A program made the position numbers and the translations under genes. The notes under the pieces are model-generated. The model saw nothing but the letters and a program-made list of their open reading frames with translations, had not been told where the DNA came from and searched no databases. From Spartinivicinus poritis (GTDB taxonomy: Bacteria; Pseudomonadota; Gammaproteobacteria; Pseudomonadales; Zooshikellaceae): a stretch of DNA of 44,561 nucleotides. Of the stretch, positions 1-44,561 are shown one piece after another. The DNA lies in NCBI RefSeq assembly GCF_028858535.1, contig NZ_JAPMOU010000043.1, forward strand, positions 1 through 44,561, written 5' to 3'. How positions within the stretch are numbered: position 1 is the first letter of the stretch; the number at the start of each line of letters is the position of its first letter.

Positions 1-47
1 ATAAGAAAAATAACATTAAAAGCTTGTGCTCCAGGTGCTGGGCTGTT

Positions 48-302
48 TTAACAAGCTAATAAACAGGATTGGTATAACTCATCGACCACATACAAACCCT
101 TATACACCCCCTGTAGCCAGACCTCTAATTCAGCCCCAGTTTTTGGAAGTTGTATGGTTTGGTCACGGTTATCCAGCTCAATAGTTACTGCGTCGGATTT
201 AACGCCTGCCTCATCCTGTACAGTAAGTTTAATAAGGCGATCTGCAATTAGCTGGGTGATATCTTTGCGGTTAGCTAAAATTTTATAAATAAGCTTTTGC
301 AA
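48..302 (-). pseudogene. D: Truncated P2 gpD-like tail hub protein (N-terminal fragment)
   Basis: This 84-residue ORF looks like the start of the phage late-control/tail-hub protein D: 'DAVTIELDNRDQTIQLPKTG' and 'LEVWLQGVYKGLYVVDEL' are typical of the family N-terminus. In P2-like phages gpD is roughly 350-390 residues and forms the trimeric hub under the tail tube. Homology appears to stop after 'YVVDEL', and the last eight residues (YQSCLLAC) look unrelated. The rest of the gene is absent from bases 1-47. It follows gpX in the usual tail order. The break probably marks a deletion or the left prophage end. Identity is fairly sure; the cause of truncation is inferred. Confidence 0.7.
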
Positions 303-318
303 GTGTGAGAATTCCTGA

Positions 319-498
319 GTGTTTTATTTTATTGTTGCTGTGGCTGTAATTTTATGGGCTTTAGTTTGTATTCCAATTCGCAAAGCAAAGTTACATATAG
401 CCTTAGAACTGCTTTTAATATTTTTTGCATTTATTGTTATTGCAGCTGCCGCTTGGGTGCTTTTACTTGGAATAGCATTCAGCCTAAGCTCAGGCTAA
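319..498 (+). CDS. Small two-helix membrane protein (59 aa)
   Basis: A GTG-started ORF directly follows an in-frame TGA (316-318) and runs 59 codons to TAA. It encodes two hydrophobic stretches, about residues 1-17 and 27-52, joined by the short basic segment CIPIRKAK. That pattern suggests a small inner-membrane hairpin protein. It lies in the gap between the gpD fragment and gpX, opposite to the tail genes, and its stop overlaps the gpX stop. No convincing Shine-Dalgarno sequence precedes the GTG. The family is unknown; superinfection exclusion is one possible role for such cargo, but nothing here proves it. Confidence 0.4.
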   Translation: MFYFIVAVAVILWALVCIPIRKAKLHIALELLLIFFAFIVIAAAAWVLLLGIAFSLSSG

Positions 499-698
499 TC
501 CCAAAGCGTAATCCGCTGTAAATTTTCTTCTGCCCGAATTGTTGGCAACTCAATCACCAGCCCAGCAGGCAATAAAGCCCCGTGATTAGCTAAGCCTGGG
601 TTGGCTGCTAATACAGCACCTAATGTACTGATATCACCTTGATAATATCGGTGACAAATGGCGTCGAGCATGTCGTTTTGTTGGGTGATATATTTCAT
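495..698 (-). CDS. X: Tail protein X (P2 gpX-like, LysM-type)
   Basis: This 67-residue protein matches the P2 gpX family in length and motif layout: 'DMLDAICHRYYQGD', then 'VLAANPGLA', then 'LPAGLVIELP'. These are LysM-like features. gpX is a small tail/baseplate component. It stands between gpU and gpD as in many P2-like tails, but here about 1.5 kb of cargo (800-2180) separates it from gpU. The start codon has no strong Shine-Dalgarno sequence, so expression probably depends on readthrough from upstream. Confidence 0.85.
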   Translation of the reverse strand: MKYITQQNDMLDAICHRYYQGDISTLGAVLAANPGLANHGALLPAGLVIELPTIRAEENLQRITLWD

Positions 699-799
699 AT
701 AGCTATCTATTGAATTAAGGTATTTTTTGGTGCAATAAGCTTGTTAATGTACTATTTTGTAAATAGTTTATGATTTAATCCATTGATTTTGAGATAAAT

Positions 800-1297
800 A
801 TGCGACTAGTAATAGCATTTACTATTTTTTTACTAAATGGGTGCTCTGATACTGATAGCTCAAAGCAGCTAGATATGAGTAAAACTAAATGCCAAAAGTC
901 TAATGCGAATCTGAAGAAAGATAAGGTTAACCAGAGTTTAGTTGGGTATTGGAAAGGCGAAAAAAAGCTACCTAATAATACTGAATATAGTTGGATAACA
1001 GACTTTCAATCTGATAAAAATTTTATCAGAAGATATAAATATAAGGTGAAAAGTGGCTTTGGACAAAGTGCTGATTTTGGAGTTTGGAGACTTAAAAATG
1101 GAAATTGTTGTGCATTAAAGTTTGTAAATGATATGAATCTACCTAAAGATAGCCATCCTTCTCCAGAACAAAGAGGCCATAGCTTTTCATATACATATAT
1201 TATTACTAGTCTATCAAGCGAAGAGTATACATATTGTGTTTACGAAACGGGTGAAACTATTAAAATGAAAAAAGTCCAAGATAGTATGGCCCTTTAG
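800..1297 (+). CDS. Predicted outer-envelope lipoprotein, prophage cargo
   Basis: This 165-residue protein begins with a lipoprotein signal: MRLVIAFTIFLLNGC, with a lipobox LLNGC and Cys15 as the probable acylated residue. The mature part is lysine-rich and polar, with 'VGYWKGEKKLPN' and 'FGVWRLKNG'; this resembles small beta-rich lipocalin-like lipoproteins, but I recognise no family. It is transcribed against the tail operon and inserted between gpU and gpX, the usual situation of a moron expressed in the lysogen. Base composition is more AT-rich than the tail genes. Function is unknown; surface modification of the lysogen is an inference. Confidence 0.65.
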   Translation: MRLVIAFTIFLLNGCSDTDSSKQLDMSKTKCQKSNANLKKDKVNQSLVGYWKGEKKLPNNTEYSWITDFQSDKNFIRRYKYKVKSGFGQSADFGVWRLKNGNCCALKFVNDMNLPKDSHPSPEQRGHSFSYTYIITSLSSEEYTYCVYETGETIKMKKVQDSMAL

Positions 1298-1328
1298 TTT
1301 TTTGCTTTGGTTTCAAAATAAGACTTGA

Positions 1329-2180
1329 CTATTTTTTAAGCCGAAACCTATGCGCAAATTGATTTTTATTTAAGGTAAAATCTATTTCAACATAAAAATT
1401 ATTATTGTATTTATATTTTTTGCTTAGATTCACTCTAGCAATATACTCTTTTCTATAATCTTCTTGTTTATCTTGACAGGCTATGATTCTACTAGATTCT
1501 TTGGGGGCTTGAATATAGACAAACAAATGCTCTAGCTTATTAATATTACACTTAGGGATATCCTCAATTGTTTCAAGTGTAGTCGTTTGTCCATTTTTTA
1601 ATTCTAAAAGAGAGATTTTTTTATAATGAAATGACATAGCTTCATAAGTATCAAACTTGACTCCGATTATATGAAACTCACTCCCAATCTTGCTAACCCT
1701 TGTAGTAAACGTGTGGCGACCAGGGTTAAGGACTCGAGCTTCTATATCAAAGGACGTTAATAAGCCTTGTCCCTTTACATTTAAAAGACCACTTTTACTC
1801 TCAACTATCCAGGTGCCTGCAATAGCTTTATTTTGATAAATTTCACACCCTTTAGTTAATCTTCTAAAACCTGTATCATTGCTCTCACCCGGAGGTATTA
1901 CTTTAACTTTTTCTTCAAGAGAATCAATTGTAACTAATACTTTGTTTATTAATGGAGGAATTGTAAATGTTACCTTATTCTGTTTGCTTAAATCAAAATC
2001 TAAATCAAGTGACTCTAAATATTTGCGATCTTGTATATCTTTAGGATCATACTCTTTTATTGAGTCACCAAGCTCAAAGATACTTCCCTTTTCAGGCTTA
2101 TCCCTTTTTACACACTCGATAGCTGCTATCGAGTAGTTACATACTATTAGCCATATTAATATACTAAATCTAAACACCAT
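1329..2180 (-). CDS. Secreted hypothetical protein, prophage cargo
   Basis: This 283-residue protein has a Sec-type signal peptide (hydrophobic residues about 4-20, cleavage near A-A-I-E) and a strong GGAGG ribosome site seven bases before ATG. The mature region is beta-rich and contains paired cysteines (CVKRD, KGCEIY, PKCNI, IACQD), suggesting a folded periplasmic or extracellular protein with disulfides. It converges with the lipoprotein at 800, with 31 bases between them, and both sit between gpU and gpX. Codon use is AT-rich compared with tail genes. I recognise no family. Confidence 0.6.
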   Translation of the reverse strand: MVFRFSILIWLIVCNYSIAAIECVKRDKPEKGSIFELGDSIKEYDPKDIQDRKYLESLDLDFDLSKQNKVTFTIPPLINKVLVTIDSLEEKVKVIPPGESNDTGFRRLTKGCEIYQNKAIAGTWIVESKSGLLNVKGQGLLTSFDIEARVLNPGRHTFTTRVSKIGSEFHIIGVKFDTYEAMSFHYKKISLLELKNGQTTTLETIEDIPKCNINKLEHLFVYIQAPKESSRIIACQDKQEDYRKEYIARVNLSKKYKYNNNFYVEIDFTLNKNQFAHRFRLKK

Positions 2181-2217
2181 TATTCCTCCAGCTTTTATAA
2201 AATATAGCCTATTTTAG

Positions 2218-2634
2218 TTATATATCTTCCCCATATTCAGATATCGCCAGGCTGCCTTTTATTTCCATGGGTGTGCCGTCCTCAAAAAAATAATTATCAT
2301 CCTGGTCAATTTGGTCTATAACCCATAATCCCAAATCCACACCACCCGAAGGTGAACCACCAACTAACCGTAGTGGCTCGCCTTTATCGGCTAGTTGCTT
2401 GAGCTTATCAAACCAGTAAAAGTCTTGTTTGATTTCTGGATAAACAGCAATATCTAACTTTTTAGTATTGGCATCCGGCCCATGGAATTGTTTTGCAGGT
2501 TTTCGTCCATAGCGATCTTTTTTCGCCCAGCGCCAGGACTGACTGGTTTTTAAGGTTTGATACTGCACGGTACTGACACTAAACATAAAATCCCCTAACG
2601 CCATCATGACCTGGTTAGGGATGTCATTAATCAT
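2218..2634 (-). CDS. U: Tail protein U (P2 gpU-like tail terminator)
   Basis: This 138-residue protein is a recognisable P2 gpU: 'VMMALGDFMFSVSTVQYQTL', 'SWRWAKKDRYGRKPAKQF' and a C-terminal 'MEIKGSLAISEYGED'. gpU caps the tail tube and sheath during tail assembly. Its ATG overlaps the end of the tape measure gene by 8 bases, as in P2 and relatives, which suggests translational coupling. Length is close to the P2 protein. After it the operon is interrupted by the 800-2180 cargo. Confidence 0.9.
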   Translation of the reverse strand: MINDIPNQVMMALGDFMFSVSTVQYQTLKTSQSWRWAKKDRYGRKPAKQFHGPDANTKKLDIAVYPEIKQDFYWFDKLKQLADKGEPLRLVGGSPSGGVDLGLWVIDQIDQDDNYFFEDGTPMEIKGSLAISEYGEDI

Positions 2635-5101
2635 GGAGATTGCCTCTTACGGAGCGTGCTTGTTTACGTTGGTGTTCATCTAAGGCTTTAGCGACTGCCC
2701 GGTTAATTTCTTCAGGGGTAGCATTAGGTTGTTTCACTTCAACGCTTACGTTGTATTGGTTGTGAGTTTGATTAACTCGACTGGCTTGGCCTGTTAATGG
2801 TGCAGCGCTGTTGGAAGATTGCATGGCCGGCGATTTTTCAATCACCTCCGCTGCATTATCTGACATCTGCTTTACTTTCTGGGTGACTTCTACCGATTTT
2901 TCATCATCACCAAACAGGCTATCCCAAGCTGCACCCAAGGTATCTTTAATCGCCATGATGGGACCAACGATAGTGTCTTGTATCCACTGCCAGGCTTGGC
3001 TAAATAGCGCTTTAATCGTTGCCCATAAACTACCAAACCACTCGGTTAAGGGTGCCCAGTTTTCCATTACCATGCCGAGCGGTGTAAAAGCTAATAAGCT
3101 TTTAAGGTATTCCCAACCTGTATTAAATACCGATTTAATGGATTCCCATAAACCACTAAAAAATTCACCGACTACTCCCCAGTCATCGATTAAATAGGCA
3201 GCCGTCGCAATTAAGCCACCAATTGCCATAATTACCAATCCAATCGGATTGGCCATCAGAGCTGTATTCCATAACCACTGGGCAGCCGTAACCGCTTTAG
3301 TTTTAGCGGCTAAGGCTAATTGAATCGCTCCGGTTCGAATGCTGGCCAGGTTCAAGGCATTTGTCGTGGCAATACCTGCCATATTGGCCACATTCCAAGC
3401 GAGCATCGCAACTCTGCAAGCCATGGTGGCCGTTTTAAAAGCCAGTAGTGCGCTTACACCGTATAATATAATCTCGGGCACGATAGGCACATTATCAATA
3501 AACCAAGCAACGGATTCAGCGAGTCGACCAAGTAATTCCACTGCAAAGCTCATGGCTGGGGCAAAAACTCTTCCTACAGAAATAGCTAAGTTATTAAACC
3601 GCTGCCCCATTAATGTAAAGTTAGGACCTCCTATTAAAATGGATTCTGCCATGGTCTCAGTGATTGCCATACCAGATTGCAAGTTTTTTTGCATGACACC
3701 AATGGTGTCGTCCAGCTCATCAATTTTAGGTAAGAATGTATCGATAAAGCCAACTGCTTCCTTTGAGCCAAAGGCTTTAAATATTTCAAGCTTTTCTACT
3801 TCATCAAGCTCGCCATATTCCTCCTTAATTTTGCGTAGAATATCCACGGCGGGTAATAAGCGGTTTTCTGCATCAAAAAAATTAAGCCCAAGTTTTTCAC
3901 TGGCTTTACCCGCTTTTTGAATAAAGCGGGCATATTTAGTGGCCGCCTCACCGCCTTCCATAGAAGCGGATAACATCCCTAATACCGAAAATTGTTCAGA
4001 GATAGAAGCGCCTGCCGCCGTCGCGGTAGCACCCAATGAACTTAACGCTTGTGAAACTTTCGAGCCATCGGTTTTAAACATTTGCACCGAGGATGAAATA
4101 CCGGCGCTAAGCATTTCTCCGAACTTAATATCTTTTTCTTCTTCGCTCAGGCTTTTCCAATCTTTAATATAACTGGCAGCAAACCCATCAAATTGCTTGC
4201 GATAAATGGCATAGCCTGAAGCAAAAAGACTGGTCATTTCCTCGGTACTGGATTTGGTTGCACCACCCGTTAACGCGGCTATTTTGGTAAACTCACCCAC
4301 GGCGGCATCCCCAAGTGAGGCAATGCCTGACTTAATGTCGTATGAGGCCCTAATAAATTCAGTTGTTGTGGTTTTTGACCACTGATTGGAATACTCCCTG
4401 GCTTTGGCTGCAATGATTTCCTGGCCTTTTTCATCAATACCCAGGGAACCTATTTCGCCCTTGGCAGATACCATATCACCATAAGCATCCGTGAGTTTTT
4501 TCACAGCAAAAACTGCAGCACCCACCTTGGCGGTATCACCCATTAATTTCGACTTTAAGTTACTATTACGTTCACGCAATTGTCCCATGCGCTCTTCAGC
4601 TCGGCGTACCCGTGCTAATCGTTGCTGCTGTTCTTCTAACTGCTGGTTGTAGCGGTCGGTCTGCTGGGTAATACGACGAGTGGCTTGGGCTAAGTTATTG
4701 GTAGAGACGCCAGCCTGCCGCAACTCACCTCGCATACACTGCAGCTCTTGCCGTTCACTTTGTTGCTGCTGTTGTAACTGTCTTACATGTCGGGTGGCCT
4801 CCTGCATGCGTCGGGTCAGCTGCCGGGTCGGATTGCTGGTACGATTAAACTGTTGTGCAATCCTTGCCGCATCCCGTTGTGCATCTGTTAACGCGGCAGC
4901 CGTTTGATTGGTCCGACGCCTTAACTCCCGAAAGTTATTGATGGCACTGCGCGTATTGCCCAGTCGATTTAATGCTTCACGACTATTGGTAATTTGCTGA
5001 TTAAAGCGATTTGTCCGCTGGGTAACCTGGCGCATAGGTGCACTGAGTTTATCCGCCAGTGCCATCACCAACTGCAGACGTGTCGTTGTATTACCAGACA
5101 T
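2627..5101 (-). CDS. T: Tail tape measure protein (P2 gpT-like, TP901 family)
   Basis: At 824 residues this is the longest tail gene and close to P2 gpT, so the predicted tail length is similar to P2. Residues 1-200 are Gln/Arg-rich coiled coil ('RRMQEATRHVRQLQQQQQSE'). Then comes the TP901-type core (about 200-520) and a hydrophobic region with several membrane-like helices (about 540-660: 'ILYGVSALLAFKTATMACRV', 'GLVIMAIGGLIATAAYLI'). The C-terminus is the charged 'AKALDEHQRKQARSVRGNLHD'. It measures tail length and may assist DNA passage through the inner membrane. It follows the E/E' chaperone pair, as expected. Confidence 0.93.
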   Translation of the reverse strand: MSGNTTTRLQLVMALADKLSAPMRQVTQRTNRFNQQITNSREALNRLGNTRSAINNFRELRRRTNQTAAALTDAQRDAARIAQQFNRTSNPTRQLTRRMQEATRHVRQLQQQQQSERQELQCMRGELRQAGVSTNNLAQATRRITQQTDRYNQQLEEQQQRLARVRRAEERMGQLRERNSNLKSKLMGDTAKVGAAVFAVKKLTDAYGDMVSAKGEIGSLGIDEKGQEIIAAKAREYSNQWSKTTTTEFIRASYDIKSGIASLGDAAVGEFTKIAALTGGATKSSTEEMTSLFASGYAIYRKQFDGFAASYIKDWKSLSEEEKDIKFGEMLSAGISSSVQMFKTDGSKVSQALSSLGATATAAGASISEQFSVLGMLSASMEGGEAATKYARFIQKAGKASEKLGLNFFDAENRLLPAVDILRKIKEEYGELDEVEKLEIFKAFGSKEAVGFIDTFLPKIDELDDTIGVMQKNLQSGMAITETMAESILIGGPNFTLMGQRFNNLAISVGRVFAPAMSFAVELLGRLAESVAWFIDNVPIVPEIILYGVSALLAFKTATMACRVAMLAWNVANMAGIATTNALNLASIRTGAIQLALAAKTKAVTAAQWLWNTALMANPIGLVIMAIGGLIATAAYLIDDWGVVGEFFSGLWESIKSVFNTGWEYLKSLLAFTPLGMVMENWAPLTEWFGSLWATIKALFSQAWQWIQDTIVGPIMAIKDTLGAAWDSLFGDDEKSVEVTQKVKQMSDNAAEVIEKSPAMQSSNSAAPLTGQASRVNQTHNQYNVSVEVKQPNATPEEINRAVAKALDEHQRKQARSVRGNLHD

Positions 5102-5119
5102 AAATGTAAATTAGCTTGA

Positions 5120-5263
5120 TTAGGAAGTGAGTTGCGCGTTAATAGCGGTTTGACGTTCTACGGCAAGAGCGTGCCAGTGCATCAATTCGGTTAAAGACAT
5201 GTCAGCTGTAGTTTGGATATCCCAACCTTGGAACACCATAAAACAATCAGCCTCAATAGCCAT
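5120..5263 (-). CDS. E': Tail assembly chaperone E' (P2 GpE-type), probably made by -1 frameshift
   Basis: This 47-codon ORF was found by reading the gap between gpE and the tape measure. It has the small GpE-family signature: hydrophobic-W ('CFMVFQGWDI'), then 'MSLTELMHWHALAVER', comparable to the 'MSLxELMxWRxxA' of P2 relatives. Its ATG overlaps the gpE stop (TAATG). The frame is also open upstream through a slippery T-TTT-TTC in gpE, so an E-E' fusion of about 138 residues can be made, as in P2. Such chaperone pairs coat the tape measure protein during tail assembly. Confidence 0.8.
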   Translation of the reverse strand: MAIEADCFMVFQGWDIQTTADMSLTELMHWHALAVERQTAINAQLTS

Positions 5264-5535
5264 TACATCGCTGGGTATTGAGTCGAGTCCATGAAAAAAA
5301 GGGTGACTTCCGACGCAATGTTACCCAAATCCACCAGGCTTAATTCATCCACTTCATTAGCCGTTAGTTCACAAATACGCGGTAATAATATTCGCAGGCT
5401 GCTAACATCCTGCTGGATCACATCCATTAATTTAAGGCGGCGTAGTTCACCGGCGCGCGGTTCTCGTAAGGTGACTTGATCAATGGTGGTGTCACCTCGT
5501 TTAATGGGTGACGTTAAGGTAATGGTTGTTGTCAT
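5263..5535 (-). CDS. E: Tail assembly protein E (P2 gpE / Mu gp41 family)
   Basis: This 90-residue protein matches the phage tail assembly protein family: 'ITLTSPIKRGDTTIDQVTLR', 'EPRAGELRRLKLMDV', 'ISELTAN'-like segment 'ICELTANEVDELSLVDL'. It lies between the tube protein FII and the tape measure, the fixed position of tail assembly chaperones. The zero frame ends nine codons after a T-TTT-TTC slippery heptamer (5299-5293), and the -1 frame continues into E'. So two products, E and E-E', are expected. Confidence 0.88.
   Translation of the reverse strand: MTTTITLTSPIKRGDTTIDQVTLREPRAGELRRLKLMDVIQQDVSSLRILLPRICELTANEVDELSLVDLGNIASEVTLFFMDSTQYPAM
5293..5299 (-). promoter_or_regulatory. Predicted -1 ribosomal frameshift site (T TTT TTC) in gpE
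   Basis: In the gpE zero frame the codons are CTT TTT TTC (L-F-F, residues 79-81). This contains the X XXY YYZ heptamer T-TTT-TTC. A one-base backward slip gives 'HGLDSIPSDV' and then enters E' in frame. P2 uses T-TTT-TTG at the same place. No other slippery run exists in this gene's 3' end. Confidence 0.75.
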
Positions 5536-5588
5536 GTGTTTTCCTTTATAGATAAACTAATAATTAAAGTTGAATTAACGATTGAAAA

Positions 5589-6095
5589 TTAAATACCCAA
5601 CGCCTCGCGAATCGCTTTAGTGCGATCCACACCGTTGATTTTGACTTCGTAGTTTTTCTTATCGATATAAATGAGCTGGTTATTATCCATTTCAAACTCA
5701 TACACATCGGCAACGATAGCGAATTTTAAGGTGGCTTCAGATTCGGGTTTAAATTCATTAAACTCCATGCTTTTCCAAAGCCCTTTGAGTTTCACCATAA
5801 TGGCTTTTATTTCGCCGTTCACATCCAATGAGCCGCGAATACGAAATTCTTCTTGTTTGCTTTCGGGCTGACCTAATAAATCAATGACCTTCGCGTTGTA
5901 ATCCGAGACGGTGACTTCTGCCTCTAACTTTTCCAGCTTATGTAAACTGCGTTCGATATCACCGGCCACGCCTGCCAAAGTAAAGTCACTGGTTTTATAG
6001 GCTACTTTCGGCAAAGTGATGGTGTTACAAATACCCACAAAGGATTCATCCTTAAAAAAGGCATTCATATCCGTCAAAATACTGGGGACACTCAT
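5589..6095 (-). CDS. FII: Major tail tube protein (P2 gpFII-like)
   Basis: This 168-residue protein has the length and features of the P2 tail tube protein: 'DMNAFFKDESFVGICNTITL', 'LPKVAYKTSDFTLAGVAGDIE' near the N-terminus and 'YEVKINGVDRTKAIREALGI' at the C-terminus. It polymerises into the inner tube of the contractile tail. It lies 15 bases downstream of the sheath gene, in canonical FI-FII order. Confidence 0.92.
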   Translation of the reverse strand: MSVPSILTDMNAFFKDESFVGICNTITLPKVAYKTSDFTLAGVAGDIERSLHKLEKLEAEVTVSDYNAKVIDLLGQPESKQEEFRIRGSLDVNGEIKAIMVKLKGLWKSMEFNEFKPESEATLKFAIVADVYEFEMDNNQLIYIDKKNYEVKINGVDRTKAIREALGI

Positions 6096-6110
6096 GGATT
6101 TAATTCCTTA

Positions 6111-7268
6111 TTAACTGGTAAAGACTTGTTCGTTGTAGGTTTTATTGATGTGTTGGCGGAAGGTTAAACGCTCAGCGATATCATAGAGCCCTAAATCATA
6201 ATCCCAAGTCACTTGGCCAGTACCAATATCCGCCAGGTTGAGCTCTTCATCTATCCAGCATTCACCACCCGAAATCACTTGCCGTGCTTTTAGTCGACGT
6301 AATAAGTTATTCACCCGTGCTTTGACTGCATCGACATAATCACGGGTAATATTGCGGTCCACCATTTCTTGGTGCGCATAAAGAATGGAGTCTCCGACAA
6401 TATAGCGTACCCGTTGATGTGGGAGCATGACGCCATTACAAAGACGGTTGCCGTATAAATACCAGCCGCCTTGCTGATTCACGATGGTTGCGACATTTTC
6501 CGAGTTATAAAGATTGGCTTTGCTTGTACGGGAACCAATGGCATGATCCACTTTCTCAGACGTGCCCGTAATACCATAGATTTTACGGTTAGACGGCGAA
6601 TGCCAATACCCCTCACTAAAATCCACCCGGACAATATGGCCTGCAATAGTGGCTGAGGCTTTACGGGTGACTTTTTTCTTCGCGGCTGGGTCTAATATTT
6701 TAATCCCACCGTTAACAAAAAAAGCTTCTTTGAATTTGTCCGCCATTTGAATGACATTGCTATAGCCTGACTCATCACCATCAATAATGGGAATGGCATT
6801 GAGGTTTTTAGCTTCAGTCTCCATTGAGGCAGCCACATCATACAAATGGGAAAATTCAGGCACAATCATTAAGCGAGGTCTAACCCCAAGTAATGCTTCA
6901 GCAATACGCAAGGCTTTTAAGCCGGTATAAATGCCCGTGTCATTATCGACCGTACCAATAATAGTGGCTAACTCTTCTTCTGTGGGTTCTGCTTGGTTTT
7001 TAGGCTCAGGCACCCGAACCACAACAACCACCGCGCCAGACTGGCGGTAAATATCTTGCAGTGCGGCACGCAGTGTGCCTGTTTTACCCGCTTTTTCAAT
7101 TAACTTATCACTGGCTACTAATACTGGCGTATTAAGTGGAAATATTTTTTCCTCTGCATCATCAGCCGTGGCAATTAAGCCAATGGTGCTGGCTGATAAA
7201 ATACGAATAGGTTTAACCGGGTCATCCAGCAAATACTGTTCGACACCGTGTAGATAGTCGGTGGTCAT
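6111..7268 (-). CDS. FI: Tail sheath protein (P2 gpFI-like)
   Basis: This 385-residue protein is a clear contractile sheath subunit: N-terminal 'YLHGVEQYLLDDPVKPIR', the 'IIGTVDNDTGIYTGLKAL' segment, and C-terminal 'DLGLYDIAERLTFRQHINKT'. Size is near P2 gpFI (about 396). It forms the contracting outer tail tube and shows that the phage is a myovirus, despite its lambda-type head genes. It is preceded by the fibre gene and followed by the tube gene. Confidence 0.93.
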   Translation of the reverse strand: MTTDYLHGVEQYLLDDPVKPIRILSASTIGLIATADDAEEKIFPLNTPVLVASDKLIEKAGKTGTLRAALQDIYRQSGAVVVVVRVPEPKNQAEPTEEELATIIGTVDNDTGIYTGLKALRIAEALLGVRPRLMIVPEFSHLYDVAASMETEAKNLNAIPIIDGDESGYSNVIQMADKFKEAFFVNGGIKILDPAAKKKVTRKASATIAGHIVRVDFSEGYWHSPSNRKIYGITGTSEKVDHAIGSRTSKANLYNSENVATIVNQQGGWYLYGNRLCNGVMLPHQRVRYIVGDSILYAHQEMVDRNITRDYVDAVKARVNNLLRRLKARQVISGGECWIDEELNLADIGTGQVTWDYDLGLYDIAERLTFRQHINKTYNEQVFTS

Positions 7269-7318
7269 GATTGTCTCTCTATAGTGAAAGGTGTTTACAA
7301 AAGGTGGCTGTAATCGAG

Positions 7319-8371
7319 TTAAGGAGCAGTAGGCTCATAAGTAATGGTAGTTTCGAGGGACAGTATGCAGGTAATATCACCTTTATTTAGTTCGATGGCA
7401 TTACCCACCCGCATTGAATCGATGGTGATGGTGGTATAAATAATATTATTAAAAGTGAGGGCTAAAATGACATTGCCATGTCTATCGGTATAAATATTGG
7501 GTGAGAAATTACCCTTTTTATTCACATTGATAAGCTTATTGGCACTGCCATAACAATACCCCACAAACATTGCATCAATTTCTTTGCCGCCCCCAAAAGA
7601 GTACCCTTTAGCATGAAACCAAAACATACTGTCAATAGGCTTATTAATATTAAATGGCGTAACAAAATGACAAGTCACATTAACATCTGTTTCTAAATCA
7701 GTGGTAGGAAAATCACCGTTAGAATAAGGACCGCTGGTAGGCGAATGGACACTGGTCTGTACAATCACTCCTTGCACCAGGCCATGCCGAATACTGCCAA
7801 TTTCACCTGGTTTCCCAGTATAAAGCTTCTCTTTATCATAAACAGCTTGCTTAACATATTGCGGGTGAGGGTGATCCGCTTCTAAATGAGTTTTCCACTT
7901 ATCATCGACATACTGTCGTGAAGCTAATACAATCGCTGGATCAATTTTTAACTCAACGGTTGAGGTATTACTAAGCTCAAGAATTACCCGTACATATAAA
8001 CTACTACCACTACCTTGAGCAAGGGTGGGTTTATAGGTTTTTGGGTATTTGCCGACAATAATTAAATTATCATCCTCATCATATAAACCAAATTCCGTGA
8101 TATAAAAATTGCCATCTTCCTCTGAAATGACCGTTTCAGCCACTAGCCAGTTATGATTTTCTGGATGCTGAAAAATACTGTTAATCGGCCCTTCCCATTT
8201 TTCACGCACAAGTGATGTGTCGTTTTCTTTGGGATCTGTTACTTTTCCACCGTCCTCGCCACCATCACCCACTTTTAAGGTAGTTAATTTAACGGTTTTT
8301 CCCAACGCTTGGGCATTAATAATCCTGGCCTGCCCCTGTTCAGTGAGCAAGCTAAAATAATCTTGATTCAA
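7319..8371 (-). CDS. Tail fibre / tail-collar protein (gpH-like N-terminus)
   Basis: Residues 1-155 match the phage tail-collar fibre family (DUF3751): 'DYFSLLTEQGQARIINAQAL', 'LTTLKVGDGGEDGG', 'WLVAETVISEEDGNFYITEF' and 'YVRVILELSNTSTVELKIDP'. The remaining roughly 190 residues form a variable distal region with no domain I recognise. At 350 residues it is about half the length of P2 gpH, and no gpG-type fibre chaperone gene follows it. The fibre is therefore probably simple or truncated. It should contact the host receptor. It begins one base after the end of gpI. Confidence 0.85.
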   Translation of the reverse strand: MNQDYFSLLTEQGQARIINAQALGKTVKLTTLKVGDGGEDGGKVTDPKENDTSLVREKWEGPINSIFQHPENHNWLVAETVISEEDGNFYITEFGLYDEDDNLIIVGKYPKTYKPTLAQGSGSSLYVRVILELSNTSTVELKIDPAIVLASRQYVDDKWKTHLEADHPHPQYVKQAVYDKEKLYTGKPGEIGSIRHGLVQGVIVQTSVHSPTSGPYSNGDFPTTDLETDVNVTCHFVTPFNINKPIDSMFWFHAKGYSFGGGKEIDAMFVGYCYGSANKLINVNKKGNFSPNIYTDRHGNVILALTFNNIIYTTITIDSMRVGNAIELNKGDITCILSLETTITYEPTAP

Positions 8372-8372
8372 T

Positions 8373-9092
8373 TCAGGCTCCTTTTGGGTAAACAGTTAAG
8401 GTATTCACTGACTGATAACCAGTTATAATCGTGCGACTTAACTGGCTGTCTAATTGGGTGGTGATTGTTGGGTAAACTAAATGGGCGGTTGCACTTTGAT
8501 AACCTGATGTCAGGCAACTGCAAATTTGACTGTTAATTTGCTTAACTAAATAGGGAATCACCGTGGCTTGTTGGCCTTGCTGGCAACTAATTGCCATTTT
8601 AGGCAGAGGTGTCTGATTAGTAAGATACAGAGTTAAGTCATAATGACTTCGCATATTTTTAGCGCTATCTACCACTTGCCGGGCATTCTGATACTCCGCT
8701 TCGTCAATGCCTCGATTGGATAAATTGGCTTTAATCTCAAACGTCCCCCGTTTACCGGGAGGCTTTTTCTCAAACCATTCTTTAACCTCAATATCAAAGT
8801 CTAACGCGGCTAAGGCTTTCTCTAGTGCACGACGAGTGCCTTTAATTTCGTGGACTTCAATACTATTGGCGATTACCTGGCGTTTAATTTGTTCTGGCCA
8901 GCTGGATTGCCAATGATCGACTGACACAGCCCAGGCCAAATACGGCAATAGCGGTGTAGGACATTGATACGGGTGCCAAATGGTTTCAAGCGGTATTGGA
9001 ATTAACGCTTTTGCATCCGCTAGTGCTGCTTCTAAATCCCGCTCTAATTCGGTTAAATTACTCGGTAATAGGGAGTTATGACCAGCCATCAC
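8373..9092 (-). CDS. I: Baseplate/tail protein I (P2 gpI-like) with extended C-terminus
   Basis: Residues 1-160 match P2 gpI: 'SLLPSNLTELERDLEAALAD', 'LLPYLAWAVSVDHWQSSWPE', 'HEIKGTRRALEKALAALDFD' and 'GIDEAEYQNARQVVDSAKNM'. P2 gpI is about 176 residues. Here the protein is 239, and the extra tail contains two imperfect repeats ending 'SGYQSATAHLVYP' and 'TGYQSVNTLTVYP'. gpI is a wedge component that links fibres to the baseplate. The gene overlaps gpJ by 17 bases. The start may be either of two adjacent ATGs. Confidence 0.9.
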   Translation of the reverse strand: MMAGHNSLLPSNLTELERDLEAALADAKALIPIPLETIWHPYQCPTPLLPYLAWAVSVDHWQSSWPEQIKRQVIANSIEVHEIKGTRRALEKALAALDFDIEVKEWFEKKPPGKRGTFEIKANLSNRGIDEAEYQNARQVVDSAKNMRSHYDLTLYLTNQTPLPKMAISCQQGQQATVIPYLVKQINSQICSCLTSGYQSATAHLVYPTITTQLDSQLSRTIITGYQSVNTLTVYPKGA

Positions 9093-9921
9093 TTGCCAGT
9101 TGTTGAGTTTTTAGGGTGATTTTCTTGCAATAGGCCGCTTCTGACGGTTTGCACTTTATATCAGTCCAGTTTTTTAACGTGACGTTTTCCACGCCTTCCA
9201 CCGTTAACGCCGCATGAATACTACTCTCAGTAATTTGTGCACCTAAATAATGCTGATGGATGACGTACTGCTGTAGGCGTTGACGACTTAAATTCTCGAC
9301 AATAGACGCTTCAGGGCCTCCTTTTAAGTACAAGACAGCATCAATGGTGTATTCGAAAAGCTGACTCGGGGCTTTAATATTTAATTTATCGGTTAATGGC
9401 CGGTAAGGTTCCAGATATTCACGAACCTTTTTTAATAAGGCTTCCGTCGGCTGCCCGGTGTTTTCATGGGTCAGGATATATAAATCGACTTCAACCGGTT
9501 CGGGGGAATTCACTGCCACATCTTTTACTAGGCCATCAGCCGACAGTGCATGAAAAATATAAGCGCCTTCAGGCCCAGCCACGGATTTACCTTCATACTC
9601 CAGTTGTAGCCGGTAGCGGAAGTCCTGGTCGGTTTCTTCTTCATGCCGGGGCGTACGGTAATAGGTTAGTCCAATATGATCTAACTGTGGTCCAATCGCT
9701 CCAGCCAAGGTTAACCCGTAAATTTGTTCATTGATTTTTTGTCGCAGTAGCCGATGCCGATAACACATGGCAGAGGCGATACGATAAGCAGGATCTGCAG
9801 GGCTTGGATTGGGGAGCTTGGCTTTTTCGGTTACCGTGGCTAGCTCATCTTGGTAATGAGTTTCATCGATAATGTTAAGGGGAGGCAGTTTAGATAAGTC
9901 GATAGCATTTCTACTGCTCAA
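9076..9921 (-). CDS. J: Baseplate assembly protein J (P2 gpJ-like)
   Basis: This 281-residue protein matches the baseplate J family: 'AIDLSKLPPLNIIDETHYQD', 'YRHRLLRQKINEQIYGLTLA', 'LEYEGKSVAGPEGAYIFHAL' and 'DVAVNSPEPVEVDLYILTHE'. It builds the edge of the baseplate with gpW and gpI. Overlaps with W (11 bases) and I (17 bases) show tight coupling. Length is close to P2 gpJ (302). Confidence 0.93.
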   Translation of the reverse strand: MSSRNAIDLSKLPPLNIIDETHYQDELATVTEKAKLPNPSPADPAYRIASAMCYRHRLLRQKINEQIYGLTLAGAIGPQLDHIGLTYYRTPRHEEETDQDFRYRLQLEYEGKSVAGPEGAYIFHALSADGLVKDVAVNSPEPVEVDLYILTHENTGQPTEALLKKVREYLEPYRPLTDKLNIKAPSQLFEYTIDAVLYLKGGPEASIVENLSRQRLQQYVIHQHYLGAQITESSIHAALTVEGVENVTLKNWTDIKCKPSEAAYCKKITLKTQQLASDGWS

Positions 9922-10264
9922 TTAAGATGCCCTCCATTTTAATTGGCTCGCCATTTTCCAATAAAATAAACTGCAAAGTTAATTCAATTTGATGCTCTTC
10001 TGCGCGGGTAATGGCCATGGTGGTTAATTTAATGTCATTCAAACCATTAACAGGGTTATTAATGGCTTCAGCCAGCCGAATATAAGCTTGCATATAAAAG
10101 CCTGGGTCCACATTACGATCAACCAACTCATAAACCCGCGAGCCATAATCCCGATGGCCCACTAAGGAGCCAATCGGCGTGTTTAAAGCATCTTGAATAC
10201 GTTGCTGTAAATAGGCGAGACCGGTGGTGTTTTTACCCGTGTGAGCGTGGGTGCCGGTTTTCAT
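9911..10264 (-). CDS. W: Baseplate protein W (P2 gpW / T4 gp25-like)
   Basis: This 117-residue protein has the gp25-like lysozyme-fold signature: 'GLAYLQQRIQDALNTPIGSL' followed by 'GHRDYGSRVYELVDRN'. It is a central baseplate sheath-initiator. It normally lies directly after gpV, but here the ankyrin cargo gene (10271-10828) is inserted between V and W, only 6 bases upstream. Confidence 0.92.
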   Translation of the reverse strand: MKTGTHAHTGKNTTGLAYLQQRIQDALNTPIGSLVGHRDYGSRVYELVDRNVDPGFYMQAYIRLAEAINNPVNGLNDIKLTTMAITRAEEHQIELTLQFILLENGEPIKMEGILIEQ

Positions 10265-10270
10265 AAAATT

Positions 10271-10828
10271 CTATTTACTATTTTTTCTTATTGCTTCTTC
10301 AATTATATTTGCAACTTCGGTATTACCTGCTTGTCTTGCTAGCAATAGCGCTGATTGACCTTTATTATCTTCTACTTGTGTATCAGCACCTTTATCGATA
10401 AGAAGTTGTGCTATATCGGCATGACCTTTATAAGCAGCAACAATCAATGGTGTTACCCCATAATTGTTTTTTGTTTCAATATTTGCTCCTTTTTCAATAA
10501 GTAATTTTACTGCGTCAATGTAGCCTTGCCGAGTAGCAAACATTAATGCAGTGTCTTCGCTATTATCTCTAGCCTCTATATCTGCACCTTTATTAATAAG
10601 GAATTTTATGATGTGTGTTTGACCTTTATAGGCGGAATACATTAAAGCGGTTCTACCAAGATAGTTTTTATCTTCAATATCAGCGCCTTTATCAATTAGC
10701 CTAGCAATATCTTGTGAAGAACCCTTTTCTATAGCATCGAAAAAAGCTGCTATGTCATTAGCACAAGCAAGACCAACTGGTAGAAGTGCAAATAAAAGTA
10801 TTAATATTTTATGAATTCGCGTCAGCAT
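10271..10828 (-). CDS. Secreted ankyrin-repeat protein, prophage cargo in baseplate operon
   Basis: This 185-residue protein has a Sec signal peptide (MLTRIHKILILLFALLPVGLA, cleavage near A-C-A-N) followed by about four to five ankyrin repeats. Each repeat shows the TALM/TPLI-x-AA..G...I...LI.KGAD pattern (for example 'GRTALMYSAYKGQTHIIKFL' and 'GVTPLIVAAYKGHADIAQLL'). Ankyrin repeats bind proteins. With a signal peptide the product should act in the periplasm or outside the cell. It is co-directional with, and wedged between, baseplate genes V and W, so it may be expressed late. It is not a known virion gene; the role is unknown. Confidence 0.85.
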   Translation of the reverse strand: MLTRIHKILILLFALLPVGLACANDIAAFFDAIEKGSSQDIARLIDKGADIEDKNYLGRTALMYSAYKGQTHIIKFLINKGADIEARDNSEDTALMFATRQGYIDAVKLLIEKGANIETKNNYGVTPLIVAAYKGHADIAQLLIDKGADTQVEDNKGQSALLLARQAGNTEVANIIEEAIRKNSK

Positions 10829-10897
10829 AAATTTTTCCTAGTTTAAAAAATACATGCCCATAAATAACAATCTAGTTTGCTTTAAATAATTGTAAAA

Positions 10898-11482
10898 CTA
10901 TTGTTTATTACCCGTCGGCACCGCTGTCCCATGACCTGGCACATCATGACCATGCCCGTTATAAATATCCCTATCACCCTGCATGCTACGGGTATGATCG
11001 GTTATATCACCAGTCGCTTTAATATTACCGATCACTTTTACATCTCCTTCAATCTCAACACCACCAGTGGCGACTATCTTGACAGTGCCACTGGCCGGTA
11101 AAAGGATTTCGTAATGATGGCTTTCCTGGTTATAGGATTCTTTAGCACCATCAGCATACACAGTGATATGTATATTTTTATCATTTGAGGGTGTTGGAAA
11201 CTGGTTGTAATAGGAGCCAGGTATGATTTCACCCAGGGTTAAATCCCCCTCAGAAATCACCGTGGCACCTTCACCAATATCTGGTGGCGACCAAGTGATG
11301 GTTTTACCCGTTCGTTGTGGTTTCCAGGGTAGCCAGCCAGTGGTTTGCTGTTGGCCTTCAGCGCCATATTCCACTTTAGCTAAGTGGCGCCCATGATCCA
11401 CTGCATGTATACGACCTCTGACAACCACTTGCCCTAGCTTACGCTCTAAAGCTTCAATACGTTGTAATAAATCAGAGTCCAT
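10898..11482 (-). CDS. V: Baseplate assembly protein V (P2 gpV-like spike)
   Basis: This 194-residue protein matches the P2 gpV central spike: 'LQRIEALERKLGQVVVRGRI' N-terminus and OB-fold, 'EGDLTLGEIIPGSYYNQFP', then a beta-helical segment 'SGTVKIVATGGVEIEGDVKV'. The C-terminus is histidine-rich ('YNGHGHDVPGHG'), consistent with the metal-bound tip of such spikes. It pierces the outer membrane. It overlaps the upstream gene by 11 bases. Confidence 0.92.
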   Translation of the reverse strand: MDSDLLQRIEALERKLGQVVVRGRIHAVDHGRHLAKVEYGAEGQQQTTGWLPWKPQRTGKTITWSPPDIGEGATVISEGDLTLGEIIPGSYYNQFPTPSNDKNIHITVYADGAKESYNQESHHYEILLPASGTVKIVATGGVEIEGDVKVIGNIKATGDITDHTRSMQGDRDIYNGHGHDVPGHGTAVPTGNKQ

Positions 11483-12035
11483 CGTTAGTTATTCTGGGTT
11501 CAAACTCAGTAAATGGGCTTTCAATGTGGTGAGTGCCTTTAATCAGGATTTCATCAGGGGTAAATTCTACCCCTTGCCAGATATCCCCTAAATGAAATAC
11601 TTGCTCCCAGCTGATTACCCAGGACTCATAGCCTTTTTCCTCAGTTTTAAAACCTTTAACATCCGGCTTAAAACTACCCGGAAAAGCACTTAAGGCCGTG
11701 GGTTGTTGTGCTAAAGCACCTAATCCCCAGCGGTTCTTATTGATCACCTGCATAACCTTAACTGCAAAATTCCGTACTTCTAACTCCACCTGCTGGGTAG
11801 CCACACTTAAAATGCAGTGAGCAGCAAACTCAACTTTTACAGCGGTTCTTCCGCCGGAAATCGGGGTGTCTAATTCCATTCCGACGACTTCCAATAACAC
11901 ACCAGGCGTCTTAACTTTTTTATCAACTAACGGGTTGTAAGCCGCCACATGGTGTATTTCAGGAATGGCTTGCTGAATAGCATTCACCATCTGTTGATGG
12001 ACATAAGTAAGATCATCGTTCGTGGTTGACTGCAT
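11472..12035 (-). CDS. Tail completion/terminator-type protein (gp37/DUF1834-like)
   Basis: This 187-residue protein sits between the gpZ-like protein and the spike, where P2 has tail-completion functions. 'YVHQQMVNAIQQAIPEIHHV', 'TPGVLLEVVGMELDTPISGG' and 'WQGVEFTPDEILIKGTHHIE' resemble phage minor tail/terminator proteins of the DUF1834/gp37 group. Assignment rests mainly on position and weak motif similarity. It overlaps both neighbours (23 and 11 bases), which suggests a coupled head-tail joining block. Confidence 0.65.
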   Translation of the reverse strand: MQSTTNDDLTYVHQQMVNAIQQAIPEIHHVAAYNPLVDKKVKTPGVLLEVVGMELDTPISGGRTAVKVEFAAHCILSVATQQVELEVRNFAVKVMQVINKNRWGLGALAQQPTALSAFPGSFKPDVKGFKTEEKGYESWVISWEQVFHLGDIWQGVEFTPDEILIKGTHHIESPFTEFEPRITNDGL

Positions 12036-12621
12036 AATTTAACTCTTGTTGTAGCAGGGTTGAAAAACGTTCGACGGCACGGTTTTTATAACGCTTAAAT
12101 AGTTCCTCGGTGACGCCATCAATAGGCACACCAATACGCTGTATCGGAAAACGACCCTTTAAGTGTTTAGGTACTTGGCCAATCGCCTTTTTCTTTTTAG
12201 GATTCAGGCTGGGGTAATTTAAGGTTAAATTACGTTTGCTGCGTATCCACACCTTGGCTTGCCCATCAAACACCGGTTTATAAAAAGCCCCCTCAAACCG
12301 GTGGGAACGTACCGACACACCTTTATTCGTCTGCCTCGGTTTGCTCACTTGCTCGGCTGCCAACGGTAAGGTACCAATCCATAAGGTAAAAACTTTATTG
12401 ACCCCTTTACCGGTAGTGGCATCCTTAAACCGCTCTTTAATCACCTTTTGTGGGACTTTCATGGTTTTGCTGATTTCTCTGGCCATTCGGGATTTTAACC
12501 AACGAATGGTTTTACGCATGGCCCGTTGCGAGGCTTTTTCTAACTGCTTTGGAGCTGCCTGAATAATGCGGTTGGCACGGGCAATTTCCTGGGCAAAACT
12601 AATATCAACACCACTTGTCAT
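12013..12621 (-). CDS. Minor tail protein Z-like (prophage GPZ family)
   Basis: This 202-residue protein is rich in Lys and Arg and has the prophage GPZ pattern: 'AQEIARANRIIQAAPKQLEK', 'AMRKTIRWLKSRMAREISKT' and 'VPQKVIKERFKDATTGKGVN'. In lambda, gpZ helps join the tail to the head, and P2-like phages use related tail-completion proteins. It overlaps the connector gene upstream by 17 bases and the next tail gene by 23 bases. Confidence 0.78.
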   Translation of the reverse strand: MTSGVDISFAQEIARANRIIQAAPKQLEKASQRAMRKTIRWLKSRMAREISKTMKVPQKVIKERFKDATTGKGVNKVFTLWIGTLPLAAEQVSKPRQTNKGVSVRSHRFEGAFYKPVFDGQAKVWIRSKRNLTLNYPSLNPKKKKAIGQVPKHLKGRFPIQRIGVPIDGVTEELFKRYKNRAVERFSTLLQQELNYAVNHER

Positions 12622-12946
12622 TGGGATTATTCTCTGGTGGATTCGCTAACCATAACTCGGTAATGCCTTGCCCATCAGGATAACCCTGTGCCACAAAAAA
12701 CAAGTGGTTGTTAATTTTCACCTGCCAGGATTGATCGGCTTCTTCGCAGTCGGCTGTAGACAGTGTTAACACGGCTTGTCTTTTTTGAAACACCACACCG
12801 CTTGGGGCGTCGGCTTCATAATCCACCAGCGCATAACCAAAAATACCTTGAGTATTGGTCGTGTCGCCATTGGGTTTAATTAAAGTGACAGGGGTATCAG
12901 TAGTTAATTTCAGGGCGCGGGCATTAATTGAATTTTTATTAACCAT
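12605..12946 (-). CDS. Head-tail joining protein (lambda FII / Gifsy-type connector)
   Basis: This 113-residue protein lies directly downstream of the capsid gene, where lambda-like phages encode head-tail adaptors. Features include 'TPVTLIKPNGDTTNTQGIFG' and 'AVLTLSTADCEEADQSWQVK', with a C-terminal 'GYPDGQGITELWLANPPEN' typical of the small beta-rich connector group annotated from Gifsy prophages. It overlaps the capsid gene by 8 bases. Function is assigned from position and moderate motif similarity. Confidence 0.7.
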   Translation of the reverse strand: MVNKNSINARALKLTTDTPVTLIKPNGDTTNTQGIFGYALVDYEADAPSGVVFQKRQAVLTLSTADCEEADQSWQVKINNHLFFVAQGYPDGQGITELWLANPPENNPNDKWC

Positions 12947-13868
12947 TCGGTTGGAGAACGTCTTGCAATAAAATACCGCAATCTTTCGCGACGATTAACT
13001 CGCGCAATTTTTCATAAACGCGCACTCGGGTACCGCCATCCACCCCAATATTTTCATCGAACCATTCCCTATAACTACGTTGTTTACGTTGCGCGGTAAA
13101 CCCGTAGGTAATCCGGTTATTTTGGCTCGTCGCCAACTGATCGATATGCAAAAAAGCACAATGATCACTCCAGATTTTTTTCAATACCAGCTTTTGCCCT
13201 TTAACCGCAATATTCAAAAAGGCTTCACCAATAATGACCTCATCAATTTCTAATAAATCTGCTAGCTCCTGTCTGGAGATCATGCCACTATCACCACTGT
13301 TAGCATTACGAGCTTTAACCAGGGCTTTATTTTTACGGATAGCGGTCCATTGTGCGCGGCCTAACACCATTTTATTCGGTCGAATAAGCGGCTCATCGAG
13401 CAGTGCCATTAAATAATCCTGCATCGGCGCATCGGCATTATTAAAGGCTTCTTCTTTTTTCAGCTTGCGGGTAATCCCATGGTTAGCGGGATCAAATACG
13501 ATATCTGCCACCCGTTTTTCACGGCCTAATAACACTAAATCGGTGGTGGATTCTACTGCAATATCAATCGGGTCATAGTGTTCTGGGGCTTCTTCAACAT
13601 CACTTTCGGGTACCGAGGTTTCCAGACCATAATCTTTGGTGGAGCTTTCTGTTTCATCACCCGTAAACTCCACTTCATTCACGACTCCCCGACGACTGAC
13701 TTCTAACTCTGGCACTGTTAAAAACTGCTCAGGGGCAAATACCGAATATTTAAATATTTCAGAGCCAACGGGGGTACGGGGCAAGACCTGATCTGCAATC
13801 AGCTTTTTATTTTGATAGGCAATGGTTAACGCGAGCCGTTGAGGCTCGATCTTAAACGGACGTTGCAT
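12939..13868 (-). CDS. Major capsid protein (lambda gpE family)
   Basis: This 309-residue protein matches the lambda E-type capsid family: 'IADQVLPRTPVGSEIFKYSV', 'FLTVPELEVSRRGVVNEVEF', 'NKMVLGRAQWTAIRKNKALV', 'LADLLEIDEVIIGEAFLN' and 'YGFTAQRKQRSYREWFDENI'. It forms the icosahedral shell. Upstream are the decoration protein and the protease/scaffold gene, the same order as lambda (C-Nu3-D-E). Confidence 0.92.
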   Translation of the reverse strand: MQRPFKIEPQRLALTIAYQNKKLIADQVLPRTPVGSEIFKYSVFAPEQFLTVPELEVSRRGVVNEVEFTGDETESSTKDYGLETSVPESDVEEAPEHYDPIDIAVESTTDLVLLGREKRVADIVFDPANHGITRKLKKEEAFNNADAPMQDYLMALLDEPLIRPNKMVLGRAQWTAIRKNKALVKARNANSGDSGMISRQELADLLEIDEVIIGEAFLNIAVKGQKLVLKKIWSDHCAFLHIDQLATSQNNRITYGFTAQRKQRSYREWFDENIGVDGGTRVRVYEKLRELIVAKDCGILLQDVLQPNG

Positions 13869-13934
13869 AAATAATCCTATTAAAAATAAAGGTAAAAACT
13901 AAAAATAAAAAAATGAAGATAAAATAATAATTAA

Positions 13935-14297
13935 TTAGGTGGCGGGCTGATTAGTGATTTGTAAATAGACATCCCCTACGTCGCCTTCAACCCCGGATTG
14001 TTCGGCATAGCCAATTATATTATCAGTGGCTTTAGCGGGGATGCCGCGCCCATGTTTATCGGCTGTCAGGCATTGCCCATAATTAACATTAGTCCCGTAT
14101 TCAATACAGCCAATGCCTGTGCTAATCACATCTGACATTTCACCAGCGTTTGAGACTAAATTACCTGTGACACCTTTTAATATAGCTTTACCATTAGCCG
14201 CTAATTTCACGCTGCCTGGTGTCGCCCCATAAGCGACAATCCGAAAAGGAGGGATATCGGTGTCGGGTTTATACCCCTTAATAAAACCTAATTTCAT
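13935..14297 (-). CDS. Head decoration/capsid cement protein (DUF2190-like)
   Basis: This 120-residue protein begins 'MKLGFIKGYKPDTDIPPFRI' and contains 'GNLVSNAGEMSDVISTGIGC' and 'ATDNIIGYAEQSGVEGD'. It is small and beta-rich, like capsid cement proteins that replace lambda gpD. It lies between the S49 protease/scaffold gene (4-base ATGA-type overlap) and the capsid gene. A 66-base AT-rich gap follows before capsid. The role is supported mostly by position and fold pattern. Confidence 0.75.
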   Translation of the reverse strand: MKLGFIKGYKPDTDIPPFRIVAYGATPGSVKLAANGKAILKGVTGNLVSNAGEMSDVISTGIGCIEYGTNVNYGQCLTADKHGRGIPAKATDNIIGYAEQSGVEGDVGDVYLQITNQPAT

Positions 14298-15631
14298 TCT
14301 GTGATTACTCCTGTTTGCACTTGTTTAATGGCTTGGGCGTAACTGAGTCTTTCGCCTTGTTGCTCAGCGGCCATGACTAATTGACGGGCTTGTTTCGCTA
14401 GGGCGTTAGCATCAATTTTATCGATACCTTCAGAGCCATCTGATGTCGGTACATCTTCAACTTTAGGTGCTTCTTTTTGGCTGGTTTGCAGGTATTGTCG
14501 TGCGGCCTTGCGCTCTGCTTGTAATATTTGCATAGCCGCTTCTGGTCCAGATGTCTTGCCATCAAGCGCCAAGGTATTTAATAGCGCTTCATGACCAGGC
14601 ATGGCTTGTTCAAACACGGCTTTTACCCGCTGATTTTCCAGTTGTTTACCCTCATTTATTAAGGCGGCAACAACTGTCGGGTGATCGTCTTTTAAGGTTT
14701 CTATAATCACCTCGGTTGAAGCGCCGGCAGCAATTTGTAGGGTGGGCTCGGTTGTGGCTGCTGTGTTTACGGTAGGTTCCGTTGTTGTAGAAGCTGCTGT
14801 TGTCATCATTACTCTCTCTGTGGTTAATTCACCTAAAATGTCGTCTAAGCTACCCAGCCGATGCGCCATCCCCCGGTCAACGGCTGCCTGACCGACTAAA
14901 ACACCGCCTTGGCCAAATTGTTCATGCACATGCTCAATCGAGACGCCCATATTCCGTGCTACTCGATCAATAAATACAGTTTCTAACGCATTGGCGCGTT
15001 CTTGATATTCTTCACGGCCTTCATCAGTTCTCGGATCAATTCGCTTTTTTGGGGCATGGCTGGAGACAAACTCGATTAATTCTTCATCCTTATCAGATTG
15101 ACTAATGGATAAGGTCAGGACCGCGCCGACAGAGCCGACACTTGCCGTGGGATCAATCACCACCTCATCACAGGCGCTGGCAATCCAATACGCAGCCGAA
15201 CAAGCTTCATCACCGACATAAGCCATTATTGGCTTTTGGCCGCGCGCTTGATAAATCATTTCCGCAAACTCATGAATGGCTTTGGCATTGCCGCCAGGGG
15301 AATCAAAGCGAAACACAATACCGCTCACGTCGGGTGAAGCTAAGACCGCTTTAAAATCTGTACACAGGGCTTCGGTGGAAATGCCGCCACAAATATCGTG
15401 AAACCAACTGGCATAGCGAGAAATGACCCCTGTGACTTCAATCAGGGCGACACCATTTGAGGTAATCGTGGTGCTGTTGCCAGCCGCTTCACCTTCTACT
15501 GACACTAGCTGTATGTCTTGCAGTTGCTGAACGATTTCACGCTTAGCAATACCCGTCATCGTTTCCAGTACGTCAGGCCGAATTAACCATTGCTGGGTAG
15601 CCAGCCAATTTAAGGCGAGTGTTTTACTCAT
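14294..15631 (-). CDS. S49-family head maturation protease with C-terminal scaffold (lambda gpC/Nu3-like)
   Basis: Residues 1-270 are an SppA/ClpP-type S49 protease: 'GIVFRFDSPGGNAKAIHEFA', nucleophile Ser145 in 'DEACSAAYWIASACDEVVI', and 'DPTASVGSVGAVLT'. Residues 275-445 are Ala/Gln-rich and helical, like the lambda Nu3 scaffold. ATG-ATG codons at residues 275-276 (14809 downward), preceded by a GAGAGAG-type site, could start a separate scaffold protein from within the gene, as in lambda C/Nu3. The protein cleaves scaffold and portal during head maturation. It overlaps the portal gene by 8 bases. Confidence 0.9.
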   Translation of the reverse strand: MSKTLALNWLATQQWLIRPDVLETMTGIAKREIVQQLQDIQLVSVEGEAAGNSTTITSNGVALIEVTGVISRYASWFHDICGGISTEALCTDFKAVLASPDVSGIVFRFDSPGGNAKAIHEFAEMIYQARGQKPIMAYVGDEACSAAYWIASACDEVVIDPTASVGSVGAVLTLSISQSDKDEELIEFVSSHAPKKRIDPRTDEGREEYQERANALETVFIDRVARNMGVSIEHVHEQFGQGGVLVGQAAVDRGMAHRLGSLDDILGELTTERVMMTTAASTTTEPTVNTAATTEPTLQIAAGASTEVIIETLKDDHPTVVAALINEGKQLENQRVKAVFEQAMPGHEALLNTLALDGKTSGPEAAMQILQAERKAARQYLQTSQKEAPKVEDVPTSDGSEGIDKIDANALAKQARQLVMAAEQQGERLSYAQAIKQVQTGVITE

Positions 15632-17198
15632 CGTCTTGTGCTTCGTCTTCGTCCATTAAAAAACCCGGCTCAGTGGCCGGGCTTTCGGTGGTAGTGGGTT
15701 TATATTTTTTGCGCTCTTCAATAATCCGGCGCTGGTTAATCTGATCCCAGTCATGACCTAATAGCCGGCGTGTTTCGACTTCGTGGGTGCTGATGCCAAT
15801 GTTAAGGCGTTTTTCAGCGGCATTAGCCGCTTTCACTTCATCAATATCCCCCAATACAGGACCATGCCATAACGCACGGGTATAGGCTTTACGAATCAGT
15901 AAATCATTTAAAAAACCCGGCATGTGTAGCCTACCGTTGGCCACTGCTTCTGCGATAATGGTTTCATAATAGGGCTGGCAAATATCCACCACTAAATTCG
16001 CTCGATCTACCGCAATAAAATGCGCAAACTGGAGTAAAGCCGCTTTACTGGCACTGTAAGACGCTGAAAAATGCTTGACTAGAATCTCAAACGGGATACC
16101 CAGTGCGGCTCCCATATGTTTCCAAAGCACCGTAACAAACGGATCAAACACCGCATTAGGACGACCAGGGTTAGCCGTCTCAATGCTTTCATCTTCATCC
16201 AGTTGCACCACCAGTCCATCACCTAAGCGATATTCGGGTCTTTCTTCGCTGATTTTTTCCTCAGCTTCATCATCAAAATGACTGGCACCACCAGCATTTG
16301 GCGCAAAAGCGTCAGCGGCTTCTGGGCTGGAGGATTTAACAAATACTGTAAATTTAGAGCTAATCACCGCTGCCATTAATTCAGCATCCACATAGCGACC
16401 ACACTGTTTAATCACTTCAATCACCGGCGACAAGTCGGGTATGCCACGGGTTTGGCTGGCACGGGTATTTTTATTCGAGGCAATTAAGACATTAGGTCTG
16501 CCATTACTGGCAAATAACGGTACATAACGCCAAGTAGGTTTATTGCCTATTTTAGTTTTAATGTGAATGCCTTTAATGGCACCGTACCTATCCAGCTGAA
16601 AACCCGCTGAGTATTTTTCATCATCCCGCTGTAAATTGGGATTCGATACCCGATCCGATTCAATGGATTGGAATTTCGTTTGATAGGGAAAATCCGCTCG
16701 ATTTAAATAGGGCAATAATAAAAACGCATCCCCATTAACCTTGCTGCTGTGGTAAAGCTCGAATTGTTTTTGATAAAAAGTTTTGCGTCTTGCAATATCC
16801 GCCTCGCGGCTTTCCGCGACTAGATTAAATTCCCTAGCAATTTGGCCTTGGAGTGTTTCGGCTTCTTCTGAGGTTAAGCCTAAAAACTCATAATCAATAT
16901 TCGGCTCGGGTCGTAAACCGGTACCCACCACATAAACCGCTTTGGTATTTATTGCGCCATGGGCTAACGCATTATTCCGCTCTAAATCCCGTGACCTTGC
17001 ACGTAGTTCATCCAGTTCCGGATTAATATCCTCATCCGCTGGCTTGCGGGAAGTAAACCAACCTTTTAGCGCGCCTTTACTGCGAGAAGCACCGGTAAAA
17101 GAGCTGGCAGCTGCCACAGATACCCGTGCCTGAAAACGCTCTTGGCCTTTGACTGGGTTTATATAGTGAATGACCTTATCCAGTAGGTTCATTCTCAT
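15624..17198 (-). CDS. Portal protein (lambda gpB family)
   Basis: This 524-residue protein matches the lambda portal family: 'DELRARSRDLERNNALAHGA', 'QGQIAREFNLVAESREADIA', 'DGDEKYSAGF'-like region, 'MGAALGIPFEILVKHFSASY' and 'SKAALLQFAHFIAVDRANLV'. It forms the dodecameric DNA entry channel. It lies between gpW and the S49 protease in exact lambda order (A-W-B-C). The acidic C-terminal end (DEDEAQDDE) is typical of portals cleaved or flexible at the end. Confidence 0.93.
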   Translation of the reverse strand: MRMNLLDKVIHYINPVKGQERFQARVSVAAASSFTGASRSKGALKGWFTSRKPADEDINPELDELRARSRDLERNNALAHGAINTKAVYVVGTGLRPEPNIDYEFLGLTSEEAETLQGQIAREFNLVAESREADIARRKTFYQKQFELYHSSKVNGDAFLLLPYLNRADFPYQTKFQSIESDRVSNPNLQRDDEKYSAGFQLDRYGAIKGIHIKTKIGNKPTWRYVPLFASNGRPNVLIASNKNTRASQTRGIPDLSPVIEVIKQCGRYVDAELMAAVISSKFTVFVKSSSPEAADAFAPNAGGASHFDDEAEEKISEERPEYRLGDGLVVQLDEDESIETANPGRPNAVFDPFVTVLWKHMGAALGIPFEILVKHFSASYSASKAALLQFAHFIAVDRANLVVDICQPYYETIIAEAVANGRLHMPGFLNDLLIRKAYTRALWHGPVLGDIDEVKAANAAEKRLNIGISTHEVETRRLLGHDWDQINQRRIIEERKKYKPTTTESPATEPGFLMDEDEAQDDE

Positions 17199-17404
17199 AT
17201 AGGAATGCCCTTAAACACTTTAGGTCCACCGCGGAGCCTTTTTTCCAGTTCGGCTTTACGTTGATAAAGGGTATTTAAACTAGCCATGGTCACTTGTCGG
17301 GTACCGGAACTAGTACTGATGGTAGCGCTTTGACCCGTTTCTAAAATGGTAGTAATGGCCTGATTAATCGAGGCTAATTCGTTTTGAATGGTTTGTCGGC
17401 TCAT
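17195..17404 (-). CDS. Head-tail joining protein gpW (lambda gpW-like)
   Basis: This 69-residue protein has the gpW layout: N-terminal helix 'ELASINQAITTILETGQS', beta hairpin 'ATISTSSGTRQVTMASL', second helix 'LNTLYQRKAELEKRLRGGPK'. In lambda gpW binds below the portal and is needed for tail attachment. It overlaps the terminase gene (ATGA) and the portal gene. Confidence 0.88.
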   Translation of the reverse strand: MSRQTIQNELASINQAITTILETGQSATISTSSGTRQVTMASLNTLYQRKAELEKRLRGGPKVFKGIPI

Positions 17405-19419
17405 AATTTACATTCACTGAGTGCACCACGCCGCTTTTGACGTTTTCGGCTTGGACGTGGCGGCGCGGATACAACAAGTGGTTTATTTTCTGCTGTTGGT
17501 GCACTGGTTTCGCCCATGGCTAAATCCAAAGGCGTCGGGGGTAACCGATGTACTTGTTCTAAATGTGCCCCTGCAGCCACTAACACTTCTGCATCAAAAT
17601 AGTGGTTATGGGTGCGTATTTTCATCCAGTGCACTGTGCCTTTTTCATCAATCGAGCGGGCTTCTGCTGTTACCTGTTTGGCATAGTCATCACTGATCCC
17701 CATCGGCACAAACCAGGCACCAGCTTGATCTTCTGGCCAGGCTAATCGGTTATGCACCCAGGATTTAAAGTGATCGGTATCCAATAGCATCCGCTTTAAG
17801 GGTTGCTTGGCGTGACCTTTTTGATCGATTTCCGAGAATTTATACGGCTTATCCTGGGTAGGTCTTCCCTTGGTGGGGATTGCATAACCATAAAAACGCC
17901 GAGCAAATTCATACACCATGTGTTTTGGGTTGTTTTTACCACCGGGTTTAAAACCGGAATCAATAAGTACCCGATGAATCGATTGGCCAGCAAAAGGCCG
18001 TTGAATATAAGCCGCTAATTCATGCCAGACGGCTTCATATTCTGTTTCTCCCAGAATTTCACCGTAATCCAATAACCAGGAAGTAAAGTGGTAACCAAAA
18101 CCACGCACCACATACACTAGTCGGTCGCCTTGAACATCCACACCCATTAAAATCTTTTTTACCCCAGCGGGGATTTGGCACAGGTAATAAGGTCGTTGTC
18201 GTTCAAATACCAATTTCCACTCAGGGGCATCGCCTACCACCGCAAACAGCTCACCAAAGCGGGTATTAATAATCCCTTGGACTTTGCCTGGCTTCCCCGT
18301 TTGTTGAGCGGCAACTAATTCCCGTGCACGATCACCAAACGATTGCCAAGGACTGCATAAGCCGGACACCCAAAACGACGCAATTGAATTATTGGTGGGT
18401 GAACGACAATAAAAACCGAAAGGAACATGATGAGATTGGCCCTCTTGCACAACAGTCGCTGTATGAAGCTGATCATTAAAAGCCGTGGGCTTTTGGCCGG
18501 GGGCAATAAATACCCCACGATCATTCATCCATTCCTTGCTTCTTTCGTAAATGGCACACCCACAACAACCACAGATTAAATGGGCTTGTTGTTTCGCTTC
18601 TGTCGGTGTCGCCTCATCAGGAATAAATAATAATTTCTGCCGAGCAATAAAATATTGATGACATTCAGGGCATGGCCAAGCCCATTCAAATCGTTCGCCT
18701 TGTTGCCAGATCAACCAAATCGGTGAGAATAAATTCTCTTTATCCACCAGTGCCCAGCGTTCGATATCATTATCAATATAGGTTTCAGCTTGGCCGACAG
18801 TTGGTGTAGAGACAACACTAATATTGCCATCAATGTAATTACTGATCCGTGCACCCACTACCGTATAAGGATCACCTTCGCCCCCCACATCATTGGTCAT
18901 CCGGTCCAGCTCATCAATGTAAACGTCTTTCACCGGGTGGGAGGCTAACTCGGTAGCAGAGCCAGCCCAACCAAACCCCAGCCGTTGGCCATTAATAAAT
19001 TTTTCGTGGATGGTTTCTTTTTTACCTTTGGCTAGTGCCTCCCATAAGCTGGGAACCGCTTTCACTAATTTAGAAAAGCGGTCTTTAGAAATAGACTCCA
19101 CATTTTTACGGGTTGGCCCCACATACATCGCTGGGCCTGGGTCTTCATCCGCTTTCCAGCCAATGCAGTTTAATAACACACCATCTGTCTTGGACATCTG
19201 CGCACCCAATACCGCGCAGATTTCTTTATACAACGGATCGGCGACAGCATGGGTAATGCCTTTTACCCAGGGAGCGCGGTTACTATTCCAAGGACCGGGC
19301 TCTGGTGAACCAGGGGGTAACACCCGTTTAGCATCAGCCCATTGCCATGCTGTTCGACGTGGCGCTGGTCGAATCGCTTTGGCCATCACTGCCAGTATTT
19401 TTGCTAGCTGATTGTTCAT
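17401..19419 (-). CDS. Terminase large subunit (lambda gpA family)
   Basis: This 672-residue protein matches the GpA terminase family: 'AWQWADAKRVLPPGSPEPGP', 'GVLLNCIGWKADEDPGPAMY' with the ATP-binding 'VGPTRKNVESISKD', acidic 'VYIDELDRM', a Cys cluster 'CPECHQYF...CGCC', and a C-terminal nuclease region beginning 'KKILMGVDVQGDRLVYVV'. It packages and cuts concatemeric DNA at cos-like sites. The reading frame begins inside the small-subunit gene, an unusually long overlap of 86 bases (53 if Met12 is the start). Confidence 0.93.
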   Translation of the reverse strand: MNNQLAKILAVMAKAIRPAPRRTAWQWADAKRVLPPGSPEPGPWNSNRAPWVKGITHAVADPLYKEICAVLGAQMSKTDGVLLNCIGWKADEDPGPAMYVGPTRKNVESISKDRFSKLVKAVPSLWEALAKGKKETIHEKFINGQRLGFGWAGSATELASHPVKDVYIDELDRMTNDVGGEGDPYTVVGARISNYIDGNISVVSTPTVGQAETYIDNDIERWALVDKENLFSPIWLIWQQGERFEWAWPCPECHQYFIARQKLLFIPDEATPTEAKQQAHLICGCCGCAIYERSKEWMNDRGVFIAPGQKPTAFNDQLHTATVVQEGQSHHVPFGFYCRSPTNNSIASFWVSGLCSPWQSFGDRARELVAAQQTGKPGKVQGIINTRFGELFAVVGDAPEWKLVFERQRPYYLCQIPAGVKKILMGVDVQGDRLVYVVRGFGYHFTSWLLDYGEILGETEYEAVWHELAAYIQRPFAGQSIHRVLIDSGFKPGGKNNPKHMVYEFARRFYGYAIPTKGRPTQDKPYKFSEIDQKGHAKQPLKRMLLDTDHFKSWVHNRLAWPEDQAGAWFVPMGISDDYAKQVTAEARSIDEKGTVHWMKIRTHNHYFDAEVLVAAGAHLEQVHRLPPTPLDLAMGETSAPTAENKPLVVSAPPRPSRKRQKRRGALSECKL

Positions 19420-19942
19420 TAATGGCTAATTCTTCGAGAATATTGGCAGCTGTGGTAAAGGCACGGTTCACTTCATCATCCCAAAGCTTTAAACCCTGGG
19501 CTTCATTTTGCGCAATCATCACTTTAGGAATAATTTTACGGCCCACGGGCTTTAAAATAATGCTGATTTGAGTAAGGGCTTCAGCCACTTTGATGGAGGC
19601 TTGTTCTAAGTCGATCACCTGTTGTGCTTTTTCATCACGCTCGACTTCTTTTAAATCGGCTTCGGCTTCTTTAATACGACGCTCAGCGCGTAGCTTTAAT
19701 AACTCTTCTTGAGCATAAGTGGTGCTTTCATCACCTGGGGTATGTTTGCCCCCCAGTTGCTTTTCAACTTCCCGTTCAATCTCCCATGCAATCGCCGCAT
19801 TTAAATTAATTTGGATGGGGTCGCCCTTTTTACCACTGCCATCATGAGGTAACCCTTCAGATAACCAACGACCAACCGTTCGCTCAGATACACCCCGCAG
19901 GTCGGCATAGTCTTTTTTGTTCAGAAATGTGGGTATACCCAT
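19334..19942 (-). CDS. Terminase small subunit (lambda Nu1-like)
   Basis: This 202-residue protein begins with the winged-helix signature of Nu1: 'FLNKKDYADLRGVSERTVGR' followed by 'WLSEGLPHDGSGKKGDPIQI'. Then come coiled-coil segments ('ELLKLRAERRIKEAEADLKE'). It recognises the packaging site and recruits TerL. The C-terminus is Ser/Thr-rich and overlaps TerL. Packaging (cos) DNA would be expected just upstream, in 19943-20398. Confidence 0.9.
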   Translation of the reverse strand: MGIPTFLNKKDYADLRGVSERTVGRWLSEGLPHDGSGKKGDPIQINLNAAIAWEIEREVEKQLGGKHTPGDESTTYAQEELLKLRAERRIKEAEADLKEVERDEKAQQVIDLEQASIKVAEALTQISIILKPVGRKIIPKVMIAQNEAQGLKLWDDEVNRAFTTAANILEELAINEQSASKNTGSDGQSDSTSATSNSMAMG

Positions 19943-20050
19943 CTAGATTCCAAAAAGGTGGCAACTAGGCTGTCCAGGCATGTCCACCTTTGCCACCTTT
20001 TTTGAAAACAAGGATGTCAAAAAAAACAATCAGTTAGCTTTACCATCTGG

Positions 20051-20257
20051 TTATGATTTGAACGATAAAGGTGGAAGAAGGGCAGCTTTTTTGGCAAATT
20101 GAAAAATACGCAAACCGCGCGGCTCTACGACCCGCAATAATATTTGCTGCCCCCGGAAGAACCTATTGTGACAGTGACGATGCAGTAATAATAGTAATGC
20201 AATAATGCGAGCAATAATATTGTAATTACCATTAATCATTAATTGTTTTGTCATCAC
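20051..20257 (-). CDS. Small hypothetical protein, uncertain
   Basis: A 68-codon ORF starts with GTG-ATG and encodes a hydrophobic Ile/Leu segment 'YNIIARIIALLLLLHRHCHN' followed by a basic region. It lies between the antirepressor and the terminase, a place where lambdoid phages hold cos DNA and small genes. There is no good ribosome site. It may be a true small membrane protein or chance. Confidence 0.3.
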   Translation of the reverse strand: MMTKQLMINGNYNIIARIIALLLLLHRHCHNRFFRGQQILLRVVEPRGLRIFQFAKKAALLPPLSFKS

Positions 20258-20344
20258 TAACAGGAGTGCCCAGGCTTATTGAGTAATTAAAAATGGAAGA
20301 TAATAAGACAGCTAATAATATTAATTGCATGATAAATACCTGAA

Positions 20345-20368
20345 TAAAAAAATCCCACCGAAGTGGGC
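20345..20368 (-). terminator. Rho-independent terminator after the antirepressor gene
   Basis: On the minus strand the sequence GCCCAC-TTCG-GTGGG is followed by ATTTTTTTATT. This is a GC-rich stem with a stable TTCG tetraloop and a U tract, 30 bases after the antirepressor stop. It should end transcripts that do not carry an antitermination complex. The terminase genes beyond it would need readthrough or another promoter. Confidence 0.8.
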
Positions 20369-20398
20369 AAGGGTTATGAATATTAGGCGTGAAATTAT

Positions 20399-21133
20399 TT
20401 AAGCAACTTCAAACTGGTTAAATCGTTCGGCTAATAAAGCTAAACCTTTAGGGGTCACCCTCACTTGTTCAGTGGTTTTCTCTGATCCATCTGAACGACT
20501 GACAACAGTGACTTTATGTTCTAAAACACCTTGCTGTATTTTATTTTGATAGGCCGTCCAGCTAGCATGGCCCGCCCTACGATATATCCACTTATTCTTA
20601 GATAACCAACTAAATAAATCCTTTGGCCTAACCTGCAAGTCTTTAGCAGCATTGGTAATACACATACCACCATCGGATTTAGCGATACGTTCAAGGGCTT
20701 CAACTTGAGGCTTCATAGCGCCTATTTGTTGGCTTTGTTCTTGGATTCTTTCCATTGACTGCGCCAGTATCCCTGCCACTTGCTGTGTATTAGTCCAATC
20801 AATTTGAGTTGTACCATAGCTGCCAGTTTTACGAATAGTTGGAAGCACTTCACTGGTAACCCATTTTTTAAAGATTTTGGCTTCGGGCCGGCGGCTTCTT
20901 AAGATGGCTGAATAAAGACCCGATTCGTTAATAGCCTGTAACCCCTGGCTTCCACCAAGGGTCTGTATAATCTGCAGACCCTTTTCGTCATCATCTAAAG
21001 TGCGTGTCATCGCACTTGCTTCAGAGTACAGCAGTACATCAGCAACATCCTTGGCCACAAACCAAGGTTCGCCTTCTCTATTAATGACACGAATGGAGGA
21101 TGAGCCGAATTGAAATGGAATTATGTCATTCAT
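20399..21133 (-). CDS. BRO-N / KilAC antirepressor-type protein
   Basis: Residues 1-105 are a BRO-N (Bro family) domain: 'VINREGEPWFVAKDVADVLL', 'TLDDDEKGLQIIQTLGGSQG', 'INESGLYSAILRSRRPEAKI' and 'FKKWVTSEVLPTIRKTGSYG'. Residues about 145-240 are a KilAC domain: 'GGMCITNAAKDLQVRPKDLF', 'WLSKNKWIYRRAGHASWTAY' and 'VRVTPKGLALLAERFN'. Such proteins bind DNA and often act as antirepressors. It lies in the late block between lysis and packaging genes, followed by a strong terminator. The 1 kb upstream holds a divergent cargo gene. Confidence 0.9.
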   Translation of the reverse strand: MNDIIPFQFGSSSIRVINREGEPWFVAKDVADVLLYSEASAMTRTLDDDEKGLQIIQTLGGSQGLQAINESGLYSAILRSRRPEAKIFKKWVTSEVLPTIRKTGSYGTTQIDWTNTQQVAGILAQSMERIQEQSQQIGAMKPQVEALERIAKSDGGMCITNAAKDLQVRPKDLFSWLSKNKWIYRRAGHASWTAYQNKIQQGVLEHKVTVVSRSDGSEKTTEQVRVTPKGLALLAERFNQFEVA

Positions 21134-21268
21134 TTTTTACGCTCTTTTTATGACTTTAAGGAAAGTTTTGTAGGGGTTAGCTAGATCAAATGTTCGCAAT
21201 TATTGTTTTCGTGAAAGTTAAGAGAAATTGCTATTCTGAATATATGTGTGATCAAGGACTTAATCATA

Positions 21269-22033
21269 ATGAGTCGGTGGTTTGTTATTTTACTGATAAT
21301 TCTTAGTTTTTGTTCTTATGGAGCAGAAAAAAAGATGATAAAGATTACGACTGGTGACTACCCACCATGGTCTTCTCAAAATTACAAACATGGTGGATTT
21401 ATTAGTCATATTATAAAAGAATCCTTTAAACGAGCTGGTTATAATGTTATCTACTATTATTTCCCATGGGCTAGGGCTTATAAAGAAGGACTGTCTGGTA
21501 AATACCATGCTTCAGCTTTTTGGTTTTGTACGGTAAAAAGAAAACAAGACTATTACTGTAATGAAGAACCACTTGCCTCAGAGGATATAGTTTTTTTTCA
21601 TCTAAGAACTACACAAGTTGGTGAATGGAAGAAACTTAGTGATCTTGCTCATTTTCGAATTGGGACTACAAGGAGTTACGCTTATACTCCTAAATTGCAA
21701 TCTGAGGAACATGGATTAACTATTGAAACCATTAACTCAGATGAGATCGGTTTGAATATGCTACTAAATGAAAGAATAGACTTATTTGCGCTGTCAATGA
21801 TAGTTGGCTATTCAATACTTAACCATAAATTTGCGCCAGGAACAGCAAAACTAGTAGATATCTCCTCCAAACCAATTACTACAGATAACCTATACCTTCT
21901 ATTTCCTAAAACAAAACAAGATTCCGAGCCACTCCTTAAGGCTTTTGATAAAGCATTGAAGTCTATGCATAAAGATGGTACTTATGATGAATACTATAAT
22001 AAGCTATTAGAAGGGTATTATTTAAAAAAATAA
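21269..22033 (+). CDS. Family 3 extracellular solute-binding protein, prophage cargo
   Basis: This 254-residue periplasmic binding protein has a Sec signal peptide (SRWFVILLIILSFCSYG) and the family 3 opening 'IKITTGDYPPWSSQ'. It continues with 'GFISHIIKESFKRAGYNVIY', 'FRIGTTRSYAYTP' and the C-terminal 'KALKSMHKDGTYDEYYNKLL'. I chose the ATG at 21269, with AAGGA upstream and the signal sequence at the start, over a GTG at 21248. No ABC permease genes are near, so it may bind a ligand without transporting it. It is divergent from the antirepressor and convergent with holin, as expected for a lysogenic-conversion gene. Confidence 0.85.
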   Translation: MSRWFVILLIILSFCSYGAEKKMIKITTGDYPPWSSQNYKHGGFISHIIKESFKRAGYNVIYYYFPWARAYKEGLSGKYHASAFWFCTVKRKQDYYCNEEPLASEDIVFFHLRTTQVGEWKKLSDLAHFRIGTTRSYAYTPKLQSEEHGLTIETINSDEIGLNMLLNERIDLFALSMIVGYSILNHKFAPGTAKLVDISSKPITTDNLYLLFPKTKQDSEPLLKAFDKALKSMHKDGTYDEYYNKLLEGYYLKK

Positions 22034-22047
22034 TACCCTTCTAATAG
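22004..22047. repeat. Perfect 20-bp inverted repeat spanning the stop of the solute-binding gene
   Basis: CTATTAGAAGGGTATTATTT, four A, then its exact reverse complement. The left arm encodes the last residues of the solute-binding protein, and the TAA stop lies in the right arm. It can fold on RNA from both strands between the convergent cargo gene and holin gene. There is no T tract, so simple intrinsic termination is unlikely; an RNA 3'-end protection or factor-dependent terminator role is possible. Confidence 0.85.
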
Positions 22048-22061
22048 TAGTTTGAAAACAT

Positions 22062-22280
22062 TTACTTGTCTGTTTGCTCAACTGCTTCATTTACTTTTTG
22101 GTAAAACAAAACCGTCTCCCGCTTATCCTGCCGATGCTTGTACACCCAATTCACAACAACAGTAATCGTGGTGAGAATAATGCCGATAATGACACCCCAG
22201 TCTTTGAGTGTTAGACCAGCAATCACAGTGACTACACTGGCGACATAAGGGGCGTTTGAGATGATTTTTGCAGTTACCAT
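22062..22280 (-). CDS. Phage holin (HP1/class II-like)
   Basis: This 72-residue protein has two predicted membrane helices, about residues 10-25 ('PYVASVVTVIAGLTLKDW') and 28-45 ('WGVIIGIILTTITVVVNWVY'), with a charged tail 'KHRQDKRETVLFYQKVNEAV'. Size, topology and position after the amidase mark it as the holin. It permeabilises the inner membrane for endolysin release. It is the last gene of the lysis cluster. Confidence 0.82.
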   Translation of the reverse strand: MVTAKIISNAPYVASVVTVIAGLTLKDWGVIIGIILTTITVVVNWVYKHRQDKRETVLFYQKVNEAVEQTDK

Positions 22281-22300
22281 CAGGCTAACCGTATTGTCAG

Positions 22301-22693
22301 TTATTTACCAAATTTGTTTGTTAAATACTGAACTAACACACTACGCAGTATTCGTCTAAATCCAAAGGTATCAATAAAAACGAGGGCTAAAGCGTATAAA
22401 TACCACTCTGGTACACTGGCTTTTAATGCGTCAAAGCCGTCCTGGATATAAATACTCATACCAGGTACAAAGCAAACAACTAAAGGTAAAACAGTGATAA
22501 TCAGTAGAAAGTCATCTTTCCAGCCTCGTGACTGAATACTAATTGAATCCAGTTCTGAAGCACTGATATTACCTTGCTGGATTTCATCTAGTTGCTTTTT
22601 GTGGATGGCTTGCTTAAGTTCGGCTTTGTGCTGTTTGTTGGTTAAATAGGATTGAAATAAACTACTAACGGCTGTGACGATAGTGGCTATCAT
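22301..22693 (-). CDS. Lysis-cluster membrane protein, 130 aa
   Basis: The N-terminal 55 residues are amphipathic and Lys/Gln-rich ('SYLTNKQHKAELKQAIHKKQ'). Then come two membrane helices, about 60-82 ('DDFLLIITVLPLVVCFVPG') and 95-110 ('WYLYALALVFIDTF'). It starts inside the preceding 58-residue ORF and ends 20 bases before holin. Similar proteins occur in lysis regions of gammaproteobacterial phages, but the role (antiholin, second holin or spanin-like) is not established. I see no lipobox. Confidence 0.65.
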   Translation of the reverse strand: MIATIVTAVSSLFQSYLTNKQHKAELKQAIHKKQLDEIQQGNISASELDSISIQSRGWKDDFLLIITVLPLVVCFVPGMSIYIQDGFDALKASVPEWYLYALALVFIDTFGFRRILRSVLVQYLTNKFGK

Positions 22694-22841
22694 TTTTCTT
22701 TGAGTTGCGCTTTCTGTTTAAATAATCTTGAGAGTATGTAGTTCGCTGGTGGTGGCAGTAAATGAATAGACCAAGTGCAGGTAAAACAATAACAATAAAA
22801 GCAGCTGCCAAAGTAATGAAAAAGTTAGTTACTATATCCAT
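22665..22841 (-). CDS. Small single-helix lysis protein, 58 aa
   Basis: This ORF was read directly from the sequence. It has an AAGGAG ribosome site 11 bases before ATG and starts MDIVTNFFITLAAAFIVIVL, a single N-terminal membrane helix to about residue 29. A basic, polar C-terminus follows (HHQRTTYSQDYLNRKRNSKK). It overlaps the amidase by 17 bases and the 130-residue gene by 29 bases, so translation is probably coupled. Topology (membrane anchor plus soluble tail) would fit an inner-membrane spanin or a pinholin-like protein; it is too short to decide. Confidence 0.6.
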   Translation of the reverse strand: MDIVTNFFITLAAAFIVIVLPALGLFIYCHHQRTTYSQDYLNRKRNSKKNDSHYRHSR

Positions 22842-23247
22842 TTTGGCTGTAGCTCCTTATGTCTTTAACTATGCTCCACCAGTCTTGCACATCAAAGTTA
22901 GGGCAGGTTTTACCAGGGTCTAAATCACAATGCCCAACTATTTCAGCTTTTGGATATTTTAACAGCCAGTCGTCAATTACTTTTTCCAAGCTAACTAACT
23001 GCTCGGAAGTAATGCAGTCACGACCAATTAAACAAACACCAAGGCTATAACTGTTGTAGCCTCTAACATGAGCACCAGGCCAATAGTCAGGGCGGCCATT
23101 TTCAATAGTGCCATCGCGTTTAATGACTTTGTGGTAGCCGATGCCATCCCAGCCTTTTTCTTTATGCCACTGGTGAATATCTTCGGCTGATATATCTCGT
23201 TCGTCGGGTGTATCAGAGCAATGCACAACGAGTTTCGTGATTTTCAT
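22825..23247 (-). CDS. N-acetylmuramoyl-L-alanine amidase endolysin (T7 lysozyme type)
   Basis: This 140-residue amidase_2 domain protein has zinc ligands His9 (VVHCSD), His106 (VGHCDLD) and Cys115 (KTCPNF), with the conserved 'WDGIGYHKVIKRDGTIENGR' and 'GAHVRGYNSYSLGVCLIG'. It cleaves the amide bond between MurNAc and the stem peptide. There is no signal peptide, so it depends on the holin. It stands 2 bases after the DUF2158 gene and overlaps the next lysis ORF. Confidence 0.93.
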   Translation of the reverse strand: MKITKLVVHCSDTPDERDISAEDIHQWHKEKGWDGIGYHKVIKRDGTIENGRPDYWPGAHVRGYNSYSLGVCLIGRDCITSEQLVSLEKVIDDWLLKYPKAEIVGHCDLDPGKTCPNFDVQDWWSIVKDIRSYSQNGYSN

Positions 23248-23249
23248 AG

Positions 23250-23429
23250 TTAAAAAGAATTCACTTGCTCTAAAGCGGATTTTGGAAAGACATCTTTGTG
23301 TGGAGTAGCACCGTCAAACCAACGGCATTCGACGTGTACTGAATAAGAGTTTACATTAATAACAGTCATCAATGGGCCGCCCGACTTTAATCTGACAAGC
23401 GAGCCAGTAAACAAGTTAGTAGTGTCCAT
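23250..23429 (-). CDS. YodC-family (DUF2158) small protein
   Basis: The 59-residue product from the internal ATG at 23429 (MDTTNLFTGSLVRLKSGGPL) is a standard DUF2158/YodC protein: 'G..VRLKSGGPLMTV' and 'VECRWFDG'. A longer reading (to 23567) would run through a terminator hairpin, so I reject it. YodC-like proteins are often found by phage lysis genes; the function is unknown. It starts the lysis cluster just after a terminator. Confidence 0.8.
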   Translation of the reverse strand: MDTTNLFTGSLVRLKSGGPLMTVINVNSYSVHVECRWFDGATPHKDVFPKSALEQVNSF

Positions 23430-23465
23430 AGTGATATTTAGTAGGGAAGTGGTTTGCTGCAGGCA

Positions 23466-23497
23466 TAAAAAAGCCCCATCTAGATGATGAGGCCTTT
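23466..23497 (-). terminator. Intrinsic terminator upstream of the lysis cluster
   Basis: On the minus strand AAGGCCTCATC, a five-base loop ATCTA and GATGGGGCTTT form an 11-bp stem with two G-U pairs, followed by a T run (TTTTTTATG). It lies between the toxin-like gene region and the DUF2158/amidase genes. It would end transcripts from the DUF4157 gene unless Q-type antitermination is active. Confidence 0.8.
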
Positions 23498-23570
23498 TCC
23501 CAAAATTTTCTATACTTGAACGCACTTTAGTGTAGACACAAAAATACATTCTGGAAGTAGAGTACACATT

Positions 23571-23720
23571 TTAGCGACCCCTGTCAAAGGGATTTTTATT
23601 TCTCCTAGAAATTACCACCTTCAGCCCAGTGAACATGATGGTTTGAAGCCTGTGGCCTTTTTTGATGTAAACTTGGCTTGTGGTTAGAAGAAAGAGGATA
23701 GCTCTGATCGTGACGGACAT
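23571..23720 (-). CDS. Small hypothetical ORF (49 aa) after the DUF4157 gene
   Basis: This ORF was found by reading the 343-base gap. AGGAG lies seven bases before ATG. The 49-residue product has a hydrophobic N-terminus (MSVTIRAILFLLTTSQVYIK) and a basic C-terminus (VVISRRNKNPFDRGR). It directly follows the metallopeptidase toxin-like gene and precedes a terminator, so it could be a partner or immunity protein, a small toxic peptide, or chance. No family recognised. Confidence 0.35.
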   Translation of the reverse strand: MSVTIRAILFLLTTSQVYIKKGHRLQTIMFTGLKVVISRRNKNPFDRGR

Positions 23721-23772
23721 ACCTCCACTCCTCGAACCTACAACTTTTGTTTTTACAGCTGGTTTTCTAAGT

Positions 23773-25449
23773 TTAGGTCAGTATTTTAAAGGTTGTGCCA
23801 TGTTTATCAGTAAATTGTTTTCTTCCATTTAAATCATTCACTCCAAATAATAGTTTGAGAAGTTTGACTTGATTAGCATTATTATTAAGAAGTTGATTTA
23901 AAAAGCCATGCGTTGTAAGTGTTGTCATACTGACGTTTTGATTCCACATTGTCATTGTGTTTGCACCAGTAATAGTTACCCTTGGATTATTTTCAATATT
24001 GCGCAGCAATCGTGATACTGGTTCAGTTAATTGGCTGTAGATTTCATCTGCTTTGGTGTCTGTAAGGTCAGTTAAGTCAGGCGCTAAACCCTCCTCAGCC
24101 ATTAATTCATAAAATGCCTTAACAAAGCGGGATGGTTGAGGGATTTCTGTTTCATCTGCTATTGACATATCCATGAAAAACATATTTACGCTACTAAAGC
24201 CCCAATCTCGAATATATCGGGTCACAAATCTCATTAGAAATAAGTATTTTTGCATACTGTCATCATATGTATTTTCGAAGTTAGTATCCCCATTTGGATC
24301 TCCTGCATATGTTATAGGATTTGTAGGCTGTGCTTGTGGGCCTGGCTTTCGAGTTGTAGTTATAATTTTTTTCCAGCTGTCTGCATTTTGAAGAATTAGA
24401 TCTGGAAAGTCTTTTATTTTTTCATATAAGTCATCATGCAAGTATGCAACATCATCAGTAGATAATTGACTACCATGGGAAGCTTCATGAATTATTGTTC
24501 CGGCTAAATGAGTAGCTTCTTGCTGGACACCTGCATTATTAAAAGTTATTAATGCATTGTTGCCATTTCCCCTATTAGAAGCATATGAGCCAGTACTTTT
24601 ATTAATATACCTATAACCTTTAAAGTTTCCAGGGTTATCCACACCATTGTTTACTGCTTCGTTATAAATATCTCCATTATTTATCACATAGTCTAATTGA
24701 GTTTTAATTTTGTCCACTCCATCTGTTATATCACTGATATTTAAATCTGGATATAAATGAGCTTGAGCATAATTGAATTCAAGCCCTAAATATATTTTTG
24801 TTTCAGCTATATAGCTTTGGGCTGTTTTAAATGCTGCTCTAACTTTATCAGGACTTTTTTCTATGCCAGTATTGTTATCTACAGGTACTCTTTGGACTAC
24901 AGGTGAGAAGTATTTCTCTGTGTTTATTTGTTCACCTTGTTCTATTTTTCTCATTTGAAGAGCCTTGGCGCCCATGATGTCTGCTTCTTTCTCTAAAACT
25001 TGGTCATCATTGATTAATACTTCTCCTTTCATTTGCAGAGTAGGTCTGACGCGTCCTTTTTTTTGTTGCACAACATGCCATGCTTCATGTGGTAAATGTT
25101 TTTCTTGTCCAGGACCTAAATGAATATTATTGCCCTGTGCATATGCGTGAGCTTGTAATTGTGCTGGCTTATCGGAATTGTAATGCACTCGTACATCAGA
25201 AACATCAACACCTGATAGATTTTCAATACCAGACTTTAACTTATCAGGCATTCCGGTATTATTTTCTTTTTTCTGTAAGAGAGGTTGACCTGGCCTAGTA
25301 CTTGACATAGCTTTCTGTAATTGAGCAATCTGATTGCTTTGTGGACGATTATCTACAAAGCTTATACTCTGTTTGCCTATACCTTTTTTTTGGGTCGTAT
25401 ATTCAACAGAAAGGTGGTTTTTATTGTCCTTTTCTTCATTCGAATACAT
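23773..25449 (-). CDS. DUF4157 protein with second M35-type metallopeptidase domain (toxin-like cargo)
   Basis: The 558-residue product is read from ATG 25449, which has AAAGGA eight bases upstream; a longer start lacks this. Residues about 70-175 are a DUF4157 domain with the metal motif HEAWH at 121-125 ('LPHEAWHVVQQKKGRVRPTL'). Residues about 215-380 hold a second motif HEASH at 321-325, then 'STDDVAYLHDD' and 'NADSW' at 355-359, the layout of aspzincin (M35) peptidases, HExxH...D...NADSY. DUF4157 domains mark effectors of extracellular contractile injection systems. Here the gene is the first late gene downstream of Q, next to lysis. Likely an exported or virion-loaded toxin; that role is inferred. 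Confidence 0.82.
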   Translation of the reverse strand: MYSNEEKDNKNHLSVEYTTQKKGIGKQSISFVDNRPQSNQIAQLQKAMSSTRPGQPLLQKKENNTGMPDKLKSGIENLSGVDVSDVRVHYNSDKPAQLQAHAYAQGNNIHLGPGQEKHLPHEAWHVVQQKKGRVRPTLQMKGEVLINDDQVLEKEADIMGAKALQMRKIEQGEQINTEKYFSPVVQRVPVDNNTGIEKSPDKVRAAFKTAQSYIAETKIYLGLEFNYAQAHLYPDLNISDITDGVDKIKTQLDYVINNGDIYNEAVNNGVDNPGNFKGYRYINKSTGSYASNRGNGNNALITFNNAGVQQEATHLAGTIIHEASHGSQLSTDDVAYLHDDLYEKIKDFPDLILQNADSWKKIITTTRKPGPQAQPTNPITYAGDPNGDTNFENTYDDSMQKYLFLMRFVTRYIRDWGFSSVNMFFMDMSIADETEIPQPSRFVKAFYELMAEEGLAPDLTDLTDTKADEIYSQLTEPVSRLLRNIENNPRVTITGANTMTMWNQNVSMTTLTTHGFLNQLLNNNANQVKLLKLLFGVNDLNGRKQFTDKHGTTFKILT

Positions 25450-25723
25450 ATATCGAATCCTTTCATTTTTTGGTAGCGGCGGTTGCTGAATGATGATAAT
25501 TATCTGAAAATTCACTTGCTTTATAACAGTATTTTATATATAGCATCTCTATTTCCTCTTGAAAAGGGAGGTGTGCCCCCCAATTAAGGCTTGAGAAAGG
25601 GGCTGAAAATGCCGGTGTGGGGTCGTTAACAAAATTAAAATTTTATTGAAAATTTATTACATTTATTGATTTTAACTGCAATCCAACGTGCTTATTTGGG
25701 GCAAGTTGGCCAGGCATGATAAG

Positions 25724-26290
25724 TCATTTATTTTTTTCTAAATACTCACTTAAATGAAAAATAATTTGAGCATGCCATTTATGAGCTTGCTTTAAACATT
25801 CTTCATAACGAGTATGCCAACGCACACGCCAGCATTTTTCAAATATGCCACAAAATTCGGCTTGCTTCATTTTGGTTAGTGGTCTTTTCCCATCGTTACA
25901 ATTACACTTTCTGAATTTATTTGACCGTTTGTCAATGCCTGTTCCTTTACATACATCACATAGGTTTTCGAACACTATTTCGTTAATCATTAGTCGAGCA
26001 AATTGCTTAAAGAACACTAAGGATCGCTTTTTGTCATTTGGCCATGGTTCACGCCATTTCTCCTTCACCCCCACACCTATCACATACTTTTGAACCAGGG
26101 TATCCAGCTCATGTAATACTGTTTTATCACCTGCATACTTTAATAGTCCTAATAAGTACGCCTCCCGTGGTAAGCTGCCCATACCTAAAGCACCAGCCAC
26201 ATCTTCAGCGGTTAATTGTGGGGTACCACCAGGTACACCTTCGTAGTTGATACTGCCATGGGCTAATAATGCCATTACGTTTACTGTCAT
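25724..26290 (-). CDS. Late antiterminator Q-type protein
   Basis: This 188-residue protein contains a DnaJ-like zinc knuckle 'CDVCKGTGIDKRS...CNCNDG' (Cys pairs near residues 110-130) and 'REAYLLGLLKYAGDKTVLHE', features of lambdoid antitermination Q proteins. ATG 26290 has AAAGGAG seven bases upstream. It is the last gene of the early operon and precedes the late block, exactly where Q acts. It should modify RNA polymerase so that the late genes, which contain at least two intrinsic terminators, are read through. Confidence 0.8.
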   Translation of the reverse strand: MTVNVMALLAHGSINYEGVPGGTPQLTAEDVAGALGMGSLPREAYLLGLLKYAGDKTVLHELDTLVQKYVIGVGVKEKWREPWPNDKKRSLVFFKQFARLMINEIVFENLCDVCKGTGIDKRSNKFRKCNCNDGKRPLTKMKQAEFCGIFEKCWRVRWHTRYEECLKQAHKWHAQIIFHLSEYLEKNK

Positions 26291-26334
26291 GTTTCACTCC
26301 TTTAAGGGTTTATTCGTTCTTACTAATATGTATC

Positions 26335-26378
26335 AGCCCCTCTAGTTCGATAAGTAGCGTTTAAGTAGGGGCTTTTTG
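26335..26378 (+). terminator. Plus-strand hairpin with T tract upstream of Q gene
   Basis: AGCCCCT (26335-26341) pairs with AGGGGCT (26367-26373) across a 25-base loop, followed by TTTTTG on the plus strand. It lies antisense to the operon, between the PAPS-reductase-like gene and Q. It belongs to the set of similar structures at 27859, 29104 and 29655. The long loop makes classical termination uncertain. Confidence 0.5.
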
Positions 26379-26383
26379 TATTA

Positions 26384-26464
26384 CTAATCGAGCCTTTTGG
26401 CTTCTTCTAATATTTGCTTTAAAGCTTCTTTGTACTTTGGGTTAGTAAAAGGTGAGCCGTCTTT
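26384..26464 (-). other. In-frame coding-like extension beyond the stop of the PAPS-reductase-like gene
   Basis: After the TAA at 26465-26467 the same frame stays open for 26 codons, KDGSPFTNPKYKEALKQILE then EAKRLD, ending in TAG. The composition is typical of a folded helical C-terminus. Either a recent nonsense change shortened the protein or readthrough adds the tail. It has no start codon of its own. Confidence 0.45.
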
Positions 26465-27223
26465 TTAGTTGCACCAACCTGACGAGCAAATTCGGACTGG
26501 AATTAAATCGTTCATGCCTTTTGATGCATCTTCAACAACGGCTCTGATTCCTACTGCTCCATTGTGTCTACTGGGTGAAAACATTACTCTTTGGTTGCCT
26601 TTGCTATTTACTCCTGCGTTTTTTTCAATTCTCTCAATCAAATTAATTCTCTCGGGTTCTAAGTGCCTGATTTCTCTTTTGCCTGCGTTGACACATGGCC
26701 AGCACTCCTTGCTTTTGTATGGAAGTACATCAAATGGCGTTTTAGCGATTAGCGCATTTCTATCTTCATCTGTATGACGAACTAGTGGTGACCATAGTTC
26801 TCTATCTCCGTGATCAGGACTGCAATCTACCCATTCAGGAGCGGTTAACCTGTTTCGGCTTTCACAGCGTCTTACGCCATTCATGCAGGTTGATAGTTTT
26901 TCTGGGTCGTGTTTATCAAGCCATTGTCGTGCAGGTTCTTTTTTTAATGCTTCGGTACAGAACTGAAACCTACCACCACCCCCACGTGGCCAGGCTTTTT
27001 TTCTAAACACCAGCTTTTCCATACCTTCGCTTTTAGTTTGGGCAGTACTAAAGCCAAGGCTTTTTACCCATTTTTCAGCATTTATAACGCGTTCGTTCCA
27101 AAAGTCACATGCCCAGCCAGTATCAGAATAAACGACAGTTACGCTTCTTAGCTTTCGATCAAATGCCCACTGAATTAATGCAATGCTGTCGTTTCCGTAA
27201 CTGGCAAAAATTACGTACTCCAT
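26465..27223 (-). CDS. PAPS reductase/ATP-pyrophosphatase-like phage protein
   Basis: I start this at ATG 27223, preceded by AAGGAG, which gives 252 residues. The N-terminus has the PP-loop 'FASYGNDSIALIQWA' (SYGNDS), followed by 'VTVVYSDTGWACDFW'. This is typical of phosphoadenosine-phosphosulfate reductase-like ATP pyrophosphatases, which activate a substrate by adenylation. Further cysteines (FCTEALK, STCMNGVRRC, CWPCVNAGKR, ICSSGWC) could hold a metal or Fe-S centre. Such genes occur in phages but their substrate is unknown; nucleic-acid modification is one possibility. The stop is followed by an in-frame coding-like tail. Confidence 0.78.
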   Translation of the reverse strand: MEYVIFASYGNDSIALIQWAFDRKLRSVTVVYSDTGWACDFWNERVINAEKWVKSLGFSTAQTKSEGMEKLVFRKKAWPRGGGGRFQFCTEALKKEPARQWLDKHDPEKLSTCMNGVRRCESRNRLTAPEWVDCSPDHGDRELWSPLVRHTDEDRNALIAKTPFDVLPYKSKECWPCVNAGKREIRHLEPERINLIERIEKNAGVNSKGNQRVMFSPSRHNGAVGIRAVVEDASKGMNDLIPVRICSSGWCN

Positions 27224-27242
27224 TCTTGTCTCCTTTAAATCT

Positions 27243-27430
27243 GGTCTCAGCCCCTCTAACATGCCTACTAGGGCTTAATGGACGTGTTGCTTTTTGTCGT
27301 ATTTGTGTCTTTGAGACTGGTTTTAGCCGTTCTAGAATGCTTATTAGCGGCTGATTTAGGCTTACTACGTTGTTGTGTGTCTCACCCCCTAATTTGGTCT
27401 CGGACTGTCTAGCACGCCTACTAGCGACTA
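27243..27430. repeat. Three tandem ~77-bp repeats
   Basis: Units begin at 27243, 27319 and 27396. Each begins GGTCTCAG / GGTTTTAG / GGTCTCGG and has a conserved core TCTA(A/G)nAyGCyTAyTAG at 27255, 27331 and 27408, a period of 76-77 bases. The first two units also form hairpins AGCCC/GGGCT and AGCCG/CGGCT. They fill the gap between the DUF559 gene and the PAPS-like gene, and the third runs into the 3' end of the former. Confidence 0.7.
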
Positions 27431-27738
27431 GCAGACAACAGCTTTTGTATAAGCTCTACCGCTCGGCCACTTTTGATTAGCTCGCTATTACAGCGGTATA
27501 TGTTCCAGCCCAGGTTCATGGCTTCGTGGTATTTCTCCATGTCGTTGGCAAAGCCCTGGCCTCGGTTGTGTCTTCCGTTTATCCATCCTCCGCCTTCAAC
27601 TTCTACGGCTAATTTCTTATCTGGCCAGGCGAAGTCAAAGCGCCATCTTCTTGTTGGGTGGAATTTGTATTCTGTTATTGGCTTGGGTAGCTTGTGGGCT
27701 TTCAAATGAAATTCTAAGACTGACTCCAGTTGACTCAT
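27421..27738 (-). CDS. DUF559/Vsr-like endonuclease (PD-(D/E)xK fold)
   Basis: This 105-residue protein has the core 'RWRFDFAWPDKKLAVEVEGG' (D...E-V-E), followed by 'ANDMEKYHEAMNLGWNIYRC'. That is the active-site layout of DUF559/Vsr-like restriction-fold nucleases. It may act as a phage recombination or resolvase-type nuclease, as in ninR-like regions. It lies among other recombination genes (Ref nuclease upstream). Its stop lies inside the third tandem repeat. Confidence 0.78.
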   Translation of the reverse strand: MSQLESVLEFHLKAHKLPKPITEYKFHPTRRWRFDFAWPDKKLAVEVEGGGWINGRHNRGQGFANDMEKYHEAMNLGWNIYRCNSELIKSGRAVELIQKLLSASR

Positions 27739-27858
27739 ATCAAACTTTAAATTGTTTTATGACTTGTCGTTCAAGAAGTGCTAGCAAAGTAAACTTCTTG
27801 TGTTGTATTGTCTGACTCGAAAGATATAAGACATTTAAAACCACCTGTTTATGGTTCA

Positions 27859-27911
27859 TTGTCTCAGTCCCCCTGATGGTCCGTACTATTCGCTGAGGCA
27901 ATGTTTTTTTT
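27859..27911 (+). terminator. Plus-strand hairpin with T8 at the 3' end of the 27910 gene
   Basis: TTGTCTCAG (27859-27867) pairs with CTGAGGCAA (27893-27901) with one U-G pair, across a 25-base loop, then TG and eight T. The T run overlaps the TAA stop of the minus-strand gene. The wobble pair works only in plus-strand RNA (C-A mismatch on the other strand), so the element appears to serve the antisense direction. Confidence 0.55.
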
Positions 27912-28173
27912 AGCATCGCTCTACAGAATGCCCGTGTAGTTGGCTTAGATGTAAATAAACTTCGTACATAGCTTGGGCTTCATCATCCGGGCCGCTTTTG
28001 ATATGCCATTGGGTAACGCCATCTAGGCTGTATGTGTTGCCTTGTCCGTCTTCCCATACCCATTGGCCAGGCTTTACGTTTATTGCGGTTTGGCTGACAG
28101 TGGGTCTGGCTAGCTGTTTGAACATTGAGTCGGGGAATACTTGCTTGATGAGTTGTTTGTTGATTTCTATCAT
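27910..28173 (-). CDS. Hypothetical phage protein, 87 aa
   Basis: Read from the ATG at 28173, which overlaps the TGA of the Ref gene (ATGA) and has AAGGGA upstream. The sequence 'KPGQWVWEDGQGNTYSLDGV' and 'AQAMYEVYLHLSQLHGHS' shows a compact mixed fold; no domain recognised. It is in the ninR-like cluster between two nuclease genes. Confidence 0.6.
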   Translation of the reverse strand: MIEINKQLIKQVFPDSMFKQLARPTVSQTAINVKPGQWVWEDGQGNTYSLDGVTQWHIKSGPDDEAQAMYEVYLHLSQLHGHSVERC

Positions 28174-28529
28174 GTTGTTTCCCTTATCCAAGTTTTAAGT
28201 TCTTCTGGTAAGCGGTAGTTATGTCTAGCGAGTAGGTGTAGGCATTCGATATACAGCTGGTGTTGGGTGCCGTAGCGTTTTTCGAATCGTGCTTTATAGG
28301 GGTGGATGGCCCAGCCGTTTAATTGCTTGTTTCCAGTTCCATCCTGGTGGTGGCCAGCGCATAGGGGTAATACGTACCAATGAGCATGGTCTTTTGTTCT
28401 GCCGTCTATGTGGTGGATTGATACCCAGTTGTTTTGGTTGCCTGCTTTTCTACAGGCAATACATCCGACGTGTTCTGCCAGGGCATCATGGAATTGTTTT
28501 TGTGCTTTGGTTACGCTACGGCCTAGCAC
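28170..28529 (-). CDS. Ref-family RecA-dependent nuclease
   Basis: This 119-residue protein matches the Ref (recombination enhancement function) family: 'CIACRKAGNQNNWVSIHHID' and 'GRTKDHAHWYVLPLCAGHHQ', then 'WAIHPYKARFEKRYGTQHQL'. The HNH-like His and Cys residues bind metal. P1 Ref cuts DNA inside RecA filaments. It would help phage recombination or SOS-linked processes. The end overlaps the next gene's start. Confidence 0.87.
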   Translation of the reverse strand: MLGRSVTKAQKQFHDALAEHVGCIACRKAGNQNNWVSIHHIDGRTKDHAHWYVLPLCAGHHQDGTGNKQLNGWAIHPYKARFEKRYGTQHQLYIECLHLLARHNYRLPEELKTWIRETT

Positions 28530-29006
28530 TTAAAATACCTGCCTGTTATTTACGTCGGCGTGGTGTCTTAAGCGGCCTTCGTGTTGAATAATGGCGTTTA
28601 ATGCTTCACGACCATCTTTTGCTTTTTTCTTGCCTTGCTTACCAGTTTTTGACAGTAGGGTGAGGGATTCCCTTATATCTTGTACTGCGTTTGAGAAGGT
28701 GATGTTAGTTAATTTATTCCAGCTTGATATTTTATTTTTTAACGAGGTAATTTCGTCACATACTTCCGTGGTTTCTAACAGCTGGCCTATTATCTTGGTA
28801 CCACATGCATAGGTAGTTGCCATAACGCCTGTATGAACACCAGCGACTTCACTGCTTATTTCTCTCATGCCACAGTTAACGCACTTGCTTTCGTTAATCG
28901 GCTCTGGTGTCTCAACAATGTTAAAAAACTCTGGTGGAGTCATAATGGCTTGCTCAAATAGTTTGTTAATTTTATTTTCAGTAGATTTATTTGATTTTTT
29001 ATCCAT
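28530..29006 (-). CDS. Hypothetical phage protein with CxxC motif
   Basis: The 158-residue product is read from ATG 29006 (a GTG three codons upstream is possible). It contains 'SKCVNCGMREISSEVAGVHT', with one CxxC, and a Lys-rich helical C-terminus 'TGKQGKKKAKDGREALNAII'. It abuts the Ref gene. No family recognised. Confidence 0.6.
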   Translation of the reverse strand: MDKKSNKSTENKINKLFEQAIMTPPEFFNIVETPEPINESKCVNCGMREISSEVAGVHTGVMATTYACGTKIIGQLLETTEVCDEITSLKNKISSWNKLTNITFSNAVQDIRESLTLLSKTGKQGKKKAKDGREALNAIIQHEGRLRHHADVNNRQVF

Positions 29007-29103
29007 ATTATTCACCCAGTGATTTTATAAGTAGGTGTACATCGTTAGCGGTGAACTTCTTTAATTGGCTAGGGTCTTACTGATTGCACGGTAGCCCCCG
29101 TGT

Positions 29104-29161
29104 GCATTGCTTCGTTTTACTCACTACCCCTAAACAGCGTTGACGAAGCAGTGCTTTTTTT
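29104..29161 (+). terminator. Plus-strand hairpin with T7 at the 3' end of the 29160 gene
   Basis: GCATTGCTTCGT (29104-29115) pairs with ACGAAGCAGTGC (29143-29154) across 27 bases, followed by seven T that run into the stop codon of the minus-strand gene. One U-G pair supports function in plus-strand RNA. A second small hairpin (TGCACGG/CCGTGTGCA) lies just upstream, near 29084-29107. Confidence 0.55.
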
Positions 29162-29570
29162 ATTTGGCTATTCCCAGTCTTAGCGCTGCTTCTTTAACTA
29201 TTAATATGTCATCACCGTAGCCCCACGGGTTTCTAAAGCCGTTGCCCATGTCTGGCTGAAAATAGTTTGCTCTTAGTTGGTGGCCTTTAGATATGTAATT
29301 TCTGAAGCTTTCGATTAAGCCTCTTAGCGTTCCGCCTTGACTAAAGTTTTTCCACCTATGCTGGTAGTGGGTGTAAATACGCTCTTTTGTCTCTGAATCA
29401 ATGAACCAAATTTTTCCTCGTTCATCGATTTCCATTGTTGAAATAAAAGGATTTTCAACTTGCTTAAAACCATATGCATTTTCTGAGAAAAAGCACCGGC
29501 CACAGCTGGCAATGACTTTGATTAACTCGTTTACTGCTTCAAGGCGTTGTTGTTTGGTTTGGCTAGTCAT
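29160..29570 (-). CDS. Hypothetical phage protein, 136 aa
   Basis: Read from ATG 29570 (MTSQTKQQRLEAVNELIKVI). It contains 'SCGRCFFSENAYGF', with CxxC, and 'YQHRWKNFSQGGTLRGLIES'. Aromatic-rich, probably a compact DNA- or protein-binding fold; no family recognised. It is located between replication protein P and the ninR-like genes. Confidence 0.65.
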   Translation of the reverse strand: MTSQTKQQRLEAVNELIKVIASCGRCFFSENAYGFKQVENPFISTMEIDERGKIWFIDSETKERIYTHYQHRWKNFSQGGTLRGLIESFRNYISKGHQLRANYFQPDMGNGFRNPWGYGDDILIVKEAALRLGIAK

Positions 29571-29654
29571 GTTGATCCCTATACAGTTGATATACATAAA
29601 TTTGTAAAAATATTGAGGTATATCTATTCTTGATAATGAAATGACTCCTATTCA

Positions 29655-29712
29655 CATTGCTTCGTTGTTTAATCCGCGAATAAAGACCCAAAGGCGAAGC
29701 AATGCTTTTTTT
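29655..29712 (+). terminator. Plus-strand hairpin with T7 at the 3' end of the P-like gene
   Basis: CATTGCTTCG (29655-29664) pairs perfectly with CGAAGCAATG (29695-29704) across 30 bases, then C and seven T that overlap the stop of the replication gene. The stem is nearly identical in sequence to the one at 29104, although their loops differ. Confidence 0.55.
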
Positions 29713-30439
29713 ACCTTCTTAACATTCCCTTAATTGCTGTCATTGCATCAGTTTTATTATTTAAATGGCTTAAGCCTGCTTGTTGAATTGATTGTTGTTG
29801 CTGTTCATCGTGGTAAGCCTTGTTACGTTCAGCGATGGTTTGTTGTACTTGGCCGGGTAGGGCTTTGGGTATATCGCTGATTGGCTCACCCTTTAGTATT
29901 TTTTTGGTGATTATTTCGTAGTTTCTTGTGAAGACAGGCAGTATGTGTTTTTCTGCCATTGACTTTAATTCAAAGAAACCGGTTTGTTTTGCTGCTTCGT
30001 AAACGGCTTGGTGAGACCATTTGGCTTTGCTTGGGTTTAGCTCATGAGCGTGTTTACAAGCTTCGTGATAAGCGGTTGCAGGCTCAGGTAGACCCAAGTC
30101 TTCGGGCTGAGGTGTACACCACTTGATGAATGTGCCAGGATCAGGAAAATATTTATCATCAATTGATCTGGCTTTATCAAAACCCAAGCGTAGCTGTTCA
30201 AAACTCAAAATACCGTTTTTGATGAATGCCTTGGTCCACTCTTTTTTGGCAATGGCTTCTGCTCGCCCGTCTGGTAGCGATAGTTTCCAAGCAGGTCTAA
30301 TCGCTTTCAATTGATCAAACACTCGGTTAATAATTTTCTCAGTTTGTTGCTGGTTGAGTGCCTGGTTTTGGTTACTGTGAATATCTTGCTGACCAGGATT
30401 AAAAGTTAATTTTGATACAATTTTAGTTGCTTGTTCCAT
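29711..30439 (-). CDS. Replication protein P-like (helicase loader)
   Basis: This 242-residue protein resembles lambda P: 'IINRVFDQLKAIRPAWKLSL' and 'FGFDKAR'-like segment 'LRLGFDKARSIDDKYFPDPG' followed by 'TFIKWCTPQPEDLGLPEPAT'. Lambda P loads DnaB onto the origin complex. It lies directly after the O/DnaT-like protein (stop and ATG one base apart, AGGAG before ATG), giving an O-P replication pair. Confidence 0.85.
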   Translation of the reverse strand: MEQATKIVSKLTFNPGQQDIHSNQNQALNQQQTEKIINRVFDQLKAIRPAWKLSLPDGRAEAIAKKEWTKAFIKNGILSFEQLRLGFDKARSIDDKYFPDPGTFIKWCTPQPEDLGLPEPATAYHEACKHAHELNPSKAKWSHQAVYEAAKQTGFFELKSMAEKHILPVFTRNYEIITKKILKGEPISDIPKALPGQVQQTIAERNKAYHDEQQQQSIQQAGLSHLNNKTDAMTAIKGMLRR

Positions 30440-30440
30440 G

Positions 30441-31310
30441 CTAAAAATCTCCTAAGTCACCTGACCAACCTTCGCTTGACTGCATGTTTTCGCACTGCTT
30501 TTGGATTTGTTTTACTTGCTGCTCATTTTTTTGGTCCAAAGCCTGGTTAAGCTCTTGCTGCCTCTGGTGACGAGGCCATTGGTCTATCAGGTGTTGTATA
30601 AAACGGGCTGTCCAAGCTGGATGCAGATCACCACGACCAAGCCAGTAGAGTTTAAATTCATCGAGTTTTAAGTTAGCAAAGTCAGGGGTAATGCCTGCCC
30701 GAATTAAACTGGCTTTCACCCTTTTCCAATCAGGCTCCCAATTTTCAGTCATGGGGGTACCTTGGGGTTTTATTCGGGTTTCGTATTTTTTTTGAAAAAT
30801 ATCAGGCTCTGAATTTTTGACCTCGCGCGTGTTTGTTGTAGTTGTATATGATGATTCTAATGATGGTTTGGGGGTCACAGGTGAACCCCTCCCCAGGTCA
30901 CTAGTGCACCCCTCCCGGTTCATAGGTGAACCCCCTATATTTTCAGGTAGTTCATTTTGAACTCCCCCATTATTTGAGGGTGGGTCATTTTGATCCCCCT
31001 CATTTTCTTCAGCTTCAGAGGAGTGATCTAAATTAATTTGGCAACCCACATGTAAATAAAAATGATTGGATGTGGTTGCACCACTAGCTGAAGCTCGCTC
31101 AAATTTTGTTAATAAATTTAATTCTGCTAAAGACTTGATGTGTCGCTTGACTGTCGAGCGAGATAATGATGTTTTTTCTGCTATTGTATCCATTGCAGGC
31201 CAGCAGTAGCCTTGGTCATTAGCATTATCAGCCAACGCTAATAAAACTATTTTTTTATTGGGTTCGAGATTTGAGAGGGAAAACGCCCAAGCTATCGCTT
31301 GTACACTCAT
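30441..31310 (-). CDS. Replication initiator-like protein: HTH_36 plus DnaT C-terminal domain
   Basis: Residues 1-90 are a winged-helix HTH_36: 'LLALADNANDQGYCWPAMDT' and 'KTSLSRSTVKRHIKSLAELN'. A Ser/Pro/Asn-rich linker (90-190) contains three near-repeats visible in the DNA around 30880-30990 ('GGVQNELPENIGGSPMNREG'). Residues 195-255 are DnaT-like: 'WKRVKASLIRAGITPDFANL' and 'WTARFIQHLIDQWPRH'. It should bind the phage origin, perhaps in its own coding region, and pass DnaB with P. GGAGGG precedes ATG. Confidence 0.87.
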   Translation of the reverse strand: MSVQAIAWAFSLSNLEPNKKIVLLALADNANDQGYCWPAMDTIAEKTSLSRSTVKRHIKSLAELNLLTKFERASASGATTSNHFYLHVGCQINLDHSSEAEENEGDQNDPPSNNGGVQNELPENIGGSPMNREGCTSDLGRGSPVTPKPSLESSYTTTTNTREVKNSEPDIFQKKYETRIKPQGTPMTENWEPDWKRVKASLIRAGITPDFANLKLDEFKLYWLGRGDLHPAWTARFIQHLIDQWPRHQRQQELNQALDQKNEQQVKQIQKQCENMQSSEGWSGDLGDF

Positions 31311-31388
31311 AAATAACCCTCCCGAAACACTGTATAAACGTTGATTTTTTCGGCAGTTTTCTGCATAATATTTACATCCTTTGTTGTT

Positions 31389-31428
31389 AAAAAAACTGCT
31401 TCTCTTGGTCGGGTAAAGCAGTTTTTTT
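31389..31428. terminator. Bidirectional terminator between the first early gene and replication genes
   Basis: AAAAAAACTGCTT, a loop, and AAGCAGTTTTTTT form an A/T-flanked stem that works on both strands. On the minus strand it lies 12 bases after the stop of the 106-residue gene. Early transcripts should stop here unless antiterminated, or else the replication operon has its own promoter in 31311-31388. Confidence 0.85.
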
Positions 31429-31439
31429 ATGTCTAAAAT

Positions 31440-31760
31440 TTAGTCTTGAGCTACAAATAAGGTTTTCTTTAGCTGTTCTATCTCTTCTTTTGAATATTTG
31501 TATTTTTCAAAAGCCTTTTTGATCGGGTTCAGTGCGTTGTGAGCATCGATTAAAGCTGCTACATCTGGATTTGAGCTAACTAACTCAACAGGTTCGTAAC
31601 TGTAATAATAATGACGGTAAGTATTACCTTCTAAATCAGTAAAGAACTCACCTTGTCTCGTTAAGTTCTGCTCAATTTTTGACGCTCGATCAAATAACAC
31701 ATTTGCTAGCTCATGATCAGATATATGACCAATTATTTTTGTAGTAAAAGTAACTTCCAT
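31440..31760 (-). CDS. First early lytic-direction protein, unknown (106 aa)
   Basis: Starts at ATG 31760 with GGAGAG upstream. The sequence 'HISDHELANVLFDRASKIEQ' and the tyrosine-rich 'DLEGNTYRHYYYSYEPVELV' are followed by a charged helix 'FEKYKYSKEEIEQLKK'. No HTH is evident, so it is not Cro by sequence. It is downstream of the LexA box and short leader ORF and ends at a bidirectional terminator, so it is a candidate SOS-induced early protein, possibly antitermination or antirepression. Confidence 0.65.
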   Translation of the reverse strand: MEVTFTTKIIGHISDHELANVLFDRASKIEQNLTRQGEFFTDLEGNTYRHYYYSYEPVELVSSNPDVAALIDAHNALNPIKKAFEKYKYSKEEIEQLKKTLFVAQD

Positions 31761-31887
31761 TTACTCTTGCTCTCCAATTTTTAAGCGTAAAAATACCCTG
31801 CCAGCAAAATACAATTATTTGCTTGCTACTAAATTAGGATTTAATTAATTTTATTGAGCCTAAGCCCGGTTAATTAATACGACTAAG

Positions 31888-31944
31888 TTATCCTGATTGA
31901 GATTTTGGATAGATACACTGTGGATTCATTTTCACTACTTCCAT
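31888..31944 (-). CDS. Short ORF (18 aa) with strong ribosome site, possible leader peptide
   Basis: AAAAGGAG lies seven bases before ATG 31944. The peptide is MEVVKMNPQCIYPKSQSG. It begins 24 bases downstream of the LexA box on the minus strand. The ribosome site is one of the best in the region, which argues for translation. It could be a leader peptide or a toxic small peptide. Confidence 0.4.
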   Translation of the reverse strand: MEVVKMNPQCIYPKSQSG

Positions 31945-31967
31945 ATCAGCTCTCCTTTTGTATTGGA

Positions 31968-31987
31968 TACTGTACACTCGTACAGCA
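31968..31987. promoter_or_regulatory. LexA (SOS) box
   Basis: TACTGTACACTCGTACAGCA contains CTGT-N8-ACAG with six-base arms CTGTAC/GTACAG, the gammaproteobacterial LexA operator form. It lies just upstream of the first minus-strand early genes, so DNA damage could induce the lytic operon directly through host LexA. Confidence 0.7.
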
Positions 31988-32045
31988 ACACAAAGTCTAA
32001 TGACAAAACTGCATGGTTTAGGTATATTTTCCCTATACAACAAGG

Positions 32046-32060
32046 CGTTACAGTGTAACG
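32046..32060. promoter_or_regulatory. 15-bp perfect palindrome, candidate repressor operator
   Basis: CGTTACA-G-TGTAACG is a perfect palindrome in the 519-base divergent gap between the early minus operon and the first XRE repressor. Size and symmetry suit an XRE dimer. It shares the TACA/TGTA element with the LexA-type site 60 bases away. Confidence 0.5.
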
Positions 32061-32208
32061 GTAATGGATGAGTGCTTTTACTCCTTTTGCTCTCACCCCC
32101 AGGCCGCGTGCTGCAAGGCATCACTTAGCACTTTGTTGATTCGGGTTTATTAGTTGGCCGGGACGCCTTTGGTGTTCCGGTCTTTTGTTGTCGTATTGTT
32201 ATACATTC

Positions 32209-32223
32209 ATGACATAATGTCAT
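32209..32223. promoter_or_regulatory. 15-bp perfect palindrome upstream of repressor 1
   Basis: ATGACAT-A-ATGTCAT lies about 57 bases before the repressor start. It is likely an operator for autoregulation of the plus-strand XRE gene. The rest of 31761-32279 contains AT-rich DNA without another ORF I trust. Confidence 0.5.
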
Positions 32224-32279
32224 ATATTTAAAATACGTTAGTCAGGTTAGCAGCCTAATAATTACAAAGCAAGACTTTA

Positions 32280-32717
32280 ATGCAAGATATGAGTGAACTC
32301 TGGGAAAGAATACGAGCGGCAAGAGCCAGTGCCAGCTTGACTCAAGAAGAAATGGCAGAAAAGCTAGGTGTTGCTCGACCTACTATTGGCGTATGGGAAA
32401 CACCAGACCCAAGCAAGCGTTCAAAACCTAGAGAAAAAATGTTAAGAAGAATAGCTGAAGTCACTGGGGCACCCTATAACTGGCTAGTTTCAGAGAGCTC
32501 AGAAATTGACCCAGAATTTATTCTTCAAAACCCTGACCTGCAAAGTAAAAGCTTAGAAAATCGACTTAAAACTCAAAAGCAAAGTAATAGAAAGGACCTA
32601 GAAAGAGCCTTACTTGAACTCCACACTATGGTGATTGAAGATACTATCAGTTACGATGACGCTGAAGTCATTATTGCATTAGCTAGTGCAATTAAAGGTA
32701 GAGCTCACAAGCAATAA
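32280..32717 (+). CDS. XRE-family repressor 1
   Basis: Residues about 5-70 form an HTH_3 domain: 'ELWERIRAARASASLTQEEM', 'AEKLGVARPTIGVWETPDPS', 'MLRRIAEVTGAPYNWLVSES'. The C-terminal half is helical ('LERALLELHTMVIEDTISYD') and matches repressor 2, probably for dimer formation; there is no S24 protease domain, so RecA-driven self-cleavage is not expected. It faces away from the minus lytic operon across operators. ATG 32280 or 32289 may be the start; neither has a good ribosome site. Confidence 0.85.
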   Translation: MQDMSELWERIRAARASASLTQEEMAEKLGVARPTIGVWETPDPSKRSKPREKMLRRIAEVTGAPYNWLVSESSEIDPEFILQNPDLQSKSLENRLKTQKQSNRKDLERALLELHTMVIEDTISYDDAEVIIALASAIKGRAHKQ

Positions 32718-32718
32718 C

Positions 32719-33105
32719 TTACTTGTTACCCAGGACTTTTGCCAAAACGACAATTGCACTTATTTCATCAGAATTTAGCTCATCATTCACAACCATTGCA
32801 TATAGATCTTGCACTGCCTTTTTAGCCTTTGCTTTCTGCTCTTGACGCAAGTTTAATACTTCCTTTTCTAACCCACTCTCTATATGTACTTGTTCAGACT
32901 TTGACTTTAACCAGTGTAAAGAAACACCTGTTGCTTGACTAATCTTGTGTAAGTTTGCTTTTCGTGGCTTTAATCTCTTAGTTGAATCTTGCGATTCCCA
33001 CTGGCATACAGTAGCTCTACTAACACCACACATTTCAGCCAGCTCTTCTTGAGTTAACTCAGCCCTAACTCTAGCCTCTTTGATCTTTTCAAATAAGTTA
33101 ATCAT
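32719..33105 (-). CDS. XRE-family repressor 2 (paralogue of repressor 1)
   Basis: Read from ATG 33105; a TTG start 15 bases upstream is possible. The HTH 'FEKIKEARVRAELTQEELAE', 'MCGVSRATVCQWESQDSTKR' and 'HKISQATGVSLHWLKS' aligns with repressor 1 along its length, and the C-terminal 'VQDLYAMVVNDELNSDEISA' also matches. It converges with repressor 1 with only one base between the stops and no terminator, so the two transcripts must overlap. It is divergent from the plus operon at 33275 across direct repeats. Confidence 0.85.
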   Translation of the reverse strand: MINLFEKIKEARVRAELTQEELAEMCGVSRATVCQWESQDSTKRLKPRKANLHKISQATGVSLHWLKSKSEQVHIESGLEKEVLNLRQEQKAKAKKAVQDLYAMVVNDELNSDEISAIVVLAKVLGNK

Positions 33106-33198
33106 TACTTGCTTGCCCAAAGTATTAGGATAAACATTCTAGCATCACCTCAAACCCTGTTGAAACAGCAGCTTATAGTATCTCACACTAAAACCTTT

Positions 33199-33236
33199 CA
33201 AATTTCCATATTACAATCTTGCAAATTTCCATATTA
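33199..33236. promoter_or_regulatory. Direct repeats CAAATTTCCATATTA, candidate operator
   Basis: The 15-base sequence occurs at 33199-33213 and 33222-33236, 23 bases apart, in the divergent gap between repressor 2 and the plus operon. This spacing, close to two helical turns, would place two bound proteins on one face. No copy is present near repressor 1, so the site is probably specific to repressor 2 or the LuxR-type protein. Confidence 0.65.
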
Positions 33237-33274
33237 ACACGTATCTTAATAGTTAACTTCTTGAGGATAGTGCT

Positions 33275-33718
33275 ATGGACGGCAACACAATCACAGACGG
33301 AACCTGGAAAGCTCACTTAGAAAATCCGTATCTAGCACCACGCGAGACCTTATACTGCTTAGGGCTTCTATCCGGTAAGACTGATAAGTCAATTGCTCGC
33401 GATCATGATATCGAACCGCAGTCAGTGAGCAGCAGAATAAAAAACGTACATTACAAGCTTAAAACTGCTAATCGAGCGCATCTGGTTGCTGAGTTAATAC
33501 GGCTAAAAATCGTCACACTCAATGTTTCACCTGTGGTGATGATATTAATGGCTGTATTTATTGTGAATAGCGTGCCTTTGGTAGTGAATGATAACCCTGA
33601 TAAACCCCGGCAAGTCCGCATAGTACAACGGACTGGAAGACGGCCAGAGTATTTGCCGTTAGACAATAATGCAAAAGGAGACGAGCTATGTATGAAGACG
33701 CAACTATATATCAGTTAA
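33275..33718 (+). CDS. LuxR-type HTH protein with a membrane helix
   Basis: Residues about 18-75 are a GerE-type HTH: 'LAPRETLYCLGLLSGKTDKS', 'IARDHDIEPQSVSSRIKNVH', 'YKLKTANRAHLVAELIRLKI'. Residues 84-104 (VSPVVMILMAVFIVNSVPLV) are a probable membrane helix, leaving a basic outer tail. GAGGA precedes ATG. It is the first gene of the plus operon and overlaps the RdgC-like gene by 31 bases. A DNA-binding domain tethered to the membrane suggests a regulator that senses the envelope. Confidence 0.75.
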   Translation: MDGNTITDGTWKAHLENPYLAPRETLYCLGLLSGKTDKSIARDHDIEPQSVSSRIKNVHYKLKTANRAHLVAELIRLKIVTLNVSPVVMILMAVFIVNSVPLVVNDNPDKPRQVRIVQRTGRRPEYLPLDNNAKGDELCMKTQLYIS

Positions 33719-34191
33719 AAGCCAATGCTGATTATGTCGTAGAAATGTTATTAGGTGGGTTTGGAGAAGCAGCGTTTAAGCCCTGTGGTAAATATGAAGA
33801 ATTAAGTTATGGGTTTGTGCCAGTTAAAAAAGGCGATTATTTAATTACTCGTAAGAAACAAGCATTGTTCAGGGTTAAATTAGAGAAAAAAATATTATCT
33901 CCAGCTGTTTTAAGGAAACATGTTGTTGAGGCGGTTGAAGATCATAAAGACCTGACTGGCGAACGTATGTCAAAACAGCAGGTTGAAAGCTTGAAGCAGG
34001 AAGTTAGAACCGGGTTGCTTCCTCGGGCACCAACGATAACGACAGTGGTTGAGGCTTACATTGATACAGAGCGAGGTTGTTTAGTCGTTAACAATCCTGA
34101 TAAAGATGCCAATAAGGTTTTGATACAGTTATTTATGCAAACGCTTGGTAGTAGCTCAAGAGCTATTACGTTAGATACGGTGGCAGCATGA
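33688..34191 (+). CDS. Half-length RdgC-like protein
   Basis: At 167 residues it matches the N-terminal half of RdgC (about 303 residues in E. coli): 'MLLGGFGEAAFKPCGKYEEL', 'LITRKKQALFRVKLEKKILS' and 'RMSKQQVESLKQEVRTGLLP' followed by 'RAPTITTVVEAYIDTERGCL'. RdgC forms a DNA-encircling ring and inhibits RecA. Here the C-terminal half of the ring is missing, with no remnant downstream, so it is either a minimal form or acts with host RdgC. AAAAGGAG precedes ATG. Confidence 0.78.
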   Translation: MYEDATIYQLKANADYVVEMLLGGFGEAAFKPCGKYEELSYGFVPVKKGDYLITRKKQALFRVKLEKKILSPAVLRKHVVEAVEDHKDLTGERMSKQQVESLKQEVRTGLLPRAPTITTVVEAYIDTERGCLVVNNPDKDANKVLIQLFMQTLGSSSRAITLDTVAA

Positions 34192-34394
34192 CTATGGCTA
34201 CTCGCTTACCTAAGAACGAAATAATTAATAACCAACAGCTAAGGAGAAGAAAAACAGAAGCCGATTTGATGTGGGATAAAATAACCGAAAAATATCAAGC
34301 TGATTTAGCTATTCATAATAGCCTGCGCTGTCGTATGCGGTATGTGCTTGATAAAACCCGGCATAAGTTATTTGTAGAACCAGCAACATTTTAA
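34188..34394 (+). CDS. Small hypothetical protein, 68 aa
   Basis: Its ATG overlaps the stop of the RdgC-like gene (ATGA). The product is basic ('QQLRRRKTEADLMWDKITEK', 'CRMRYVLDKTRHKLFV') and probably helical. No family recognised. Coupled translation suggests it works with the RdgC-like protein. Confidence 0.55.
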   Translation: MTMATRLPKNEIINNQQLRRRKTEADLMWDKITEKYQADLAIHNSLRCRMRYVLDKTRHKLFVEPATF

Positions 34395-34472
34395 GTTAAT
34401 TAAATTATTAGTTTTTAATCACTCAGTTTTGAGCTACGGCACTTTATTGCCTAAAAAAAGGAGACCTTGTCA

Positions 34473-34823
34473 ATGAATGAAAATACTCCATTTAGTCAAA
34501 CAGTTGGATACATCAATCGTGGTAGCCTGGATAGTGAGCTAACTGAAACGCTATCTGAACTGGTACAGGCTGTGAGAGATACTCGTAAAGCTGGCAGTAT
34601 AACTCTACAGCTCAAAGTACAAATGCTCAGTGCGAATAATGAGGATACGGTAAAAATTACGCCCAATATTAAATCGAGCATTCCTCAGCATGAGCAACCC
34701 CAAGCCATTTTTTGGTCTACTGCTGATGGTGACTTACTCCGTAATGATCCCAAGCAATCAGAGTTAGACCTTAAAACCGTGCCAGCTAATGGCGCAAATC
34801 AAAACCTAAAATCTATTAACTAA
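34473..34823 (+). CDS. Hypothetical protein paired with YfdQ
   Basis: Read from ATG 34473, with GGAGACC upstream, giving 116 residues. 'LTETLSELVQAVRDTRKAGS' and 'ITLQLKVQMLSANNEDTVKI' recur in proteins encoded next to DUF2303 genes in prophages. The function is unknown. It is followed by YfdQ after 37 bases. Confidence 0.65.
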   Translation: MNENTPFSQTVGYINRGSLDSELTETLSELVQAVRDTRKAGSITLQLKVQMLSANNEDTVKITPNIKSSIPQHEQPQAIFWSTADGDLLRNDPKQSELDLKTVPANGANQNLKSIN

Positions 34824-34860
34824 TAAGCAGTATTTTTCACTTTAACCAAAAGGAGACAGC

Positions 34861-35643
34861 ATGGAACACAATAGCGTGCAAGAGTTAATTAAGTTAGGTG
34901 CTAGCCAAGTTATTCACAACAAAGAAGGAATTCCCTTTGTTGCGATTAGCCATGACTATAAATTAACAAGCATTGAGCAGTATTTGCCACATCCGATTAA
35001 AATGCGTCAACATGTAAAAATGAATACAGTTCAATCATTAATTAACTACATTAATCGCTTTAAAAATCCACATACTACTATTTTTGCTGATGACACAAGA
35101 CAATCCTTTAATGCTGTAATTGACTTTCATGTGTCACAAGATGAGCCGAGAAGCGGTAGCCACACTGTGGAGTATGGTTGTCCTCTCTCCCGAGAGTGGG
35201 AAGCCTGGCAGTGTAGAAATAATGAAAAAATGGACCAAACCACCTTTGCAGAGTTTTTGGAAGAAAGAGCCGAAGACATTGTTAACCCTAGTGGTGCCGA
35301 GCTATTAGAAATTGCTCTGAAGTTTAATGTTATTCGCAAGGCGGTATTTGGCTCAGCCATGCGGTTAAGCACGGGGGAATATCAATTTACTTATAGTGAG
35401 GATAACCAAAAAGGAACAGTCGAACTCCCTGAGCAAATAAAGCTAGGGCTAGCACCTTTCCACAATGGCGAAAAATACGAAGTAAAAGCCAAACTCTATT
35501 ATCGATTGCAAGAAGGCCAGCTACTGTTGTGGTACAAGCTGGTTGAGCCGGAAAGAGTTATTGAAGATGCGTTTAATGAGGTAACTCAACGTATTCAAGC
35601 CGGTGTTGGTGATCTGATGATTATTGAAGGTAGGGACGCATAA
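34861..35643 (+). CDS. YfdQ-family protein (DUF2303)
   Basis: This 260-residue protein matches DUF2303/YfdQ: 'VQSLINYINRFKNPHTTIFA', 'WEAWQCRNNEKMDQTTFAEF', 'AFEEVTQRI'-like 'AFNEVTQRIQAGVG', and 'LFYRLQEGQLLLWYKLVEPE'-like ending. It is a conserved prophage protein of the recombination/early region with unknown function. AAGGAG precedes ATG. Confidence 0.85.
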   Translation: MEHNSVQELIKLGASQVIHNKEGIPFVAISHDYKLTSIEQYLPHPIKMRQHVKMNTVQSLINYINRFKNPHTTIFADDTRQSFNAVIDFHVSQDEPRSGSHTVEYGCPLSREWEAWQCRNNEKMDQTTFAEFLEERAEDIVNPSGAELLEIALKFNVIRKAVFGSAMRLSTGEYQFTYSEDNQKGTVELPEQIKLGLAPFHNGEKYEVKAKLYYRLQEGQLLLWYKLVEPERVIEDAFNEVTQRIQAGVGDLMIIEGRDA

Positions 35644-35724
35644 TACCAACAGGTTTGGCAGGAAGCTGTCGCCAAACCTAAAATCAAAAAAAATAATACC
35701 CTTATACCTTATTAGGACTTAGCA

Positions 35725-36126
35725 ATGATCAATGACAAACTAGGCTTGCAGCCATGGAAGCAACACACCCGAGTATTCAAATATAACCTCAAAGATGCCA
35801 ATGAAATTGATATAGCGATTGCTGAATTTGCTCTCGACCAATCGGCAGGTATAGCCAACCAGGCAATTGTTAAAATGGTTACTTCAAGCAAGCCAAAAAA
35901 TAAAGAGTTTGATATTGAAAAACTGAGCGAGGATAACCAAAAACTAATCAATAAAATTTACCAATATATTGAGTTTTTTGAGGATTATAAAGGTCGTCAG
36001 CCCTACTTTATTTGGCTCACACCTGAACAGGTTCAAAGTATAAAAAGTGACTGTAAAAAAGCTGGAATCCCACCCCCCAAGAGTTTTCGAGGGGTATTGT
36101 ATATGCGCTGTTTAGGAGTTGTTTAG
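35725..36126 (+). CDS. Hypothetical phage protein, 133 aa
   Basis: It has AGGA before ATG. 'IDIAIAEFALDQSAGIANQA' and 'LSEDNQKLINKIYQYIEFFE' are helical. The end 'QSIKSDCKKAGIPPPKSFRG' is reminiscent of small nucleic-acid-binding phage proteins. No family recognised. It is 2 bases before the CsrA-like gene. Confidence 0.55.
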   Translation: MINDKLGLQPWKQHTRVFKYNLKDANEIDIAIAEFALDQSAGIANQAIVKMVTSSKPKNKEFDIEKLSEDNQKLINKIYQYIEFFEDYKGRQPYFIWLTPEQVQSIKSDCKKAGIPPPKSFRGVLYMRCLGVV

Positions 36127-36128
36127 TT

Positions 36129-36464
36129 ATGTTGACTGTAACGCGTCGAGTTGGTGAGTCACTAAAGATTGGTGATTATCGAGTGATATTGCGAGCGAGA
36201 ACGGTGGGTGGTGTAACACTCACTACCTTACATAAAGGCCATATTAGTATTAAGGATATTGAGTTTGGCCACCCCTTTAAGCTGAATCATGAAATAACTG
36301 TTTATCCATACCCTAGTAATAGGGAGGGTTTATCTAAATCAACGGGGCAAGCAAAGATAAGTATTAGTGCACCGAAGCATATAAAAATACTTCGGGACGA
36401 GGTTGAAACGGGCTTTTGTAGAAATAGTAAAACCAACCGGACTTTTTTTGGAGTAATGAGCTAA
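36129..36464 (+). CDS. CsrA-like RNA-binding regulator with a ~47-residue insertion
   Basis: Residues 1-16 (MLTVTRRVGESLKIGD) match the first strand and loop of CsrA, including Arg6 and Arg7. Residues 76-92 (KISISAPKHIKILRDEV) match the strand and helix 'RIGVNAPKEVAVHREEI', with Arg89 at the CsrA Arg44 position used in RNA binding. Between them about 47 extra residues replace the short CsrA turn, giving 111 residues against about 61. The C-terminus also extends. It should bind GGA-containing leaders and could control host or phage mRNAs. AGGAG precedes ATG. Confidence 0.75.
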   Translation: MLTVTRRVGESLKIGDYRVILRARTVGGVTLTTLHKGHISIKDIEFGHPFKLNHEITVYPYPSNREGLSKSTGQAKISISAPKHIKILRDEVETGFCRNSKTNRTFFGVMS

Positions 36465-36474
36465 GGAGGTAATT

Positions 36475-36879
36475 TTGCTTGAATGGATAAAAGCCTCAAA
36501 GTACCGACAACTATTCCACTTATCAATCATTGAATTTACACGCATGCGTTATAAAGGAGAATGGCTTCAGGATAGAGAATATCGGAAAGCAGCAGATGGC
36601 ACCTACTGGGTCAACGTCATATACGTAAATGATAAATATACAGCTAATGATGCTGAAGAACCTTATATAGCAATGGAGGGCAGCATGTTAAACTGGGTAA
36701 AACTAAAAAAATATTATGAGCTTTCAGGTGATACACAAAATAGTTTTCACCACAAAAAAAGCAAAGGGCTTTGGCGAGAAGGTAAGGAATTCCGAAAAGC
36801 CGCTGATGGCGTTATCTGGGTTAACCTTAATGCAGTTAATGAATTTGCAGAAAAAAGCACTTATATTCCTAAACACTAA
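36475..36879 (+). CDS. Tandem-duplicated excisionase (Xis, DUF1233-like), TTG start
   Basis: AAGGAGG lies five bases before a TTG start, and the frame gives 'LEWIKASKYRQLF'. Residues 1-56 and 71-128 are two copies of one excisionase-type winged helix: the first has 'WLQDREYRKAADGTYWVNVI', the second 'LWREGKEFRKAADGVIWVNL'. Xis proteins bend attachment-site DNA and direct the integrase to excise. Normal Xis has one domain and binds in tandem; a fused pair would place two on DNA at a fixed spacing. It lies 5 bases before the integrase. Confidence 0.8.
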   Translation: MLEWIKASKYRQLFHLSIIEFTRMRYKGEWLQDREYRKAADGTYWVNVIYVNDKYTANDAEEPYIAMEGSMLNWVKLKKYYELSGDTQNSFHHKKSKGLWREGKEFRKAADGVIWVNLNAVNEFAEKSTYIPKH

Positions 36880-36884
36880 TAACA

Positions 36885-38132
36885 ATGAGCATTAAAGTCA
36901 TTATTAATCGTTTATCAAAAACAAAGCCAAAAGGCCTTGAGTTTCGTCAACATATTAACTTTGTCAGTATACGTCTACATTTTATCTATAAAGGGGTACT
37001 ATGTAAGGAAGTCGTCACTCGCCGTGAAATACCTAAAGAACTATGCAAAACCTCTCTTGCTACTTTTGAGGAAAAGCTTAAATCAGATGTAACCTATACT
37101 AATCGCAAAAAAGAAACAATACTCTATGAAATTGAGAGAAATCTGTTTAGTTACAGCAAGCACTTTCCTAACTCTCAAAAGTGCAAGCTGTTTGGTGAAT
37201 TTTATAATGCTAAAACAACCATTGGTGAGCTACTACAAGACTATATCAACAAAGTTGAGCAGCTTAAAGAAAAGAGCACCGCCAGGAATTATATTAAATC
37301 TATCCGAGGTCAGTTAATCCCTGAATTTGGAAGTATTCCTGCCAGGGAGCTACAACCAAAACATATACGGGATTGGGTATATAAAAAAAGCCTCACATGC
37401 AAGCGTAAAACGATTGCTAACCATCTAATTCCACTTAAACATGTGCTTAGGGATGCCATGATAGATGGGCTAATTCAAACCAATCCACTTGATCTGATTG
37501 ACCTGGACCAAATGATTACAAAACAGTCTAAACGGAGTGATTATATTTGCGATCCATTTAGCTTAGTCGAAATTGAAGCAATATTAGGTGTGATGGAGGG
37601 ACAGGTTAAAAACTATTTTACTACTGCATTTTTTACTGGCATGCGAACAAGCGAGCTTATTGGACTTACCTGGGATAAGGTCAACTTTAAGAAAAAGTAT
37701 ATTACAGTTGATGCCGCCTATGTTGATGGTGAAATGAAAGAAACAAAGACTGGGCAAAAAGGTATTCGCCGCATTTTAATGCTTGCTCCTGTAGAACATG
37801 CCCTACTCGATCAGAAAAAATATACTTCTGACTACCAAGAGTTTGTCTTTCATCATCCTAACCGCCCAGAAAAGTGGTTAAATGACAAACAAGTCCGTGA
37901 ATGGGCTTGGCGCCCTGCCCTGGACAAAGCCAGAGTTAGATACCGAAACCCTTACCAAACTCGACATAGCTTTGCTTGCTTAATGATTGCTCAAAATGAA
38001 AACCTATTCTGGATAGCACAACAGATGGGACATACTGGTGTTGAAATGATCAATCGACACTATGGTAAATATATTGAGCAATATGGGAAACAGTACAAAC
38101 CGAAAAGTGATTTTGCAGAACTTATCAAATAA
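36885..38132 (+). CDS. Tyrosine-family integrase
   Basis: This 415-residue protein has an N-terminal arm-binding region, a SAM-like core domain (about 112-195: 'TIGELLQDYINKVEQLKEKS') and a catalytic domain. The active-site set is Arg254 (TGMRTSELIGLTW), Lys288, Arg360 (YQTRHSFACLMI), His383 (QMGHTG) and Tyr393 (RHYGKY). The first His of the HxxR motif is replaced by Tyr357. It integrates and, with Xis, excises the prophage. It is the last gene of the plus operon, so the right attachment site should lie downstream. Confidence 0.93.
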   Translation: MSIKVIINRLSKTKPKGLEFRQHINFVSIRLHFIYKGVLCKEVVTRREIPKELCKTSLATFEEKLKSDVTYTNRKKETILYEIERNLFSYSKHFPNSQKCKLFGEFYNAKTTIGELLQDYINKVEQLKEKSTARNYIKSIRGQLIPEFGSIPARELQPKHIRDWVYKKSLTCKRKTIANHLIPLKHVLRDAMIDGLIQTNPLDLIDLDQMITKQSKRSDYICDPFSLVEIEAILGVMEGQVKNYFTTAFFTGMRTSELIGLTWDKVNFKKKYITVDAAYVDGEMKETKTGQKGIRRILMLAPVEHALLDQKKYTSDYQEFVFHHPNRPEKWLNDKQVREWAWRPALDKARVRYRNPYQTRHSFACLMIAQNENLFWIAQQMGHTGVEMINRHYGKYIEQYGKQYKPKSDFAELIK

Positions 38133-38254
38133 TAAAGCACCCCTATTTTTTCAGCTGTTTTACTCCACTCTGCTATAGTGGCTTTGAAGACAAGGATACT
38201 CTTGGCTTCTGCCCTGATTCTTTCAACGAAGAGCTGGCATGCTACTCAGATATA

Positions 38255-38476
38255 ATGAGAGTAACAAACTCCGACCGTAAGAAAGCTGTTCCTGTAGGTT
38301 GTCAATCTCTGCCTGATAACACTGTTGTTGTGTTTGATTATGGTGAGTCATTTGTTTTAATATTCCGTGAAGGTCACCCTAGATCAGGGCAATTAGTCTG
38401 GAGACACTTGTCTGAGGGGTATAAGGATGCTGAAACGTTTACCGACTTTGCACAGTTTTTGACTTATTGGATTTAG
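38255..38476 (+). CDS. Hypothetical protein, 73 aa
   Basis: It has no clear ribosome site. 'QSLPDNTVVVFDYGESFVLI' and 'WRHLSEGYKDAETFTDFAQF' form a compact alternation of strands and helices, so it looks like a real protein. It lies 122 bases after the integrase, on the border between prophage and retron-like cassette. No family recognised. Confidence 0.45.
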   Translation: MRVTNSDRKKAVPVGCQSLPDNTVVVFDYGESFVLIFREGHPRSGQLVWRHLSEGYKDAETFTDFAQFLTYWI

Positions 38477-38520
38477 CTTATAATAACTAAGTGATTAAAG
38501 TTGTTACTTGGCCTTATTAT

Positions 38521-39468
38521 TTAACGTAAATCCGAGTTGGGCTTGATTGCATTCAACCTTTCTTTCAATTTACCTCCTTCAACTGGATGCAATTGAGCCA
38601 TTCGACTAATTTTACCAAATAAACTCTTATATTCTTTCTCATATTGCTCACCACCTATTGCAAATTCAGCAAATCTTTCGAGCTTATAAACTTGGGCTCT
38701 TAACTTTTTTCTTTCCTTTTTGGGCAAGGTAGGATAGTCAGAGTTTACATTTAAATTATGTACAGATTGAGGACCATGACTAGGCATTATGCAGTGTTTT
38801 TTTCTATTTGGCTTCCCTCCAATGCTAAAAATCATTTGAATAACCTCACTGATAATGTTGGTTATTTCATTTTTAGATAAAAACTGTTCAGACGAAATTG
38901 TTATATCATCAATATATCTTGAATATTTAATTCCCTTATGTGATAGCTTTTTTACTAGTATAGGCTCTTGCTCCCACAATACGAGATTAGCGATATAGCT
39001 ACTAGTAATTGCACCTTGAGGCAAACTACCTTGAAAAGTTACTAACTCAGTTAGTATAGAGGCCACTTCAGGGGAGAACCCAAATAACTTTAGCCACATC
39101 CTATAGATAACATCACTGTTTATTGAAGGAAAAAAATTTTTTATATCTTCGCTTATTACAAGCCTCTGTCCAGTATGAATTTGACAATTACCAATATAAT
39201 AGCGCCCTTTAATACTTCCTTGTAAATATTGTGGATACAATATATTTGAAAAAATTCTACTCTTTATTAATCGGTGAATAGCTTTTAGATTTTCTTTGAC
39301 ATCAAAAGTAATTCTTTTCTCGCCATCTGGCTTATCAATAGTTTTGGTAATAAAGAAAAACTTGTCTGAATTGGAAGAGAGCTTCAATAACCCTTGATGA
39401 GTTATATTTAATAATTTACATAATGAACTTATCTTAGCTATTGGCTTTTTCGTGTACTGGGGAGTCAT
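38521..39468 (-). CDS. Retron-like reverse transcriptase
   Basis: This 315-residue RT has the ordered motifs 'YLQGSIKGRYYIGNCQIHTG' (RT2), 'ISEDIKNFFPSINS' (RT3, Asp108), 'SLPQGAITSSYIANLVL' (RT4, 148-164) and 'YSRYIDDITIS' (RT5, YIDD at 185-188). The later region 'GKPNRKKHCIM' is followed by 'SVHNLNVNSDYPTLP', where retron RTs carry VTG, and then 'KERKKLRAQVYKLE'. This groups it with retron-type RTs rather than group II intron RTs, which carry maturase domains. It overlaps the XRE gene by 35 bases. It should copy a dedicated RNA, for which a locus is visible upstream. Confidence 0.85.
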   Translation of the reverse strand: MTPQYTKKPIAKISSLCKLLNITHQGLLKLSSNSDKFFFITKTIDKPDGEKRITFDVKENLKAIHRLIKSRIFSNILYPQYLQGSIKGRYYIGNCQIHTGQRLVISEDIKNFFPSINSDVIYRMWLKLFGFSPEVASILTELVTFQGSLPQGAITSSYIANLVLWEQEPILVKKLSHKGIKYSRYIDDITISSEQFLSKNEITNIISEVIQMIFSIGGKPNRKKHCIMPSHGPQSVHNLNVNSDYPTLPKKERKKLRAQVYKLERFAEFAIGGEQYEKEYKSLFGKISRMAQLHPVEGGKLKERLNAIKPNSDLR

Positions 39469-39748
39469 CAGTATTTCTTATTAAATTAATTGCAACACCC
39501 GATAGTTTTTCAGTTAGTTCACTACTTAACGTTGATAACTCACTTTTATCTGCACCTAAAAACGCAACAATGCTGAGAGGTACTTCTAACGCCTCACAAA
39601 TATTATTAATCGTAGAAAAACTGGGGTCTCTTTTGCCTTGCTCAATAAGTGTCAAGTAAGAAATTGAAATTTCAGCTTTTTCAGCCAAGATAGTCTTAGA
39701 AAGCCCCTTCAATTCTCTACATAATTTGATTGCCTTTCCAATGTTCAA
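39434..39748 (-). CDS. XRE HTH protein paired with the reverse transcriptase (TTG start)
   Basis: AGAGGAAG precedes a TTG start that gives 104 residues. The HTH is 'AIKLCRELKGLSKTILAEKA', 'EISISYLTLIEQGKRDPSFS', 'TINNICEALEVPLSIVAFLG'. The end of the gene lies inside the RT frame. An HTH partner adjacent to a retron RT is a known retron architecture, so this is the candidate effector or regulator. Confidence 0.85.
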   Translation of the reverse strand: MNIGKAIKLCRELKGLSKTILAEKAEISISYLTLIEQGKRDPSFSTINNICEALEVPLSIVAFLGADKSELSTLSSELTEKLSGVAINLIRNTDDSPVHEKANS

Positions 39749-39790
39749 AATAAACTTCCTCTTAAATTGAATGGCCTACTGTGCCTCGCG

Positions 39791-40030
39791 CTACAACAAA
39801 TTACTTAGCTTTTCAATCAATTTAGCAATTGACGGTATGTATTGAACTACCTTTCCAATAGCACTCAAGACTTCCATTTGAGAAACATTCTTGTCAGAGC
39901 ATTCTAATTGCTTCTCAAGCAACTCAATTGACTGATCAATTTTTGCAAGTTCACCTGCCTCAACCTCAGTGTGCACCTCTTTTCTAACTTCTCTCAACAA
40001 TTCAAGAGCAGTATGTAAAAGCATACTCAT
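39791..40030 (-). CDS. Small helical protein of the retron-like cassette, 79 aa
   Basis: AAAGGA lies eight bases before ATG 40030. The protein is almost all amphipathic helix ('LHTALELLREVRKEVHTEVE', 'SIELLEKQLECSDKNVSQME', 'VVQYIPSIAKLIEKLSNLL'). The C-terminal helix is hydrophobic. It lies between the structured RNA locus and the HTH gene, all on the minus strand. It could be a small effector or an RT cofactor; no family recognised. Confidence 0.6.
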   Translation of the reverse strand: MSMLLHTALELLREVRKEVHTEVEAGELAKIDQSIELLEKQLECSDKNVSQMEVLSAIGKVVQYIPSIAKLIEKLSNLL

Positions 40031-40297
40031 CTAATACATCCTTTGACTATTCGGTGCAAAATTACACCAGTCGTCAATGTTATTCTGAACCGAATAGGAA
40101 TGAGGTAAAGGCGTAGACCATTCTAGTTCGCTTGCGAAGCAAGCATCAGTCGTGGCTAATATTAACCAATAACTGGCTTGTCCGTGGATAAGACCACCTA
40201 ACCAGAGTGGTCGGCTTAGCAGTAAAGCCGTGTAACAAGTCCAGATAACAGGATGATGAGATCTTTTAAAGAGCACCTAGACGATAGCATCTAGCCT
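40026..40297 (-). ncRNA. Candidate retron msr-msd RNA
   Basis: A dense series of hairpins occupies this interval on the minus strand: 40277-40294 (CTAGA/TCTAG), 40212-40230 (CGGCTT/AAGCCG), 40192-40212 (GACCAC/GTGGTC), 40140-40180 (41 bases, CAAGC, CAGT and TGGTTAAT arms), 40130-40144 (GCTTGC/GCAAGC) and 40047-40097 (CTATTCGG/CCGAATAG). In the 41-base hairpin the only non-Watson-Crick pair is G-U in minus-strand RNA but C-A in plus-strand RNA. Possible end-pairing arms (a1/a2) are CTCATCATCC at 40260-40251 and GGATG...GATGAG at 40041-40026. A TATAAT box lies just upstream. Exact msr/msd ends are not determined. Confidence 0.6.
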
Positions 40298-40301
40298 TGA
40301 A

Positions 40302-40307
40302 ATTATA
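40302..40307 (-). promoter_or_regulatory. TATAAT -10 box for the candidate retron RNA
   Basis: A perfect TATAAT on the minus strand, whose expected start point (about 40295) falls at the first hairpin of the RNA. No -35 close to consensus is seen at 17 bases. The remaining 40308-40585 holds one copy of an imperfect direct repeat (40506-40560) and no convincing ORF. Confidence 0.5.
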
Positions 40308-40505
40308 ATACAGTGGCCACCAAACAAAGTAAACACTTTTTTGACTGACAGTAAAAATTTGCTTAGAGAAGCCCACCATATCTAACTGTAAGGTCGCAGT
40401 TGGAATATAAATATTAGGGTACAATACTAGTGAGTAATAAATAATGAGAAACCAAGAGTCTACCTTACAGCTCCCCTAAACTGCTAACATCAAAAAACCA
40501 ATAAC

Positions 40506-40560
40506 TATCAATAAATTAAGAGAATTGCGTCGGCTTTTCTAGCCTCCCCCCACGCCGTTA
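40506..40560. repeat. Imperfect direct repeat, left copy (flanks phosphatase cassette)
   Basis: TATCAATAAATTAAG...GTCGGCTTTTC aligns without gaps to 41413 onward (TATCAATAAGTTAAG...GTCGGTTTTTC). The two copies are about 907 bases apart and bracket the phosphatase gene pair. They look like old att-type scars. Confidence 0.55.
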
Positions 40561-40585
40561 AGAAAAAACCACAGTGAAAATAGGA

Positions 40586-40939
40586 TTAGCCTAGAGATTT
40601 AAGATCACAAAGATACGGACTCACACTTGCCTCTAACTCAACAATCAGCTCTGGATCCATGTACTTATATTCATCAGGGATATCAAGTACATGGACTGGC
40701 TTAAAGTCTAGCATTCTAGTAAATTCAGCGACCAGCCGGTTTTTATGTTTCTTTTCCATAACGAAGATGACATCAGCCCAGCTAATATCTGCCGGACTAA
40801 CTGTTTTCTTTGCTCTTGGACTTGTGCCTGCTGACCGTGTATTGCAATTGGGATACTTCCTCCACATAGCTTCAGCTGTGGGGCTACGCCATTGATTCCG
40901 GCTGCAAACAAATAATAGATTTGAAATACTACTCACCAT
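40586..40939 (-). CDS. Low-molecular-weight protein tyrosine phosphatase-like protein
   Basis: This 117-residue protein has the P-loop 'LLFVCSRNQWRSPTAEAMWR' (C-x4-x-R-S) and the downstream 'DISWADVIFVMEKKHKNRLV', typical of a short LMW-PTP-like family. The acid loop is 'DIPDEYKYMDPELI' (Asp in place). It would dephosphorylate tyrosine or other phosphate groups. It overlaps the upstream gene by 11 bases. Confidence 0.85.
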   Translation of the reverse strand: MVSSISNLLFVCSRNQWRSPTAEAMWRKYPNCNTRSAGTSPRAKKTVSPADISWADVIFVMEKKHKNRLVAEFTRMLDFKPVHVLDIPDEYKYMDPELIVELEASVSPYLCDLKSLG

Positions 40940-41144
40940 TTATCAACTCAATATCTAAGAGTTGACGAATATCTTTCCTAGGGTATTCAAACCCTAATTG
41001 CCTAGCGCGGGAAAGCTTTTCAGACCGAAGATAAACCATCTTCCAGTTTTTCTCTGGCTTCCAGCAATCATCAGTTCCGATTCCTCGCCCACTGTTAATT
41101 CTGTTTTTGAATCTTCTCCAGGCACGGTTTCTTAGTTCATTCAT
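40929..41144 (-). CDS. Hypothetical protein paired with the phosphatase, 71 aa
   Basis: Read from ATG 41144, with AGAGGA upstream. 'NELRNRAWRRFKNRINSGRG' is strongly basic, followed by 'WKPEKNWKMVYLRSEKLSRA'. Its stop lies inside the phosphatase gene. No family recognised; the basic N-terminus suggests nucleic-acid or ribosome contact. A longer start through 41207 would include the 16S-like sequence and is not preferred. Confidence 0.6.
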   Translation of the reverse strand: MNELRNRAWRRFKNRINSGRGIGTDDCWKPEKNWKMVYLRSEKLSRARQLGFEYPRKDIRQLLDIELINGE

Positions 41145-41171
41145 TGGAAAATCCTCTTTGTATACCGGGTT

Positions 41172-41190
41172 CAGCAGCCGCGGTAATACG
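41172..41190 (+). other. 19-base match to the 16S rRNA 530 loop
   Basis: CAGCAGCCGCGGTAATACG is identical to the most conserved part of bacterial 16S rRNA (the 515F region). No other rRNA sequence flanks it. It lies in the leader of the 71-residue gene. Confidence 0.7.
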
Positions 41191-41207
41191 ATGAGGACTA
41201 TGAACAC

Positions 41208-41723
41208 TGCTCATTCAATATTAAGAGCATCTAGGTGTCATAAAAAATCCACCGTTATATTAACCAAAACCTATGTATACTAAAAGACTGAAATTCATGG
41301 GCGACCACCAATAAGAATCATTCTTATCAGGCAGCATCATTAAACAGTCGTTTGAGCCAAATCGCTTCCCTTGTACTTCCCCCAACCCCTAGCTACTCAT
41401 AAAACATAGAATTATCAATAAGTTAAGCGGCTTTCGTCGGTTTTTCAATTCCCGCCGCCTCCACCACTTCCACTCACCTTGAATTTCCTCAAACTCCTTT
41501 AAAATCAACCACTTAACGCATTACCTGAAAATCTTACAGGGTGAGGTTTTGTGTGTATTTGGGGACAATTTTCGCACTCGTTTCGCACTCAAACAGCACT
41601 TAGGCAAGAACCAGTCAAAATAAGAACTTGGTTAGGTATGCGATAACAGTATATTGATTAGAGCACTGACCGAAAGTAAAAAGCTTATGGCTTTTCACTC
41701 CCAGGATATTTCGTTAAAAGGTA
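41208..41723. other. Gene-free interval with att-like sequence
   Basis: No convincing ORF or tRNA is present. It includes the right copy of the direct repeat (41413-41466) and a tmRNA-end-like sequence, plus a local repeat TTTCGCACTC (around 41570-41590) that occurs twice. The rest is AT-rich and unassigned. Confidence 0.5.
41413..41466 (+). repeat. Imperfect direct repeat, right copy, ending in a tmRNA 3'-end-like sequence
   Basis: The first 32 bases match 40506 onward. The last 23 bases (41444-41466: TTCAATTCCCGCC then GCCTCCACCA) match the T-loop and acceptor end of gammaproteobacterial tmRNA (ssrA), a common integration site. No other part of ssrA is present, so it is a scar or att core, not the gene. 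Confidence 0.55.
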
Positions 41724-41996
41724 TTAATACCTTCTACGTTGAGGGCGGCTATTAGATTTAGGTTGTGCTTGATTAACTTTGATATTACGACCCTGTAAAG
41801 AGGAACCGTTTAACCCTTTGATAGCTGCATCAGCTTCGGAGTTATTATCCATCTCAACAAAACCAAATCCTTTTGACTGGCCAGAATCCCGGTCAGTAAT
41901 CAGCGTTACATCTGCTACGGCACCATAAGCGGAAAAGGTTTCTTTTAAATCTTCAGCTGTGACATTGTATGACAGGTTGCCAACGTACATTTTCAT
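41724..41996 (-). CDS. RRM-type RNA-binding protein
   Basis: This 90-residue protein is a single RNA-recognition motif: RNP2 'MYVGNLSY', RNP1 'KGFGFVEM', and 'ADAAIKGLNGSSLQGRNIKV'. A short basic tail 'SNSRPQRRRY' follows. Such proteins are typical of aquatic gammaproteobacteria and cyanobacteria and bind RNA, often in the cold. This is probably a host gene outside the mobile elements. Confidence 0.9.
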   Translation of the reverse strand: MKMYVGNLSYNVTAEDLKETFSAYGAVADVTLITDRDSGQSKGFGFVEMDNNSEADAAIKGLNGSSLQGRNIKVNQAQPKSNSRPQRRRY

Positions 41997-42376
41997 GAAT
42001 GCTTCTCTATATAATGTGTGTTGATAGGAATCACTCTACCAGCAACCAATCACACAAATTGCTTGATAGAGAATAAGGGTTGACAGGTTCATGGAAACAG
42101 CAAAGATTTACAGTTCTGAAATTTCAGGAAAGAGAAAGTAGCGGATAGAGTCGCTAAGCTTCTATCAAGACAGGACTTACTAATTAACTTAGTCGGTCGT
42201 TAAAGTACCACACACCAGCAAAGATAGCTCCTACTCAGTAAGCCCAAATTACAGGCATAACAGTGCCTGTAATTTTATTTGTTAAAAATGCAACTCATAC
42301 GATAAAATAATCATATTATCAAAACTTTGAACTTCCACAGTAGTTTGGTAGTTCCACCCCACCCTAAAACAACTAT
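41997..42376. other. Gene-free interval upstream of the RRM gene
   Basis: This 380-base stretch is the leader of the RRM gene and the region downstream of the helicase. Except for the hairpin at 42246-42275 I see no ORF, tRNA or repeat. A long leader is usual for cold-regulated RNA-binding genes, which is an inference. Confidence 0.4.
42246..42275. terminator. 12-bp stem terminator
   Basis: AAATTACAGGCA and TGCCTGTAATTT are exact reverse complements around a six-base loop. T-rich sequence follows on the plus strand (TTTTATTTG), so it is better as a plus-strand terminator, but it also ends the minus-strand helicase transcript. Confidence 0.75.
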
Positions 42377-44212
42377 TCATTTTATTTCTGGCATATCAAC
42401 AACCAAGTCAGAACCTTGTAATAGTTCAGAAATAACTGGCGGCCATTTCCCTTTACTCTTAGTAAAAAAAAGTCTTTCTTTGGCCCTTGAAATACCTACA
42501 AAAAAAGAATTTTTTTCTTCTCTTTGTTTCTCTGAATCGCATTGTTGAACAGCTTTGCATAACCCCCACCAAGAATCTTCATGGAAGTCAACAAAAAATA
42601 CCGTATCAAACTCAAGTCCTTTGCTTTTGTGTATAGTCATCAGCTTGACTTGATTTATTCCTTCATAATCATTTATTGCTTGCTCAATAATCTGTAAATT
42701 TTTATCCAGCGCATTTTGAAAAAGGGTACAAAAGGACTTAATTACCTTAGTTAAATATTGTGACTTATATTGAGGAAAAACAGCTTTTATCCTCTCATCA
42801 CCAATGACCTCTATGATTTTATTAACGGATTTTTCTATAGAACTGGAAAGATCAAGAAATAACGTCAAGTTTACAATAAATTCTCTTAGCCTCTTATAGT
42901 CCCTATCTTGACTCAAATCATAGCCTGTGAAAAATGACGAAAGTCTCTCAAGTTCTTTTTCTTGCATGTAGTTAATATAACCAACTTTATATCTAATGAG
43001 TAGTATCAAAAAAACAGAGAGAGGCTCAACCATAAGGTCTTGTATTTTAACTCCGTCCTCAACAACCAACGCATCCTCATTTCGAAGATTAAGGCCATTA
43101 TTTTGGAAAATTTCGTTCGATAGCTCAAAATAATCTTGAGATTTTTGCCTTAATATAAGAACAAAATCACTTGGCGTTAAATAAACATTATCACTTATAA
43201 TTAAATTAATAAATTTGGAAATGTATTCAGACTCTCTATTTACATCATCAAATTTTTTTATCCCTATACTAAGAGCAGGCGGAGAATCTGTTCTAGTTCC
43301 TTGATAAACTATAGGTTCTTCTCCCTTTGGTGTTAAATCTTTAATAACATAATTTACGAGCCCAATAATATTGGAATTAGATCGATGATTAATTACTAAA
43401 GGAATGATCTCTAAATTGAAATCTTTCTTTAGATTTTCAAAGTTTTTGGGATTAGCACCAGCCCACCCCATTATCATTTGGTTTGCATCTCCTACAGCTG
43501 TAATTATTGTATCACTCCCCTTAAAAACAGTTTTCACAAAACTATATTGTGCGTTTGTCATGTCCTGAAATTCATCAAGAAAAAGATATTTGTAAGTTGA
43601 TAAAATTAAGTTTCTTACCTGGAGATAATTTTTAACAATAGTAAAAGCCATAGAGCAGCACATAGAGTAGTCAGCAATTTTATTTACTGTGCAATAATCC
43701 CAAAAATTTACTATTGCTCCATTGGGTTCTAAACTTAAATCTAACGGAGAGTATGATTTTTTACAATGAAATACCTGACCTCCTAGTTCTTTTCTCTGAT
43801 AATCATCCCACCAGTACTTATCAAAAGGATAAACATCAAAATTTGCTGGCATCTGTATCCAATCAGGCAAAAGCGTGGAAAACCTACGTACAATAGATAT
43901 GAAAAATGCGTCGAATGTTGAGGAGATAAATCTTCTAGATAACTCCCTGCCACAGCGTAAAGTAACTCTGTTATTAATATTGGTAGCTGCATCTACTTTA
44001 AAACTAAGAGCTAATATTTTTTGAGGTGCTTTACATATACCGGTTTGCAATAAAAAATTGGCACGCTGTGCCAAAATTTCAGTTTTTCCTGCACCAGGGC
44101 CAGCAAGAATAGATAAGTTTTTATACTTTTCTTTTATGATTTTATCTTCAGTTTCTGTAGCTATAAAACCATTGCTTGGCTTCCATAGGTCAGAAGACAG
44201 ATATTTACTCAT
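42377..44212 (-). CDS. UvrD/Rep-type superfamily 1 helicase (Gabija GajB-like position)
   Basis: This 611-residue helicase has Walker A 'AGPGAGKTEIL' (37-47), motif II 'YLFLDEFQDM' (209-218), motif III 'AVGDANQMIMGWAGA' (239-253), motif V 'MTIHKSKGLEFDTVFF' and motif VI 'VGISRAKERLFF'. It unwinds DNA 3' to 5' by family. Its ATG overlaps the stop of the upstream gene. A UvrD-type helicase translationally coupled to an upstream nuclease-type gene is the arrangement of Gabija (GajA-GajB); the partner here is too incomplete to confirm this. Confidence 0.85.
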   Translation of the reverse strand: MSKYLSSDLWKPSNGFIATETEDKIIKEKYKNLSILAGPGAGKTEILAQRANFLLQTGICKAPQKILALSFKVDAATNINNRVTLRCGRELSRRFISSTFDAFFISIVRRFSTLLPDWIQMPANFDVYPFDKYWWDDYQRKELGGQVFHCKKSYSPLDLSLEPNGAIVNFWDYCTVNKIADYSMCCSMAFTIVKNYLQVRNLILSTYKYLFLDEFQDMTNAQYSFVKTVFKGSDTIITAVGDANQMIMGWAGANPKNFENLKKDFNLEIIPLVINHRSNSNIIGLVNYVIKDLTPKGEEPIVYQGTRTDSPPALSIGIKKFDDVNRESEYISKFINLIISDNVYLTPSDFVLILRQKSQDYFELSNEIFQNNGLNLRNEDALVVEDGVKIQDLMVEPLSVFLILLIRYKVGYINYMQEKELERLSSFFTGYDLSQDRDYKRLREFIVNLTLFLDLSSSIEKSVNKIIEVIGDERIKAVFPQYKSQYLTKVIKSFCTLFQNALDKNLQIIEQAINDYEGINQVKLMTIHKSKGLEFDTVFFVDFHEDSWWGLCKAVQQCDSEKQREEKNSFFVGISRAKERLFFTKSKGKWPPVISELLQGSDLVVDMPEIK

Positions 44213-44561
44213 CTTTTTCAGCTCCCTCTATAAGAGATGAGCACTTATTGACAAGTTTTTTAATAAATTCTGGGCATGCTTTCTTAAAGTCATTATCATC
44301 TTTCCCTAAGATATCCTCCATAGCCTGATAATGGGAGGCTACTTTACTTTTGGTACAAAATAGGTAGCGATACTTTTTCAACTCTTCATCCGTGTAAGTT
44401 TCAGGATAAGATTTTTCCTCATTCTCTTCACCTAAAACAGCTTTAACTAATGTATTATGATCACTTTTTCTAGCGTTATCTGCATTATATACCAGTCGCG
44501 AATCATTTCTAGGTTCAATAATACAGCATCATGTGTATAATCCACTGTTATGAGAGGATTT
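44205..44561 (-). pseudogene. 3' end of the gene upstream of the helicase, apparently frameshifted
   Basis: The frame that ends at TAA 44205-44207 reads 'IIEPRNDSRLVYNADNARKS' ... 'YRYLFCTKSKVASHYQAMED' ... 'SSLIEGAEKDE'. It is open only to a TGA at 44529-44531. Just upstream, a different frame reads protein-like 'NPLITVDYTHDAVL'. A single missing base near 44519-44525 would join them. The gene continues beyond the window. It could be a GajA/OLD-type nuclease by position; sequence alone does not show it. Confidence 0.5.

Follow-up and report, generated by a model that had tools for sequence, protein, structure and literature searches.

A probable type VI retron carried by a prophage of Spartinivicinus poritis, and a possible translational lock on its small protein

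Retrons are reverse-transcriptase elements thought to defend against phages, and the type VI retron class is reportedly that of Mestre et al., 2020. The stretch of DNA analyzed here (the window, 44,561 nucleotides), which makes up one whole contig of a 6.83-Mb genome, carries on its minus strand a reverse transcriptase (RT) gene headed by smaller genes and a hairpin-rich RNA. This raises the question of which kind of RT element the locus represents and how its parts could act together. Read along the minus strand from approximately 40357 to 38521, the order is a dyad, a −10 box, the hairpin-rich RNA, an open reading frame (ORF) of 79 amino acids (SP), a helix-turn-helix (HTH) gene, and the RT gene; the HTH and RT genes overlap by 35 bases. 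An earlier reading made from the sequence alone had listed a structured RNA, a 79-aa protein, an XRE HTH protein, and an RT as co-directional and lying behind a TATAAT box. All of these are present, with two corrections: the retron RNA extends into the start of the 79-aa gene, and a dyad lies upstream of the TATAAT box. The features, with the basis for each, are as follows.

40338-40357, minus strand: dyad TTTTTACTGTCAGTCAAAAA, predicted HTH operator (8/8 positions; relatives)
40302-40307, minus strand: −10 box TATAAT (consensus match only)
40277-40294, minus strand: 5′ hairpin of 7 bp with loop CTAT, near the expected transcript start (arm pairing, 24 loci)
40263-40273, minus strand: conserved box CTCTTTAAAAG, 3′ of the 5′ hairpin (same position, with variation, in most relatives)
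40251-40262, minus strand: a1 arm ATCTCATCATCC, pairs with a2 (arm swaps, base-pair ensemble)
40173-40244, minus strand: possible msr-like part, stem CTGGACTTGT/ACAAGCCAG enclosing hairpins 40212-40230 and 40193-40211 (drawn by eye)
40130-40168, minus strand: two short hairpins (40153-40168 and 40130-40144) in the middle, variable part of the RNA (both form in the minimum-energy fold)
40047-40097, minus strand: long 3′ hairpin of 51 bases, CTATTCGGT ... ACCGAATAG (half swaps, folds)
40026-40041, minus strand: a2 arm forming the 3′ end of the retron RNA and stretching from the Shine-Dalgarno region of SP into its start codon (arm swaps)
39791-40030, minus strand: type VI small protein (SP), 79 aa (PADLOC SP_VI; AlphaFold2)
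39434-39748, minus strand: XRE-type HTH protein, 104 aa, TTG start (PADLOC HTH_VI; Pfam HTH_3)
38521-39468, minus strand: retron reverse transcriptase, 315 aa (PADLOC RT_VI; Pfam RVT_1; tree; alignment)

PADLOC profiles matched the products of all three genes: the RT with RT_VI (9.2e-77; the next model was RT_V at 1.4e-72), the HTH protein with HTH_VI (4.8e-27), and the small protein with SP_VI (6.8e-11). Pfam identified RVT_1 in the RT (2e-15) and HTH_3 in the HTH protein (3e-11), and judged by such scores the cassette genes are far above chance matches. Rfam at gathering scores gave no match anywhere in the window. All 25 of the 25 PADLOC models listed for the RT were retron RT models by name, and the closest solved chains by sequence were the RTs of retrons Ec86 (1.6e-20), Kva2, and Ec67. 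In a midpoint-rooted tree of 45 RT rows, for which no DGR or Abi rows were chosen, the window RT fell within a type VI group of 25 rows (support 98/92) that excluded both the type V rows and the retron-like RTs carried by P2-like and Mu-like phages. Its nearest rows came from Moraxella lacunata, an Alteromonas plasmid, and a viral contig (support 100/98). Among the row labels, L049 was tagged type VI by default but groups with type V and is itself truncated, L043 was tagged as lacking an HTH gene though its upstream part is absent, and L025 sits on a long branch. Because three PADLOC type VI models match and the RT lies within the type VI group, the cassette is almost certainly a type VI retron, which agrees with the HTH-associated retron proposed in the sequence-only reading.

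The window RT carries YIDD, a region X of NCQIH (canonical NAxxH), and VHN (in SVHNLNVN) in place of VTG. The YIDD and VHN-type motifs had been noted earlier, and the loss of VTG together with the extra 79-aa gene had been taken as possible signs of a divergent subtype. This proposal was abandoned, as every such mark occurs in ordinary type VI retrons. A small protein is standard there, with SP_VI models of its own, and across 13 aligned relatives the VTG position reads VTG in four, VHG in two, and VTQ, ATK, VHD, ITG, ITK, VTS, or VTK in one each; the positions of region X (NAxxH) and region Y (VTG) both vary among relatives. A T-to-H change is already listed for RT-Eco6 in a review (PMC6868368), and another source describes type VI as an RT with a DNA-binding protein and small auxiliary proteins (PMC8541194). 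As in type VI retrons recognized by PADLOC RT_VI, HTH_VI, and SP_VI, the window cassette has a structured RNA followed by SP, an XRE-type HTH gene, and the RT gene, and no feature was seen that sets it apart as a subtype. The SP-HTH-RT gene order was also found in annotated plasmid records. On these comparisons, the window cassette is one more ordinary type VI retron, its small protein and VHN included.

The cassette was also compared with other known systems. The closest solved RT by sequence, that of Retron-Eco1 (Ec86), belongs to a different retron type with other partner genes and differs from the window in both respects. Type V retrons of the Se72 kind provide the next best RT model and the neighboring group in the midpoint-rooted tree. 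As in type VI, a short ORF with a hydrophobic end lies just before the RT gene in type V loci L017, L028, and L039 (by eye), and a seemingly similar 5′ hairpin was seen by eye in L017 and L039. All five loci labeled type V in the tree have a cold-shock-like ORF after the RT gene (by motif or by eye), one of them annotated as a retron Se72 effector, whereas the window has no cold-shock gene after the RT gene; past the stop at 38521, the first ORF of 60 aa or more is 38255-38476 on the opposite strand, whose sole match is a weak one to SUKH (E value, 0.04). Retron-like units have been described in phages MuM16-1, P2_2H1, ST147-VIM1phi7.1, and KS5, in which, as in the window, the unit is phage borne and the HTH gene overlaps the RT gene (PMC8541194). 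Short upstream ORFs are described for two of the four units, and the authors suppose the MuM16-1 unit to correspond to type VI (PMC8541194). Unlike the window RT, the RTs of these four phages, together with two further phages and L021, form a separate tree group (100/99), and the short ORF in five of the six phage loci spans approximately 48 to 55 codons (starts chosen by the analyst), compared with 79 aa for the window SP.

The surroundings of the cassette are those of a phage. PHROGs named 8 of the 10 scanned proteins as terminase, portal, head protease, tape measure, tail sheath, tail protein or fiber, replication initiation, and integrase; on the strength of these eight phage functions, the element in the window is a prophage and the retron is its cargo. 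Thirty bases at 41444-41473 are identical to the 3′ end of the tmRNA gene of the genome plus the next seven bases (contig C18), and based on this identity the prophage most likely integrated at ssrA, which would place the retron between the integrase gene and the attachment site. A convergent integrase gene adjoins the retron unit both in the window and in the Alteromonas plasmid. Between the retron and the attachment site lies an ORF of 117 aa (40586-40939) that matches low-molecular-weight phosphatase over two stretches (2.6e-7). The sequence CAGCAGCCGCGGTAATACG at 41172-41190 is what we take to be a universal 16S rRNA primer region, and no rRNA gene was found around it in the window by Rfam. 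Beside the attachment site, a small gene (41723-42073), judged by eye to be of the RNA-binding RRM type, is 80% identical to a copy that contig C18 carries close to the intact tmRNA gene (L070, 1620-1973); a UvrD-like helicase gene (611 aa, 42377-44212) lies past the site. The genome holds two further retron-related RTs, L002 on contig C11 and L003 on contig C23; L018 and L019, from the same genus, are close relatives of the former.

To compare the cassette across loci, relatives of the RT were collected from several sources. Whole-genome searches at 1e-35 identified relatives in 7 of 369 genomes of the class and 10 of 390 of the order, and at 1e-38 in 7 of 398 of the phylum; these draws overlap, each count includes the genome of the window, and some matches are type V. 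Smaller RT searches had hits in 6 of 37 relatives (at 1e-10, other RTs for the most part), in 1 of 6, and in 1 of 48. A search of genome contigs gave 7 loci, and viral contigs gave 9 loci with an alignment as the query and none with the window RT as the sole query. Among plasmids, 157 records passed a cutoff of 1e-5 and 37 passed 1e-25, and by their RT many of them are type V-like. Near-duplicates (L007, L008, L009, L022, L030, L042, and L048) were dropped and L043, whose contig starts at the RT gene, was excluded, which left 24 nonredundant type VI loci, window included, 18 with an HTH ORF and 6 without. L026, which is close to L015, was kept for the 24-locus tests and dropped for the sliding-window test (n = 23); in a 17-locus swap test, with L026 also dropped, 1 of 20,000 swaps was as good by energy. 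The swap tests cover type VI loci alone, with phage loci L035 and L050 to L054 outside the set. SP start codons were picked by eye (that of L045 was shifted to a later ATG), as were some hairpins; a script located most of the 5′ hairpins, those of L025, L037, L041, and L044 to L047 being set by eye, with small trims elsewhere.

Pairing in the RNA was assessed by swapping arms between loci rather than by a covariance model; a MAFFT alignment of the 3′ part split the hairpin and was not used. In the 5′ hairpin, 165 of 168 pairs are formed across the 24 loci from 22 distinct sequences, and none of 50,000 arm swaps exceeded 144 pairs. A CTCTTTAAA-like box follows this hairpin in most of the 24 loci. 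The long 3′ hairpin stands directly before the SP gene in the 24 loci, and its halves pair at −23.79 kcal/mol with their own partners versus −16.02 kcal/mol when swapped (own pairing equaled in 0 of 50,000 swaps). Only 14 of 24 rows, however, rank their own partner first or second. Since arms and halves alike beat all 50,000 swaps between loci, the structured RNA is by this measure more than a chance fold, and the conserved covarying structure expected from the first description was found in both hairpins. The 51-base hairpin at 40047-40097 contains G-U pairs if read as minus-strand RNA. Such a pair had been claimed for a 41-base hairpin of unstated position; the minus-strand RNA stands, and that hairpin is probably part of the longer one, which is likely to be the msd or part of it. 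The stretch at 40173-40244 could be the msr-like part, of which the minimum-energy fold forms the hairpin 40212-40230 only. A half-site-like CGACTGG in the 3′ hairpin of some loci was considered as an operator dyad copy serving as a decoy for the HTH protein, and this was rejected, as the motif is absent (by eye) in some HTH loci. In viral contigs L044 to L048 the unit is RNA, SP, and RT with no HTH gene between SP and RT, and in L044, L046, and L048 the RNA part measures approximately 450 to 510 bases.

Downstream of the 5′ hairpin and its box, the a1 arm is complementary to a2 at the beginning of the SP gene. Across the 24 loci, own a1/a2 pairing scored −14.27 kcal/mol versus −10.41 kcal/mol for swapped arms, and none of 50,000 swaps was as good. 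When the partner window was slid along 23 loci, z was 4.9 at −60 to −27, 6.5 at −28 to +5, and 7.8 at −14 to +19 relative to the SP AUG. Nine further positions gave z of −1.1 to 2.0, with the top value at +200 to +233 (116 of 4,000 swaps as good). Within the −28 to +5 window used for a2, which partly sets its exact place, the best helix of the 24 loci lay at −18 to +5, mostly over the Shine-Dalgarno region. It takes in the AUG itself in L044 to L047 and in the window (CTCATC/GATGAG), and stops some bases short of it in several loci. The window helix alone is modest, its single-helix score being matched by 4 of 23 other loci; in its base-pair ensemble the A, U, and G of the SP AUG pair with the a1 window at 0.81, 0.73, and 0.33, and the stem appears in this ensemble only, the minimum-energy fold of the window RNA having no a1:a2 stem. 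L031, L041, and L006 showed no own-specific helix (21, 13, and 14 of 23 others score as well), and in the remaining 21 of 24 loci, window included, 0 to 6 of the 23 others do. Thus, by these swaps, the 3′ arm of the retron RNA stem sits at the SP translation start across relatives. The long 3′ hairpin itself extends to the Shine-Dalgarno sequence in several loci, so a1 may be dispensable for masking.

An SP-like ORF was present in all 24 loci, while six (L011, L027, L044, L045, L046, and L047) lack an HTH ORF between SP and RT. A profile built from ten type VI HTH proteins and run in all frames over these six stretches gave one weak match, far downstream in L046 (E value, 0.0027), while the same profile found the HTH gene in type VI controls L013, L016, L025, and L037 (E values of ≤2.3e-25). 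The six loci occupy three places in the RT tree, which implies two or three losses of the HTH gene. The SP sequences are divergent, with 12 to 30% identity to the window SP, and two SP_VI models match 12 and 10 of 19 SPs (at 0.01). AlphaFold2 with a 12-row alignment predicted four helices for the window SP (mean pLDDT, 77.9), the last part of which is hydrophobic by eye. A fold search of this protein against the PDB gave no match at an E value of 0.001 or better, and Pfam gave only DELLA, under the cutoff (E value, 0.15). Because the HTH gene is missing from 6 of 24 loci and the SP-like ORF from none, SP rather than the HTH protein is the likely effector.

The HTH protein may have another role. 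The window has ACTGTCAGT within TTTTTACTGTCAGTCAAAAA, in the 110 bases that precede the 5′ hairpin; it agrees with the dyad at 8 of 8 positions, a score equaled by 0 of 500 shuffles. The dyad ACTGNCAGT was found at 7 or more of 8 positions in 10 of 18 HTH loci versus 0 of 6 HTH-less loci (Fisher P = 0.024), a score that is not a blind test, as the motif was first noticed by eye and scored afterwards; the other 8 HTH loci score 6 or lower. In the recognition-helix region, extracted by script from all but five HTH loci, SY(L/I)(S/T)(L/M)(L/I)E was found in nine loci with a dyad score of 7 or 8 and also in L029, despite a score of 6, while L041, L006, and L025, with scores of 5, 4, and 6, have a differing region. 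The dyad at 40338-40357 thus seems to belong to the cassette as well, and the HTH protein could be an autorepressor acting at this predicted operator. A promoter scan paired TATTAT (40305-40310) with TTTACT (40328-40333). Promoter-like sites in 38100-40600 numbered 5 against a shuffle mean of 7.9, and with no excess over shuffles the TATAAT box alone proves little. Taken by sequence comparison, the dyad, promoter-like box, structured RNA, SP, HTH, and RT are one unit of the type VI branch.

No account of the type VI mechanism was found in the open-licence literature searched. The explanation that we favor, with confidence that is about even, is a complete type VI retron carried by a prophage, with an HTH repressor, an a1:a2 lock, and SP as the effector. 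The HTH protein would bind the dyad and repress the promoter. Once made, the transcript would fold so that a1 pairs with a2, and the resulting stem would hold the RNA for 2′,5′-primed reverse transcription by the RT, by analogy with other retrons. The same stem would hide the SP start site, so that one transcript could serve either msDNA or SP synthesis. SP, as a small helical protein with a hydrophobic end, would be the effector, held at a low level through masking and perhaps, in addition, through binding the RT-RNA-DNA complex directly. A phage that disturbs the complex or the repressor would cause SP to be made or freed, and the cell could be stopped before the phage spreads. The narrower proposal for type VI as a whole, that the RT-priming stem doubles as a translational lock on the effector and commits each transcript to msDNA or SP under the HTH autorepressor, is plausible but somewhat short of even.

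Several other explanations were weighed against this one. The suggestion that the locus is not a retron, its RT being of the DGR, Abi, or another kind and the structured leader unrelated, could draw on the replaced VTG and the lack of an Rfam match, but the strength of the RT_VI match, the retron names of all 25 models listed, the Ec86, Kva2, and Ec67 RTs as nearest solved chains, and the support of the type VI group, in a tree without purpose-chosen DGR or Abi rows, make it extremely improbable. Closer to the favored explanation is one in which the overlap of a2 with the SP start reflects tight gene packing, the pairing serving RT priming with no effect on SP translation. Retron RNAs generally lie directly before the next gene, and in several loci the best helix falls some bases short of the AUG, both as packing would predict. 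However, that helix falls at −18 to +5 in 24 very divergent loci and covers the AUG in L044 to L047 and the window, and the swap signal peaks over the start codon; packing alone is therefore rather unlikely, if still a serious contender.

The remaining alternatives concern SP itself. It could be a helper of the RT-RNA complex, acting in msDNA synthesis or folding rather than as a toxin, with another part as the effector, since it is the constant partner of the RNA and the RT and its gene starts at the a2 arm of the RNA. Yet no other constant candidate for the effector is apparent, the HTH gene being missing in 6 of 24 loci and the observed downstream genes varying by locus, and divergence to 12 to 30% identity would be more usual for an effector in conflict; a helper role is considered unlikely. 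It is a shade less probable that SP and HTH form an ordinary toxin-antitoxin pair, with HTH as antitoxin and repressor and the RT-msDNA as an added sensor. XRE antitoxins that repress their own promoters are common, and SP and HTH are adjacent in 18 of 24 loci, but 6 of 24 loci, at three places in the tree, lack the HTH ORF while retaining the SP-like ORF, and a toxin without its antitoxin should not survive.

Returning to the favored explanation, in which SP is the effector and the retron stem locks its start site, a sequestration model has been stated for retrons (PMC12548924), and a translational lock, if true, would add a layer to it. Besides holding the completed protein, the retron would in that case use its own RNA to regulate the effector at the level of translation. 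The comparison thus yields testable proposals for the type VI family: SP as the effector, a start site locked by the retron stem, and a specific operator sequence to which the HTH protein would bind.
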